The notes beneath the pieces are model-generated. The model did no database searches, had not been told where the DNA came from, and saw nothing but the letters and a program-made list of their open reading frames with translations. From assembly GCA_009602725.1 (NCBI GenBank), contig WELB01000302.1, positions 56,763 to 120,762 of the forward strand: DNA of 64,000 nucleotides, read 5' to 3'. The stretch is from Spirogloea muscicola (lineage: Eukaryota; Streptophyta; Zygnematophyceae; Spirogloeales; Spirogloeaceae). This document shows, in pieces, positions 1 to 64,000 of this stretch. Position 1 is the first letter of the stretch, and every line of letters starts with the position of its first letter. The position numbers and the translations under genes were made by a program.

Positions 1-136
1 GCGCCCTCGGCGCAGGGGGGAGCAGGCGGCGTGGCGCGGCGCCCGGGCGCCGTGCTGGCGGCCGGGCTGGCGGTTTTCGGCCGCAGCGTCGTCCTCGTAT
101 CCCGCGTCCCCATATGCCCTTTCGCTTTGCTCATTC
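1..136. other. GC-rich stretch, no gene recognised
   Basis: Very GC-rich sequence with a self-complementary GGCGCCCGGGCGCC core near 40-53. No open reading frame in it resembles a known protein. The first repeat unit begins just after it. Confidence 0.4.
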
Positions 137-500
137 CTTTTTTTCTGGGCTGGCAGAAGAGAATATGGCACTCCCAATGGGGGCAAGGGCTGTGAAAAGC
201 CAGCCCGAAAAAGAATTGACCTGGTCATAGGCCGCTTTGACGCGGCTTTGACGCGGGCAGGCCGTTTGGCGGACCGGGTGGGAGGAGACTGGCGGAGGGG
301 GAAGAGGGGAACGAAGTGCCTCTCCCAATGTGGGCAAGGTCTGTGAGAAGCCAGCCCGAAAAGAATAGACGAAGTTCGAAGGGGCCAAACTACGGAATGG
401 GCCAGAAGCGCCCAGAACTCAGAACTGGTGAAAGGGGCGGTGGCTGAGAGAAAGTGGCTCTCCTGATGGGGGCAAGGGCTGTGAGAAGAAGGATCGGCTC
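137..500 (-). repeat. cluster of family-B hairpin tail repeats
   Basis: At least three partial copies (about 160-222, 310-395 and 445-490) of the reverse complement of a ~55-70 bp unit. In the sense direction the unit runs from a CTTGTCAATTCTTTTCGGG start, through a GGGCTG..CAGCCC hairpin and a CCCCATTGGGAGAG block, to a fixed GCCACTTC end. The same unit ends the 3' UTR of the LINE fragments at 21525-22240 and 44310-44655, so I read these as retroposed LINE 3' tails rather than an independent family. Their 5' limits differ, while the GAGAGCCACTT end is nearly constant. Confidence 0.7.
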
Positions 501-532
501 GCCCAACGTGGGCAAGGGCCTCCTCCTTGTAT

Positions 533-742
533 GGGCTGGCTTTTCCAGCCCCTATCCTCAATGGGCGAGCCCTTTCTTCATCGCATCTTCACGCCCCTTC
601 GTAGCTGCTCAGCGCGTTTAAGGCCCCTCCGTCTGACCCCCTGGGGCGGCGGCGGGGTGATCAGCGCTCCCACTGCGCTCACCATGCCCGATGAGAGAGA
701 AGGGCTCGCCCATTGAGGATAGGGGCTGGAAAACGCCAGCCC
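533..742. repeat. inverted pair of hairpin-tail repeats
   Basis: Two nearly identical ~43-bp units in opposite orientation: 533-575 starts GGGCTGGCTTTTCCAGCC, and 700-742 is its reverse complement. They are separated by about 125 bp of unique sequence. Each arm holds its own small GGCTGG/CCAGCC hairpin and a conserved ATGGGCGAGCCC end. The whole could fold as a large stem-loop. It is either two opposite insertions or one composite inverted-repeat element. Confidence 0.7.
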
Positions 743-904
743 AGAAAAGAAAGAACAAAGGACGAGAAGGGGCCAGGGGAAGTATGAAGAACAACAAGCA
801 CAGAAAAGAAACGAAGCAGCTACGAAGCACTCAGTAACCCCTGCTAAGTAGCCTCAGGTCAGAGAGACTGGGTTCCTGGAAGCGGGTCCCCTGGCCAGAG
901 CCAG

Positions 905-1905
905 AGGCAGCAGCGAGGGCTCTGCCTGCACGCAGGTGCAGCGCGCGGGCCATAGACCTCTGCAGCGAGACGGCCAAGCGCATGCGGTACACCTGCGCTA
1001 GCAACCCTGCTGCCGATGAGGTCTTCAGGACGGCGGTCCACCGGCTCTTGGGCCTCCTCCCTCCCCTGCCTCGTGGGCGTCACTCAGTGCGAGTGCGGTG
1101 CCCGTCACGCTGAACCTGCGGAGCTGCCTGCACATATGCTTCGTTGCGCACACGGGGGCGAGCGGACCGCTTCCCACGACCTCTGCGAGATGGTATGCAG
1201 GAGGTGTTTTCGGAGGCTGGCTTTAAGGTCGCGGTGGAGAGCTCCTCCACAATGCCCATCCAGCTGGGCGCGGACGGCCAGCGCCATACACGACTCGCCG
1301 ACCTGGTCGCCATCCCGCCCGGCGGCGGTCCCCGCATCATCGCTGATGTGGTGACAACTGACTGCATCGACTCCGCCAATCCCACCAGATCGGCGTCGTT
1401 TGCAGGGCACGCGGTTGGCCAGGCGGCCCGGGGCAAGGAGCTATGCTGATCACCCGGTTGGGGATGAATTCGCGGCCCTGGCGATGGATGTACACGGGGC
1501 TTTCGGCAGCCGCTGGCTGGATCTCCTTCAGCGGCTTGCCCGCCAGGCCATTGACAGGCGGCCGGGTCTGCCAGGGGCGATGCCCGGCTTCAACGCCGCC
1601 GGTTCGCTCGCCCAAGTCTTCCGCATGCGCCTGGCCGTATCGCTTCAACGCTCCCTTGCCCACGTCGTCCACACGCGAGCAGGCCGTGCTATGGGTCTCG
1701 GCGGGGTGCCCTCTCTCCCTGCAGCGAGCTACTCAGACCTGATGTTGCTCACTCGTGGGTACTGAGCTTCCCTCTGCATCGTCTATGTTCTGCAGTGTTT
1801 TGTTAGTGTAGTCCTCTTTCCGGCTCCTCTTTCTTTGGCTTTAGACGTGGTCCATTCTTTTTTGGGCTGGCGTTGCCAGCCCCTCTTCTCTATGGGCGCG
1901 CACTT
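905..1905 (+). mobile_element. 5'-truncated LINE fragment (RLE domain), copy 1
   Basis: The end of a non-LTR retrotransposon ORF, stopping at TGA 1763-1765, followed by a ~140-bp 3' UTR. The translation holds a zinc-knuckle-like region (CxC..H..C, about 1085-1150). A PD-(D/E)xK-type core follows, with RxADLVA, about 15 residues, then IADVVTTD (about 1285-1370), and it ends with SDLMLLTRGY. The CCHC plus PDx(12-14)D arrangement is the known signature of restriction-like-endonuclease LINEs (R2/NeSL-like). The reading frame is interrupted relative to the copy at 19875-20955, which it closely matches. The UTR ends in a GGGCTGGC..GCCAGCCC hairpin and CTATGGGCGCGC. A DIRS-type origin was considered but is less likely. 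Confidence 0.75.
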
Positions 1906-2029
1906 GTTTCTGTTTCGGGAGCCGCGTCCCCCAGCCTCCAGAAGCGAGAGAAGCTCTTCCAACAGAAACGACGGGAGACGTTCTGTTCCTCGTCCCTATG
2001 CGCTCCGCGCGCTTTTCCCCCCTTCACCT

Positions 2030-2290
2030 CTCAACCACAGCTATGGTGACCACGTCGGCGATGATGCGCGGGCCGCCGCCCGGCGTGGAGGCCACCAAGT
2101 CGACGCGCCGAGTGTGCAGTCCATCCGCCTTCTGCAGGATAGGCTTAACGGTTTTCCAGCGCCACAACGTACCCAGCCTGCAGGGCAATGCCGAACATTG
2201 CATCTCTGAGGAGGTCGTGGGCAGCAGTGCGCTCGCCTCTGTCCGGTTGCACTCGCGGAGAACGGGAGGCAAGTCCAACGGAGTTGGCGG
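2030..2290 (-). mobile_element. LINE fragment (RLE core), reverse copy
   Basis: On the minus strand this encodes a decayed version of the LINE endonuclease core: a HTRRVDLVAS motif, then GGGPRIIADVV. It sits head-to-head with the forward fragment that begins at about 2290, and both cover overlapping parts of the same domain. They are therefore either two insertions or an inverted duplication, not a simple 5' inversion of one copy. Confidence 0.6.
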
Positions 2291-2950
2291 CGTACGTCCT
2301 CCGCTGCGCTGATAGAGGCGAGCGAACGGCTGCCCATGACCACCTCAGGGATGCCATGTTCGGCATTTGGTGCACTGTGGCGCTGGAGAACACGTCCATC
2401 ATGCCCATCCTGCAGAAGAGCTGCCACTGCTGATGGTCTCCAGACTTGGTGGGTTGACCTGCTGGCCACCACGCCGGGCGGCTGCCTGCGATTCATCGCC
2501 GACGTGGTCATTTAGATGTGGTTGACTGCTCCAATCTGGGGCTCTCTGCCTCGAAGGCTGGACATGCAGCTGCGAACGCCGCTCGTGGCAAAGCGGCTAA
2601 GAACGTGGACCACCCGGATGGGGACGAGTTCGTCCCAGTGGCCGTTGATGTGCACGGGGCTTTAGGCCTCAGTGGTTTGACCTGTTGGCCCAGCTTGCAC
2701 GACGCGCTGTGTTCTGCAGGCGAGGTGAGCAGGCCGACTCCAATGCCGCTGGCTCGCTAGCTCAGGTCTCTCGCATGCGCCTGTCCATTTTGCTCCAGCG
2801 GTCCATGACTTACGCCGTGCATCTGCGTGCTGGCCGTGCTCCAGCTGCAGCCTCTGGCTTTCGTCATTTCGGGCGAGCCCTTTCTTGATTGCATTTCGGC
2901 TGCTAGTCGTTCTGATTTGCGTCTCCTCACTAGAGGTTACTAATTGTGGT
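2290..2950 (+). mobile_element. LINE fragment (RLE and C-terminus), forward copy
   Basis: Forward LINE remnant running from the zinc-knuckle part (LRCADRGERTAAHD) through FVPVAVDVHGALG to a decayed C-terminus ending LLTRGY at about 2940. The frame is broken several times. It belongs to the same family as the copies at 905-1905 and 19875-20955 but is more diverged, closer to the subfamily at 21525-22005. Confidence 0.65.
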
Positions 2951-3009
2951 CCCTACCGGGACAGCTTTGAGAAAGCGCAATGTGGCCCCTTCGAACCATG
3001 TCAACTCAT

Positions 3010-3210
3010 TTTTGGAAACCGATCTTGTACATTCTTTTGGGCTGGCCTCTCACAGCCACCAGTCAATTCGGAGGCGCTGTTCTTTCGGGCCGGCTGTTCA
3101 CAGCCCTTGGCCCCTTTTGGAGAGGTATTTTTTTCCTTCTTTCTTTCTTACTCTCTAGCCTGGCCATCTCCCCCTTCCTAGGCTGGCCATTGACTTCTTC
3201 TGGAAGATCC
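3010..3210 (+). repeat. hairpin tail repeats (A-like and B-like)
   Basis: Two adjacent units. A family-A unit at about 3035-3085 has GGGCTGGCCTCTCACAGCC and then CCAGTCAATTCGG. A B-like unit at about 3086-3125 has CGGGCCGGCTGTTCACAGCCC. A further GGCTGGCCATTGACTTC remnant lies near 3180. Both resemble the terminal hairpins of the LINE 3' UTRs elsewhere in the window. Confidence 0.6.
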
Positions 3211-3339
3211 GCGTCTTCACAGCCACCGCTGTCACTGTTACACGCTGTTACCTTAGCCACCTTAGCATATTGCTTTGATATAGAAAGCCCCACAATTCTG
3301 CACTAGCTTTCGCCTGAACAGTGTGTTGGCTTGAATTGG

Positions 3340-3400
3340 CCACCCTTTCATATCATGCGCACCGTGCACCTTTCCCCTTTTGGAAGAGCGTCTTCTCTCT
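3340..3400 (-). repeat. interspersed motif D
   Basis: Carries the reverse form of a motif seen at least seven times in this window: CCTTTCATxxCATGCGCACCG, then a run toward CTTTCC. Other copies lie near 12470, 51296, 51521, 57131, 59530, 60259 and 60800. It always occurs in the repeat-rich blocks, so it is probably part of the same retroelement debris. Confidence 0.5.
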
Positions 3401-4128
3401 GGAGGATGCTCAGCAAGTGCTTGCTCTCACTAGCAGGGAGCGCGGGCTCGATGTGCAGGTCAAGCACCGGCCGCTCGACCATCGTGGTTGTCAGCTCTGA
3501 TGCGAGATGCATGCAGCAGCAATGGCCTAGATCCTCGGCAGCCGAGGTGTTTGCCCTACGAGAAGCTGGGCTAAGCTCGGGGTGTCTGCGGCCACCCTAG
3601 GGCACGTGCCCCCCTTTCGCCTTGCTGAACTCCATGCCTGCATAAACGGCGATGGCAGATAAATGAGCTGTATTAAATTGGTTGTATGTTACTACTCCTC
3701 AGTATGCGATACTGGGCGAAGCCAGTTACCACCGTGACGTCGTCCGAGCAGCAATCCATGCAATTTCATGCGCCAACCACTGATTAGAGCTCACCGTCCG
3801 AATTTAATGTACACACAAGACAAATTAAGAAATATTCCACTGGCAATGTTGGTCGATTGTAGACCTGAAAGGAAGGTTCGTTGCTCGAAGTTGCAGTCTT
3901 TTCTTTGCTAATGCCCAACGCCACTGTCTGATTGAGAAGCTTCGGCTGCAGCCTTCTGCCACTCCTACAAGCTCAGGCCCAGAACAAGTGAGGTTGGACT
4001 AGTGTGGTGCTTCTCGAAGCTTCGCTTGGAATGCTGTGTTTACATGCTAGTCCTACTGCTAGCAAGCAGCAAGTACAGTTGCTGAATGCGTTGGTGCTGG
4101 GCAACCAGGACAAATACGCGATACATAC
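3401..4128. other. intergenic / kinesin 3' region
   Basis: No convincing coding sequence. The last recognised kinesin exon ends at a donor site at 4129, so a short terminal coding exon and the 3' UTR of that gene probably lie here. I could not identify them. Confidence 0.4.
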
Positions 4129-7100
4129 CTCTTTGGACGATCCTTGAGTTGGTCATCCTTGTCTGCAGCCGCCAGGGGCTGCCTTCGTCCATCATGCTTT
4201 GGCCCCTCTGACTCTTCCATATCAGATGGTTGAGTCCCAGACTGCGCGGCAAAGTTGGCCTTCCATGCTGTTGATTGTTCTGAATGCTGTTCTGCTGTCT
4301 CAGTAGCCCGTGCACTTGCCCCTGCGCCTGTTTGAGGGACGACAGGAATCTGCAAGGGCCACCTGAGCTCACTCGCAGGCTGCGTACCCCAGTCTCCAGT
4401 CTGCCCTGGCTGCCGAGGTGACACGGCCGCATCATCAGGTGGCAGCAGCGCGGGCAAGCCCAGAGGTATGGGAGTCTGCTGACAGGCAGGCTGCTCAAGT
4501 TGGGCAGCCACGCCAAGTCTGACGGAGGCCTTCAATTGGGCGCAATCTTTTTGTGATTGTTGACATTCGATGTCACGATCTGTGTGCTTTTTCCTACTGG
4601 CGGCAAGGCCCAAGTGGCTCAACCCTTCCTTGGCAATCTCGGCAGCAAGCGCCAATGACTTGGCTTGCACAATCGCTTTGAAAGTCCTTAGTTGAACAAG
4701 GACGTCGTCTGGGGCCCTTGGCAAGCGTACCCAGCTGGCCTTCTTGTGTGCCACGTCCCTAGCTTTGCCTGAGCACACAGCCAGACAGTACCTGCTTGGA
4801 CAACAGAGGATATTAAGCCACCAGTCATAAGTCAATTGCAGGTCAATGGAAGCATGGAGCTTCCATCTGACTGTAAAGTACATGACAGAAGGTGAGTTGC
4901 AGATGCTCAAGTCAAAAGGCAGGACTCCATATGTCAAACATGCAAGTTGTCTACCTGACTGCATGAGCACGGTTGCTTGGGACATTAAGAGAGCCAATGT
5001 CAAGCATTGGCCCATATTTGGTCAGCTCATCCGCCAAAGCTTGTGGGTCTCCTTCAATCGACCTCCTCATGTTGTCGACGGTGACTCCTAGTAAACCCTG
5101 GAGGATCAACCACCTAGAGTGGCAGTGTCATGAGAAGGACGACGCCTGTCCTTGCAAAATTGTCAAGACTGCTCCATGTAGAGGTTATAGGCCTGGCAGA
5201 GCAGGCTCAGGCATGGTCCCGCTCATGCTTAATCTACTCTACTCTTGAGGCATTGAAGATTCACATCCACATCACCTCCAGATATTTGCCCATGGGGCCA
5301 GTAGCTTGTAGGATTTCATCCTTGTCGTTCACTAGCACCTGTCATTACGAACGCATAGACAGGTCAGCAGGTATCTGCAATTTCATACGTTGTTTGTGAT
5401 GTGAGAAGCACATATCGTCCATGGTAATGTCAGAAGCATATATCAGTGCGTGTGCAACACACATATTGTCCTTGAAATGCAGAGGGTTTGCATTGCATGC
5501 CTTCTCATATACAATGTGCTTTCTTTGGGTCATGAGATGAAGAGAAACTTTACTTGCTGATGGCAGACATGTTCTCTTGTGCTAGGTTGACCCAAGCCAT
5601 CTTTCCGCTGGGCTGAAGCATGCCGGCCAGCAGCCACAAGGTCCACGATCAGGGGTTCACTACCTCGCGACATTGAGGGCGCCTGGTGCAAAATTGAGCC
5701 GTTTCCGTCGTCAGGCTGTGCAATTGAAGTCGGGGTGCCACTTATTCTGTCTGTGTGCAGGGGCTTCTTCACTTGTCCACGACCTACATGCTCGGAGGCC
5801 ACCATTGCCTGTAGAGGCTCGTTGACAGTGTTGCAGAAGGGTAGTACTGGAGAGCTCTGGTGCCCATTAGCAACACCAATTCTTGCTGATGCACGCTCTG
5901 GCAACACTTGGTCATTTGCAGAGAGGTGCACTGCCGCTTCCTCATGTGAGTGGCCGCATGACTGATCACGGATTCGCAGAACCTCACACGTTGGCAATGT
6001 CCTGGTCGAGTCATGTACAGCAGCAACAGTCTTGCTTAGTCCTCCTTGCCTGCCCAGCTCACTTGGGCTCTCCACAATTTCGAGCTCCAATTTGTCGTGC
6101 CCTTTGAGGCGTGAGTCATTGATAAGATCTATCTGCGGAAGCTCTCTAGCACTGGGTGACTGCACTGCAGGTTGTGACTCTCCTACTCCAGCTGTGCGCC
6201 GCTCCCTTGCTCGCAGAATGAGACTCTGTATTTCGTTCACCATAGCTGCTGAGGTTTGGGTGTGATCGGCACTCCCTGTGTCACACCTGCCAAAGAGGTC
6301 CTCCAGTTGGAGCATGATCATGGCTAGGTCATCCCGGTAGTCATCTCTCTCATGTGAGACTTCTGAGCGCAACCCGTCTGGCTCACCACAGTGGCATCTG
6401 CTTGCTAACTTCTCTCGAAGGTCCTCCAGCAGCTTCGCCTGGCTCATGACCTGTTGTCGGTATGTCTGACAATCAGCACATAAGAGCTATTAGCATCAGA
6501 CGTTCTCTGCCGTGTCTATATGCGTGCACCTATCAGACGCTTTCCCATGGCCCACCAGAGCCTGAGCCTCCAGCAGACCTGATTGCTTCATGGCAAGGAA
6601 AGAAGAAATACCTCAATCTGCATAGCAGAGTTGGCTTGCTCCTGAGTCAACTCCTCTTCGTATCTCCTTCTCTCCTTCTGCAGGGTCTCCATTGTATTGC
6701 TCGTTGGTGCTTCCTGGCTCCTCTTGTCGTGGCAAGAGCACTCTTTGCCAACCACCCCTAGTCCGTCCTTACAGTACATTGGGCTGCTTTTCTGACAGAT
6801 GTGCAGCTCAGACCTCGTACTACTTTCAACCTCGTTCTCCTCTTGTGGATGAAAGCTGGTGTATCCTTCTGCACTGACTGTTGACTTCCCAGGGAGGAGT
6901 TGCATGGGTACACGCTGCTCTCTCTGGAGTTGCGAGCCTTTTCTGTCATTGCTTCTCCTTCCATCATGCAAGTAACCATTGACCTGCTCTTCGTTCTCAC
7001 TCTCCCTGGTGCCCCGGTCACTGTTGACTGCATGCTTCTCATCCCAAAGTCCTCCACTCAGTGTGGCCTGACTGAAGGTGCTAATGCTGCTCTTTGAAGG

Positions 7101-10100
7101 CCTTCTTGAATTTTCAGCAGCTTTGCTTGGTATACTTGCTACAGAAAGTTGCTGATTACCTTCACCTCCATGTACCTGCACTCTACGTTGGAGGTTGACC
7201 CCATCAATCAAGTATAGAGGAGTATCTATATCTACATTGGGAGTCCAGCATAATTTGCTGAGTGTTGCTATAAGACAGAGGTTTCCGAAAGGCACCCTTA
7301 AGCTTGCTGTGTGAAAGCTCCAAAGGACTTGCTAAGCCTGAGCCATGTCTTGTCTCACCTGTACGGCTCTGAGAAGGCTCTGTTTTGAAAGTTCAATCTC
7401 CTCCAGCTTCTGTTTTGTCATCTGATCACTTGAGGTGCCCAGCACGATGATGTGATTCACCTCAGCAAGCAATGCTCAGCTCCTAACATGTTCATAAGCC
7501 AAGGCCTGCATTTCTCAAGTGAGCCAAGAGCTATGCAGGCCAAGCAGGAGTTGGTAAGTACAACACTCACATCTTCAACAGCTCTTGTCATTTCATTGTG
7601 ATGCTCCATTGCTCTTTCTGCGGACTGGCGCTCCATGCTAAAGATTATTCTCTTGAGCTGCCTGACTTCCTCTTGTAAGCAATCATTCTCCTTCTGGATT
7701 GCCAGCAGTTGCCTTTCTGATTTGAACGCTATATGTCTCGCAGTTGCAGGAGTTGCCAAATGCTTTTTCTTGGGCTTTGGTGAGATAAAAAGCACAGAGG
7801 GGCCTGGAATAATCTTCGTCCTGGCATCAAAATTCGAGTATGAGCAAGTTGACAAACAATGGCAGACACTAATTTTGGACTTGTAGGTGTCTTCTCTGTT
7901 GAAGAGGTTGGTGCTCTTAAGCCTACACTACCTGGTAAGTGCCACAAGCGTTTATAGCACTTGCAAATATGGAAAAGACTATCTGCACGTACAAGCTGCT
8001 AACATTATCATTAGCGTACAACAATTGACGTGGTCAAAAGAGCCCACTGCACTTGGTGATGACCTACGCTATGAGACTCGACTTTGTAGCACTTTGTGAA
8101 TAAGGCCGTAACTTCATACCGAAGGCCACAGAATATTTTGGCATCTCGAAGTACGCCCAATGTCTGTCTGTAATCTGCCTCGCAGGGACTGATGTTCACC
8201 ATCTGCATAACATGTGCTGTCTCAAAGGTAGCGCTCAAACAGGCCACTGGGCCTATGCTGGGAGCAAGTACAAGAGCGATTTGCACCAATGGTTATCAAG
8301 AGGGCCTCCTAAGCACAGAAACTCACCAAGCTCATCTGACCTTGGCCCATGAGAGGGTATTTGAGGAGATGCGTAATCTGTAGCAGGAGATCATGGCTTG
8401 CTGTAAGTTGACTGATGTCCATGTTCAACAGTAAGCCGCGTGGCAACATGCATGGCTTTGGCAGATGACAGAGCATGCAAATGACATCCAGGGCCTTCGC
8501 AATGTCAGTAACGCCTTAAAACTGTCAGCATAGTGCCTGCAGCTCGCACCTTGGAATCTCGATAACTTTGAACAAGGCGCTTCTTTGAATGCATCTGGTG
8601 CTCCATCCACTCCTGAGACAGGTTATTCACCACGTCGTCAAGGAGCGGACAACAGTTGTAGTCGCTTGAAGAAGCTAGTCTGTTACATGCCACGTCTGCC
8701 AAGTAGGTGTACGGACGACCAGCTTGACGAGTGCAGTCATTTCCTATTTGAGAATAGTCTCTAAGCCTCCGAGTCTTTAATCGCATATATGTAGGACCAG
8801 AAGATAGTCTGCATCAGACCCTGTAACACTTTCCCAATTGAAGGAACGTATTGTTGATGAAGCTGCTTTCATCTTTGCGTGCACCCTGCAGAGATAGACC
8901 TTTCTACTGTTGTCAGTAGCAGATGAAAGTTGCACCTGATAGAGACTCTACGTCAGCTTGTATTGTGAGCCGAATCCAAAAATTCGTTGGGAATATGAGA
9001 GCTGATTATCAAGTTGCTCAATACACTGAACTTACCTTAGCCGTATCACTGTCCCTTTCAAAACCAGCAAGATCTAGTATGGTTAGCTGCCCTCGTCGTG
9101 CAGTCATTCCACACAGGTCTCTGCAACTCAGCAACTCTGCGTTGGTTGGTGACAGTCGGATGATAACGACACAGTGGGAACGGCTGCAAGTCAAGTCCAG
9201 CGGCAGCTTCAAACGTGTCAGTAAGTAAGCTTCAACAAGAAGCTGGCAACAGTGCATCAACAGGCTCACCTAACCAGGACTCATCACAGCTCTCAGCTGC
9301 AAGGTGATCCTCAAGCAAGTGGCACTCGGCTTCCCAGGACGCATCATGTTTTCAAGATCTGTCTTGATGACTTGAAAGGTACGTGATATGGATGTGGAGC
9401 AGTGCATTGCTTCATGCATGAAACGTACTAGACAAGTTCTGGCACAATGATGTTGCCAAGCATTACCAACCTGGATTCTGCATTGGTCTTAGTGCCGTGC
9501 GTCTCTCTTTTGGCGTTACCGGCTCGCAGAACCTCAATAGCCATAGCAGCACTCGTCACGCCCTCCTGAGCAACCCTTGCTTGAAGATATGAAAACAGGA
9601 ATACTGTTTTGCGTAGAAGTTACGTAAGTATGCTGTTTCACTAACTGCATCTAGCACACACCACTTGACATACCTCGTGCAGCCCGTTAACCCGCAACTG
9701 CTGCTGTTCGCGATCGTCCCGCAAGGCGAGCGCCTTGGCTTGCCGCTTGTCCTGGGAGCCATCTAGCAGGTCGAAGATGCGCTCACTCTTGCCGCGCCCC
9801 TCGGAGTAGATCTCGAACATTGAGATGTAGGTCCGCGCTTGACTCATCGAGGGCGTGGTGCCAGCGCTGGCTGGACTGCAAGATGGATCATGGCTATTGC
9901 CATCAATGAACTGTATGCAGGAGCATGTTGGTACTCGTTATACTCAATGGTAGCCCCATCCAAGCGCACCAGCCGCGCCAGCAAAGCCAGAGCTGCTCAG
10001 ATTCCAGTGGCCTTCAGCTGCTCAGCAGCGGATGGAAGCTGGTGTAGAAGCAGTACCAGTCAGCAAGATTCAGGCTGAGGTGCTCGAAGATCATGCTCAT

Positions 10101-11279
10101 GGCCCGTGGGAGGAGCCCAGGCTGCCGCTGCTCCAGGTCGCCCATGATGGTGTGCGTCTTGCCCGATGCAGTCATGCCATAAGCCATGACTGTGCTGCTC
10201 TCGTCGCCGAGCAGAAGCGCGCGGACATGCGGCGCGAGCACCTCCGCAAAGACCTCATCCTGCAAAGACAACGAGGGCACTGGGGTCACAACCAGGACAG
10301 CCTATATCATCAGCTTGGTGCTGATTTGTGCAGCTCGGCACGTCCTGAGCCAATGTTTGATCGCATGTGATTCGGAGCCGTTGGACACCTGGCCTGCCGT
10401 CGGGCCGAAGACGCGGGCGAAGTCGGTGTACGTCTCGACCTGGGGCCTGCGGCCGCCTTCTAGCCAGCTGGCAGGCAGCCTGACCCTCACGTCGTGCGGT
10501 GGCAGGGCGTCCACGCAGGTCGCTACCGGTGGCGCCACAGGCTCGACCTCCAGCTGTGCGGCGGCGCTGCTCAGGGGGGTGCCAATGCGGGCCCCTTTCT
10601 CTGGCTCCTGGGGTGCCCTGGTGACAGGCTGCCCTGGCGGTGGCATCCGAAGCGCGATGCTCGCGAGCGTACTGAGGATGTGTGCAGCGCCCCGCCGGAT
10701 GCCGCTGCCAACATCTCGTTCCCTCTCGGGGAGCTTATCCGTGCCGGCCGGCTTTGGCTGACCGACCTGCGCTGGCCGCACCCGCAGGTACACCTTGATC
10801 ATCTCCGACTTTGTCCTGGCCGCTGCTTCCACATTCAGGGCTGCCGCTGGGGCAGCCCTCGCGCCGCTGCCTCCTGCTGGCATCGTGGTCACAGCCGTGG
10901 AAGCGGCACAGGGAGATGCGTCCATGAAACATCGTGGAGAAGCGACTGCAGCTGCCGCCGCTGAAGCTTCCCTGCTCCTGCTCTTGACGTGCCTGACGCA
11001 CTCCACAGCTACCGCGTCCCCTGGATCAGCAGCCGCCTTGCGCTTCTCGCCGCTCTTAGAGTGGCCACCATCTCCATCGTCGGTGCTCAATGCCGTCGGC
11101 TGCCCTGGAGCTGCAGGTGCAAAGGAGAGCTGTTTCCTGGGCGACACAGACACCCGGACGGGCACTGACGAGCCACTGCAAGGCCGCAGCATGAGCCTAA
11201 CCATGGCGCCGCCTGCTGGTGGGATGCTCGTCATGTCTGCAGTCGTGCTGCGCACTTGGCGTCCCCTTTGGCATTGCAC
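4129..11279 (-). CDS. kinesin motor protein, divergent, long tail
   Basis: Microtubule motor. Motor exons on the minus strand join in phase: 11279-10389 (N-terminal ~140-residue low-complexity extension, then IKVYLRVRP), 10259-10057 (P-loop AYGMTASGKTHT), 9875-9674 (TYISMFEIYSEG), 9565-9471, 9183-9036 (NAESSRSH switch I across the junction; DLAGFERD switch II), 8885-8820 (FINNTFLQLGKC) and 8612-8550 (ending SYRDSK). A later exon near 8289-8130 gives MVNISPCEADYRQTL, the end of the motor. The tail has coiled-coil pieces (about 7820-7570 and 6690-6590) and two long Ser/Gln-rich exons (6447-5530 and about 4800-4129). The start could also be the Met at 11234. DLAGSE is changed to DLAGFE and PYRDSK to SYRDSK. 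One exon joint after 8550 and the terminal exon are unresolved. The fully inserted, unusual motor recalls kinesin-6, but I do not assign a subfamily. Confidence 0.88.
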
Positions 11280-11476
11280 AGCATTATGGGGGTGCTGGGT
11301 GACAGGTCACATTTGCCTCGCCTTGTCGCCGCGATTGCACTTGGCTGGGAGGATGCCGACTTGAAGACAAAGGCCCGGGAATGGCAGAGAGACGACAGTC
11401 AGAGAGAAAGAACACACACGCCAAGAGGGAGGAAGATGTGTTGAAAGGGAGAAAGCAGGGGGTTGGGGAGGAAGGG

Positions 11477-11477
11477 N
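11477..11477. other. single N (probable scaffold join)
   Basis: One undetermined base exactly at the edge of a long GA repeat. The other single Ns lie at 17201, 22557, 39202 and 45324. Isolated single Ns like this are typical of scaffolders that join contigs whose estimated gap is zero or negative. Confidence 0.6.
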
Positions 11478-13396
<1,919 letters not shown>

Positions 13397-16300
13397 CTAC
13401 AGCAAATCTGCCTCGCTGCTCCCTCGATTCGCTGTACCAGCAGCAGCTTCTCTTTCTGCAATCTCCGACGAGCTGGGATTGCTGCTAGAATTTGACAACA
13501 GCTGCTCAAGGTCTCTGTCGCCGCTGCCTTCTTCATCTGCATCCTCAACTGTGTTCCCCTCTGCCATTGGTATCTCCACATAGAAGCTGTCCTCACTGTA
13601 TAGCTTGTGAAAGTGCTGTAGGACCAAGTAAAACAACTTCTGCTTAACTATCTGTTGACTATGATTTGCTTGTAACATCTGCAAAACGTAAGCAATGATG
13701 GCATCTCAACCTCTACGAAACTATGTACAGGTCTGAAGCGCACCTGCTTCACTACGTCCATGACGTTTCCGAAGGTTAGGTATGCGTCAGGCATCCCGCA
13801 GACTTCCACATTGCCAGGCACAGTCTGCAAAAAGCGATCATTGCACACCTTCAGCAGGAAGTAGTCCCTTTCCCGGCAACCCCTGAAGAATTACATGCCT
13901 TAAAAACGATAAGGATCAGGGTTGACACCTGACGGAGATTTGAGAGCCCAGAGGTGGATAGTCAGCAGGCAGTTGGTCTTGTGACAGGCAGTAAAAGCTG
14001 CTGCAAACCTTCAGAGTCGAGCTGGAAGGCACGTCCTGGTTGAAGTAGCAGCACCACAAAAGCTCTGGCTTCTCTGGCGGTGCATATGAAGTGGAGCCAC
14101 CTCCTGAGACGTCGGCCTGCTCATCTCGTGCACTAAGTGTTGTCTGGCTTGGAGAGGCACCACTTGGACGGCAGCCAGCCTTGTCAAAGAGCTCCTCCAC
14201 TGCCTCACCCAGGATTTGCTCTGCTTCCTGTCCAGGAGAGCACGAGCAGGACAGCTGCACAATGTACCTGCCAAACAATTCTGAAATTGATTGTCAATCT
14301 GGGGGTTAAGCTTCTCAAGCAATAGCTCGTCATCTTTTCGCTGACTGATACAAGCAACACTGAAGCATTCATTTTCTACATGACATGTTAGGATGCAAGG
14401 CACAGATTGGCCTTTCGCCTCCACTGACATGCCGTATATTTCAAGCATTGGCACTGCTATAAGAGGTATCTGCAACTCACTGGCTGCTCGGACAGATGGA
14501 GCTTGTTGAAGACAGCTGCAGAACATGTATGCAAGTCTGCTGTTTTGGCCCCAAGGCTGCCACAAGCAACACTTCAATATCTCACTCTAGTACCACTGAA
14601 CGAGAATATACGAGAATGTAACTTTGTAGCTTTGGACCATGTTTGAGGAGACTGGACGTGTCGCAGCCCTCCCGTCAATTTACTGGTGAAACTGAGCCCG
14701 AGACATGCGCTGACATTGGAAGATCCAGTTGCACAGAGGGGGCCTACCTTGGGGGGGGAAAGTGACCAGGATAGTTGCCAGCCCCTCCTGCAAGCTTTTG
14801 TTGGTGATGCACACACACCTGGCCACGCTTCCCCTTGCGTCCTCCTTGCTTGAGCCCCGCCAATCAGCTTGCTCCCCACTGGAGCAGCTTTGAGAGTCAT
14901 TGCTTGTAGATGCAGGCGCTGCCAACAAGGCCGGAAGGTACTCTGGTCCTAGTAAGAGCTTTAAGCAGAAGAGTAGTTGTCCAGCTCTTGTGCGCACCCC
15001 TCTGCATTCGTGCGTCACCTGCTCAAGTGGTGCAGGCCTGATTATACTACAGAATCTCGCTCAAGTAGCCCGTGACATTGTGAGGCTCTGACTTTGGACA
15101 AAGCTTCTTCTGACACCACGTAAGTGTAACAATCCCAGATGTGAACCTGCACATCCAGTGGCATTGGCAGACGGGAGATTCGAGTGATTCCTTGCAGATT
15201 CTCTGATTCGCACCTTGTCAAGAAGCAATGATGCAATGGGCCGCCTCAGCACCTGTAGAGTACATCACAACGTCATCAATAAAGCAGGCCCATGACACAA
15301 GACTTGGTCCATCATTGTCCATGATGGTAACACAGTCGGTGCCCCCTTGAAGCAGGGCCTTATGTTGCACTTTTAACTGAATTTAATGCTCTCCATGGCT
15401 TGGCAAGGGCATCCATCTAGGCTGTAGGTACGCACATAAGTAGCACCCTTAACGGCAGCGATGCGGCAGAAAGCTTGAGGCAGCTCCCCCTGTCCGTACA
15501 AGGGGTACAAGAATGCACTCTGCGGCTGGCCAAACCTGCAGAATGGTTAGCATCTCGGCAGTGTGCAGCATCTTGAATATGCCCACCGCCAACCCGACAC
15601 CAGATACTTGGCCCCAATTTGTCAGACTTGGACACTCACCAGCCAGCGGCATTCGTCATGGCTGCACAAGGGCTTGCAAAGTCACACACCATACAATGCA
15701 ATTGTTGGCATCGCGAGCATGGCCCTTCTTGACTATACATAGCCCTAAGTAAGTGGATTGCTGAGCTGACCGTCCCAAGGAGGAGAAGTACAGGACCATC
15801 CTCCGCAAGCCCTCATCTGCTGATAAAGTGCCTGGCCCTTGAGCTTCCTGATCCTCAGAGGCAAGAGCAATTGCATAGAGGATGAAGCTGCACCATTCAT
15901 AACAAGCATCTGTTGTGAGCTAGGAGCTGTCACGAGCTGTCACGACAGCAATGACCAAGCTATCGCGTGTCGAGTAGAGTGTGCGAGCGAGTCAAAAGCT
16001 AAGCATTGACTAACAAAATATTGAGCTTGGCACCAATGTGAAGCTCAGAATTCGTCTTGCAAATCATTGCACATTGCCAAGGCTGCTACCAAGCTTGCAT
16101 GCAGTCGTACTTCTTCACAGGAAGAGGCAGCTGCTCCTTCTTCAGCAGCTCCGCAAAGGAAAGGCCAGTGCCTGCTTCTGAGAGCTGGCTGCTGCTTTGA
16201 TCAGGAACACCCACACCCTCAACACTGTAACCCGCATTATCGCTAGAGCCGGTAGTTGCCAGCTTGAAAAATCGCATGAGGTGGCGCTTGTCGGCGGGGC

Positions 16301-17200
16301 TCAGGGACCGGTCCTTGAAGATGTCGGCGCGGGATGCTGGCACCGGGCTCAGGCAGCCCTCAGCCCAGAGGTAGCTCGCCTCAACCTGCTTGAACTCGAG
16401 GTAGTTGTGTGTACCTGTGTCATTGCGTCGATGTTGGCAACCATTGGCAACCCAAAACAGAGGCAGCGGAGATGCTCTGGTGCTTAGTCCAGACTGCGGC
16501 CTTAGATGGATGCGTTGGTGTGATGGCGTGGAGTGTGAGAGCAACATGCGGAGCTTGACGGGAGTTTATACCAGACTTGATGAGAAGGTCGACGAAGGCG
16601 CCCGCATTGAAGGCCAGCTTTGGACCTGCGAGGTCGAGGCTGTGGCAGCGTCGCCCGGCAATGTAGCATCAGGCTCGATTGGCAATGCAACCCAATGTCA
16701 ACTGACATGAGGCTTTGGGCAAAAATCATCTTCAACGATGGCCCACAAGGGCGGTGTGACACTTGACCAGGACCTGTATCTGTGCGGAAGCGCTAGCTGG
16801 CCGGCGGCGGCATGCTCGCGGAAGACGACGTTGTGGTACATGGGCGTGGAGCCCGGCTGCGGCTCAAGCGGCAGCTCCTCCAGGTCCGCAGGCGCATCGG
16901 GCGCCGGTCCCGCCGCCGGCGGCAGCGCTTCGCCGTCGAAGGCGGCTGGGTCACCGCCGCCGTCGTCGCCATCATCGTCGAGGCCTGCGCCGCAGTCCCG
17001 CAGCAGCCAGGCTGAGCCCATGGCGTGGGAGAACGGCGCTGGGGACGTTGCCGGGGGGTTGTGTCACCGTTAGCGGGCGCCAGGAAGCGCCGGAAGGCGT
17101 CCAGCGGCAGCGTGGCCCAGTGGCCGCCGTAGGCGGCGCGGCGGTCGAGGTGCAGGACGGCGCGGCCGGCGCGGGCCGCCGCACCGGCCACCACGGCCTC
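13397..17200 (-). CDS. Rab escort protein (REP/CHM-like), 5' end lost at a join
   Basis: REP presents newly made Rab GTPases to Rab geranylgeranyl transferase in the cytosol. Exons on the minus strand, in phase: 17200-17068 (VLHLDRRAAYGGHWATL), 17038-16774, 16639-16572 (LDLAGPKLAFNAGAFVDLL), 16414-16090 (YLEFKQVEASYLW; SRADIFKDRSLSPADKR), 15887-15771 (FILYAIALASEDQE), 15535-15436 (FLYPLYGQGELPQAFCR), 15252 onward (VLRRPIASLLLDK), about 14921-14748 (CVCITNKSLQEGLATILVTF), 14556-14481 (HVLQLSSTSSICPSS), 14267-14009, 13824-13744 and 13615-13397 (stop TAG). REP rather than RabGDI: the YLEFK..SRADIF block, the acidic insert after exon 1 and the length (>600 aa) match REP. The first ~20 codons, including the FAD-like GTGLxE motif, are missing at the N at 17201. 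Only the joint between 15200 and 14921 is unresolved. The first intron is just 29 nt. Confidence 0.9.
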
Positions 17201-17201
17201 N
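17201..17201. other. single N joining Rab escort gene to plastid DNA
   Basis: On the left is GC-rich REP exon 1, cut inside its first ~20 codons. On the right the base composition changes abruptly to AT-rich plastid-type sequence. This is the most suspicious join in the window. Confidence 0.8.
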
Positions 17202-17369
17202 TTCAAATTTTAAAAAGTTGAAAAGTCATAAAAATACTTCCAAGTATTCTCAAGTCTCTAGTTCGGAATGATGCATTGACAGAGAGGACAAAAAACATCC
17301 AAGGAACAGAAGAGATAATCTCTGAAGGGCTAGTCATGATTGTTGGGATGCTCCTGATATAGATTCACC

Positions 17370-17890
17370 TCACTATGTGAAAAGGTTAATTGCTAAATTA
17401 AAGATTATGAAACCGGTGGCTCACTTAGGTTCACCTCCATTTGATAAGAATAGAGTGGTTATGCAAAATGGAGTGTTTAATTTATTCACTAAAGAATTGA
17501 CACCTTGGAGTCCAGAGTACTTCATTGTTAGTAAATTGGCTTTCTCTTACCAAAAAGATGCCAAATGTCCAAACTTTATGAAGTTTGTATCTTAATTTTG
17601 TTTACATTATGAAGACCAGATTCAATTCATAAGAAATTGGATTTATGCTCTGATTTATTCCAGAGTGAACTTACAAGTGTTCCTTTATCTCTATCTGTTA
17701 GGTCCAGGTGGGACAAAGAAATCTACCATGGCGCTTATTGCTACAGCAATGCTTAACAAAGAGGGTACCATTACTACCACTCTCAAATCATTAATTCGGA
17801 TCAATTCGAGGTAACTCATATTGTGGGTAAGAAGCTCATTTTGATCTCTGATACTGAATACTATAAAGAAGATTCAAAGAAAACTCACAT
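17370..17890 (+). pseudogene. D5-like primase-helicase remnant (virus/plasmid-type), broken
   Basis: Fossil of a D5/SF3-type primase-helicase, a gene carried by phages, large DNA viruses and plasmids and sometimes found in algal plastid genomes. Visible parts in order are an NGVFNLFTKELTPWSPE segment, a CPNF..F segment and a degraded Walker A region (LLGPGGTKKST). A GKKLILISD segment typical of the SF3 core follows. It is broken, with a few interruptions, and truncated at both ends. Confidence 0.7.
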
Positions 17891-18046
17891 TTATAAAAGA
17901 ACAAATATATATAAAAATAGAACCGAATAAAACATTAAACAAAATAATAAACAATTTTTAGCTTCTAATACATATTGTCAAAACATAAATAACCTAAATA
18001 ATAGTAGGCAAAAACCCTAGTGTTTAGTAGAATCATGTTTGCTATT

Positions 18047-18127
18047 GCCTTGGTGGTGAAATGGTAGACACGCGAGACTCAAAATCTCGTGCTGCAAAGC
18101 GTGGAGGTTCGAGTCCTCTTCAAGGCA
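18047..18127 (+). tRNA. trnL-CAA: plastid tRNA-Leu (CAA)
   Basis: An 81-nt cloverleaf. The acceptor stem pairs GCCTTGG with TCAAGGC. The anticodon stem is CGAGA/TCTCG with loop CTCAAAA (anticodon CAA), there is a long class II variable arm, and the T arm has GGTTCGAGTCC. The sequence is of the usual plastid trnL-CAA type. CCA is not encoded. Confidence 0.93.
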
Positions 18128-18642
18128 AAAAAAAATAGAATTCAAAATTATTGGTAAAAAAAATAAAATTTAATCAATTTGAATCAAATAATAAAAAATG
18201 ACTCAAAGATATTCAACTCATATTATGTTACAATAAGAAAGATCAAATATTTTTTTTGTAAATTGATTATTCAATCATTTATCTAAAGTAAAGATGATCT
18301 CTATCTTCTTTTTTCACAAAGACTGTGTTCCATCTTATCATCTCTTCTAACCTATAGACATAGATTAAACTCGTGAAAAGCTTGCATGAACGCATAGCTT
18401 CCACATTATTGTACCGATGTTAATAAACTGTGGCTATAGTTCTTTGTTGAAGTTTGTATATATTGTATTGTATATCTTGTTGATAATGATATTTATGTAG
18501 TTGCAAAAGCATTTTATATAAAATGCTTTTTTTCAGTTTCATTTTCATAAAATATCTTTGTTGTCAATGTGATTTTCTCGGCAATTTGTAAAAAAAAATT
18601 TGCTGTATCAGTACTATTTAATTTTTAAAAGGTTAGATTAAC

Positions 18643-18744
18643 ATGAATTTAGAAGTAGTTGCACAACTTACCACTTTGGCTTTGATAGTTTTAGCGGGTC
18701 CTTTAGTAATTGCTTTATTAGCAGCTCGCAAAGGAAACCTCTAA
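18643..18744 (+). CDS. psb30: photosystem II protein Psb30 (Ycf12)
   Basis: Small single-helix subunit of photosystem II in the thylakoid membrane. The 33-residue product begins [17 protein letters not shown] and ends LLAARKGNL, the standard length and composition for Psb30, with one hydrophobic helix (residues ~10-27). It is complete and uninterrupted. It lies in an AT-rich plastid context between trnL-CAA and an atpA fragment. If this segment is a nuclear insertion, the copy is probably silent there. Confidence 0.93.
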
Positions 18745-18961
18745 TTTGGTGATTATTAAAAGATCTTCTCAAAAATAAGAATTTGCTCTTTGGTCCTCCT
18801 TACGAAGAAAGATCAAAGAGCAAAGATGAAAGTTGTTGTTTCTTTGTTTTTTTATACAAATTTTTATTCAAATAGTAGTAAACTTTTCATTAAGTCAGGA
18901 ATGCTAATATGTATTTAACACAAAAATTTTTCATTTATGTTTTATGGAGAGTTGACTTTCT

Positions 18962-19111
18962 GTAACTACAAATAAGACTCAATTTGGAGAGATTATTCGT
19001 TCTAGTAAAACCTTTACAGATGAAGCAGAGAACATTTTAAAAGAGGCTATTCAAGAACACACAGAAGCATTTTTATTACAAGAAGAGACAGATAAGCCGG
19101 CTCGTTCCTAG
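18962..19111 (+). pseudogene. atpA: atpA 3' fragment (ATP synthase CF1 alpha)
   Basis: The last ~50 codons of plastid atp[19 protein letters not shown], then [21 protein letters not shown] and a TAG stop. Homology ends abruptly just upstream of 18962, only about 215 bp from psb30, so the rest of the ~500-codon gene is missing. Either the plastome is rearranged here or the segment is a composite. Confidence 0.85.
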
Positions 19112-19214
19112 AATTATTAAGAATGAAAATAATTCTTATCTGCCTTAAGGTAAATTGACAATATGTTTGCGACAAGAAATATGTACTAAAAATATGTGCT
19201 AAACATGACATATT

Positions 19215-19269
19215 CATTAAGCAGTGGCTGGCGGAATTTTCTATAGGTTCCACCAGCCATTGCTTAATG
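19215..19269. terminator. plastid 3' stem-loop between atpA and trnR
   Basis: Near-perfect inverted repeat: arms 19215-19236 (CATTAAGCAGTGGCTGG..) and 19248-19269, with an 11-nt loop. It lies about 100 bp after the atpA stop, where plastid mRNAs usually carry a 3'-end stabilising stem-loop. It also faces the convergent trnR. Confidence 0.75.
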
Positions 19270-19293
19270 ACAAAGAGACTACTTGCAAAACTT

Positions 19294-19366
19294 TACGTCC
19301 AATAGGAATCGAACCTATATTGGAGGTTTAGAAGACCTCTGTCCTAATCCGTTAGACGATGGACGC
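19294..19366 (-). tRNA. trnR-UCU: plastid tRNA-Arg (UCU)
   Basis: A 73-nt cloverleaf on the minus strand. It starts GCGTCCATCGTCTAACGG, has anticodon loop CTTCTAA (UCU) and T arm GGTTCGATTCC, and the acceptor stem closes with TGGACGT plus discriminator A. It faces the end of atpA, the same convergent atpA/trnR-UCU order seen in streptophyte plastomes. Confidence 0.92.
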
Positions 19367-19499
19367 TTTTTAAAATCATTTGAAAAGTTTTTAAATACAA
19401 TAACATTACAAGATTTGTGCATTAAAAAATTTAAAGATTTCTTTCTCAGCTCGTCTGACTTCCTACTGCTGACCCGGGGGGTACTAAGAGCGCCCTGTC

Positions 19500-19870
19500 T
19501 GCCTAGCCTGTGGCTCTCGCTACTCAGACCTGATGTTGCTCACTCGTGGGTACTGAGCTTTCCTCTGCATCGTTTCTGTGTTCTGCAGTATGTTGTAGTG
19601 TAGTCCTTTCTCCGGCTCCTCTTGCTTTGGCTCTGGACATTGTCCATTCTTTTTTGGGCTGGCTTGGCCAGCCCCTCTTTTCTATGGGCGCGAATCCAAC
19701 ATGTGGCTCCGTCAGTAGAAGCAAGCGCGGCCAGATTGACTGGTGGCTGGGAGAGGCCAGCCCAAAAGAATGGACAAGGTCTGAAGGACTCGGAGTGCTA
19801 AGGACTGAGACAGCAGTAAGCGAACTCTCAGTAACCCCTCGTCAGTAGATGCAAATCTGAATAGCTAGCA
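19500..19870 (+). mobile_element. LINE 3' end plus hairpin-tail insertion
   Basis: A 5'-truncated LINE copy (same subfamily as 905-1905) begins near 19520 with the last codons (YSDLMLLTRGY). It continues through the 3' UTR with the GGGCTGGCTTGGCCAGCCC hairpin to CTATGGGCGCG at about 19690. A reverse family-A unit follows at about 19718-19790 (GGCCAGATTGACTGGTGGC..), with a longer stretch homologous to 58760-58830. Confidence 0.7.
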
Positions 19871-19874
19871 GGCG

Positions 19875-20955
19875 GAAAGACGTCGCCCTGACGGAAGCCG
19901 GAGGCCGCCGCCAGACCGCGGCCTGCGCGCAAGTGGACCGCAAAAGCTAGGGACCGCTGCAAAGAGACGGCCAGGCGCATCCTGCCTGACGAGGTCTTCC
20001 GAACGGCGGTCCACCGGCTCTTGGGCCTCCTCCCCCCCTGCCTCGTGGGCGTCCCTCAACGCGAGTGCGGTGTCCGACACGATGATCCTGCGGAGCTGGC
20101 CGCCCACATGCTCCGGTGCGCCCACGGGGGGGAGCGGACTGCCTCCCACGACCTCCTGCGCGACGGTATGCAGAGCAAGCGCGGCCAGATTAACTGGTGG
20201 CTGGGAGAGGCCAGCCCAAAAGAATGGACAGGGGGTGCAGGGGGTGTTTTCGGAGGCGGGCTTCAAGGTTGCGGTGGAGAACTCCTCAATCATGCCCATT
20301 CAGCTGGGCGCGGACGGCCAGCCCCATACGCGACGCGCAGACCTGGTCGCCATCCCTCCCGGCGGCGGTCCCCGCATCATCGCTGATGTGGTGACAACTG
20401 ACTGCATCGACTCCGCCAACCCCACCAGATCGGCGTCGTTTGCAGGGCACGCGGTCGGCCAGGCGGCCCGGGACAAGGAGCGAAAATACGCTGATCACCC
20501 GGTGGGGGATGAATTCGCGGCCCTGGCGATGGATGCACACGGGGCTTTCGGCAGCCGCTGGCTGGATCTCATTCAGCGGCTTGCCCGCCAGGCCATTGAA
20601 CGACGGCCGGGTCTGCCAGGGGCGATGCCCGGCTTCAACGCCGCCGGTCCGCTCGCACAAGTCTTCCTCATGCGCCTGGCCGTATCGCTTCAACGCTCCC
20701 TTGCCCACGCCGTCCATACGCGCGCAGGCCGTGCTATGGCCGCCGCCTCTGGGTTTCGGCGGAGTGCCTCTTTCCCTACAGCGAGCTACTCAGACCTGAT
20801 GTTGCTCACTCGTGGGTACTGAGCTTTCCTCTGCATCGTTTCTGTGTTCTGCAGTGTTTTGTAGTTTCTCCGGCTCCTCTTTCTTTGGCTTTGGACATTG
20901 TCCATTCTTTTTTGGGCTGGCTTTGCCAGCCCTTCTTCTCTATGGGCGCGCATTT
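19875..20955 (+). mobile_element. LINE fragment (RLE domain), copy 2, best preserved
   Basis: The best-preserved LINE C-terminal region here. On the + strand it encodes a zinc-knuckle-like segment, SEAGFKVAVE, RRADLVAIPPGGGPRIIADV and KERKYADHPVGDEF. The C-terminus ends SDLMLLTRGY (TGA 20820-20822). The PD-(D/E)xK layout fits the restriction-like endonuclease of early non-LTR elements. The 3' UTR runs to a GGGCTGGC..GCCAGCCC hairpin and CTATGGGCGCGC at about 20950. It is interrupted at 20174-20235 by a 62-bp hairpin-tail insertion. No reverse transcriptase domain is present, so the copy is 5'-truncated and inactive. Confidence 0.8.
20169..20240 (-). mobile_element. 62-bp family-A hairpin insertion with 5-bp duplication
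   Basis: The insert at 20174-20235 is absent from the otherwise matching LINE copy at ~1195. TGCAG (20169-20173 and 20236-20240) flanks it on both sides. In the sense (minus) direction it reads GTCCATTCTTTTGGGCTGG, then CCTCTCCCAGCCACC, CCAGTTAATCTGG and CCGCGCTTGC. These form two consecutive small hairpins. Confidence 0.8.
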
Positions 20956-21505
20956 CTGCATCCGGAAAACTTGGGCGAGGGACCCGGCGACATGGAAGCC
21001 AGGCTGCTCGCCCTGCTGCTCGTGGCGGCGGGCCGCTGCTCGCCGCGCAAGGTGGTGAAGTAGGTCAAGCCATTTGGCGCCAAAGGCGCCGTGTACGTCG
21101 ACGGCGAGTGGGACAAACTCGTCGCCTACCGGGTGATCGAAGTACCTGCGATCCTTTGCGTCGGCCGCTTGGCGGACGGCGTAGCCCGCCTCCTCCGCCG
21201 ACCGTGTAGCGCTCCTGGAATCGAAGGAGTCAGTTGTGACGACGTCGGCAGTGAGCTGAGGCCCCCCGCCGAGCGCGCTAGCGACGAGATCGGCGCGCCG
21301 GGTGTAGAGGCGGCCGTCCGCCCCAGCATTCAGAGGCATGATGCTGGAGTTCTCCAGCGCCACAGTGTAACCGGCTTCGACAAATATGCCGAACATCGCG
21401 TTCCGGAGCAGGTCGTGTGTGCCAGTCCGCTCCCCTCCCCGTGCGCACCAGAGCATATGGGCCGCCAGTGACGCCGCGTCCGGGCTGCGCGTCAATAACA
21501 CTGGT
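20956..21505 (-). mobile_element. LINE fragment (RLE domain), reverse copy 3
   Basis: Minus-strand LINE segment with AHMLWCARGGERTGTHD, RRADLVASALGGGPQLTADV, YFDHPVGDEFVPLAVDVHG and AQVFRM. Its own C-terminal end is replaced at ~20956 by the tail of forward copy 2, so the two elements meet tail to tail. The frame through the endonuclease core is open on this strand for about 180 codons. Confidence 0.75.
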
Positions 21506-21514
21506 ATGCATCTG

Positions 21515-22240
21515 GTTGGCTTTCACAGCCGCTCTTGCAATAGAGCCCACGCCTTCGTCCCCCTGGCTGTGGACGTGCACGGGGCTCTCGGATCCCACTG
21601 GCTCGACCTCTTGGCCAGGCTTGCACAGCGCGCTGTGTCCCGCAGGCGCGGTGAGCCGGCTGACTTCAACGCCGCTGGCTCGTGGGCTCAGGTATATCGT
21701 ATGTATCGTAGATTGTCCGTCTCCCTTCAGCGGTCCATGGACCACGCCTTGCATCTGCGTGCTGGCCGTGCTCTCGCTGCGGCCTCCGGTTTTCGTCAGG
21801 GGGATAGTTTTTCGGCAGCTAGTCTGTCGGATTCGAGGCTCCTCACTCGTAACTACTGAGTGGTCCATCCTCCCCCGTTCTGCCATAGCCTCTTCAGGCC
21901 CCGAAGTCGCTGCTTAGCTCGTACTTTGGCCCCTTCGAACCTTGTCAATTTTTTTCGGGCTGGCTTCTCACAGCCCTTGCCCCCATTGGGAGAGCCACTT
22001 CTTCTTACGCCTTGCATCTGCGTGCTGGCCGTGCTCTCGCTGCGGCCTCCGGCTTTCGTCAGGGGGATAGATTTCCGGCAGCTAGTCTGTCGGATTTGAG
22101 GCTCCTCAATAGTAACTACTGAGTGGTCCATCCTTCCCCGTTCTGCCATAGCCTCTTCAGGCCCCTTCGAACCTTGTCAACTCTTTTCGGGCTGGCTTCT
22201 CACAGCCCTTGCCCCATTGGGAGAGCCACTTCCTCTTAAA
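21515..22240 (+). mobile_element. LINE fragments, subfamily B, two nested copies
   Basis: A forward copy at ~21525-22005 encodes FVPLAVDVHGALGSHWLDLL through SDSRLLTRNY (TGA 21857-21859). Its 3' UTR has TTCTGCCATAGCCTCTTCAG and ends in the family-B hairpin (CGGGCTGGCTTCTCACAGCCC, then CCCCATTGGGAGAG). A second, more severely 5'-truncated copy with the same UTR follows directly (~22005-22240). This ties the family-B hairpin to a specific LINE 3' end. Confidence 0.75.
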
Positions 22241-22425
22241 GTATCGGCAGCCGCATTTCTTTGTGTTCATGACCACATTAGCGGAGCCACTGGCTAAGCA
22301 GACTGGGCGCTCTTGGTACCCCGGTGCCAGCAGTCAGACAGATGAGCCCAGGGAAAGAGCAGCGCCAAATCCGGAACCCCAAACCACAACCCTGGGTTGT
22401 CGTCCCCGGCGGGGCCGCCGCCGCC

Positions 22426-25400
22426 ATGGCCGCCGCGTCCCCGCCGCCGCCGCCGCCGCCGCCGCCAGCGGGTGCAGAGGCTGGCGAGCGTCCGAGCCTC
22501 GTCCGCGGCGGCGCCGGCGGCGGTGGCGGGGACGGCGCGCCGGAGGCCGGCTTCTCNTACGCGCGCACGGACGGCGGCCGGCGGCCATCGTCGGCGCGCC
22601 ACGGAGGTCCGATGCCGGTGCTGGGCCCCGGCGTGGGCGCGCTGGTGCGGGCGCTGCGGCAGCAGAAGGGCCGCGAGGGCGTGCATGCGGTGCTGGAGCC
22701 CGCCATCGCCTCCCAGGTCCGGCACCTTCCTAACCACAGGTCAGAACTAGGGGTTTAGTATATGACCGTGGGATCTCAGGCCTCACAGCTCAGGCTTTCA
22801 GAGGCCCCAGAATGTGAGATGGGGCCCTGGGCGTCACTGCAGTGCCGCCATGGCGTCCCACCAGCCCAGAGCCTCTGAGTACTCGTCCACGGGGCCGGCA
22901 TTGGGCGGCTTCTCGAGCTGCGCAGCACCTCGGCAACCATCAGCTAGCCAGTGTGCACTCTGATGTGTTTGCTGTCGAGACGCACTTCTGATACGTCTCA
23001 GTCTGCTGCACAGAGTTTCAGGGCGGACCTGGCGGCGGCGCTGGCCGAGCTTCGGCGGCAGCAGCTGTGGCCGCTGCTCACAGAGGTCAGTCTGCACGCC
23101 ACCTTCTGGATGACGCTCCCACGCTGCAGTGAGATTCGTCATCGTGGCGAGATACCTCGGTGTGGCCGCCGGCCCTGATGGATTTAACGGCAGAGGAGCA
23201 GAAAGCAGGACTAGCCTCATGCCAATCCATGAAGAAGTTGGTGGTGCAGACTGCACAGCGCCTGTGATGCACTCAAAGGACTGTCAGGCAAGATGGTCAG
23301 CAGCTCACCAAGACGCTTTGCCGTCCAGGTCTATGAGTGGCTCCTGAACTGCGGGCGCTTCCAGCCGGACACCGTGGTCGTAAATCTCCTGCTGGAAGCT
23401 TACGTCAGGCAGCACCTTGCTGTCAAGGCCGAGGCGCTCTTTGCGCGCATGACTGAGCAGCAGCTTCCCAACTTTCCGACTGAGGCCTCGTGGAGCCTCC
23501 TGATGCGCACCCACACCAATGCCGGACAGCTGCGCAGTGCCGAGGAGGTATTCAGCCACATGGTTGCCCAAGGCTTCCGACCAGGTGAGGCCCCCCCCTT
23601 GCAAGCTAGTGAACAGTCAAATGTTTCTTGATCTGGTAAAATTAGGCTGAAGACCCCACAATGCTTTGGGTGGTTTCTCTTGCTCGCCCACACAATCAGC
23701 AGGAAATTTGCTGAAAGTAAAGTACTGTCATGATACTTAGCGGCAGAAGCGTGCTCAACAGCTGCTTACTGTCAATCAGCTCTTTCAAGCGCTGAAAAGG
23801 TTCGAAAGCAGCTGCTTGCTCTCATCTGCAGGAGACGGTGCTGCTTGACCCTTGCATCTTTGTCATCTGTCGTATGCTTCATTTGGGGTCCTGCTTGAGA
23901 TTTCACGTGCTAGTTAATATACCAGATGACCAGCAACCCACTCAGCTTGGACATATCTAGGTGTTGGAATGTACAACACGTTGCTGGAGGTTCTAGGGAG
24001 GGGGGGCAAGTTTGACCAGGCCACGAGGGTCTTCGAGAGTGAAATGCTGACATCCGGAGTGCAGCCAGACCTCAGCACCTTCACGATCATGGTCAACATA
24101 CATGGAAAGGTAGCCATAATGGTTGTTTGCTCATCTTGTTGCTCATCTCAACTGCTCCTTGCCGCTTTCGTGTTACTCACAAATGTAAAGGAACAAGCAT
24201 GACTCGCTGGCATATCATGTACAAGATAATTCTCGCTTGATGCAGGCCCGCCGTCCTGAGAAGGCTTCACGTGTCTTCCGAAGCATTTATGGCGCGCTCC
24301 TTGTCCCAGATGTACACTCTTTCGTGGCCCTGATCAACGCCTATGCTGCAGTAGGCGCCCATGACAAGGCCCACGAGACTTTTGAAGCGTTGCTAGAGGC
24401 GGGGTTTGAGCCCGACACTGATGTCTTCAATGGCCTCCTGCAAGCCCACTGGTAGGCCTGTCCCATTGTATCAAGGCTCCATCATGTAGGCCTATGCGTT
24501 AGATTAGAACGTTGCTAGCCATCTCATCCTGAGCACTGAAGCTTCCTGATATTATCACGGCTCACTTGCCAGCTGCTACAGCTACATTGGGCTTATAGTC
24601 GCCAAGCACCTAATTGCCATTGTGCAGTCAAGCAGACAACATTGACGGACTTATCCACGTACATGATGCGATGACAAGGGTGGGCTGCAAACCAGATCAG
24701 GGGACCTACCACATATTGATGAGCGCGTTTGGCAGAGCCGGACACTGGCTAGGTGATTACTTGCTGGGTCCTAGATATGACAAAATACGGTGGTCTTGTC
24801 TATGTGGCTCTCTCTGGACTGTCTTGATCTTGTGAGCTCCTCGACACGCATTTGAGGACCAAGCACAACAGCCTCAACATGTCACTTGGGCAGGCATCAC
24901 TTTCCTGGTGTGTAGCCCAGGAACCCTGATCACAAGTTTTTTTGATGCTTGGGCAGATTCTGTGAGGAGCTTCACAGAGATGAAAGCAGCAGGATATGCA
25001 GCTACTCACGTTACAAATATGCTGCTTCTGGAAGCTTATGCTGAAGCAGGAAGAGTGGAAGAAGCAGAAAAAATAGTCCACGAGATGGAGTCTGGTGGAC
25101 CTGAACCAGATGTAAGAGTCTACAATCACCTTCTGCGTGCATATGGAGCGGCTGGTTCGTTGGACAAGATGGCAGCCTTGTATGAGGAGATGAGAGCTGG
25201 GCCTGTTGTCTTGCCGAATCTAGCATCGCACACAGCAATGATGAGATCTTATGCCGATCATGATAACCAGGAAAAGTGTCTAGAGGTTTTCGTAGCCAGC
25301 AGGACGAATGGGCTTGTGGCGGACACAGCGATGTGGACTGCCCTCATTGCCTTCTATGCTAAGCGCAAGCTCTTCCGGAAAGCTATGGCCACCTACGATA

Positions 25401-25591
25401 AGATGGTAGATGCGGGCTGCTCGCCGGACTCTGCAACAGCGCAGGCCCTCTACTTGTCTTGCCGCAGCCCAGAGCAGGAGTTCGAGGTCCATGGCAAGCT
25501 GCGAACAGCAAATATTACAAATTACATGCCTCACTCAAATCTGCAAAAGAGGAGGTTTGGTATTGACACAACAATCACTGCACAAATGTAA
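22426..25591 (+). CDS. pentatricopeptide repeat (PPR) protein
   Basis: P-class PPR protein, an RNA-binding helical repeat protein that normally acts on plastid or mitochondrial transcripts. Seven exons join in phase: 22426-22716, 23014-23085, 23329-23584, 23961-24109, 24246-24451, 24628-24752 and 24957-25591, giving ~577 residues. Exon 1 encodes an Ala/Pro/Gly-rich leader with nine consecutive prolines, plausible as an organelle transit peptide. Exons 3-7 carry about ten 35-residue PPR units, such as TVVVNLLLEAYVRQHLAVKA, MYNTLLEVLGRGGKFDQATR and RVYNHLLRAYGAAGSLDKM. No PLS, E, DYW or SMR domain is seen. The N at 22557 falls in exon 1 and the frame holds if it is one base. It is convergent with the TrpD-like gene. 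Confidence 0.88.
22557..22557. other. single N inside PPR exon 1
   Basis: Undetermined base in a GC-rich coding stretch. The reading frame continues on both sides if exactly one base is counted. Confidence 0.6.
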
Positions 25592-26139
25592 CATCGGTAA
25601 ATGAGGGCATTCTTTGATGTCATGGACTTAGCACTTTGAATGTGCATTCTTGCAAAGGAGAAGTAGATTATCTTGGAGATAGAAGCAAATTCCCTGGCTG
25701 GATTGCTGAGCTTCGTCTAGACGAATAGGTCAGCAACTTCAGCATCACTCGTTGTGCCCTGTTAATTTGTGGCCCATGCAACCAGGGGTGGCCATACTGG
25801 AGAGGAAGCACAAGCGGGCTACTGCAGTTCGAGTAGAGGCTGACTTCCAAACCTCCAATGTAATGCTTGTCTTCGTAGTACACTTGACCCCAGAGAGAAC
25901 TGGAGCAAAAAAATTGTTACTCCGTTATGCTGAAGGAGGAGACCTATACATTTGCTTGCGCTACAGTACATTGCATGCTGGAATAAGAGCTCCAGAAGTC
26001 ACAACTCCTAAGATCTAGGAGCTAGACACAAGCTCTAAGCTTACAGCGAGCAAATTGCTCAAGGGACTTGATACGGTGCAAGTCCTGTACAAGGCGCTCT
26101 GCCAAAGCATTGATACAAAGAGGCATGCAGGCAGTCAGA
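25592..26139. other. intergenic between two convergent genes
   Basis: About 550 bp shared by the 3' ends of the PPR gene (+) and the TrpD-like gene (-). I see no coding sequence or repeat. Confidence 0.5.
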
Positions 26140-29100
26140 TCAATTAGCGGAAGCAATCTCCCTGCTTCGCTTGATATACGCCTCCAGTGTGGCGAGTGCT
26201 CTACCACTATCTATGGCCTCCCTTGCTCTCTCAAAGGCCACCATGGGATCCTGAGCTCCGTCGCAGCCGAGGAGATGGTCCGTCAAGCCAGCATTGAAGA
26301 TTATGCGGTCATAGACAGGGCCTCGCTCTCCTTGCAGTGCAGCCATACCCATCTCCACGTTCTTCGAAACCTGATCTTAGATATGAGCAGAGCAGGCAAT
26401 GCAGCTTTACTCACAGTCATCTGACTGCTGGATGACTGTTCTATGAACAGAGTGCTTCTTTGTGTAGTGCGAATGTCACTGATGTGGATGTCGTGATCGC
26501 AGAGCTAAGGACAGGCTTTACTGCAATCAACTGCATCACTTCAACAACATCCGCACTGACCATGTCAATGAGATCCTTGATTTTGGCTAGCGTGTTATCT
26601 TACCGAGCGATCTGTGCGGGGGGTCGGTGTATCGTCAAAGCCGTACGAGGAGGCATTCACCTCCATGGTAAAGCTCTCACGATGGAATCCCTCATCAGTC
26701 TCCTCCCCAGGTATGACGAGCGGTCGGAATCCAGAGCAGTAATTGACTGGCCGACCTTTTACGCTGCTGGTTGGGGAATTGCTCTTTGTCATGAATGAAA
26801 GGCCTCCTTCCTCTCCCTGCCTCCCAAGTAAACCAACAGAGTTGACCTCACAAAGTAGCTATATAAGAAGTAATTGAATGCTCGGACAGGGCAAAGAATG
26901 CTATGCGATGTTGAACCTCAACGGCAGATAGCCTAGTGCTCCCATCTCATAATTGAAGGAGATTTGTGCAGTTTTGTGCTAGCGTACCTTCACAACAAGA
27001 CCAGCATCTATCTTCTGCCTCCGGATGAGCATCAGTAGTGGATGTTCATAGCCCTCGTGATAGAAGCCAGCTATCATGGACTCCCTACCGCTTGCCTGAT
27101 TCAATTAACGGGAAAGCGGAAGCATCAGTACCAAGCCCACATGAGCATTTGCTGACGTCTAAAGTGACTGCCTGACAAGGGGAAAAGATGATGGTCAAAG
27201 TTACTGCCTTGATCAGGCGGTGTGCCAACACCACCTGATGGCCAGAACTGGACTAGTAAATTTATACCTGCTTTGCTGCAGTCACAGTTGCACAATTGCA
27301 CAATTGCACAATTGCACAATTGCACAGTGACTACTTTGACAAGCCTCTTTCGTCAGAAGCACTGACAGTCAGCAATTGTCAGCACGTGAGCTCACCGTCA
27401 CCAAACGCTGTACTTTTTCAGTTGTTGCAAAGGGAGGTCGCTTCTTTATGTGCAATCGCATATCCAACAGTGTGTACCTGCATCAGATATGGTAAGCTCC
27501 ACATAAGTATGTACGGCTTAACAGAATAGTGCGTAGATGTCTAAGAGGGAAGGTACTGCAGCTCGAGCATCCTCCATGCTCAATAGTTGCTACTGAGAAA
27601 CAAAATGCATCTACCACAAGAATGTCATTTGGAGTGCTCACATATGCTAGTCTTAAGCACTACATATTCTTCCTAACCAGAGCCACAAGTGAATGTGTGA
27701 GACATTCAATACACAAATGAGAGAGGAGGTGGTAGAAAGCTGCAGCTGTACATACAGGGAAGGCCGCGCCTCGCGCATACTAAGATATGCGAAGCCAACT
27801 GAAGGATCTTCAAGGAGCCTTGCAGCTGCTGATGGGGAAAGGTTTGTGGCAGCACCCAGATGCTGCAGCATCTGCTCCTCAGTCACTCCACCCTGACTTG
27901 CGTACAGAATGTGATTGTTGACATTGCAACTCTGATTGACACACTTCTTCAGCCTATGCTAGTCCTGGACAAGTCAGAACTTTTGCTGACTAAGGCCTTG
28001 TCTTAAGCATGCACAGCTTAATGAAGTGACACTCTGAGCACAGGTATGCACGTACTTTTGGAGGCATCCAGTCCACTCCATGCAAGAGGCACGTCTCCCC
28101 GTAGCTAGCACGAACAGCAGCTGAAAAGAGCGTGCCTCTAAAGAATCTCGTATTCCCATCGTACGGGTCACCGTAATGCGTCAAGGATTTGACATGAGCA
28201 ACAGGAAGAAGTCCTGCAACAGTGCACAGCCTGCATAAGCTCATGACAGACCCTCAGAAATATGATCAAAGCCCTTGCAGAGCGTGGAAGACTTTCTTGC
28301 TACTGACAGGTCACTGGGTTTTCTTAGTACACTGCATCTGTTACTCATACTGCACTTCAGGGCCCTGGACAATTAGCAATGATACATGACAAGGTTGTAT
28401 AAATCACTGCGAAGTATAGTGTGCAGCCTGAGTAGCCTCAGCTTGTCAGGGTCTGGCAGGTGCTCGCACCCAGCTCATGCTCAAAAGCCATGCAGTAGGC
28501 TTTCAGCTCTCGGTCTGTTTCGCGATTCATCCGCGTGCATATCAAGTAAGCCGCGACCAGAGCATCATTCACCTCGCCCTCTGCTCCTTTCAGAGGCAGG
28601 ATATCCTTCAGCAATGCTACAGTCTCCTCAAACCCAAGATGCGCTCCTTCCAGTACCTGCAGCAGCAGGTGTCACGTACCATGTGAGGCTTTTTGATTCC
28701 GGTGGTATTTGGCAGCTCCCACGACCAGCTCTTTTGACTTTTAGGAAGGCGCTTGGCTCACTGACAGAATAGCATGGCTTGCGAACGAAGAGATCTGAAG
28801 CAACAGTCGACTTGTTGACATGTGAAGAGGTGAATGGCTAAACCCAGAGCGGCAAAGTTGCGGAGTGCATAAAACGAGTCAGCATACAGTCTTTCACCTC
28901 TCGTAGTGCACCAACAAGCCTCATCTCAGAGTTACTTCTGCCATTGAAGAGGGGACCAACTTCCAGCATCCCATCCCACTCCATGATGGCTCCTTCTGGA
29001 TCTGCCAGGAATAGGATCTCCTTGGGGAGGGCCTTTCGAAGTGCTGGCCAAGCCTCCTCCATGGCTTGTCTTTCGCCGGCGCTCCACTGGGTGGCCACTG

Positions 29101-30038
29101 GGAAAGAGGTCGCTCGCAGCGTCATTGCTCCAAAGTATGCCCCCATTTGAGCGAGTGAAGCCCTTTCTTCCACTGGCAGTTCCCCTTTGACTGACCCAAA
29201 AAGTGTCCAAGAAGGATATCAGGAGTCTGTCTTGTACGATTTTCAAAGCATCCTAATTGGCTGAATTGACAAATTTTGCAAAGACTTGCAGGTACTGGTA
29301 AAGAGACCTGCGTAAATCATCATTGCGTGGTGGAAAGCAAGCTGCCACCGGCGCATTATGGGGCTGCAGTAGAGCTGCTACTCCACCTCGAGCTTACCTG
29401 ATTTGAGCATCAATGCAAGGACGTCCCGTGTCTTCTCGTAGCCCAGAGGTCGCGTCTGTGTAGGGCCCGTGCACACTCGGGCCTGTGCCTCGAGCAGAAG
29501 TGGGCTGGGGCCGACGTCATCCTGCAGCAGCTGACAGCGTCGATGGTGCACCTGCTGACTGCGGCTGACAGGCCTCGACCTCAGCCCCGAGTTCGTTTCT
29601 GCAGGAGCCACAGCGTATCTGTCAAGGAGGCTGCAAGACTGCCCGGGTAATCCTTCATAGTAAGTTGATCTCAAGAGCTTGAGAAAGATACTAGCTCAGC
29701 ACTATTGATTGTCGTTTCAAGCCGTGTTGGGAGACGCGTGGTGCCTGCAGGGCGCTTGACGGGGCTCGGACTAGAGGCTGCAGCGCTGCTAGTCTGAGAA
29801 CGCGGCCGTCACCTGGAGCTCCAGTGGACACCTCGGCTGCCGCTGCGAGCTCGCCAGCCGCTGATCGAGCTGCTGGTGGACGCAGCGGCAGATGGAGTGC
29901 CGGCCGGCGCGCAGCAGCCCGTGATGAGGCTGAAGCTGGACAAAGCAGAGTCCTGGCCAGAGCGAGGTCCTTCCGCAGCGCGTTGCAGCTGGGGCAGGCT
30001 GCAGCCAAGTGGCTGGCAAGCTGCGAGGCAGCGGCCAT
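26140..30038 (-). CDS. anthranilate phosphoribosyltransferase-like protein (TrpD-like, plant type)
   Basis: Homologue of the plant TrpD-like family of Arabidopsis At1g70570 type, a glycosyltransferase-family-3 fold. Recognisable minus-strand exons, in order, begin with 30038 on (MAAASQLASHLAAACPSC, Ala/Arg-rich plastid-type leader) and ~29600-29398 (PLGYEKTRDVLALMLKSG). The next are ~29173-28850 (AQMGAYFGAMTLRATSFP; NSEMRLVGALREV), ~28215-28060 (LTHYGDPYDGNTRFFRGTLF; LLHGVDWMPPK) and ~27890-27750 (VTEEQMLQHLGAATNLSPSA; GFAYLSMREARPSLY). They end with ~27096-26987 (MIAGFYHEGYEHPLLML), ~26765-26600 (GRPVNYCSGFRPL) and ~26363-26140 (LNAGLTDHLLG-like end, stop TGA). The product would be ~550-600 residues. 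Whether it makes tryptophan precursors or has another nucleoside substrate is not clear, because this branch differs from classical TrpD. Exact exon borders were not all fixed. Confidence 0.84.
27285..27328. repeat. short tandem repeat TTGCACAA x ~5
   Basis: Five near-perfect 8-bp units (TTGCACAA) in an intron of the TrpD-like gene. Each junction creates a CAATTG palindrome. Confidence 0.85.
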
Positions 30039-30977
30039 TACGAGCGCGGCGGCAGCCCGTCTGCCGGCTTCAGGGCGACGAGGCCATCGCGGCCACGATC
30101 TCTCGTCGGGAAACTGCCGCGGCACTGCACCACGGAATTGGCGGCATGTGCAATTGGCAGCCGTTGTTGGCAGCCTCGAAGCCCCTCGTTACAACGGGCT
30201 CATGCCAAGCCCGCGCCACAGCGCGCCGCGCTCAGCTCCTGGTCGTCGAGATGAGCCGCGGCAGCCGAGCGCCGGGACGGCGCGGCTCCGCGAATTGCGG
30301 CGCGAGGCACGGCGCGCAGAGCGGGGCGAGGCGCAGTGTCTCCCCGATCTTACTTGGGGCCCAAGTGGCTTTCATCGCAACGGCAATCGTCCCGCTTATG
30401 AGACCACGGCCTTTCGCCATCGACTCGTCTCCGCCATCGGTCAATCATCACGCCGCGGAGCCATGTGGCAACGGTGGGCACCAGCACCGTTGCCACATGG
30501 CTGAACAGCACCCCCGCCGTTCACTCCCCGCTCCGTTCCGACCGCGGGAAAATGTGGAAGGCGACCAGCCGCGCCCGTCAGCTCGTCCAGTCGTCCAGTC
30601 GTCCAGTCGAGCGAAAACGAACGAGAGCGCCTCCGAGCGGACGATCTCGCCAAGGCGCCCGTCCTTATCGCGCACCCGGCCCCGTCGGCGCTCCGTGCGG
30701 CGGCGGCGGTGGCGGCGGCGAACAAGCGCTCAGCAATGCCCACGGTCGTTAAAGCAGTCGTCAGCCGCGTGGAGTAGCCGCTTGTCTCTGCCGCTGCGAA
30801 AGGCGAGGGCGGCATCGGCCTCGCTGCGGCCGCCTCGGACGCGCCATGCCTTGGCGTGCCCGGCGTGTTGTTGCGGCGGCGGCTGCGGCGCGGCCTCGCG
30901 GGCCAGGCGCCGGCTCGGCTTGGCGAAGCGGCCGCTGCTGACGGCGCGGCGCTGCGCCAAGACGGCCCGCCGGGACG
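30039..30977. promoter_or_regulatory. divergent intergenic region, GC-rich
   Basis: Lies between the divergent starts of the TrpD-like gene (-) and the 2H phosphoesterase-like gene (+), so it should hold both promoters. A long open frame crosses it on the plus strand (29876-31429). Its composition is Arg/Ala/Ser-rich and it overlaps recognised exons in other frames, so I take it as GC-driven noise. An inverted repeat near 30462-30498 (CCATGTGGCAACGGTG and its complement) could form a hairpin. Confidence 0.5.
30462..30501. repeat. inverted repeat in the divergent promoter region
   Basis: Two complementary arms around GCCATGTGGCAACGGTGGG / ..CACCGTTGCCACATGGC, separated by a few bases. The perfect stem is long enough to be a protein-binding palindrome or a folded leader. 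Confidence 0.6.
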
Positions 30978-32347
30978 ATGCCAAAGGGCTACGCCGTGGA
31001 GCTCTACTTCGACGCGGCGCTGGAGAACCAGATCCTCAAGGTCCGCCAGGATCCGTCGCAGACGCCTGGCCTCGTCGCTCAGGCCTCTGGCTTCCCGCCT
31101 CGCTGGGTGGTCAGGCCGGACCTCCCATGGCCGTCCCAGAGCTTGCCGTGCTCCTAGCAATGGCAATGGCTCAAGTCTGGGGCGCTGCAAGGGGCCACCC
31201 GGAGTGGCATCTGGCACGGCAGCTCGAGTGCGCGTGCTTCAGGGCCAGACGCAACAGCAGGCAGCTCAGAGCCATGGCTAGACTGCTTCAGTGGCAGCAG
31301 CAATCGGCCCCAAGCAGTGCTGAGAGTTCCCGCCAGTGGCTGCTGCGCAGACGTGGAATGTGCTGGCGCGCAAGCAGATCAGCACCCGCCTTATCGAGAC
31401 GGGCGCTCGTCCCAACATCAGGTGCGTAGCTTGCGACGTCAGTTAGGTAGTCCAAGTCTTCTGTCACAGAGTGAAGCTTTGAAGAGCAAGTAGAAGCGTT
31501 CGGAACGCGTCGCAGCAGAGGGGACGGAGCTCTGGACTGGTCTGACGTGCGTGCTGTTGGGTTGCTGCTGCATTGCAGCCTGTCAGTGCACCCGGAGCTG
31601 CAGCCATCCAAGCTACGCACGGCCATGGAGAACTTTGCGCAGCAGCAGCAGCCCATTGCTGTCTCGCTGGCCTCCATCGGAAGCTTTGCAGCAGCTGATG
31701 GCATCCTCTTCTTCAGCCCCGCTCCGACCACTGCGCTCCTCACCTTACACGAGCAGTTCATGGTAAGAATGTCAGACCTCTGTGTGTCTGCAAGCTAGCC
31801 AGCAACTGCCTGGCTCGTCGCCCGGCAAATGGCGGATTAGGATCACGTTTGTTGATTATTGCATTGCATGCCCATGGCACTGTTGCAGATGATGTCCTTG
31901 ATGCTCTCTCTGTTATTGAAGTACTGTTTGAGGAGTCTAGGGTCAGGGCTGGGGTTGCCACCACCCATATACAGCAAGCAGAGTTTGCCCTGTCAACCAG
32001 CATGCTGCACAGGGCAGTTTCGGCGAGCTCTCTCGCGTTCATTATTGTGACCAGTTGTGTCGAGCAATGGCCAAATGACCAAAGCCCACAGCTCAGCTTG
32101 AGTGTACTCTATACAGGAGGTGCTGAAGCGACTTGGCATCCAGAGCAGCGGGCAGTACACGCCTGGGATGTGGTTCCCCCACTGTATGGTGGCCCAGGAG
32201 GTGCCGAAGGAGCGAGTTGCGCAGGCTTTCGCAACTCTGCGTGACTTCCGGCTGCCATTGACTGGCCACCTGTGCAACATAGGGCTTGTGGAGGTCTGGC
32301 CCGTCCATGAACACTACTCCTTTCCCCTTGGAGGTGACATGCTTTGA
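30978..32347 (+). CDS. 2H phosphoesterase-like (RNA ligase/cyclic phosphodiesterase family) protein
   Basis: Member of the plant family annotated as RNA ligase/cyclic nucleotide phosphodiesterase-like (At5g40190 type, 2H superfamily). Exons in phase: 30978-31040 (MPKGYAVELYFDAALENQIL), 31351-31421 (WNVLARKQISTRLIE), 31579-31762 and 32117-32347 (EVLKRLGI; WFPHCMVAQEVPK; stop TGA), giving 182 residues, close to the family's usual size. 2H proteins use two HxT/S motifs. The second is present as PHCMV. At the first, where relatives have RPHITL, this protein reads RPNISL across the exon 2/3 junction, so the first catalytic histidine is replaced by asparagine. It may therefore bind rather than cleave its substrate. 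Confidence 0.88.
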
Positions 32348-33471
32348 CACTGGTGAGGGCTTGTCTGTATGAGCTGATTGCCAATTTTGCAGAGCGGCTC
32401 GAGAGGCATATTGTATCAAAGCCACCTCTCAGAGTGTGATGCCCATTGTTTGGCCATTGCCTAATTTGAAACACCTCTGCGAGCAACTTTGCATATTTGC
32501 TCCGTGAACATTGGTCAGTCATCTTCCTTACTTCTTGCAAACTGATTAAATGAGGAGCTTGAGATTTGCCAATTGGCCTTCCTTAACTAGCTCAGCCTGT
32601 AGTTTTGCCTTGTGCGAGTGTGTCACAGCAAAATCTCGCAGTTTAGCCACCAGCAGCACACAGGTCCAGATTATTGTGGTACAGTGAGGCTTAACAACTT
32701 TGAACACAGAGAAGCAGCCACAGTGGCACTGGTGTAGATTGTGGCTTCCCAAGTGGAGCCGGTAGCAGAGCTCCTTGAAATGACAATGCGTTGGTGCTCT
32801 CGGGCTCCAGTAGCCAAAATTTAGCTCGATGTGGCCGCTGGAAACACACAAATGTTTGTGGATGCTTCTTCGGCGAGGGTAAAGAGAAGGTGGCTGCCAA
32901 GGGCATTGTCAAGGGCATTGTGGAAGCCACTCGAGTGCATACTGAGGAAGTTTTCCAGTGCATATACATGACACAGGAGCCTCAGGCCAGCTCAAGCCCT
33001 TCTGTACCCGTGTCAACAGTTGGAAAAAAGGAAGGCGAGGGGAACAAGAAGTCCACCACTGCCCAAGCAGTCTGCAGGGCGCAACCGGGACGGTGGCAAA
33101 GCAAGCGACTGGGACTGCTGCAGAACGGTGCAAGGCCTGGCTGGCCCCTTTCTCTGAAAGCTCTCAACTAAACTGCCCAGCAAGTTGTAAAACTTCGTAA
33201 CATTGCTAGATCTGAAGCTTAGAAGAAGGTGCAAGCATACTGACTGCTGCAACCCATTCCTTTGGGCTGGCCTCTCCCAGCCACCAGTTCATCTGGCCAC
33301 GCTCGCCGCAACCCTCTTGATCGTGCGCTTCGCAGTGTGCACCCAAGTGCGTGCATGCATGACGGCAGAAGGCCGCTTGGCTTGCCAGCATTCCAGGCCG
33401 AGCTGCAGTATCAGGACCTGCCCCGGCGCACACCGCGTAAGGAGACGAGGAGCGACCGCAGCGGCGTCGGA
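32348..33471. other. intergenic
   Basis: Contains the 3' flank of the 2H gene and the promoter of the next gene. A 126-codon open frame at 32791-33171 has no recognisable domain or intron pattern, and I do not call it. A hairpin-tail insertion sits at 33256-33307. Confidence 0.45.
33249..33314 (+). mobile_element. 52-bp family-A hairpin insertion with 7-bp duplication
   Basis: A stand-alone family-A unit at 33256-33307 (ATTCCTTTGGGCTGG, then CCTCTCCCAGCC, CCAGTTCATCTGG and CCACGCTCGCC) is flanked on both sides by GCAACCC (33249-33255 and 33308-33314). It lies about 165 bp upstream of the next gene's start codon. It holds the same two tandem hairpins as the copies at 20174-20235 and 19718-19770. 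Confidence 0.85.
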
Positions 33472-34232
33472 ATGCTGCGGGTGATATCGGGCGGGCAGAC
33501 GGGCGTCGACCGGGGCGCGCTGGACGCCGCCATGGAGCTCGGGCTGCCACACGGGGGCTGCTGCCCGCGGGGCCGGCTTGCGGAGGACGGCGCGGTGCCG
33601 GCTACGTACAGCGGCCTGGTGGAGCTGGAGACGGCTTCGTACGAGGCCAGGACCTTTCGGAACGTCCTGGACAGCGACGCGACGCTCATCCTCCACAGGG
33701 CGGCGCCGCTGGCGGGCGGCACGCAGCTCACCGCCCAAGTCGCGGCGCAGCTCGGCAAGCCCTGCCTCTGCCTGCTGCTGGACAGGTGCGCACCACCCGC
33801 CAGGCCCTTGCACTCGCCGAAGCTGCTATGCCTCAAACTTCATGACAGAGCAGCTCTGGGAAAGGCTGACTTGGGACTGGGTATTGCAGACTGTACAGCC
33901 TCATCTGCACATTGAGCCCCGAATTGTGTTGACCCCAGTGTTCTCAAGCTACACCAAATTGCAGGCTACATGAAGAGGCGTCCTTCGGCAGTCCGGATGC
34001 TCACTTAATTGACCTGCTCCAAATACAATGCAGGCAAGAGGTGGCCTTCGGTGATCAGATTGAAAGAATTCTCCGCTGGTTGCACCGATACCACGTTGCA
34101 AACCTCAATGTTGCTGGTCCACGGGAGAGTGAGGAACCAGGCATTCAAGCGGTTGCATACACAATCCTGAATACGGCAGTGAGCCAGTATTTGAAGTTGC
34201 ATTCCACAGGCTCCCACTTGCTGCATAGGTGA
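33472..34232 (+). CDS. YpsA/molybdenum-cofactor-carrier-like protein
   Basis: Rossmann-like protein of the YpsA/MoCo-carrier family (LOG/DprA-like superfamily). Exons 33472-33785 and 34034-34232 join in phase to give 170 residues, the normal family length. Visible motifs are the N-terminal LRVISGGQTGVDRGALDAA, then GLPHGGCCPRGR.AEDG, SDATLI and GGTQLT, and the C-terminal LNVAGPRESEEPGI. The GGQTG and GGT loops form the expected nucleotide-type binding site. Bacterial members are best known next to mobile or phage genes, and one algal member binds molybdenum cofactor. The substrate here is unknown. The UAG/TGA region is followed at once by TGTAA (34240-34244), the common green-algal polyadenylation signal. 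Confidence 0.86.
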
Positions 34233-35319
34233 CATTTTTTGTAAATGTGGAATAAATTATCTCGCAGCACTTGATGCACTTTATGCATTCATTCTGCATG
34301 AATGACAGCACTGCAGTTCCTTTTCCCAGCGCTCCTTATTCAACACTTAACCTCACCCGTGACCTGAAGGTCACAAATATACTTGCAGCATCTAGCCGCC
34401 TAGGTTCCTATATCAGTAAAGGGAGTGTGTCAAGTGTATGCAGTGATGTACACCGATACTAATGTTTGCCCTATACCAAGGTGCTTTGCAACTTCATCCA
34501 CGGCATTCCTGCATAGCCTTGCCAACCAGGCCAAATCGGCAGCAAGCATCCACTAGGCTGACTTAACCTGCATGAGAACTGGTTGTCCCAAGTTAGCTTC
34601 TGAGCAAGATGTGTAAAAGGGCAAGCACTTACAATGCCCATACATCCCGAGCACTAAACACCACTCGTATCACCTGATGGTGGCCAAGGCTGTGGTTTTC
34701 TACAGGCAAGCTACTGAACCAGCATGGTATGACTTCAGCTGCTTTGCTGCATGGTACTTGGTCTACTTGATTACAATACCTGACAAGGACCTGATGGGAT
34801 GAGATACACTATTTCGGGCCTGGGCTGCTCATGCCGCGGTCTAGTCATCTGCGTGCTTAACGGAGGCCTCAAGCAACCGTCTCCTGGCAAGCTGAGCAAA
34901 GAGCAAAGTGGCCCACATGTGTCAGACCTAAACATAGGAGCTCAGTACTGCTAAGAGGTGAAACCGAGCGAAGAAATGTCCATCCAAAGCAAAAGAAAAT
35001 GTCAAGGTTGCGCATACGGTACGATGTGCACAATGTATGTCTAATTTTTCTGAAGCGTACAAGTACAGGAGTACATGCTACCTGGCAAATGCTTGATACA
35101 ACCAATGTGATCATTGCGCCTCAAGTACAGCATGAGCATGACTTTATACACATCACCCCCCCTCACCCTGCATACCCACCATTTGTAGATGCATCACTTT
35201 TTGAAAGTCAAAGTTCCAAGATGCTGTGAGAGAAAACTTATGCAAGTGGCGAAGTACTTACTCTGAAAGACTTCTGTAAACTCCTAGAGATGTTGTTGTA
35301 CCAGCGCAGCAGACTCACC
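34233..35319. other. intergenic between convergent genes
   Basis: About 1.1 kb with no recognisable coding sequence. It is the shared 3' flank of the YpsA-like gene (+) and the PSI-like gene (-). Confidence 0.45.
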
Positions 35320-38300
35320 TTACAGGCAGTCAGCTGCGATCTCGCGGCTCTCAAGTATCCGTGAGTCCTGGACGTTATCTTCAAGGTCGTCCGCATGCGG
35401 ATGCTGGTGGCCATTAAGCTGCTGTTGTTGAAAGCGAGTCAAAGGGCCCGAGAGACCTTTCTCCACTCTAGGCAGTGAGTTTTTGCGCTCCCGTGGGGAG
35501 GTTCGAGGGGAGACTCCAAGGTCCGATACCGCCTTGGTCAACAACGCGGCTGCTTCCTTGGTGCCTGCCAGCGGCGTCCCCTCAATAGAACTGGCGGCAT
35601 CCTCATTAGCCTCGTCCGTCTCAGAGTCCTCTGATCTGTCAGTGAGCGACGCCTCAGAAGACACGCTGGACGTGTCCAATGGAGGTATGCTCCGCCTGCT
35701 CTTGGCCGATTGGTCTAAGAGCATTGCAGTGGCAAGCGAGACCTTGGGCCCGGTCAGCGGCGGTGGGAGGATGGAGGGCATGGGCGGCGTTGCGGGACTG
35801 AGGAGGTAGCTGAGGCCAGCCAGAAGCTCAAGGAGTGACTGATCGGCCTTGTCCTGGCACGCGTAGAAGAGCGTCTGCACAAGGAGGACCTTGGAACGGC
35901 CCACAAATCGGCTCTCGAATCGATTGTCAGCCTGCCAGCGCAAAGTGAGATTTGCGAGCGGCACCAGCCAGTCCAAGATAACCTGTCAAGCAAGAGACCA
36001 GAGCAGTGAGCTATGACGCGAGTTCCTTGCACTTGTGTAATGCTGCACTACAACAAGGTAGCCTCTTGATGACAACATGCAGCGCCAAGATGCTGCAACA
36101 CTACTGCTGCACTACAGTACATATGCTAAGCTGCACATAGTGCATACCCAAGGAGCAAGCTTGTGCTTTGCATAGCAAAAGCTCTGTGCAGATCAATGTA
36201 GGTGTACACGGCATTACCTCCAAGGATGCTTTCAAGTCTGCTGCAACGTCCATGTCAAAGGGCCGCGGAACTCCCCGAAGCTTATTCCTGACGGCCGCTT
36301 TTAAGTGCGTTGGAAGCATTCGGTACAGCTCGTCACTGTCAAAAATCATGGTCCATCACTAAGTATGCACAACCATGAGTGTGAGCTTCAAATGCTAGTC
36401 CAAGCATGTCTGTGTTAAGGAGCAGCTTGATCTTCTGGCTACATTCTCTACTTTACTCACACACTGAGGTACACTGCTCACCGGGAGCTGCGCAAAATCA
36501 GCCATGGTCTACGTATCATCTTGTCTAAGGTTAGGACCACGTCCGCGTAGTGGAGTGCGAGGCCAGACGTCCCCAAAGTACCTGACAGCTTGAGGGATAA
36601 TGAGACATGTATACTCGGCATTCTCGAGAGAAAGTGTCACATATGTTACAAACTTTTGTGCACAAAGGGCGGGTCATTGTAGCTGCAAAGGATATCATAT
36701 GCAGCAAATATCAAACTCAGCGATGTGTGCTGGCACCTTCAGGAAGATCATTTGTGGGGCTCATGAGGAACGCACTGTCTGACTTTTTGGGACCAAATAT
36801 TGCCACCATCCTGAATAGGTGCATACAGGAGATGGTAGTCAGAATTCTCAGCTCATGTAGGGAGGCGACACTGCTTTGTCATTAAGCACGCATCAAGAAT
36901 TTACTAAGTACATCTATTCATGTCATAAGCAAATGTCTTGCAGCTTAAAGCAAGTATGGCTTTTGCACAGATGCTGCAGGCCCAAAGTATGCAAGTGCCA
37001 TAACGAAGCTCCATACTGTAAGATTGCAGCCTACTGCTTGTGCCACTTATTGAGGTTGTATCATCATGATCTGGTAAGGTGAGAGGCATTATGAAGGTGT
37101 TCAGGTACTTGTGACGGATAGTGCCAACACTTCGAGCCAAGTTGAAGATCATCTTGTCAAGGTCCTGATTCCACAGGGAATTGTCCTGCGAGAGGTGCCC
37201 CATGAGAAATAGGTCAGCAGGCATGATGAAGTACTTATTGTAGGGTTGCTGAAGCCAAGGAACCCAGCAATTAAGCAATACGCAGGCAAACCTGCTGAAG
37301 GGACTCAGCTCCATGTTCCATCACATGACTATACAAGATCTGGCACTTCAGGTGCGCAGCTATTGCAGATATGAATCTTCTGTGGTGCTGCAATGCCCAC
37401 ACCTGCAGCTTTTTCAGCTGTGCCTTTTCTGCAACAATTTTCTGCTCCAAATTTGCGATTGCTTCCTGGCGTGACCCTGCCAAAAGGTCCGTCCCCGAGT
37501 GGTCATGGAATGCATCAGCAAAGAATAGCACGCATGGCTTCAGCAAGTGTTGGCCTACTTAAGGGCAGGACCAGCTTGCAGCTTCAGCACTAGCTCTTGC
37601 AATAGGGCCAGCATCCTGCTGCCAGATTCACCCCTCCTCCTGCTCCTCCACCTCTTTATATCTCCAGTATCATTCTCTCCCCTTCCTCTTGCCTCCCTCC
37701 TCCTCAGCATCCCCATCCCACTTTTCTCCGCTTCTCCAACCCCTCCTCCTTCCCCCTCTCCTCACCCCTCTGCCACTTCTCTCCAGCCTGCCTTTCCCCT
37801 CTTCCTCCTAACCTCCCTCCTCCCCTACCTCCTGCCCCTCCTGCGGAACATTCATCTGTTGGCGTGAATAGGAGCTAAACCAGGCCACCGTGGTCACCAA
37901 GTGCAGTCAACTGCGGAAGCAGAACCCTCCACCATGGTTGCAGCTGAATACTGGTCAGTACATGATGCTTCTCACCTGGGACAAGCTTCTCCTCTTCTTG
38001 CAGGGAGGCCAGCCTTGGAATAAGAGAATCCATAGTCATCATTTCCACGTGAAGATTACTGGTTCCTGCAACCAGCTGCATGCTCTTGGTCAGCGTGCCA
38101 TCTCAAGAAATTGAAATCTTGCAAACGTTGTTGCTGCCACTATGATGCAAATTCAAAGTAGATAGGGGCCTGAGGTAATGGGCTTTGCCTTTGACAAAGC
38201 CCTCCAGCTTGGTAATGAGGTGGTCCATCTCCTTGTTGGAAGCCACCTTGATGACAAACCCGGGATTTAGAACGTCATGCAGCGACGCATCGGCGCAGCG

Positions 38301-39136
38301 TTGGCCAAGACGTGCGACAACGGCTGCAAGGGCATTGAGTTCTCGCTCCTTCTCCAGCGCTGCCCAGTACCAGACCTGCTCGATGTCGGCTGCAGACAAG
38401 AGCATAGTCCATCACTCAGTGGAAAGAGGAACGAGCAGCTGCGATGCTCAACAATTTCTTGCCACTCCTAGGAGTTGTGACGCCCCCTGCAGGATACTAC
38501 TTTACGTCTTGTTGGTACGTTAAGGACACATTGCAGACTTGATTAGTGCAATAAACGAAGACATGGTTACAGTATCCCGTCTATGCAGCGACAGGGTGCT
38601 ATTCTTCTACCTACCCATTGGTCAACAAAAGGGTGTTGCTTCGGCACCTGATGTGAGGATGCGGACTCCAGGAGCCATCAGCTCGGTCTTCAGAACCTCC
38701 AACTCCTTCTTGTCGAGCCATTGCCACATCATGGAGAGCTGTGGGCACGAGCGTGAGCCAAGTGGTCAGTCTGAGTACCTGAGCAGGGCAACCATCGCAA
38801 AGGAAAGCCCCAGGGAAAAGCTTTGGAGGACGTTGCAAAGCCGCACCTCAGGTTGACGTTTGCAAGGCAAAGGCAAGGCGAGGCTGGAGTAGACAAGGAG
38901 AAGGCTGGTCCGACTGCGCGACGGTCGGTAGCAGGGCTCACCTTGGTGATGACATTGGCGATCTCAAAGGCGAGCACGTTGATGTGGACCTTGTCCTCCT
39001 TTCGCTTGTCACGGTTGAAGCTGCGAAGCTTGGTCAGCGAGCCGCGGGCCCTGCCGCGGGGCTCGGAGGCGTCGTCCCGGGCCTTGCGCTGGAGGGGGCC
39101 GAGGATGCCCATCTTTGCCTTCTGCAGCCGCTGCAT
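35320..39136 (-). CDS. PSK-SIMULATOR-like protein (DUF3475 + DUF668)
   Basis: Homologue of the plant PSI family, whose members promote growth downstream of phytosulfokine perception. Minus-strand exons start with ~39136-38942 (basic leader, then KVHINVLAFEIANVITK, the DUF3475 signature) and ~38760-38640 (MMWQWLDKKELEVLKTEL). The next are ~38405-38165 (QVWYWAALEKERELNALAA, VVARLGQRC) and ~37490-37400 (coiled coil ANLEQKIVAEKAQLKKLQ). The last are ~37190-37080, ~36349-36220 (DELYRMLPTHLKAAVRNKL) and 35976-35320 (MDWLVPLANLTLRWQADNRF, DUF668; stop TAA). The C-terminal ~130 residues are Ser/Glu-rich and likely disordered. The start may be Met 39136 or Met 39112; the latter gives MGILG, which would allow N-myristoylation as in plant PSIs. 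An N lies upstream at 39202. Some middle exon borders are approximate. Confidence 0.82.
37615..37855. repeat. long pyrimidine tract in a PSI-gene intron
   Basis: About 240 bp that is >85% C/T on the + strand (purine on the coding strand), without a fixed repeat unit. Such polypurine tracts can form triplex or R-loop structures. No exon of the host gene is recognised inside it. Confidence 0.75.
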
Positions 39137-39201
39137 GGGCGGGGGCACGCCGGCGCCGGGGCGCTCCGGCGCCGCCGCCGCTGCCGAGCCCCGCCGCTGG
39201 T

Positions 39202-39202
39202 N
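39202..39202. other. single N near the start of the PSI-like gene
   Basis: Undetermined base in very GC-rich sequence about 65 bp upstream of the proposed start codon. It leaves the true 5' end of this gene uncertain. Confidence 0.6.
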
Positions 39203-40012
39203 AGCGAGGGCCGTGGGCCCACCCCCCCCCTTTCTAGGTGGATGGGCGGCCCGCCGGGGGCGGCCCGGGGGCCCGTGCGAAGCTGACCTGAATTGACTTG
39301 AAGTAGGCATCCTTTCATTTCATGCAGCACCAACGCCCCTCGTCGTCACCTTTGCTCTGACTTCCGGCTGCTAGTAAGTAGAGTAACAGTTACGAAGTGA
39401 TTATCCGACATGATACTTGCTTAGTCACGTATTCCAGCGCTTTTCGGCCCCTTTGGTCCTTGTCAATCCTTTTCGGGCTGGCTTTTCCAGAGCTGTTTCT
39501 CGTTTTCCACAGCCCTCGCCCCCTTCGGAAGATGCTCACTTCACCTTGCGAGATGTGATGCCACAATCATTGCAGTGACGTTGGATACGGAAGGGGATGC
39601 GCCCGGGTCTGGAAAGAGGTCTGGAAAGAGGTCTGGGTCTGGAACGCGCTTCCAACTGCATTACTGAGAGTTGCCATGGCTCCGGGGTTGGTCCGTGCAA
39701 CAGTAGCCCGCGGACGATCGGCGACGCGGTCCTCGGCGGGACGCGGCGTGCTGGGGGGGGTGATTGCGACCCACGGAGACGGCGAGGCCGGCCCCTCCGG
39801 CCTCACCAGACCGGCAGAGGATGCTCAGATGAGAAGCGCGACCGTCTGCCGCCTGCGGCCCGACGAAGCGGGCCCCCTTCGTTCACGACACCTAACGGAA
39901 GCGGTTGCGAAAAGGGCGCGTCCTTGATTGACGTCCCGTTTTCGTCCGCATAGAGGCTCGGGGCCGACATTCCAGACCCCCCAAAAGCTCCTTCCTAAGC
40001 AAAGTCCTCCAA
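39203..40012. other. intergenic with one hairpin-tail repeat
   Basis: Shared promoter region of the divergent PSI-like (-) and eIF2-beta (+) genes. A B-like tail lies at about 39437-39545. Its hairpin is interrupted by ~22 bp (CAGAGCTGTTTCTCGTTTTC) relative to other copies. A short direct repeat GTCTGGAAAGAG (x2) occurs near 39607-39632. Confidence 0.5.
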
Positions 40013-40077
40013 CGCCGCCGCGACCGCCGCCGCCGCCGCCGCCGCCGCCGTCGCCGCCGCCGCCGCCGCCGCCGCCA
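40013..40077 (+). repeat. GCC trinucleotide repeat in eIF2-beta 5' UTR
   Basis: About 20 GCC units with a few substitutions (GCG, GAC, GTC) run up to three bases before the start codon. This makes a very GC-rich, structured leader on an mRNA that encodes a translation initiation factor. Confidence 0.85.
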
Positions 40078-40079
40078 AG

Positions 40080-42553
40080 ATGGATGTCGAACTAGCGCCC
40101 GCGGAGGCGCTTAAGGAGGAGCTCAAGGAGGAGGCCTCGACCTCGGTCAGTGCTGCCATCCCTTCTGCGCCTGCGCCCGCCGCTGAGAGCTTGGCTGGCC
40201 CCCGACCTTCTGACGAAGGGCCTGACGCAGCGCGCCCGCAGATCGGCGCGTTCGACCCGAGCAAGAAGAAGAAGAAGAAGAAGGTGCGCATGGCGGAGGA
40301 CGAGGAGCAGCCCGACGCCGCCAAGCTGGCCGAGAACCTCGAGGCCGTCTCATGTATGCACAGCTAGAGCTGTCCCCGCACGCGACGCCGCTGCCGCTGC
40401 AGGCTTGGCATCGAGCGGCCTGCATCTTCACCTATCGTTCCTTCAGAGGCTTCACCGAGCTCCTTGCCTTCGCTGATTGGGTCATTACCTATGGGTTCCA
40501 GGGCCAGCTTTGTTGCACGGCACACATATGATTTTCTGTCGGGGCGGAGGTTGTCCTACGATTGTGTTTCTGACGACCACGCGATGGTGGCACAGTGTCG
40601 GAGCCTCCGAGTGACGCCCTCCTGGGCCTGGGCTTGAAGAAAAAGAAGAAGAAGAAGCCGGTGAGCTCTGCCAGCAGTGCCAGGACGCTTCAGCAGTGGC
40701 TTGCTATCAGCTCTTTGTCAGCCTCGAAGCAAGATGCTGGTGCGGGTGGTAACAACTTCCGTCTCGGACAGACCCAATTGTCATGCAATATGTCCACCTT
40801 GGCTCCCATTCACGAAGAATTTCGAGGCGATTGCAGGCTGGTGATGGGGCAGATGAGGGAGCAGGAGACCAGGCAGAGGCCAATGGTGTAGAGGATGGAA
40901 CTACCAAGGCAGAAGAGGGCGTAGACGAGGGCCTTGGCGACCTGTCTTTGCTGAAAAAGAAGAAGAAGAAGAAGGTACCCCGAGATGCGGAGGAGTTGGA
41001 TGCTGCAATAGCAGCCCCTGATGACGGGGCTACAGAGGAGGAGGATGACAAGGGTAAGCTATACCTTTGGAGGCCACTTGGCGCTCTGTGCACTGCGTCT
41101 CTCAGCAGACTATGCATGACTGTAGCTGTTGCAGAGCTGTGTTTTGTGTCTGAGCACTTTAAGATTGCCTAACGAGACTGGAGCATGTTTGAGCGATGAC
41201 CCAACAGGTCTGGATGACGAGGAGGATGAGGAGTTTGAGGAAGGTGAGGGAATTGAGCTGACAGTTGGTCTACCATGGGAGGGTTCTGATCGGGACTACA
41301 AGTATGAGGAGGTGAGGATTTCTCCATCTTCATGTCACAGGTCTACATGTGGATTTTGCAGACAAGAGCAGGCATTACGTGTTCCTAGCTATAGCTGGCA
41401 GGACAATCTTGACACGCATGCTGCAGGCTTGCCATGTGAATCACGTCCCCTTGTGCTCCTGCCTGAGTAGCTGACATGTGACCTAATTGCTGACGTATGT
41501 CCACCTCAATGAGTGCAGCTCCTCGATAGAGTCTTTGACATCTTGAGAGAAAATAATCCCGAGCTAGCGGGCGAGAAGCGCCGTACTATCATGAGGCCAC
41601 CCCAGGTGCTGCGCGAAGGGACCAAGAAAACGGTTTTCGTCAATTTCATGGACCTCTGCAAAACGTAAGGCGTTCTGCTTGTGATGTGCTGGCCGATGTC
41701 CTTAGGCCCTTCTACTGGCACGCTGTCACACTTGTGGCTTCAAAGCAGGCTGCCTGACTTGCAGCTGTCTTTTCGTTCCATTGTTACATCATCATTGAGC
41801 TGGCTGTAACACAAATTTACGTAAAGGTTTGCAGCATGCATCGGCAGCCCGAGCATGTCATGGCTTTCCTCCTCGCTGAGCTGGGTACAAACGGTTCCCT
41901 TGATGGCCAACAACGGCTTGTCGTGAAGGGTCGCTTTGCTCCAAAAAACTTTGAGGGAATTCTTCGGCGATATGTCAGTAAGTGTTCTTACCTCCCAGTA
42001 TGAATACTGGCTACATTATCCCGGCAAAGGACATGTTGCCGCTTTTGGATGCAGAAGCTCTGAGCAGGACAAGCACATCGGCTTGTTTGGTTGGTGTTGT
42101 GGAGCTATCTGGCTTACAGTGGTTCATCTGGTCCATTGATTCAGATGAATATGTCATGTGCAATGGCTGCAAGAGTCCTGACACCATCTTGTCCAAGGAG
42201 AATCGGTTGTTCTTCCTTCGGTGCGAGCAGGTCAGTGCATGATCATACACTCTCAGTAACGTTCAAGTAAGCTGGTTAGGCCATAAGCAGGGTTAATGTC
42301 CTGAAAGCGGCCTTGGCTATAGATGCTGTGACTGCTTTGCGCACGCTACACGCCTGTAACAGCCTTGCAGAAGCCATAGGCTGGGCAAAGGAGACCATAT
42401 GTCAAGATGTTGGGATGAAGGCTTGGAATGATCAGCAGTCACATGCTTACAAGTCTGTTGGCCGTCTGTGGTGGACAGTGTGGCAGTTCTCGGTCTGTGG
42501 CACCCATCAAGGCAGGTTTTGTGGCCAGGGTCGGGCGGCGTAAAGCTTCCTGA
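40080..42553 (+). CDS. translation initiation factor eIF2, beta subunit
   Basis: Beta subunit of the eIF2 GTPase that brings Met-tRNAi to the 40S ribosome. It binds eIF5 and eIF2B through lysine blocks. Eight exons join in phase: 40080-40353, 40596-40660, 40837-41053, 41208-41311, 41519-41664, 41835-41977, 42145-42230 and 42479-42553 (TGA), giving 369 residues. The N-terminal half has three K7 blocks (exons 1, 2 and 3; [30 protein letters not shown]) separated by acidic linkers, so all three K-boxes are kept. The C-terminal half is highly conserved: [53 protein letters not shown]2-C2 zinc finger (CNGC and CEQCGS) and [10 protein letters not shown] follow. It is longer than land-plant eIF2-beta (~270) because of the acidic linkers. 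Confidence 0.97.
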
Positions 42554-43590
42554 TTTATTTCTTGTAGCGGCCCAGTTCCTACTTGGTATGTCATTTTGTC
42601 TGGTGCAACAATCAAGCTCAGAGCTTGGTTACCTTAGACTTGAGCAGAAGAGGGCTTTCTCTTGCTCCAGCAGCTAGCTTGCTTGCCATACCCCTTTGGT
42701 TTGCTGCGGCAACCTCAACCAGAGATTTTGCTTCGCATAGGGCATATCTGCAGGCTCTTCTTTGTTCTGCTGTCAACCTAGTCATGCATACATCATGTGA
42801 TTTTAAGCAGAAGTTTGGGCCGCATGTGCAATGGTCAGCTGCAAGTGCATTCCATTACTTAAAAGCTAACGGAAATTTACCGCCTGTGTAGTGTAGAGTA
42901 CATAGATAACAAGCAGGATTATAGATCGGCACAGTGGCTTCGAGCTACCCCAAGTAAAATGTTCGCTTCCCTCAGTTGAAGAGCAAATCTGAGCGTCCAT
43001 TTGGAGTCATGGTTCAACGTAGTCTTACCATGCCTTGTCAAGCAAAGTAAGAGTTGCAAAATGAAATCTTGGTGACACCCTTGGCTACACAAAGGTTTTC
43101 TGTTATGCTGGTGACATCTAGGGTGCTGATGTAGAAGAGGAAGTAGCTCAGCAATGCTGACCTGGCGCTGGCATTTGATGTGCACTGACAGCCCAAGCTG
43201 CAAGGGTGGCCCTGGTTATAGTACATCCTTCTGTCAGCTATATGTAGAGACCTTGTTCGTCCAGTCTGCTTGTAGGCACCGGTCGACACTGCCCTCTACG
43301 TAGCGAAGGTGTCCGAATTTGCCGATTGCTGCTCTCATGAATTTCCGCTGTCTCGTCGGAAATTGATGGGTAGTTGCGGTGATTGTGCGTTGTCCACTGT
43401 CTTGTTTGACGTCCATTTTAGCAGGCCGCACCTTGGCTGCTGCTTCTGAATTTTGAGCAGGGCGACATTTTCCGCCTTCTAATTACTCCCATCTGAATTT
43501 GTTGAATATGGACTACCGAGCGTCCATTCGCAGTGGTCATATCATGCTTTATACCTTTGGCCCATTCCTTGTCTAACTTTGAGGTAATTT
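42554..43590. other. intergenic, nothing recognised
   Basis: 3' flank of eIF2-beta plus about 900 bp in which I see no coding sequence, RNA gene or repeat copy. Confidence 0.45.
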
Positions 43591-43815
43591 TGGGCTTCTG
43601 GGCTGGTCTCACAGCCATCGACTGACTTTAGAAGAGATGTTTCTTTGGAGGAAGACTCTCTATTAGAGGGCCATTGCTGTGAATGGCCAGCCCCAAAACA
43701 GGAATGAACAAACCTGAAGTGGCCAGAGCAGCGTTTAATGATATTAATAAGCTCGCCCAATTTAAGAAGGTGGCTTGGGAAGGCCAGCCCCAAAAGAATG
43801 AACAGGGTCCAAAGA
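43590..43815. repeat. three decayed hairpin-tail units
   Basis: Units near 43595-43640 (GGGCTGGTCTCACAGCC), 43670-43715 (reverse, GGCCAGCCCCAAAACAGG) and 43765-43810 (reverse, AAGGCCAGCCCCAAAAGAAT). Each keeps the GGCTGG/CCAGCC core next to the CATTCTTTT-like flank. They are more diverged than the other copies. Confidence 0.6.
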
Positions 43816-44259
43816 GCCGAAAGCCGCAAGGCACTTGAACTTCTCTAGTATTCAGGCATCGGTTAGCGACCTTTCTGTTTTGACCGGTGGTTACTGCGGG
43901 TCAATCACTGTAGGTTATGTAGGTTTTAAGATGTGCCTGCCTTTGTACTTGGCCATTTGGCCTTCGTTTGTTTCAAATACACGAAATATTTTTAAACCAC
44001 ACACAGCTATGCACAAGGCTCCAGCGGAGGGTAGCATAGTAACCACGGGTTAGCAGCCGCCACTAAAAGGACAGAGCGACGCTGTGGCCACTGGGTGCTC
44101 AATATCCCCTCTTGAGCAGCTTCAGCTAAGGTTCTTATGTGAGTGGGGGGATGGCAAGCGGGTGCGCATTGAACGTGAGGCCAAATCTAGCCTTCTAAGT
44201 GTCCTGTTACGGGGTAATGAGCTAGCTAAGGGGGACGCAATGTCTTATGTGAGTGGCGG

Positions 44260-44660
44260 TCATGTAGTCTTTTCGGGCTGGCTTGGCCAGCTTCTCTTCT
44301 CTCAGGGCGCGACGTTCCCTCTGCTTTCGTCAGGGGGATAGTTTCCGGCGGCTAGTCTGTCGGATGTGAGGCTCCTCACTCGTAACTGCTGAGTTGTCCA
44401 TCCTCCCCCGTTCTGCCATAGCCTCTTCAGGCCCCGCAGTCGCTGCTTAGCTCGTAGTTTGGCCCCTTCCAACCTTGTCAATTCTTTTCGGGCTGGCTTC
44501 TCACAGCCCTTGCCCCCATTGGGAGAGCCACTTCTTCTTCAGGCCCCGCAGTCGCTGCTTAGCTCGTAATTTGGCCCCTTCGAACCTTGTCAATTCTTTT
44601 TGGGCTGGCTTCTCACAGCCCTTGCCCCCATTGGGAGAGCCACTTCTCTCTTGGGCGTCA
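44260..44660 (+). mobile_element. LINE 3'-end fragments of subfamily B, tandem
   Basis: A C-like tail at ~44266-44315 (CGGGCTGGCTTGGCCAGC) is followed by a subfamily-B LINE end with the last codons, the TTCTGCCATAGCCTCTTCAG UTR and the B hairpin. It ends at GAGAGCCACTTCTTC (~44535). An immediate second copy of the same UTR (44536-44655) ends in another B hairpin. The two UTR copies are >90% identical. Confidence 0.75.
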
Positions 44661-44979
44661 AACCGCTTCAAGTGGGAGCTAAGCATCTCGACGACTGGGA
44701 AAGAATGGACCGCTCCGGCTGCTCCGCACGGAACGGCCCCGCCATTTGGCAAACTCGCCGCCACGTGCATGGGATCCTAGCACCAAGTGGCTGGGTGTTG
44801 GATAAGGCACGGAGAAGTATTCGCGCACCAATTCGATCAGAGGGCTCGGCTGGGACTGGGCACCGAGCTGGAGAGGGGGTTTGAGATGCCTCGGGTCGAC
44901 GTGGCGGCCGGCTACAGTGCCCCGCGCGCGCACTGGGCCGGCGAGGGATGCGGCGCATAGGGTGGTGGAGATGACATGG

Positions 44980-45355
44980 CGTGCGCGCCGGGGGAGAGCA
45001 CGGAGAAGCAAAGAGAGGCAGAGGGAGGGAGGGGGGGAGAGGGAGAGAGAGAGAGAAGAGCGCGCCCATAGAAAAGAGGGGCTGGCAAAGCCAGCCCAAA
45101 AAGAATGGACAATGTCCAAAGCCAAAGCAAGAGGAGCCGGAGAAAGGACTCCCTACAACATACTGCAGAACACAGAAACGATGCAGAGGAAAGCTCAGTA
45201 CCCACGAGTGAGCTCAGTACCACGAGAGAGAGGGGGTGGAAAGAGGAGAGAGAGAGAGTGAGGGAAGGGGAGGGGGAGGGAGAAAGAGAGGGAGAGAGGG
45301 AGGGAGAGAGAGAGGGAGAGAAGNTGGCCGGGGGCAGGGGCGGGGGCGGGGGCGG
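44980..45355. repeat. purine-rich tract interrupted by a LINE tail, with N at 45324
   Basis: GA- and GGGA-rich sequence at ~44999-45060 and 45225-45323. Between them (45060-45222) lies a reverse 3' end of the subfamily-C LINE: GCGCGCCCATAG, hairpin GGGGCTGGCAAAGCCAGCCC, then UTR and final codons. The tract ends at the N at 45324 and is followed by GGCGGGG repeats. Confidence 0.75.
45324..45324. other. single N 138 bp upstream of psaN
   Basis: Undetermined base between a GA-rich tract and GGGGC repeats in the psaN promoter. Part of the promoter may be missing or collapsed. Confidence 0.6.
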
Positions 45356-45461
45356 CTAGTTGGGGTGCCGATTATCAAGCCTTCTAGCCAGTCAGTAGGC
45401 TACTACTCCCACCAGCCGTCTTGCCCCACTTCCCTGCACCCCGCCCGCCGCAGCTGCAGCC

Positions 45462-46493
45462 ATGGCCGCCACCTCCGTCTTCTTTGGGCAGGCCGTCGCC
45501 GCTCCCTCTGCCTTGGCCCTCAACAATGTCAAGGTAGGTGTGCAAATTGATGTGTTTATCCTTCCAAAGTACAGCGTTGTGCTGCAACTCTGCGACGCAC
45601 TCCTCGGCCTGCAGCTCGACGAGAATCCAATTGCTGGAAGCGGTCCGCATAACGAAAGCGCGGCGGCAATGCTCTACCTCCTGACTGAATACGATGATCA
45701 TAATCGCCACGTCTGTTTTGTCCAGGCCAAGCAGGAGAGCAGTGCTGCACCTGCGCCGGCGCTCGCTATTCGGGCGTCCGCTGAGGAGCCATCTTCGCGT
45801 CGGCAGGTCCTGAGCCTGGCGGCTGGCGTGCTTGCTGCAGGAGCCCTCTTCGCCACCCCCGCCAAGGCCGGCCTCATTGAGGATCTACTGGAGAAGAGCA
45901 AGGCTAACAAGGTCCACACTCGCCCTCAAAGCAGGACGCAGACACTTGGCAAGTAGGTCCGATGTTCCTTCCGCCAGCCTTCTCAAGCCGTGGAAGGCAG
46001 CAAGGCCTTGTGTTGATGAGCTCTTGGCGGTGTGTAATTGCAGGAGTTGAACGACGCCAAGCGGCTGGCGACTGTTGGCGCCAACACGGCGCGTGCCTAC
46101 ACTGTGCAGCAGGGCACCTGCCAGTTCCCTAACAACTTCACTGGTTGCGATGATCTTGCAAAGCGCCAGGTTCGCCCTCTGCTCCAGCAGTTAGCAGACT
46201 CTGCATTGGGCTCCAGCATTCTTAGGCAGCAGCTTTGAGATGCAATAAAGAAGTGAGTGAGGAGGCTCCCTACTTTACGATCTCAAAGGCCTTGTGGTGC
46301 TTGGGGCTTATTCATGCAGAATGTCAAATTCATCACGGACGACTTGGACCTGGAGTGTGTTGGTAAGGAGCCTGGCAAGTGCGCATCCAACAACCTCTGG
46401 AACAAGAATCTGCCGGCGCCCAAATTCAAGCAGGCTTCTGCCAACCGCAAATCCTCCCAGGGAAAGCCAACCACTGTTGCTCAGCCGTCGTAG
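45462..46493 (+). CDS. PSAN: photosystem I subunit N (PsaN) precursor
   Basis: Extrinsic lumenal subunit of photosystem I that helps plastocyanin dock. Four exons join in phase: 45462-45533, 45726-45911, 46044-46169 and 46320-46493 (TAG), giving 185 residues. The leader is bipartite: a stromal transit peptide (MAATSVFFGQAVAAPS..) and then a thylakoid signal with a twin arginine (SSRRQVLSLAAG) and an AKA cleavage site before GLIEDLLEKS. PsaN is known to use the Tat pathway, which agrees. The mature part is very like plant PsaN: ELNDAKRLATVGANTARAYT, CQFPNNFTGCDDLA, FITDDLDLECVGK and CASNNLW, with the four conserved cysteines. It continues about 28 residues past the usual end with a basic, Ser/Pro-rich tail (NLPAPKFKQ.. 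to VAQPS). Confidence 0.97.
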
Positions 46494-47145
46494 GCCTGCA
46501 CTACATGCGCCTCAGGGCTTGACTGACGCTGCACATGCAAGATCTGTCCAAACTATTCAAGATGTGCTACTTTCGAGAGGTTCTTAGGCTATCTCCGGCA
46601 AGCACTGGTGTGGGAGTGCACCCTGTATAATGTGAGTTGGTCAATGACGGGGCAGGTAGCACCTGCTTGGCATGACGAGGCTAAGAGCCAGTCCTTTCTT
46701 TTGCAGCTATCTCAGCTGCGCGTTTTGCTTGCTTCTTGGTGGGCTTTTTGCAACTGGGTGACAGTCACAGTGCCCCCCTGTGCTTGCAATGTAAGCTCTT
46801 TGCAAAGACAATAAGGTCATTGAATCTGCTAGAAACTGCTGCCTGAGCTTGACCAGGGGATGGGCTTCAATACTGGCATCTGAGAAATGGGCATGCCTGA
46901 ACAGGCCGTCGCTATGTAAAGGCCGCACATCTGTGGGCCAGTGTGTGACAACTGTGTTCAAGTAAGCAGCATAGGCAGGGAAAGTAACGCCTTAGTGCTA
47001 TTGGCATGCACGCCTATTAATGGCACGCACGGCACAGTATTAGCTCCGATAAGTAGTAGCTCTTGGAGAGAATCCAGCCAAACCTGGCACTTGGAGGAGG
47101 TTTGTGTGAAAAGGACAAAGCAGCAGCATTGATTGACTAATCTAT
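46494..47145. other. intergenic, 3' flanks of two convergent genes
   Basis: Holds the psaN 3' UTR. A TGTAA at 46790-46794, about 300 nt after the stop, is a possible poly(A) signal. The 3' UTR of the sorting nexin gene on the other strand also lies here. I see nothing else. Confidence 0.5.
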
Positions 47146-50100
47146 TTACACAGCCTTGTCACTTGCTGCGTCCAACCCAGCAGCCTCCTTGGCTATGTCG
47201 CCCCATTCAGCAACACTCAGGTCTGCAAATGCAATCTGGCACAAGCATCCACTCAACATAGTGAGGCTGATTCAAAGAGTTGGTGATGCATGTAAGTGCA
47301 GCTGCAGAGAACCTCCGTAAATGCACCAAATATGAAGTTTCTTAATTACAAGGAGCACTAGCCTATCCCTGACACATGCTGTACCTGTGCCCGTATAAAG
47401 CCGTCAAGCATGCCATGAAAATCAGTGTGGCGCTCAACTTCAAAGCGTTCAAATTCACCCCGATTTCGTTCCTGAATCATGGGGACACGGCATAACAGAG
47501 CCTGAGCAAGCGACTGATACCAAAAGTCCCGCTCACTCTGCGTGCTATTCGACAACCAACTGCTGATACTGAATCAGTAGGAGCAATACATGCATCTAGC
47601 AGCACTAGCAAAAGCGAAACACCTGCACAACATGGGGTGTACAGCATGCACATGGCCAGCGTACAATGATACGGTTGTATTCCAGTTGAGCAGCCTCGGA
47701 CGCCTTCTTAGTCTGTTCCACCTCTCTGCCCAGCTCCGCGATTCGCCGTATTCGTGCCTTGTCTCCTCCAAAAACCTTGGACTGAGCAGCTTCGAGCTTC
47801 TCAAGCTTTGCGTTCTTCGAGGCAAGGTCTGACGACAAAGTCTGCACTGTCAGCAAAGCCTGTCCTCGATCAGTGAATGCCGCATGAAGCCCCTGCATGA
47901 AGCCCAGGTACTCATGTAACTGGACCTGCAATAGAGAAACCAAGCAGGGGTTATTGACGGTGAGATATGATACATGATGGCCCCCTTGGTTTCTCAAAAG
48001 CTCCCTGCATCATGAAGCGGTACAGGGTGCTCCCTCTGAGCAGATTGCAGGTACATGGTCCTGCCATCTCATGCTTGCTCGAGACAGGCTACTCCTCCCA
48101 CCAAGGACATACCAGCTGCTGTACAATCTGGGCAGTTGCTTCTCTGGAGCGCCTGCTGATTTTAATGGCTGCATTGCCAGTCCTCTTGCAGTCAGCAGCA
48201 TGAATGCGGTGTACGGAGGGCGTAGTTGACATAGTAGCCTCCTTGACTTCGAATTTGGAGAGCTTGAGCAAGGCCATCCCAAGGTGAGCCATGACTTCTC
48301 CAAGCTCCTGCTGTGACTTTGTAAAGGCTTCTGCTTGTTGAGAAGCCTCTCCAAGGCGAGCCTCCAAGTCGAGTAGCTTCTCCTTCTTTTTGATATATTC
48401 GTGATCCTCCTCTGCACTTGCCGGCTGCAGTAAGACAATGTAAGTGAGATGCCTAACGAGAAACCCCCACTGTCAAAAGACAGGTATTTCTGAACACTGT
48501 CAGGCCTCTGCTACACTCATTAAAACTCGTGTTGCAAATGGCAAAGCATTAAACTCATATAAGCTGACATACCTTGGACCCGACCCATTCATTCGTAACA
48601 GACTGTTTCAGCTCCTTGAAAAGTCGGACAAGGTCCCTACCACCCTTGGCAGGTTGAACAGCATCCTTTGGCTGAATAACAATTGATGATTCTCCGAAGA
48701 GCTGGCAAACGATGCAGGCTGTCAGTCAGACCACGTGCTTTTTTCCAAGTCTGAAAGGTCGCTCGTAAGTCCAAGCAGATTGACAGAGAAGGAAGCATTG
48801 GCCCCGTCTAGTGACGCATCTGCTGGAGGACCTGCTATAAATTCTGGTATCTATAGATCTAGTTGCAATGTCATCTGATGCATACGGAACTTCCACTGCT
48901 TTAAAGGGGCTCTGGCAATGTTTGATATAAAGCCTTGACTTCAAGATGTACCATGAAGAATGAAAGCTGTAGGGTATACAATCATACCTGCCTGGGAAGG
49001 TTGGCAGCCCCGTCCAACATGCGAGATGCCATATCAACGTTCTGAGGCAGGGGCAATTTTTCCGGAGACTCGAGGAATATGCGAAGCTCCTCCGCTTTGC
49101 GTAGAACAGGATGTGCAGCCAGTCGCCGCAAATACCTCTCAAGTGCCAATCGTCTCATCTCCACAAATTCTTTGCTCTGCATGACCTGCCAGAGGAGTAG
49201 GTCACAACAGCAACGAGTCAGCTCGAGACTCGACTGAGAGTAGGCTCTGGCCACGTCTGGTAATATCCTACTAATGCAGCAGTCAAGCAGCTCAAGTTGG
49301 TGCGTCATTAGAAGGTAGCATTGACATGAAGCTTGACCCTTGTTTGCAGTTCACCTGGCTCTCTACGACACTCTTATCAGGCCTTGGAGGGATGAAGTAG
49401 CCCCGATAGCCTTCAGCAAGCCTGTCTGCTAGAGTAACAAAGTCCTTGAATCTTCTCCTCACCAATACCTCTTCACTGCAACACACAGACGGGAGGTATA
49501 AGTGACAAGCAAGAAATGCCTACTCTGCTGTGATGCTGGCATGCTTCAGTGTTACCACTGATAAGATAATCAACTCTCCACAATTGTGAACTTACAGCAG
49601 GTTCGTCATGATCACTCCTCACCTTTTAGATTCTGATATGTCCATTCTTGTTGTTACAAGATATGTGAAGTATGTGTTGCCGCCTGGAACAAGAGAGCTG
49701 TTGGGATCCACCACCTTCTGTGGATCTGAGACTGTTATGATAAGTTTCTGCTTTGATTGAAATAGAGATAATGCCCCAGTGCGTTTGGGAGCTCCGTTGG
49801 CTGCAACAGTAAGCATAGCCAGTGCATCAGCATTGCTGGCTTGGGGTAGAGCATGCAGCCCGTTACATTGCAAAGACTGCTGTCCAGAACACCAGCACAA
49901 CAACAGCGTTGTGTAAACCAGGCAGTTTGTCCTCCATTCACTTAAGTGTACAAGATGGCAAGTCCATGTGCGCGTTGCACTTGCAAGTTCCCCACTACTC
50001 GATTAGACAAAGGGACTCTTAGCGCAGTACAATGATTCCATCTCCCTAATGGAGCACAAAGAGAAGGACGACTGCATGAGTCGCAATTGTATGACAGGAG

Positions 50101-50255
50101 GATCTACAATTCAGCTGCATTTCTACACTTGGACAGCGAGCTTGACATCAGTACCTTGAGCTTCACCAGAATATGGGGCAGATATTGCATCTGCATATGA
50201 GGGAGGGTCGACAAGATCGTCCTCAAAAGGCACACGCACAAGCTCTGGCGGTGAC
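47146..50255 (-). CDS. sorting nexin (SNX1-like, PX-BAR)
   Basis: Retromer-associated sorting nexin that binds PI3P on endosomes through its PX domain and curves membranes with its BAR domain. Minus-strand exons: 50255-50155 (SPPELVRVPFEDDLVDPPSY), 49800-49623 (KLIITVSDPQKVVDPNSS, start of PX), 49475-49355 (VLVRRRFKDFVTLADRL; YRGYFIPPRPDKS) and 49185-48988 (EFVEMRRLALERYLRRLAAH). They continue 48701-48573 (LFKELKQSVTNEWVGSK), 48424-48113 (BAR), 47925-47665 (LHEYLGF; LLTVQTLSSDLASK; KVFGGDKARIRRI), 47471-47385 and 47222-47146 (stop TAA). The PX phosphoinositide-binding RR-F and P-P-R-P-K residues are present. The BAR part matches SNX1/2 throughout. The first exon was not fixed; candidate coding sequence lies at 50880-51054 (MCGTCAAHDAFQ..). 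Confidence 0.92.
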
Positions 50256-51239
50256 CTGTAGAGAAGCATAGGGCTCTGAATGACATCAATGAGCTGATCA
50301 GTCTGGCTTGCGTTTAGTGGCTAGTACCTTAACATTGTTTGCACATTTCTAGTAACAGAGCAGGACAATCTGCTGGTGATCGCTTCCTAGGCAATAATTG
50401 AGAGCAGAGAATAGGCACTCAGGAAGCTAGGCCAAAGTCATGAGCATGTCAATTCGAGAATGCTGACGCTCAAGTCGTGCACAAATCAAAGTCAAGCTTG
50501 CCGATGTTGTGCCTGGAGTCTGACAGCGGGTCACTTCCAGTCACCGAGCCGGTCCTCTTGCTAGTCATACTGCTCCGGTATTCAGAAGCTACAGGGCCTG
50601 CCGGACGCAGCAAGCACACCAACAAGAGATAAATGCGGCTGGCGTGCTATTTCAACTTCAACGGGGTCTCCTCTTATCAAGCATGTGGTTCAGCTAAGTC
50701 AGAAGTACTGGTATAAGCAATCTGTAGAGTGCTGCAACTCAAGCTGATCCCTCCACCAGGTGCCAAGAAGCTCCCTAGCTTTCGTTAGCGTATCTGTCAA
50801 AGGTAGGCCGTCCTTCCTTTTCATCGGCAGAAAGCACAAGGCTAGCTGAGGTGCAGGTATGCGGAGCACGTCCAGGGGCAGTGCCCGGCACCCTGACCTG
50901 TTGTTTGATCGAGAGCCAGGCTCTCCATTCCATCTTCAGCCTCAGCACGGCCATCATTGGGCCCCATCATGTCGCTGAGACTGGCAAGCGCCTCCAACGG
51001 GCCGCCTGCGGCCAAGGCCTGGAACGCGTCGTGTGCTGCACACGTACCGCACACAAGGCTGCCCTACGAGAACCGGGCCCAAGCGGTCACGCTCACTTCG
51101 CCCTGGCACTTGCTCAACTGGGCGCACCTGCCGCCTCCACCGCCGCCGCCGCAGAAGGCTGCGGACTGCTTCAGGAGACAGGGTGAATTGTGGCTTCTTG
51201 TGCGTTGAGCTCCGGAGCTTCTCCGCCTGACGGCCGCTT

Positions 51240-51925
51240 GCTGCCGTCAAGCGGATGGCACGCCGCGCTATCGCACGTCCAGGCCTGGAGGAGAAGGCGC
51301 GCGGTGCGCATGACATGAAAGGGAAAGTCAGGACGGCGGAAAGTGGGATGTGCTCCAGGTCTACAATTGGCCTTCGGCTGCCGTCACAAGCACCGGTTTC
51401 CCGACGTCGGCTGCCCTTTCGCACGGTGCACCTTACAAGCCGACCTTGGGCTACTGCAGCTGCGGCTGCGGCGTCCGACCCGACGGTGGGAGCGTGGGCC
51501 CTGTCTGTGCCCTGGAAAGGGAGAAGGCGCGCGGTGCGCATGAAATTGAAAGGGAGGCCAATTCAAGCCTTACAAATGTCCTCTTAACTGGGTAATGAGC
51601 TGGCTAAGGGGGACACCAATATCCCCGAGTGAGCACATGCATATCTGACAAGCTAAGCTGAGGCGCCAAACCACCACCACGGAAGCCATTAGCCTGTGCT
51701 AATGCACGACCAGCACGCTGGTGTGGAAGAGCCTTCCTTTTTGGAAGTGCCGTTCCTTTCATGGGATTCGTGGGTCTTCGGTCGACAACCAACGACGGCA
51801 AAGCCCGCGGAGCGTGCCACTCTTGCGCGCCCCCGCCGGCCGCCTGCCCCGCGCCCAAGCCACGGAGGGCGCCCGCGCCCGCAGATTGAACGAGTATCAT
51901 CGTTACTCAAGGGGCTGAGAGCCTG
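51240..51925 (-). mobile_element. LINE debris with motif D copies
   Basis: On the minus strand 51900-51604 ends with AGRALAQANGF..LSDMHVLTRGYW, the C-terminus of another diverged LINE subfamily. On the plus strand, motif D (GAGAAGGCGCGCGGTGCGCA) occurs twice, at 51292-51330 and 51517-51555. No intact domain remains. Confidence 0.55.
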
Positions 51926-52145
51926 GTCGTAAGGATCTCCTGGGCGGACTGGGAGGCCATCATGCAGCCCGCTGCGCCCCGCATCTCAAAAGCGGACCTT
52001 GCGAGCAGGCGGATGCGATCGTGCCCTGCCGCATCCGCACCCCTGTGAACGAGAGGCCTTCAACGACGTCAGTCATGAACAGCAGCATCATGAGTGGGCG
52101 CCAGTGTCCAGCCTTGAGATAGGAGGGGCTGTCCCCTCTTAAGAC

Positions 52146-55100
52146 ATGGCCGTTGCAAGGAACTCAGTAGAGGAACCATTGGACTCTCCAGGCGATGAGG
52201 ACTTTCGGTCAGCTAAGTTCTTCTACAGCGGGGGCTACAGTACCCCGAGGGCTGAGAGAGATGCTAGCCTTTTGAAGGTGATGATGACATCCATAAGGTC
52301 AGCCACAGATTCACATGCGGCTCAATCTCGCCAAGATGATTGTGGTACACGGCCTTGCGTCTCAACAGATCCCTCAAGCACCTGGCTGCGTGAGGAAGGA
52401 TAGGGTCATACGGCAAGCCAAAATGTTGCTAGTAGTTGCGAAGCACACTTTGTACGTGCCAGCAGGACTTGCAATTTTGCGACCTTGATGCTCTTCTGAG
52501 TAAGAGATGACATGCATTAGTGGGCTGCTCTTGTGCTTTGACACGCAGGAAGCTCTAGCAACTGGCTTCTGAATGATTTAGCCTGTAGTAAGTTGCGCAG
52601 CCATTGCTAAGTCGTGAGTCTGCCTTCTATTGAAATATAGGATGGTGCCGGAAGTTGCCGTAGAGACCCCTACTTCCGCTTTCAAAGAAGCTCCCACAGA
52701 AGCAGATGATGATGCTGTGTCCCTACTCCATAGGTGAGGTGCAGATGAACTATCTGCAATCTGGTTGCAATCTGCTGAGCAAAGCTGCTGTATTTCCTTG
52801 TTATCTATAGGCCAGGCGCAGGTAGTCACCGTAGTTATCCCTGAGAGGTCAATTTAAGCTCGTAAATTCGCCCTTAATCTTCCTGTACTCTTCTCCATGG
52901 GGTCCTGCAGCAAGCTGATAATCTGACCGTAATCATATTATGATGCTTCATGTCCCTAGTAGCAAGTTGAGCGGGGAGCTTGACTATGATGATCTGGTCT
53001 TCTCGCCTGTCAATTATCCAAGTCATCGGGTAGGCCCAACTTCTCCTGTGATCCTGTACAGTAAGTCAAGCAAGCTCTGTGCACAGCTCTGAGTCATAAT
53101 CTGCTGAGTGCAGGTCAATGTGACCAAACAGCAGAAGGAAAGGCAAACCTGCACCAAGTATGCCCTGATCAGAGCAGATAATATTTCATAGCGTGCACTA
53201 GAAGGTAAGGAATGAGCTATACTTTGTCATTGATTGCTGTGATTTCACTGTACTTTGTGTGGCAGACGCCCTTTTATCGCCGTTGCTTTGGATTCCTGCT
53301 GAAGCGACCGCTCGTTGGGGTTATGATATTTGCAGCAATTATAATACTCTTAGTTGCTGGTCGCAGTGCACAACATCTGCCAGCCTGCCACAATATCTTA
53401 CTCATAGGTAACAGATGTAATCAAGTGGCTCACAACGGCAATAAGAATGCTGGTTGTAGTCATGTACTTCTGCTAATTCATGGTCCTTCCCTGCAAGTCA
53501 TAATACTGACTGCCGTTAGTCAAATGTCTGGTGCAGTGCCCACAGTGGCAGATATGTCTTTGAAAGAGAAACTTGGGCAGATGATAATGGCCAGTATGGT
53601 TGACCTGAATAATGGCAAGGACATTAGTACATACTTTCTCGGAGCAGTGACAAGCCAGCCTGGCGAGCACCCTCGATCTGGAGCATCAGCAAAGGACTGG
53701 GCAGACATGACTTCATTGTACCAAGCCAGGGCTTTGAGTACAAGATTACGGATTCCAATAATCTATGGTGTTGAGGCCAATCATGGACATGGCTCTGTTT
53801 ACGGCGCAACAATCTTCCCCCACGCGATTGGGCTTGGAGCAACTGGCAACCATTCATTACTCCAGCTTGTGGCCTTTGCAGGTCAGCGCCAGCCTCCTGG
53901 TTCACAAGCCAGAGAGTAGGTTCTTGTCAAGACCTCTGTGCAATGCCAGCATCAGATTGTGATGAGAGTCTGGTCTCTGAGCAACGTAACACCAAGGTTC
54001 TGAACTTGCACTAGCACCATGGTGTAGTTTACGTGTGAATAAGAAGTAAGCTAGTGCAGTTGCATGCATAAGGCTAGCAAAGTATCAGATTGCCTATTTT
54101 CTGCATAGTCATGGCTAATGTCAATGTTTCTTGCACCTAGCAGTTGCTGAAGAGATGGCTGCCACAGGCATTCGTTGGAATCTTGGCCCTATGCTTTCCA
54201 CTTGCCTGGATCCACGGTGGGGAAGATGTTACGAGTGTTTCAGTGAAAGCAAGCACCTAGTATCAGCCCTTAACACGCAGCTGACCGGATTCTCAGGGGA
54301 TCCAACCAGTTTAGAGAAGTCAGAAACGAGAAGGTGATTTCACAAGGCCGTGAATCAAGGCAAGACTTGGATATAGATAAATCGGTGTTTGCGATGAGTT
54401 TCACTTACATAGTCTATCTTTGTTCTTTTGTGCTGAGAGAATTATTTGCTTATTTGTGAGCCAACAACATCAGCGTTGAATGGAATTGGCAGCTGGTTTG
54501 TGCTGCTACTGGAAACATTTGTTGGTGTCAAGGACGTGTCTCTCGCACTGACCAGCTTCTAGCCAGTTCTCTCAGGGAGTTGGTGGCAACTTGCGGTAAA
54601 TTCTTCTATGGAGCAGGTGGCACAGCAAGTGCTTTGACTAGTGGAGACACAGAAGGCTCAGATGCATTTGTGCGATCTCTAGACTTCCTCTCGTTTTTTG
54701 ATGCGCGGGTGAGGTAAGATTTTGAATGGCGAGAGGGTCAGGGCAGTTCATGCAATCTTGAAATTGGTATACAATCTGCGCAAGGAGTCAGTATGTTTAG
54801 ACGTAAGTGGCCCTCTATATCTGATGTTGAGTGTTGTGGCATCCTTGAATACTGTCGGCACCTTGTATGTGATGCCATACCGATTAAGTCGCAATCCGCT
54901 AGGTCGAGAGGAATACGTGCAACATCCTCGTATACAAGAGCAGGACTAGGAGCAGGGCAATCTGTTTTCTCAAAGAACTGTGTTGCAGTGCTTACTGAGC
55001 TCTTTCCTGGTATGCAGGGGCATCAATTCCTTCATGCTTAACAATGGCAGCATCAATGGGTCATCTGTGCATGGCAACCCCTACTTCGCAAATACTTTGC

Positions 55101-56887
55101 GAAAGCAGTTGGGCTTTGAAGGGCCGATTGTATCTGCTCATGGGGGACTCAAGAGCATCCCAGGAAGTTGGGTTACTCAGGTAAATCAAATCTTCATTCT
55201 CTCTGTGCTGTGTCTAAATGCTCGCAAGTGGCAAATGCTCGCAAGTGGTCAACAAATAATACAAGTAAAAGGTGGTGAGAGAATATCAGTCCTGGCTGCA
55301 AGTCCAAGGTGACACTTCTCAAGTGCTCGGAGATTAATAAAGTTCATCGATGGGCTGCATCGGCAATACTTATGTATCACATGGACTGTATCTGATGCAG
55401 GTCCGCAGGGCAGTCAATGCTGGCATTGACATGATCCAGCCAGGACCTGGTCAATACCTCCGCCTATTACAGACCTTGGAAACTGAGGTCAAGGAAGGCC
55501 GCATTAGTGAACATCAAGTGGATGCTGCTGTGCAGCGAATTTTGAGAATGAAGATTGCCCTCGGTCTATTTGAGAGTCCTTGCTCTCCTGGCCCATATGA
55601 ATTGGCCTTGGACTCAGTAGGTTCAGCACAACATCGTCAAATCGCTAAAGAGTATTCCCTGCTCTTATCATGTCACTTTTTATGGAATCGTCTGGCCAGC
55701 ACAAAGTCATAAGGCTTGATTCTAGCGCATATTTATAAAGCGGCGTCACTCTCTACAGCTATCCACGTGTCTGCTTATGGTATTGGTAGAGTAAATACCG
55801 AGAGTGATGTAGAAGACTGTACTTAGGCAGTTGTAATCAGCCATGTCAGGCGGTATAGAGCACTCACTAGTCCTGGATGCCATGGAATCAGAGTGAACAG
55901 CATTATGCCTCATGGATGTGATCCTGTGGTCTGCACAGTTGACTAAGCAAGCCTCTTTGTTGCCATGCAGAGCTGTACGTCAATCCTTGGTACTTCTTAA
56001 GGATGGCGGCAATGGGAGGGACAAGCTTCTACCCTTGGAAACACGGGGCAAAACCTACTATTTGACTGGAAGCCATGCTGACAACCTGGGATACCAATGT
56101 GGTGGCTGGACTCTCTCTGTGCAGGGTAGCGGAGGTCGTATCACAATTGGTAAGGCAGATCTCACAAAGCTCTGATGTACTTGATTCCTGTTATTGACAG
56201 ATCATCTCTGATCTGTCCTTCTGTGGGTGCCTTGTCATGGGCACATTGGTGATCCTTGGGCCCCAATTCTAGCAGTGTCCTCTGCTCCCTTCAGGTTTCA
56301 GCCATACTCCCTTTACATCAAGGAGAACATCACATTCTAGTGGGACTGATTGGATATTTGTTCTCTATACCTCAGGGACCACGGTGCGCGAAGCATTTGA
56401 GACTATTCTGGGAAGCAGCGCAGAGCTCATCTATGAGTTGCAGCCATCAAGCAACATTTCTGCACACTACGGCGTAGTGATCATTGGGGAGGCACCCTAT
56501 GCAGAGACTCCAGGAGATGAAGCAAATCAGCCCAAAAGCAAAAGCTTGCAGCTGGACAGCGCTGCTCGAACCACCATTAGCACAGTTTGCAGCTCTATGC
56601 CATGCATACTTGTGTTGATAACCGGCAGGCCGCTGATTGTGGAAGATCTCCTAGAACTAGTGCACACCCTTGTAGTTGCATGGCTGCCCGGAACAGAGGG
56701 CCTTGGCATAGCCGAAGTGCTGCTCCAAGAAGATCTGGACTTCACTGGCGTGCTGCCAGTCACGTGGCCCAAGTCTGTATCGCAGCTTCCATACCCAGAT
56801 TCTCAAGATGGAGCACCTCTGTTCCCGTTTGGCTACGGGCTGACCAAGAACGGGAGCCGCCTTCAAAGACCCAAAGGGCACCATTGA
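52146..56887 (+). CDS. GH3 beta-glucosidase homologue, membrane-anchored, active site altered
   Basis: Glycoside hydrolase family 3 homologue, closest in layout to plant beta-glucan exohydrolases. N-terminal exons (from Met 52146; ~52640-52735; ~52965-53030) give a cytosolic acidic segment. Exon 53266-53407 gives one strong transmembrane helix (GVMIFAAIIILLVAG), so the enzyme domain should face the lumen or outside. GH3 parts follow: SLKEKLGQMIMASMVD, YGVEANHGHGSVYGATIFPH, LDPRWGRCYECFSES, GKFFYGAGGT, GFEGPIVSAHGGL and AGIDMIQPGPGQ. The second domain has SLVLLKDGG, GSHADNLGYQCGGWT, VVIIGEAPYAETPGDE, VVAWLPGTEGLG and PLFPFGYGL, then the stop (56885-56887). Relatives have SDW at the nucleophile, KHFVGDGGT and GIDAVHGH; here the nucleophile Asp is Ala, KH is KF, the loop Asp is Ala and the substrate-binding Asp is Glu. 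The acid/base Glu in GExPYAE is kept. No stop breaks the recognised exons. Some exon borders are approximate. Confidence 0.88.
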
Positions 56888-57290
56888 TTGTGCAACTACT
56901 TTCTGTTACCGTGGACGGCACTGTGCCTGCATCATTGGCTAGTCACTTGCGTCGCGCATAGCTGCAATGTGCAAGGACCATAACGGGCTGCACACGTCAT
57001 CGAATCATGGAGAAGTCCTTGCTGCGCTTCGACCAAGACAAGTGGGGGGGGGGGCCAAGTGCAGCAACTAATGTGCCGTGGCAATGGCAGGGGCACGTCC
57101 CAAGCAGGGACTCTGGGGGAGAGCAAAACAAGGTGTGCGCACGGTGCGCATGATGTGAAAGGGAGGACAATGCGAGCCTTACAGTGCCATAGTAATGGAG
57201 GAATAGGCTGCCTTTCGAAGGCGGGAGTGCCCAAGGCAGAAGGCGTAACCTTCAATTACGCAAAAGAAGGAAAGCGCGGCCCAATTTATT
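56888..57290. other. intergenic with motif D
   Basis: 3' flank of the GH3 gene. Motif D lies near 57128-57170 (GCACGGTGCGCATGATGTGAA). A G9 run lies at 57044-57052. No gene seen. Confidence 0.45.
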
Positions 57291-57395
57291 GGTGGCTGTG
57301 AGAGGCCAGCCCAAAGGAGTGGACAAGGTCCGAAGGGGAAAAGAGAGAGGCGCGCGGGGGGAGGCCAATTCAAGCCAGTACATTTTCAAGGCAGA
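57275..57395 (-). repeat. family-A hairpin tail and flank
   Basis: Reverse family-A unit at about 57275-57325: GCGCGGCCCAATTTATTGGTGGC, then TGTGAGAGGCCAGCCCAAAGG and AGTGGACAAGGTCC. In this copy the second hairpin arm has changed to CCAATTTATTGG and still pairs perfectly. Confidence 0.65.
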
Positions 57396-58015
57396 ATCTA
57401 GCGCAAATCAAATCAGTCTACGGAGGCCAATTCAGACTGCAGTAAACGCAAAAGCATTGTGGAGAGCTCGGCCGTCTCGTACGGCGTGGCTGTCGGGGTG
57501 ATCCAGGCGCGGCCGCTCAGGCCCACTATCCCCCCACTGCCGAGAGCGGGCAGTGATCGCTGCTCGGTTCCCCGCCTGGCGCGGTGCCCGCCGCCTCAGC
57601 GCGGCGCGAGCGCCTCCCCTCCGAGGGGCGCCCGCGCCCGACTCCCGGCTTGGGGCGGGCAGGCCCTCGACGCGGCGCCCTGGGCCCCGGCAGGCGCCGC
57701 CGATTCCGCAGCCTCGCTACGCCCCCGCTCGGGTCACAGGCAGCCGCTATACTGCCCAGCACAGAAAACTAGTAGAGCTCGCCGCTCACATAGCGCCTCG
57801 TAGCTCTTGCGCCGGCAACGGTGTGGGATAATCACGTGGACTGCGTCAAAAGGGTGGCTCCGGCGCCACCCTTTCCACTGGAGTACAACGATTCGTGAGC
57901 ATAGTCGGCGACCAATCGCCGCAATCTGGGCTTTGGACAAGATCCCGCTGCTCCGGAACGAGAAGAATCGCATCCAAATTTCATCCAGGTGGCTTCCGTC
58001 ATTTAGGCCCTGCGA
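57396..58015. other. GC-rich intergenic block, no gene recognised
   Basis: Includes a very GC-rich part (57500-57760). Its open frames in several phases are Arg/Pro/Ala-rich and look compositional. I find no domain or splice pattern. Confidence 0.4.
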
Positions 58016-58440
58016 ATTTTTGTCAATTCTTTTTCGGGCTGGCTTTTCACAGCCCTTGCCCCCATTGGGAGTGCCACTTCTACGGACACGGAAAGGGTTG
58101 TTGAAGGACAGGGACGCGAAGAGGCTCATCCAAAGAGAAATGCGCGCCCATAGAGAAGAAGGGCTGGCAAAGCCAGCCCAAAAAAGAATGGACAATGTCC
58201 AAAGCCAAAGAAAGAGGAGCCGGAGAAACTACAAAACACTGCAGAACACAGAAACGATGCAGAGGAGGTGGCTTCTCAGGACACGGAAAGGGTTGTTGAA
58301 GGACAGAAGAAGTGGCTCTCCCAAAGGGGGCAAGGGCTGTGAGAAGCCAGCCCGAAAAACATTGACAAGGTTCGAAGGGGCCAAACTACGAGCTAAGCAG
58401 CGACTGCGGGGCCTGAAGAAGGACAGGGCCCCGACGGACT
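58016..58440. mobile_element. nested LINE 3' tails (B forward, C and B reverse)
   Basis: In order: a forward B tail at 58018-58080; the first copy of a 28-bp direct repeat (58084-58111, GGACACGGAAAGGG..); a reverse subfamily-C LINE end (58138-58270, GCGCGCCCATAG.. to ..AACGATGCAGAGGA). The second copy of the 28-bp repeat (58279-58306) and a reverse subfamily-B LINE end (58308-58425) follow. The order suggests at least three successive insertions in the same spot. Confidence 0.75.
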
Positions 58441-58649
58441 CAGACAGCTGCTGAGGAGCACTGCTGGCGCCATCCTACCCCAACAGACGCTCTGGATTCA
58501 CTTCAAACAGGCATTAGAAGCTGAAACTCTACTTTCTCCCTTGTTCAATCCTTCTTGAATGGCCTCTCATTGGAGGAGCTGTTCGTCTTCCAAATTGGTT
58601 AATGTGCGCAATCATGAAATTCTGGACGGCGCCTGGCTGGCAAGCCATT

Positions 58650-58830
58650 AGAGGCAAGCGCGGCCAGATTAAGTGGTGGCTGGGAGAGGCCAGCCCAAAG
58701 AAGAAGTGGCTCTCCCAATGGGGGCAAGGGCTGTGAGAAGCCAGCCCGAAAAGAATTGACAAGGTTCGAGCCCAAAAGAATGGACAAGGTCTGAAGGAGT
58801 CGGAGTGCTAAGGACGGAGACAGCAGCCCA
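58650..58830 (-). mobile_element. family-B tail inserted into a family-A tail, 8-bp duplication
   Basis: A reverse family-A unit (GGCCAGATTAAGTGGTGGC.. to GGCCAGCCCAAA) is split by a 69-bp reverse family-B unit at 58700-58768. It resumes with CCCAAAAGAATGGACAAGG. The octamer AGCCCAAA stands at both edges (58692-58699 and 58769-58776). The downstream part, to ~58830, matches 19760-19830. Confidence 0.82.
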
Positions 58831-61350
58831 TTTTAGTGGCCAGGACAGCCTGGTCGAGGGCGGGCACATACGACGTGGCTGGCCTGTCGTGGCTGTACTG
58901 ATCAATATATGTACGGCCCTCACACATGTCATGTCTAGTCATACAAGAGTACACTGCTCATTTTTCCAGGAGGCGGCAACGTTGCGCAGGTTACCAGCCT
59001 CACCAATTTCGGGGAGCCGGCTTCGTCTTGCGGCAGCCAACCTCGGCGCTTTGAGGGCCCTTTCCTTTCCTTTTGCTTTTGGAGTTTGGGAGAGCCACTT
59101 TCCGACCTTGTCCACTTCTCTCTTTGGGCTCACCTTGTCCGTGCTTCTCTGACCTGCCCTTGCTGACTAGAGGTTGCTGATCTTCCAGTCGCAGAGAAGT
59201 GAGCTCTTCTAAAGGGGGCGAGGGCAGTGAAAGAAAAGTGAACTCTTCCAAAGGGGTCGAGGGCTGTGAATATCCAGCCCCAGAAGAATTGTCGTAGAAG
59301 TCACAGAATGCAGTCATTTTCTATTGCACTTCCGGTCCTCTCAGACACTCCTATGGGCTAGCCTCTCACCGCCAATGCCCTACATTGCCTTTGGTGCTGG
59401 CTTCTCAGCTGGCTTCTCAACTTGAGCTTTATGGTAATCAATGTGCTCACTCGTGGGTACTAGAGACCCCCTTAGACAGGCTCATTGCCCTGTTACCAGG
59501 GCCTTTATAAGAGTCGGAGTGGCCCCTCCCTTTCATTCCATGTGCACTGCGCGCCTTTCTTCTTTCCTTGGAATGAGAGAGCTGCTCCCAGTTGGGCTGG
59601 CCTTTCACAGCCCTTGCCCCCCCCTTAAGGAAGAGCTTACATCCTTTTGCCCCATTTCTGACGAACATCGTATTCGGGCTGGCCTGTCACAGTCATTGTC
59701 CTATTTAGAAGCGCTTCTCGTCAAACAACAAAAGCTCTTCCAGGGACGGTGGCTGTGGAACGAGAAGTAAGCTCTTTCAAAGGGGCGGAAATCTGTGAAA
59801 CGAAAAGCTCGTCCAAAGCAAGGCGTTGGCTGTAAGAGGCCAACCCAAAAAGTCTGAAAGGGCAAACAGGGGCAAAACTACGATGATATCCCATGACTTA
59901 CACGGATGGGCGCTCATTAACCGCTAGTCAAGTAAACAGAGGGCGGGAGGTAGTTGCGGTGAAAGGCCAGCCCCAAAAGTTTGACCAAGTGAAGGAGGAA
60001 GTCGCAGCAGAGAAGCACTGCGTCCATCCTCCAGACCGCAATGGTGGCGGTTCGGACTGCCCAGCGTGGTGCTTGCGTGGCCAGCCACGTGGGCAATATC
60101 GTCTTGTCTGAATGGAGGAGGCGACCAGGAGCGTACGGCGCGCGGTCGTCGCGGAGCCGACGGCGGATGGTGGGGTTGAGTGCGGGGGCATGCGGGGCTA
60201 AGCCGACTGCGTGGGGCTCGCGTGGAAGAAAAGAAACCTTGTTCAGAAGAGGGGAAGGGCGCGCGCGCGGTGCGCATGAAATTAACTTCAAGCTTCAAAC
60301 CAATGAGTTGTCCAGAAGGGGGGCCATGGCTGTGAAAGGCCAGCCCTTTGGAGTGGAAGCACTGTGTTTTGATAGGAGCGCCTCTTCTAATGACGAGGCA
60401 GTGGCTGTGAAAGAAAGAAGTCTCGCAGTGCACATTGACTAAAGGGAGGCCAAGCCGAGAGAGTACTGTTCAGGTCTTTGCGCCTCCCGACCCTCTCAGA
60501 CCTTGTTCATTCCTTTTGGCTGGCCTCTCACAGCCATTGCCTTACATCTTCTAGGCAGTTGGCTAGTGCAAAGTATGAAGCACCACAAGGTTAAGCCATA
60601 GGCTAGGGATGAGGGGCTAAAGTAACAGGGCGAATGCACAGCTCGAGGGGGACTCTAGTCCCACGACCGAAGAACCCCATTCAGCCGGCTTTCACTCTGT
60701 TACCTTAGCCCCACTAACTATACGTTTCTCCTTTCGCATAGCCCCAACCTTTGCATCAGCTTTTGCCTGAACAATGAATTGGCTTGATGTGGCCTCCCAT
60801 TCATGGCATGCGCACCATGCACCTTTCACCACAAGTGAGTACGTACAGATTCACAGGCTAATCTGGGGAGCCAAAGCACCGCCATGGGAGCCAGTGGCCT
60901 GGCATGTGCGCACCAGCACGTTGATGCATGTGTGAGGAAAGGAAGAAGCTCATAGATAAGGGGCGATGGCTGTGAAAGCCAGCCCAAAGACACCCCAGCC
61001 ACCAGTTAATATGGCCGCGCTTGCTTCCAAAGACATAGAAGGTACGCGGTGCAAATACGATAAAAATTCAACCCGATAACAAAAGGAAGGAACGAGGTGG
61101 CAGGCTCGTCGTGGCGGGGCGCCAGCTGTATGCCCCGGCTGTGCCAGTCCCGGAGCTGGCGGTGCTTGGTCTGCTATCATGAGTGGCTGGCCTCTCACGC
61201 GCCGTACGCTCGCTCCGCCGCTTGGCGCGGCCAGCCCCGTTGTTGCGCAGCGGCCGGCTGGCCCTGTCCCCCGTCGCACTTCGGCCCTTACAGACCTTGT
61301 TTGTCCTTCAATCCTTTTGGCTGGCCTCTCAGAGCCATTTTTTTCCTGAG
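58831..61350. repeat. dense field of decayed hairpin tails and motif D
   Basis: No gene recognised in 2.5 kb. Tail units (GGCTGG..CAGCC core with a CATTCTTTT-like or CTCTTCCAAAGGGG flank) occur near 59205-59290, 59595-59640, 59675-59700, 59755-59850, 59945-59975, 60315-60350, 60500-60540, 60955-61015 and 61305-61345, in both orientations. Motif D occurs near 59520-59560, 60255-60280 and 60790-60830. Copies are more diverged than those in 19500-22240, so this block is probably older. Confidence 0.6.
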
Positions 61351-62089
61351 CCATTTTGCCGTCCAAAAAAGGAGCTGGGTCTGCTTCCCCATCGAGGCCA
61401 ACTCGCACCACTGCGCTGTCGGGCCCCTGGCGCCGCCGCTCCGGCAGCTCGCCGCCGCTCCGCCGCGCCGCCGCGCCGCCGCAGCTTCCGCCCATTCCAC
61501 CCCACCACTCCTAACGACCGCCGCCCGCACGCTGGCGCCCTTGCCGACCCCCGCCGCGCGCTCCCCTGCGCCCGCGGGACGCCATAGCCCGGCCCCCCAG
61601 GCCCCGCTCCGCCCGTGAGCTCGCGCGCGGCCTGGCCTGCTCCGGGAGCCTCGTGACGCTCGCTTACTCTCCCCCAAGCCATCCCCAGATGCAAAGCGCG
61701 GCTACGCATTACGCAGTCTCCTCAGCAGACGCGCCGCTGCGTGCAAGAATCCTTGAGCTCAATGCCATGAATATCCTGCCTTGCCCCTGCCTTGCTTAAA
61801 GGCACAGGAATACGGGCTCAGCAGCCTCATCGAGGTCACTGTAATTCTCTTCAGTCCCTTTCAGCGGACCTTGCTGTCTGCACCTAGCAGTGCCTCATGC
61901 GTGTGCACCAGGCAGCAGGCACAGTAGATACTGCAGCAGCTGAGAGCTCCTACCATCTTGCCAGATCCCCGCATTCAACAGGCCTACCTGCTCGCCAAGG
62001 TCTAATGGAGCACAGAGAGGAATAATCTTCTACTGTTCCCCTACGCCAGATTGACAGTGCCTGTAGCAGGCAGCCTGCCTGGCAGGGTG
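61351..62089. other. upstream region of the last gene
   Basis: GC-rich sequence followed by ordinary composition. It probably includes the promoter, and perhaps 5' exons, of the gene starting at 62090. I cannot identify exons here. Confidence 0.35.
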
Positions 62090-64000
62090 ATGACCCCCAC
62101 TGGCAGCCGACCTCAGGCTCGCAAGCCATGGTGGCAGAGGCCCCTCATACTGGCCGGGCCAGCGGCTGCTTTGATCGTGCTTCTGGTATTCGTAGCCAAT
62201 CTGCGGCTCAACTGGCCTGCTCCAGCTGTGCAAAGGCAGGCCGACTTGGAGCAGCCAAGCCTCAGCTTGGCTTCAGGTGCCGAGTATCTTCAACACTCCC
62301 TTGAGGAGCGCCTGGCAGGTATTCAAGCCTGCCATTGCTCACGTGTGGCCTTACGGATTCAGCAGATTGTCTGCTGGAGTGAGCATGTCATATCATGCAA
62401 TTGCAGGCTCTGAGGCCACTTGTGGGAGCCACACGCAGCAACTCTTGAATACTTTGTTTAGCCTCAGTTGCAACAGCCAGAAGTGCATGACAGGGCACCT
62501 GCCAGCACTTACCATGTGGCACCTGCGCAGCACAACATCCGCGTGCCAGGATAGCCATTTGTCTTGCTGGAAGTGGCAGGTGCATTTGATATATTCTCTG
62601 ATTCTCGTTGACAAATTTCCAATGCAGTCTTAGAAGTACTTATACATCGAGAATTATTTAAGGCAGTCTTACACGTACTTACATCAGACCAAAGCAGGCA
62701 CAAAGCCGACATAGCACTGCACAGAGGGGTGGTTTCTCTCTTGACTGACTTATCAAGCTGTGTCACAGGCCGTTGAGTTGTTTCTTCGCCTGTATCTTGT
62801 TGCAGCTGGGGACATCCTGACCGACTCAATTTACTAAAGCCCAGCTTGATAATGGGCATCTAAATATTCAAATCTGACGTGCAGGCACCTGGAGGTCACA
62901 GGGCTTGCTTTGAAGACTCACGTCCTTGACGGCTTTCGCAACTCTGACGTCTTCATCAGTTCCGTTGCCGATGAATTCACGCACCAGTGGACAACACTGC
63001 GGGGAGCCAACATAATAGACATAAGGTAGGCCTTGTCTTTTGATCTTCACTTCTATCCCGGCACCCTATGCACATGTCATGTACTGTCTGCATAGGCTGT
63101 GTTGACCTTCCTGTAGGTTCTGTTGAGGCGTAGAAGAATCCCTATTGACCCCGGTACAGCTGCCAGCCTTTCTTGAGTTGGCCTATCCTGCCCTAAGCAA
63201 GTCCTAGCACGCAATTGAGGCTCCACCCAAAGGTCGCAGGTTACTGTCCGAAGCCAAACAGGATGAGGCCTTTAAGCTGGAGTCGCAGCTCCTGGTGAAT
63301 GGAAGCAGAGGCCTCCGGCTGTACCTCTTCAGTGAGTGCCTGCTTGTCATTTGACATGAACCTTCAAGCAAGTCAGTCTATGAAATAGGAAGGCCGTTCG
63401 TTCATTTGCCTTTGACCTGGAATGAGAGCACCTAACGATGGCACAACTAGTCAATGTGGTGCTGCATTGCCTACATTGACAAATTCCCTGAATGCCAAGG
63501 TTTCACAACCTCCACATTCTGCAACTTTAGCATGTATGTGCCAACCCCTGCCTAAGTACATTGCAAGGTGCTGTTGATGTCCCTCCAACAGAGGAGTGCG
63601 CCGAGATGATTCTAGAGCAGGAGGTGGCCACAAGTATCTTGTATACGTGGATCGTGACTGCAGAAGCTGACCAATACTGGTCGGGCTGGCCGCCGCTGCC
63701 TCCTGCCGCTGAGGAGGAGAGGTACTACATCCCCTCCGTTGCTCAGGAGATGGGCTACAATGATCACGCTGGCATAGGCATGCGGGACGAAGGCATGGAG
63801 GTGCTAAAGCAAGTGAACCTACTGCTTGATCTCCATGGCCAGGTAGTGTTCTTCGCTTAGCGCTCCTTACCCTTGCTTCTTTAGGAACAACGCATATTTT
63901 CCTGGTCTCTATGAAGGATTGCAATTTGAGATATTTATAATTATGGAGGCTCAGCAGGCTATGCTCAAACAAGCAGTGACCTGCAATGTCAATGAGGACT
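62090..64000 (+). CDS. unrecognised type II membrane protein (partial, runs off the window)
   Basis: Not recognised. From Met 62090 a short basic head is followed by a transmembrane helix (LILAGPAAALIVLLVFVANL) and a stem. The exon ends at a donor after 62318. Likely further exons are ~62885-63026 (LEVTGLALKTHVLDGFRNSD; SSVADEFTHQW), ~63232-63330 (EAKQDEAFKLESQLLVNG; RGLRLYLF) and ~63574-63842 (EECAEMILEQEVATSILYTW; YWSGWPPLPP; GYNDHAGIGMRDEGMEVL). Each is flanked by AG and GT. The gene continues past 64000. A short cytosolic tail, one helix and a lumenal domain are the layout of Golgi glycosyltransferases, but I see no diagnostic motif, so this is only a guess. Confidence 0.5.

Follow-up and report, generated by a model that had tools for sequence, protein, structure and literature searches.

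Stringent-type LINEs such as UnaL2, ZfL2-1, and ZfL2-2 are described as having a 3' UTR that ends in a stem-loop followed by a short tail (PMC4176376), which in UnaL2 is given as TGTAA repeats (PMC3747384). For the zebrafish ZfL2 elements, it was reported that the stem is recognized generally and the loop specifically (PMC4176376). In the green lineage, the RandI/Dualen LINEs and the SINEX elements of Chlamydomonas provide examples of 3' tails common to short elements, and of non-poly(A) 3' repeats, among them (CTTT)n in SINEX-2 (PMC3747384). The same source presents the proposal by Ohshima that specific 3'-end recognition was ancestral in green-plant LINEs and was relaxed later (PMC3747384). 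In RLE LINEs (R2, Dualen/RandI, and others), a CCHC motif precedes a restriction-like nuclease toward the C-terminal end of the long ORF (domain order as described in PMC5678591). Here, we describe a LINE-like family (named family A) in Spirogloea muscicola, an alga of the Zygnematophyceae with a reported genome size of 174 Mb (PMC11096116). As in stringent-type LINEs, the 3' UTR of family A ends in a predicted stem-loop plus a short tail, and this stem-loop is kept in its copies and in related subfamilies; comparably to the stem and loop recognition in ZfL2, the sister subfamilies keep the stem and differ in the loops. Unlike UnaL2 and ZfL2, which are members of the L2 clade, family A has two consecutive hairpins and a pyrimidine tail. 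Unlike the RandI/Dualen-SINEX system, the host is a streptophyte and the short copies are graded truncations that have no SINE 5' part of their own. No title or abstract opening among the open-licence papers listed was found to name family A, which does not show that the family is unpublished.

The analyzed window is a 64,000-nt stretch of contig WELB01000302.1. At positions 33256-33307 (+) it contains a 52-bp unit, flanked by a 5' copy (33249-33255) and a 3' copy (33308-33314) of the heptamer GCAACCC, both on the plus strand; the 3' copy is also supported by alignment to related loci. The letters at 33249-33314 thus agree with the first-pass annotation of this DNA, which had claimed a unit between perfect GCAACCC repeats. 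The two consecutive hairpins that it had claimed are likewise present, both in the sequence and in the predicted RNA fold: a 6-bp stem (GGCTGG/CCAGCC, 33265-33270 and 33277-33282) and a 4-bp stem (CCAG/CTGG, 33284-33287 and 33293-33296). Based on the sequence, the fold, and the alignment to the family 3' end, the unit very probably derives from the 3' terminus of a non-LTR (LINE-like) retrotransposon and is 5'-truncated. An ORF with a cpYpsA (SLOG) domain lies just downstream (33481-33792, +; Pfam E-value 1.6e-37), and the stub is located upstream of the in-frame ATG at 33355.

We searched the genome assembly (153 Mb, 471 contigs) with window positions 32700-33900 (1201 bp) as the query for empty sites. 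Apart from the window and scattered copies of the unit, the matches comprised two related loci, on contigs C88 and C247. The alignment of C88 consists of four pieces, one of which is inverted; query positions 284-556 correspond to 533445-533716 and query positions 606-1133 to 533707-534230, the latter segment, around the cpYpsA domain, being 90% identical. By these alignment coordinates, the 52-bp unit is absent at C88 and the two flanks overlap, so that ten subject bases serve both of them. A single GCAACCC, placed at C88:533710-533716 from the alignment coordinates, would represent the target before insertion. At C247, query positions 26-1134 (1109 bases) aligned to 1043 bases, and this shortfall of 66 bases fits the absence of the unit, as the unit plus one repeat would account for 59 and small indels for the rest. 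The claim of insertion into a nuclear genome is therefore borne out by a related site at C88 that lacks the unit and has the target bases common to both flanks. This putative empty site is evidence independent of the duplication statistics for the locus at 33256-33307, and, as far as letters and alignment coordinates can tell, the comparison shows that the 52-bp unit was inserted in this chromosome with a duplicated target.

Edges and flanking repeats were tabulated for 105 alignments reaching the 3' end. Most of these copies were fetched by their match to a 24-nt core or to the window unit and are a non-random set; because they were chosen by the 3' end, the constancy of this end is partly a product of selection, and a few diverged relatives are included whose upstream sequence differs for that reason. 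The 3' end is constant. Upstream of the hairpins, the copies have sequence in common that ends at differing points, giving lengths from 25 to 1031 nt (median 90 nt; 58 of 105 below 100 nt). The fullest 20-nt length bin (60-80 nt) holds 26 of the 105 copies, and the commonest exact 5' end is found in five. For target-site duplications, flanks of different copies were paired as a control, and 103 copies had usable flanks. Exact repeats of at least 6 bp at the expected place were observed in 40 copies, compared to 11.1 expected from mismatched pairs; for at least 7 bp, the numbers were 26 and 3.5 (about seven-fold over the control), and for at least 8 bp, 15 and 1.3. The longest exact duplication is 18 bp. 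Among the 26 duplications of at least 7 bp, the first duplicated base is T in 15, C in six, G in five, and A in none, that is, a pyrimidine in 21. No exact duplication of at least 6 bp was detected in 63 of the 103 copies, and none of at least 7 bp in 77; the lack of an exact repeat of at least 7 bp might be due to age, to mismatches, to duplications that are short, or to misplaced edges. Copies bearing a duplication of at least 7 bp range in length from 25 to 751 nt, so one mechanism appears to serve short and long copies alike. The claim of one constant end together with duplications of varying length is upheld by these copies. The orientation of 12 close copy pairs (four head-to-head, two tail-to-tail, and six tandem) gave no clear excess, and a special mechanism for head-to-head pairs, which make up only four of the 12, was dropped.

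Longer copies extend from the hairpins through a 3' UTR of about 110 nt into an ORF ending ...SYSDLHLLTRGY (also given as ...AAASGFRQGDVFPPASYSDLHLLTRGY), and their alignment identifies the 52-bp unit with the extreme 3' end of an element that carries an ORF. Genome-wide, 4539 sites match the 24-nt core with at most two mismatches (2275 + 2264), and none match its reversed control pattern. For a 24-nt piece at the ORF end of family A, 812 sites match with at most two mismatches; comparison of the two counts gives a rough excess of tails over ORF ends of 5.6 to 1, a ratio that faster divergence of the ORF end would inflate. A tblastn query with the 301-aa C-terminal part of the ORF (131 scored of 22013 first-look candidates) listed, among its matches, two ORF copies with 86-87% identity, located in open frames of 1521 aa (about C36:488667-493233) and 1517 aa (upstream of C411:18068), and a few others list longer frames of up to 6037 aa that may span masked N. 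The view of the 52-bp unit as a mobile element in itself, and as one of the smallest retroposed units, is not supported: it is one point in a graded series of 5' truncations, and a shorter stub of 34 bp occurs in the same window.

That stub (60993-61026, +) is cut inside hairpin 1 according to its sequence and the edge analysis, and is flanked by the 9-bp duplication CCAAAGACA at 60984-60992 and 61027-61035. Another family A stub, of 57 bp plus five G at its truncated end, lies at 20174-20235 (-) within an ORF of another element copy; its duplication is TGCAG (20169-20173 and 20236-20240), and paralogues of the interrupted ORF (locus L058 and window 1183-1440) are uninterrupted at the insertion point. 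Alignment revealed a longer family A copy at 19717-19983 (-), composed of the ORF end (19831-19983) and 3' UTR (19717-19830), a family A stub joined directly to a family B 3' end at 58653-58699 (-), and diverged family A-like 3' ends at 57272-57336 (-) and 3021-3078 (+). Related copies at 20174-20235, 19718, 57280, and 58653 had been named in the first-pass annotation, and all of them exist; their strands were only partly right, as all four, including 20174-20235, are on the minus strand, leaving 33256 as the only plus-strand copy among the five. The copy at 19718 is also not the short unit it was taken for, given that it continues upstream into ORF sequence. By tblastn, a C-terminal fragment of the family A ORF, 87% identical to L063, was found at 20932-21489 (-). 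Tblastn and UTR comparison further placed two C-terminal ORF parts of sister subfamilies on the plus strand, namely, a nuclease-like region of subfamily C (20241-20819), with the same kind of hairpin in its 3' UTR 95 nt past the ORF, and the ORF end of subfamily B (21554-21856, ..LLTRNY*), after which comes the hairpin of the family B 3' UTR. Near this cluster of elements, tRNA-Leu (CAA) and tRNA-Arg (TCT) genes are located at 18046-18128 (+) and 19294-19366 (-), respectively.

Related ORF ends are followed by differing 3' UTRs and include A (..GCTGGCCTCTCCCAGCCACCAGTTAATCTGGCCGCGCTTGC), B (..CGGGCTGGCTTCTCACAGCCCTTGCCCCCATTGGGAGAGCCACTTCTTC), C (..GGGCTGGCTTTGCCAGCCCCTCTTCTCTATGGGCGCGCACTTCT), D, and others. 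A stem of the GGGCTGG/CCAGCCC type is kept in sister subfamilies, with varying loops. The hairpin was found within 200 nt of the stop codon in 31 of 34 family A ends and 29 of 44 other ORF ends, compared to 592 of 4000 random windows from the same DNA; at least two ends of family A, L065 and L054, were counted among the others by the text rule used for grouping. Further ORF subfamilies have no GGGCTGG hairpin (L003, L040, L063 at 2842-3000, and window 51619-51717), and their 3' UTR reads GGCTTGAATTGGCCTCC...GCGCACCGCGCGCCTTCTC or similar. The aligned copies and subfamilies together show an apparently constant 3' end, a ragged 5' end, duplications above chance, and a hairpin common to sister subfamilies. 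A long-range outer helix between an upstream TTGTCCATT box and a downstream ATGGGC motif, attractive by eye, was rejected because pairing within the same copy did not exceed that with shuffled partners (p = 0.47 for 41 clusters and p = 0.78 for the top six). Some sister subfamilies have their last ~70 nt in common (L051 and L064). In addition, family B 3' ends are joined directly to truncated family A tails, as at window positions 58653-58770 (minus strand). The junction CTTCTTC|TTTGGG recurs at three loci (L022, L029, and the window), as does CTTCTTC|TCCCAG (L008, L056, and L058). These B-A fusions could have arisen via template jumping, by insertion at the B end, or as mobilized chimeras.

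The C-terminal part of the protein contains a CCHC-like motif, CX1CX11-12HX3C (CX1CX12HX3C in L063 and CX1CX11HX3C in L010), followed by RADLV..DVVTTD..AKERKY and a PLAVDVHGAFG stretch. We take its D..D..K..KY pattern to resemble the restriction-like nuclease, of the PD-(D/E)XK type, at the C-terminus of R2-type LINEs. The CCHC spacing given for RLE LINEs is CX2-3CX7-8HX4C, which differs from that observed here, and family A insertions are dispersed, whereas RLE LINEs are described as generally site-specific (PMC5678591). Pfam and PDB sequences yielded no match to the C-terminal part, and AlphaFold modeled the C-terminal ORF of the window poorly, with a mean pLDDT of 46. No RVT_1 match among those listed (150 scored of 985 candidates) was positioned ahead of the C-terminal ORF. 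When the lists were compared by eye, two RVT_1 matches (on C120 and C31) shared their strand with listed ORF copies 2-3 kb away but lay on the 3' side of them, the opposite of the order in a LINE. With a generic LINE-RT query, 46 weak matches were listed, none of them ahead of a listed ORF copy, and a scan of the fetched DNA for LINE RT motifs detected no full motif and only two isolated DD-like strings. In IMG/VR, the peptide pattern of the C-terminal ORF occurs in 22 stretches, none encoding a relative, and the core pattern has 0 matches. We infer that family A has a reverse transcriptase; since none was placed before the ORF, the CCHC spacing differs, and Pfam and PDB gave no match, the element is called LINE-like by its behavior. 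The RVT_1 search returned six loci (L067-L072), of which the two translated are both gypsy-like. All six candidates have identical RVT_1 scores and open frames of 1172-1237 aa, and L067 and L068 look identical over 1003 aa; in view of this identity and the identical scores, this gypsy-like family looks young.

Several other origins of the short unit were weighed. Predominance of short copies, fullness of the 60-80 nt bin, and the last ~70 nt common to some sister subfamilies could reflect a separate minimal SINE, that is, a master RNA of 50-75 nt with a borrowed LINE 3' tail mobilized in trans, and divergence is slightly greater in short copies (mean identity 0.89, n = 57) than in long copies (0.94, n = 36). 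However, no discrete 5' start exists, even the largest pile being small, the sequence upstream in longer copies is the element's own 3' UTR and ORF, and the 60-80 nt bin consists in part of diverged subfamilies whose upstream differs. We therefore consider such a SINE very unlikely. A unit spliced out as an intron (an introner) would also be short, dispersed, and flanked by duplications, and the copy at 33256 sits just 5' of the cpYpsA-domain ORF; but no consistent splice-site-like ends were seen by eye among the listed units, several of which lie inside element ORFs or other repeats, and this origin has next to no credibility.

For a MITE or another cut-and-paste DNA element, shortness, hairpins, and direct repeats at the flanks would be ordinary features. 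Against it speak the ragged state of one end, ends that do not form inverted repeats of one another, a duplication length that is not fixed (from 7 to 18 bp in the exact cases counted and 5 bp at 20174), and the gradation of copies up to a 1-kb element with an ORF. Terminal repeats, either LTR or inverted, were not seen in the truncated copies. A cut-and-paste element is extremely improbable, and the preference of the first-pass annotation for target-primed reverse transcription over a cut-and-paste transposase agrees with the variable duplications and with one constant and one ragged end. A 7-bp repeat at a single locus is weak evidence in itself, given that about 3.4% of mismatched flank pairs have a repeat of at least 7 bp at the expected place, so that a non-mobile repeat or decayed sequence flanked by chance repeats might be supposed. 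Such an explanation is already contradicted by the empty related site at C88 and by the roughly seven-fold excess of duplications of at least 7 bp, and it is hardly conceivable.

Under the preferred reading, a 5'-truncated family A retrotransposon, the element RNA would terminate in the pair of small hairpins followed by a short tail of pyrimidines (GCTTGC plus Y), and the element protein would bind the 3' hairpin structure. The protein would presumably nick one target strand at a pyrimidine-rich site, and the freed target 3' end would prime cDNA synthesis that begins at the 3' end of the RNA. Drop-off of the polymerase may often come within about 100 nt, here at about 52 nt; a staggered break in the second strand would then be repaired, leaving a duplication of about 5-18 bp. 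It is conceivable, but unlikely, that the last ~50 nt act as a portable retrotransposition tag, by which transcripts ending in a stub are picked up by the family protein. If so, not all stubs would be dead, some could serve as promoterless minimal SINEs, LINE families could swap tails, and the recurrent B-A fusions would be mobilized chimeras.

Family A is ordinary in kind and unusual in extent. Thousands of tiny hairpins in this genome would be the debris of one copy-and-paste superfamily and, as such debris, do not warrant annotation as elements of their own, as MITEs, or as RNAs. A LINE-like lineage with a structured, non-poly(A) 3' end, probably in a streptophyte alga, bears on the proposal by Ohshima as presented in PMC3747384. 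Stubs with empty related sites may also serve as markers for dating element activity relative to the apparent genome multiplication. A genome triplication has been reported for S. muscicola (PMC9065682, PMC7994812), and our guess is that the three related loci for the unit at 33256-33307 and near-identical antenna genes are compatible with it. The near-identical antenna gene copies are found at L039-L041 and at L042-L043. An Lhca4-like protein encoded in the genome scores about 218-270 bits against one group of PDB antenna chains, taken to be land-plant Lhca4, and 185 bits or less against the others, which agrees with a streptophyte host. A spliced-leader pattern, expected of a dinoflagellate host, had 0 matches, as did a primer-like 18S pattern. 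Other ORFs in the window match PsaN of photosystem I (45399-45953, +), PPR repeats (24836-25591, +), and glycosyl hydrolase family 3 (53209-53919, +).
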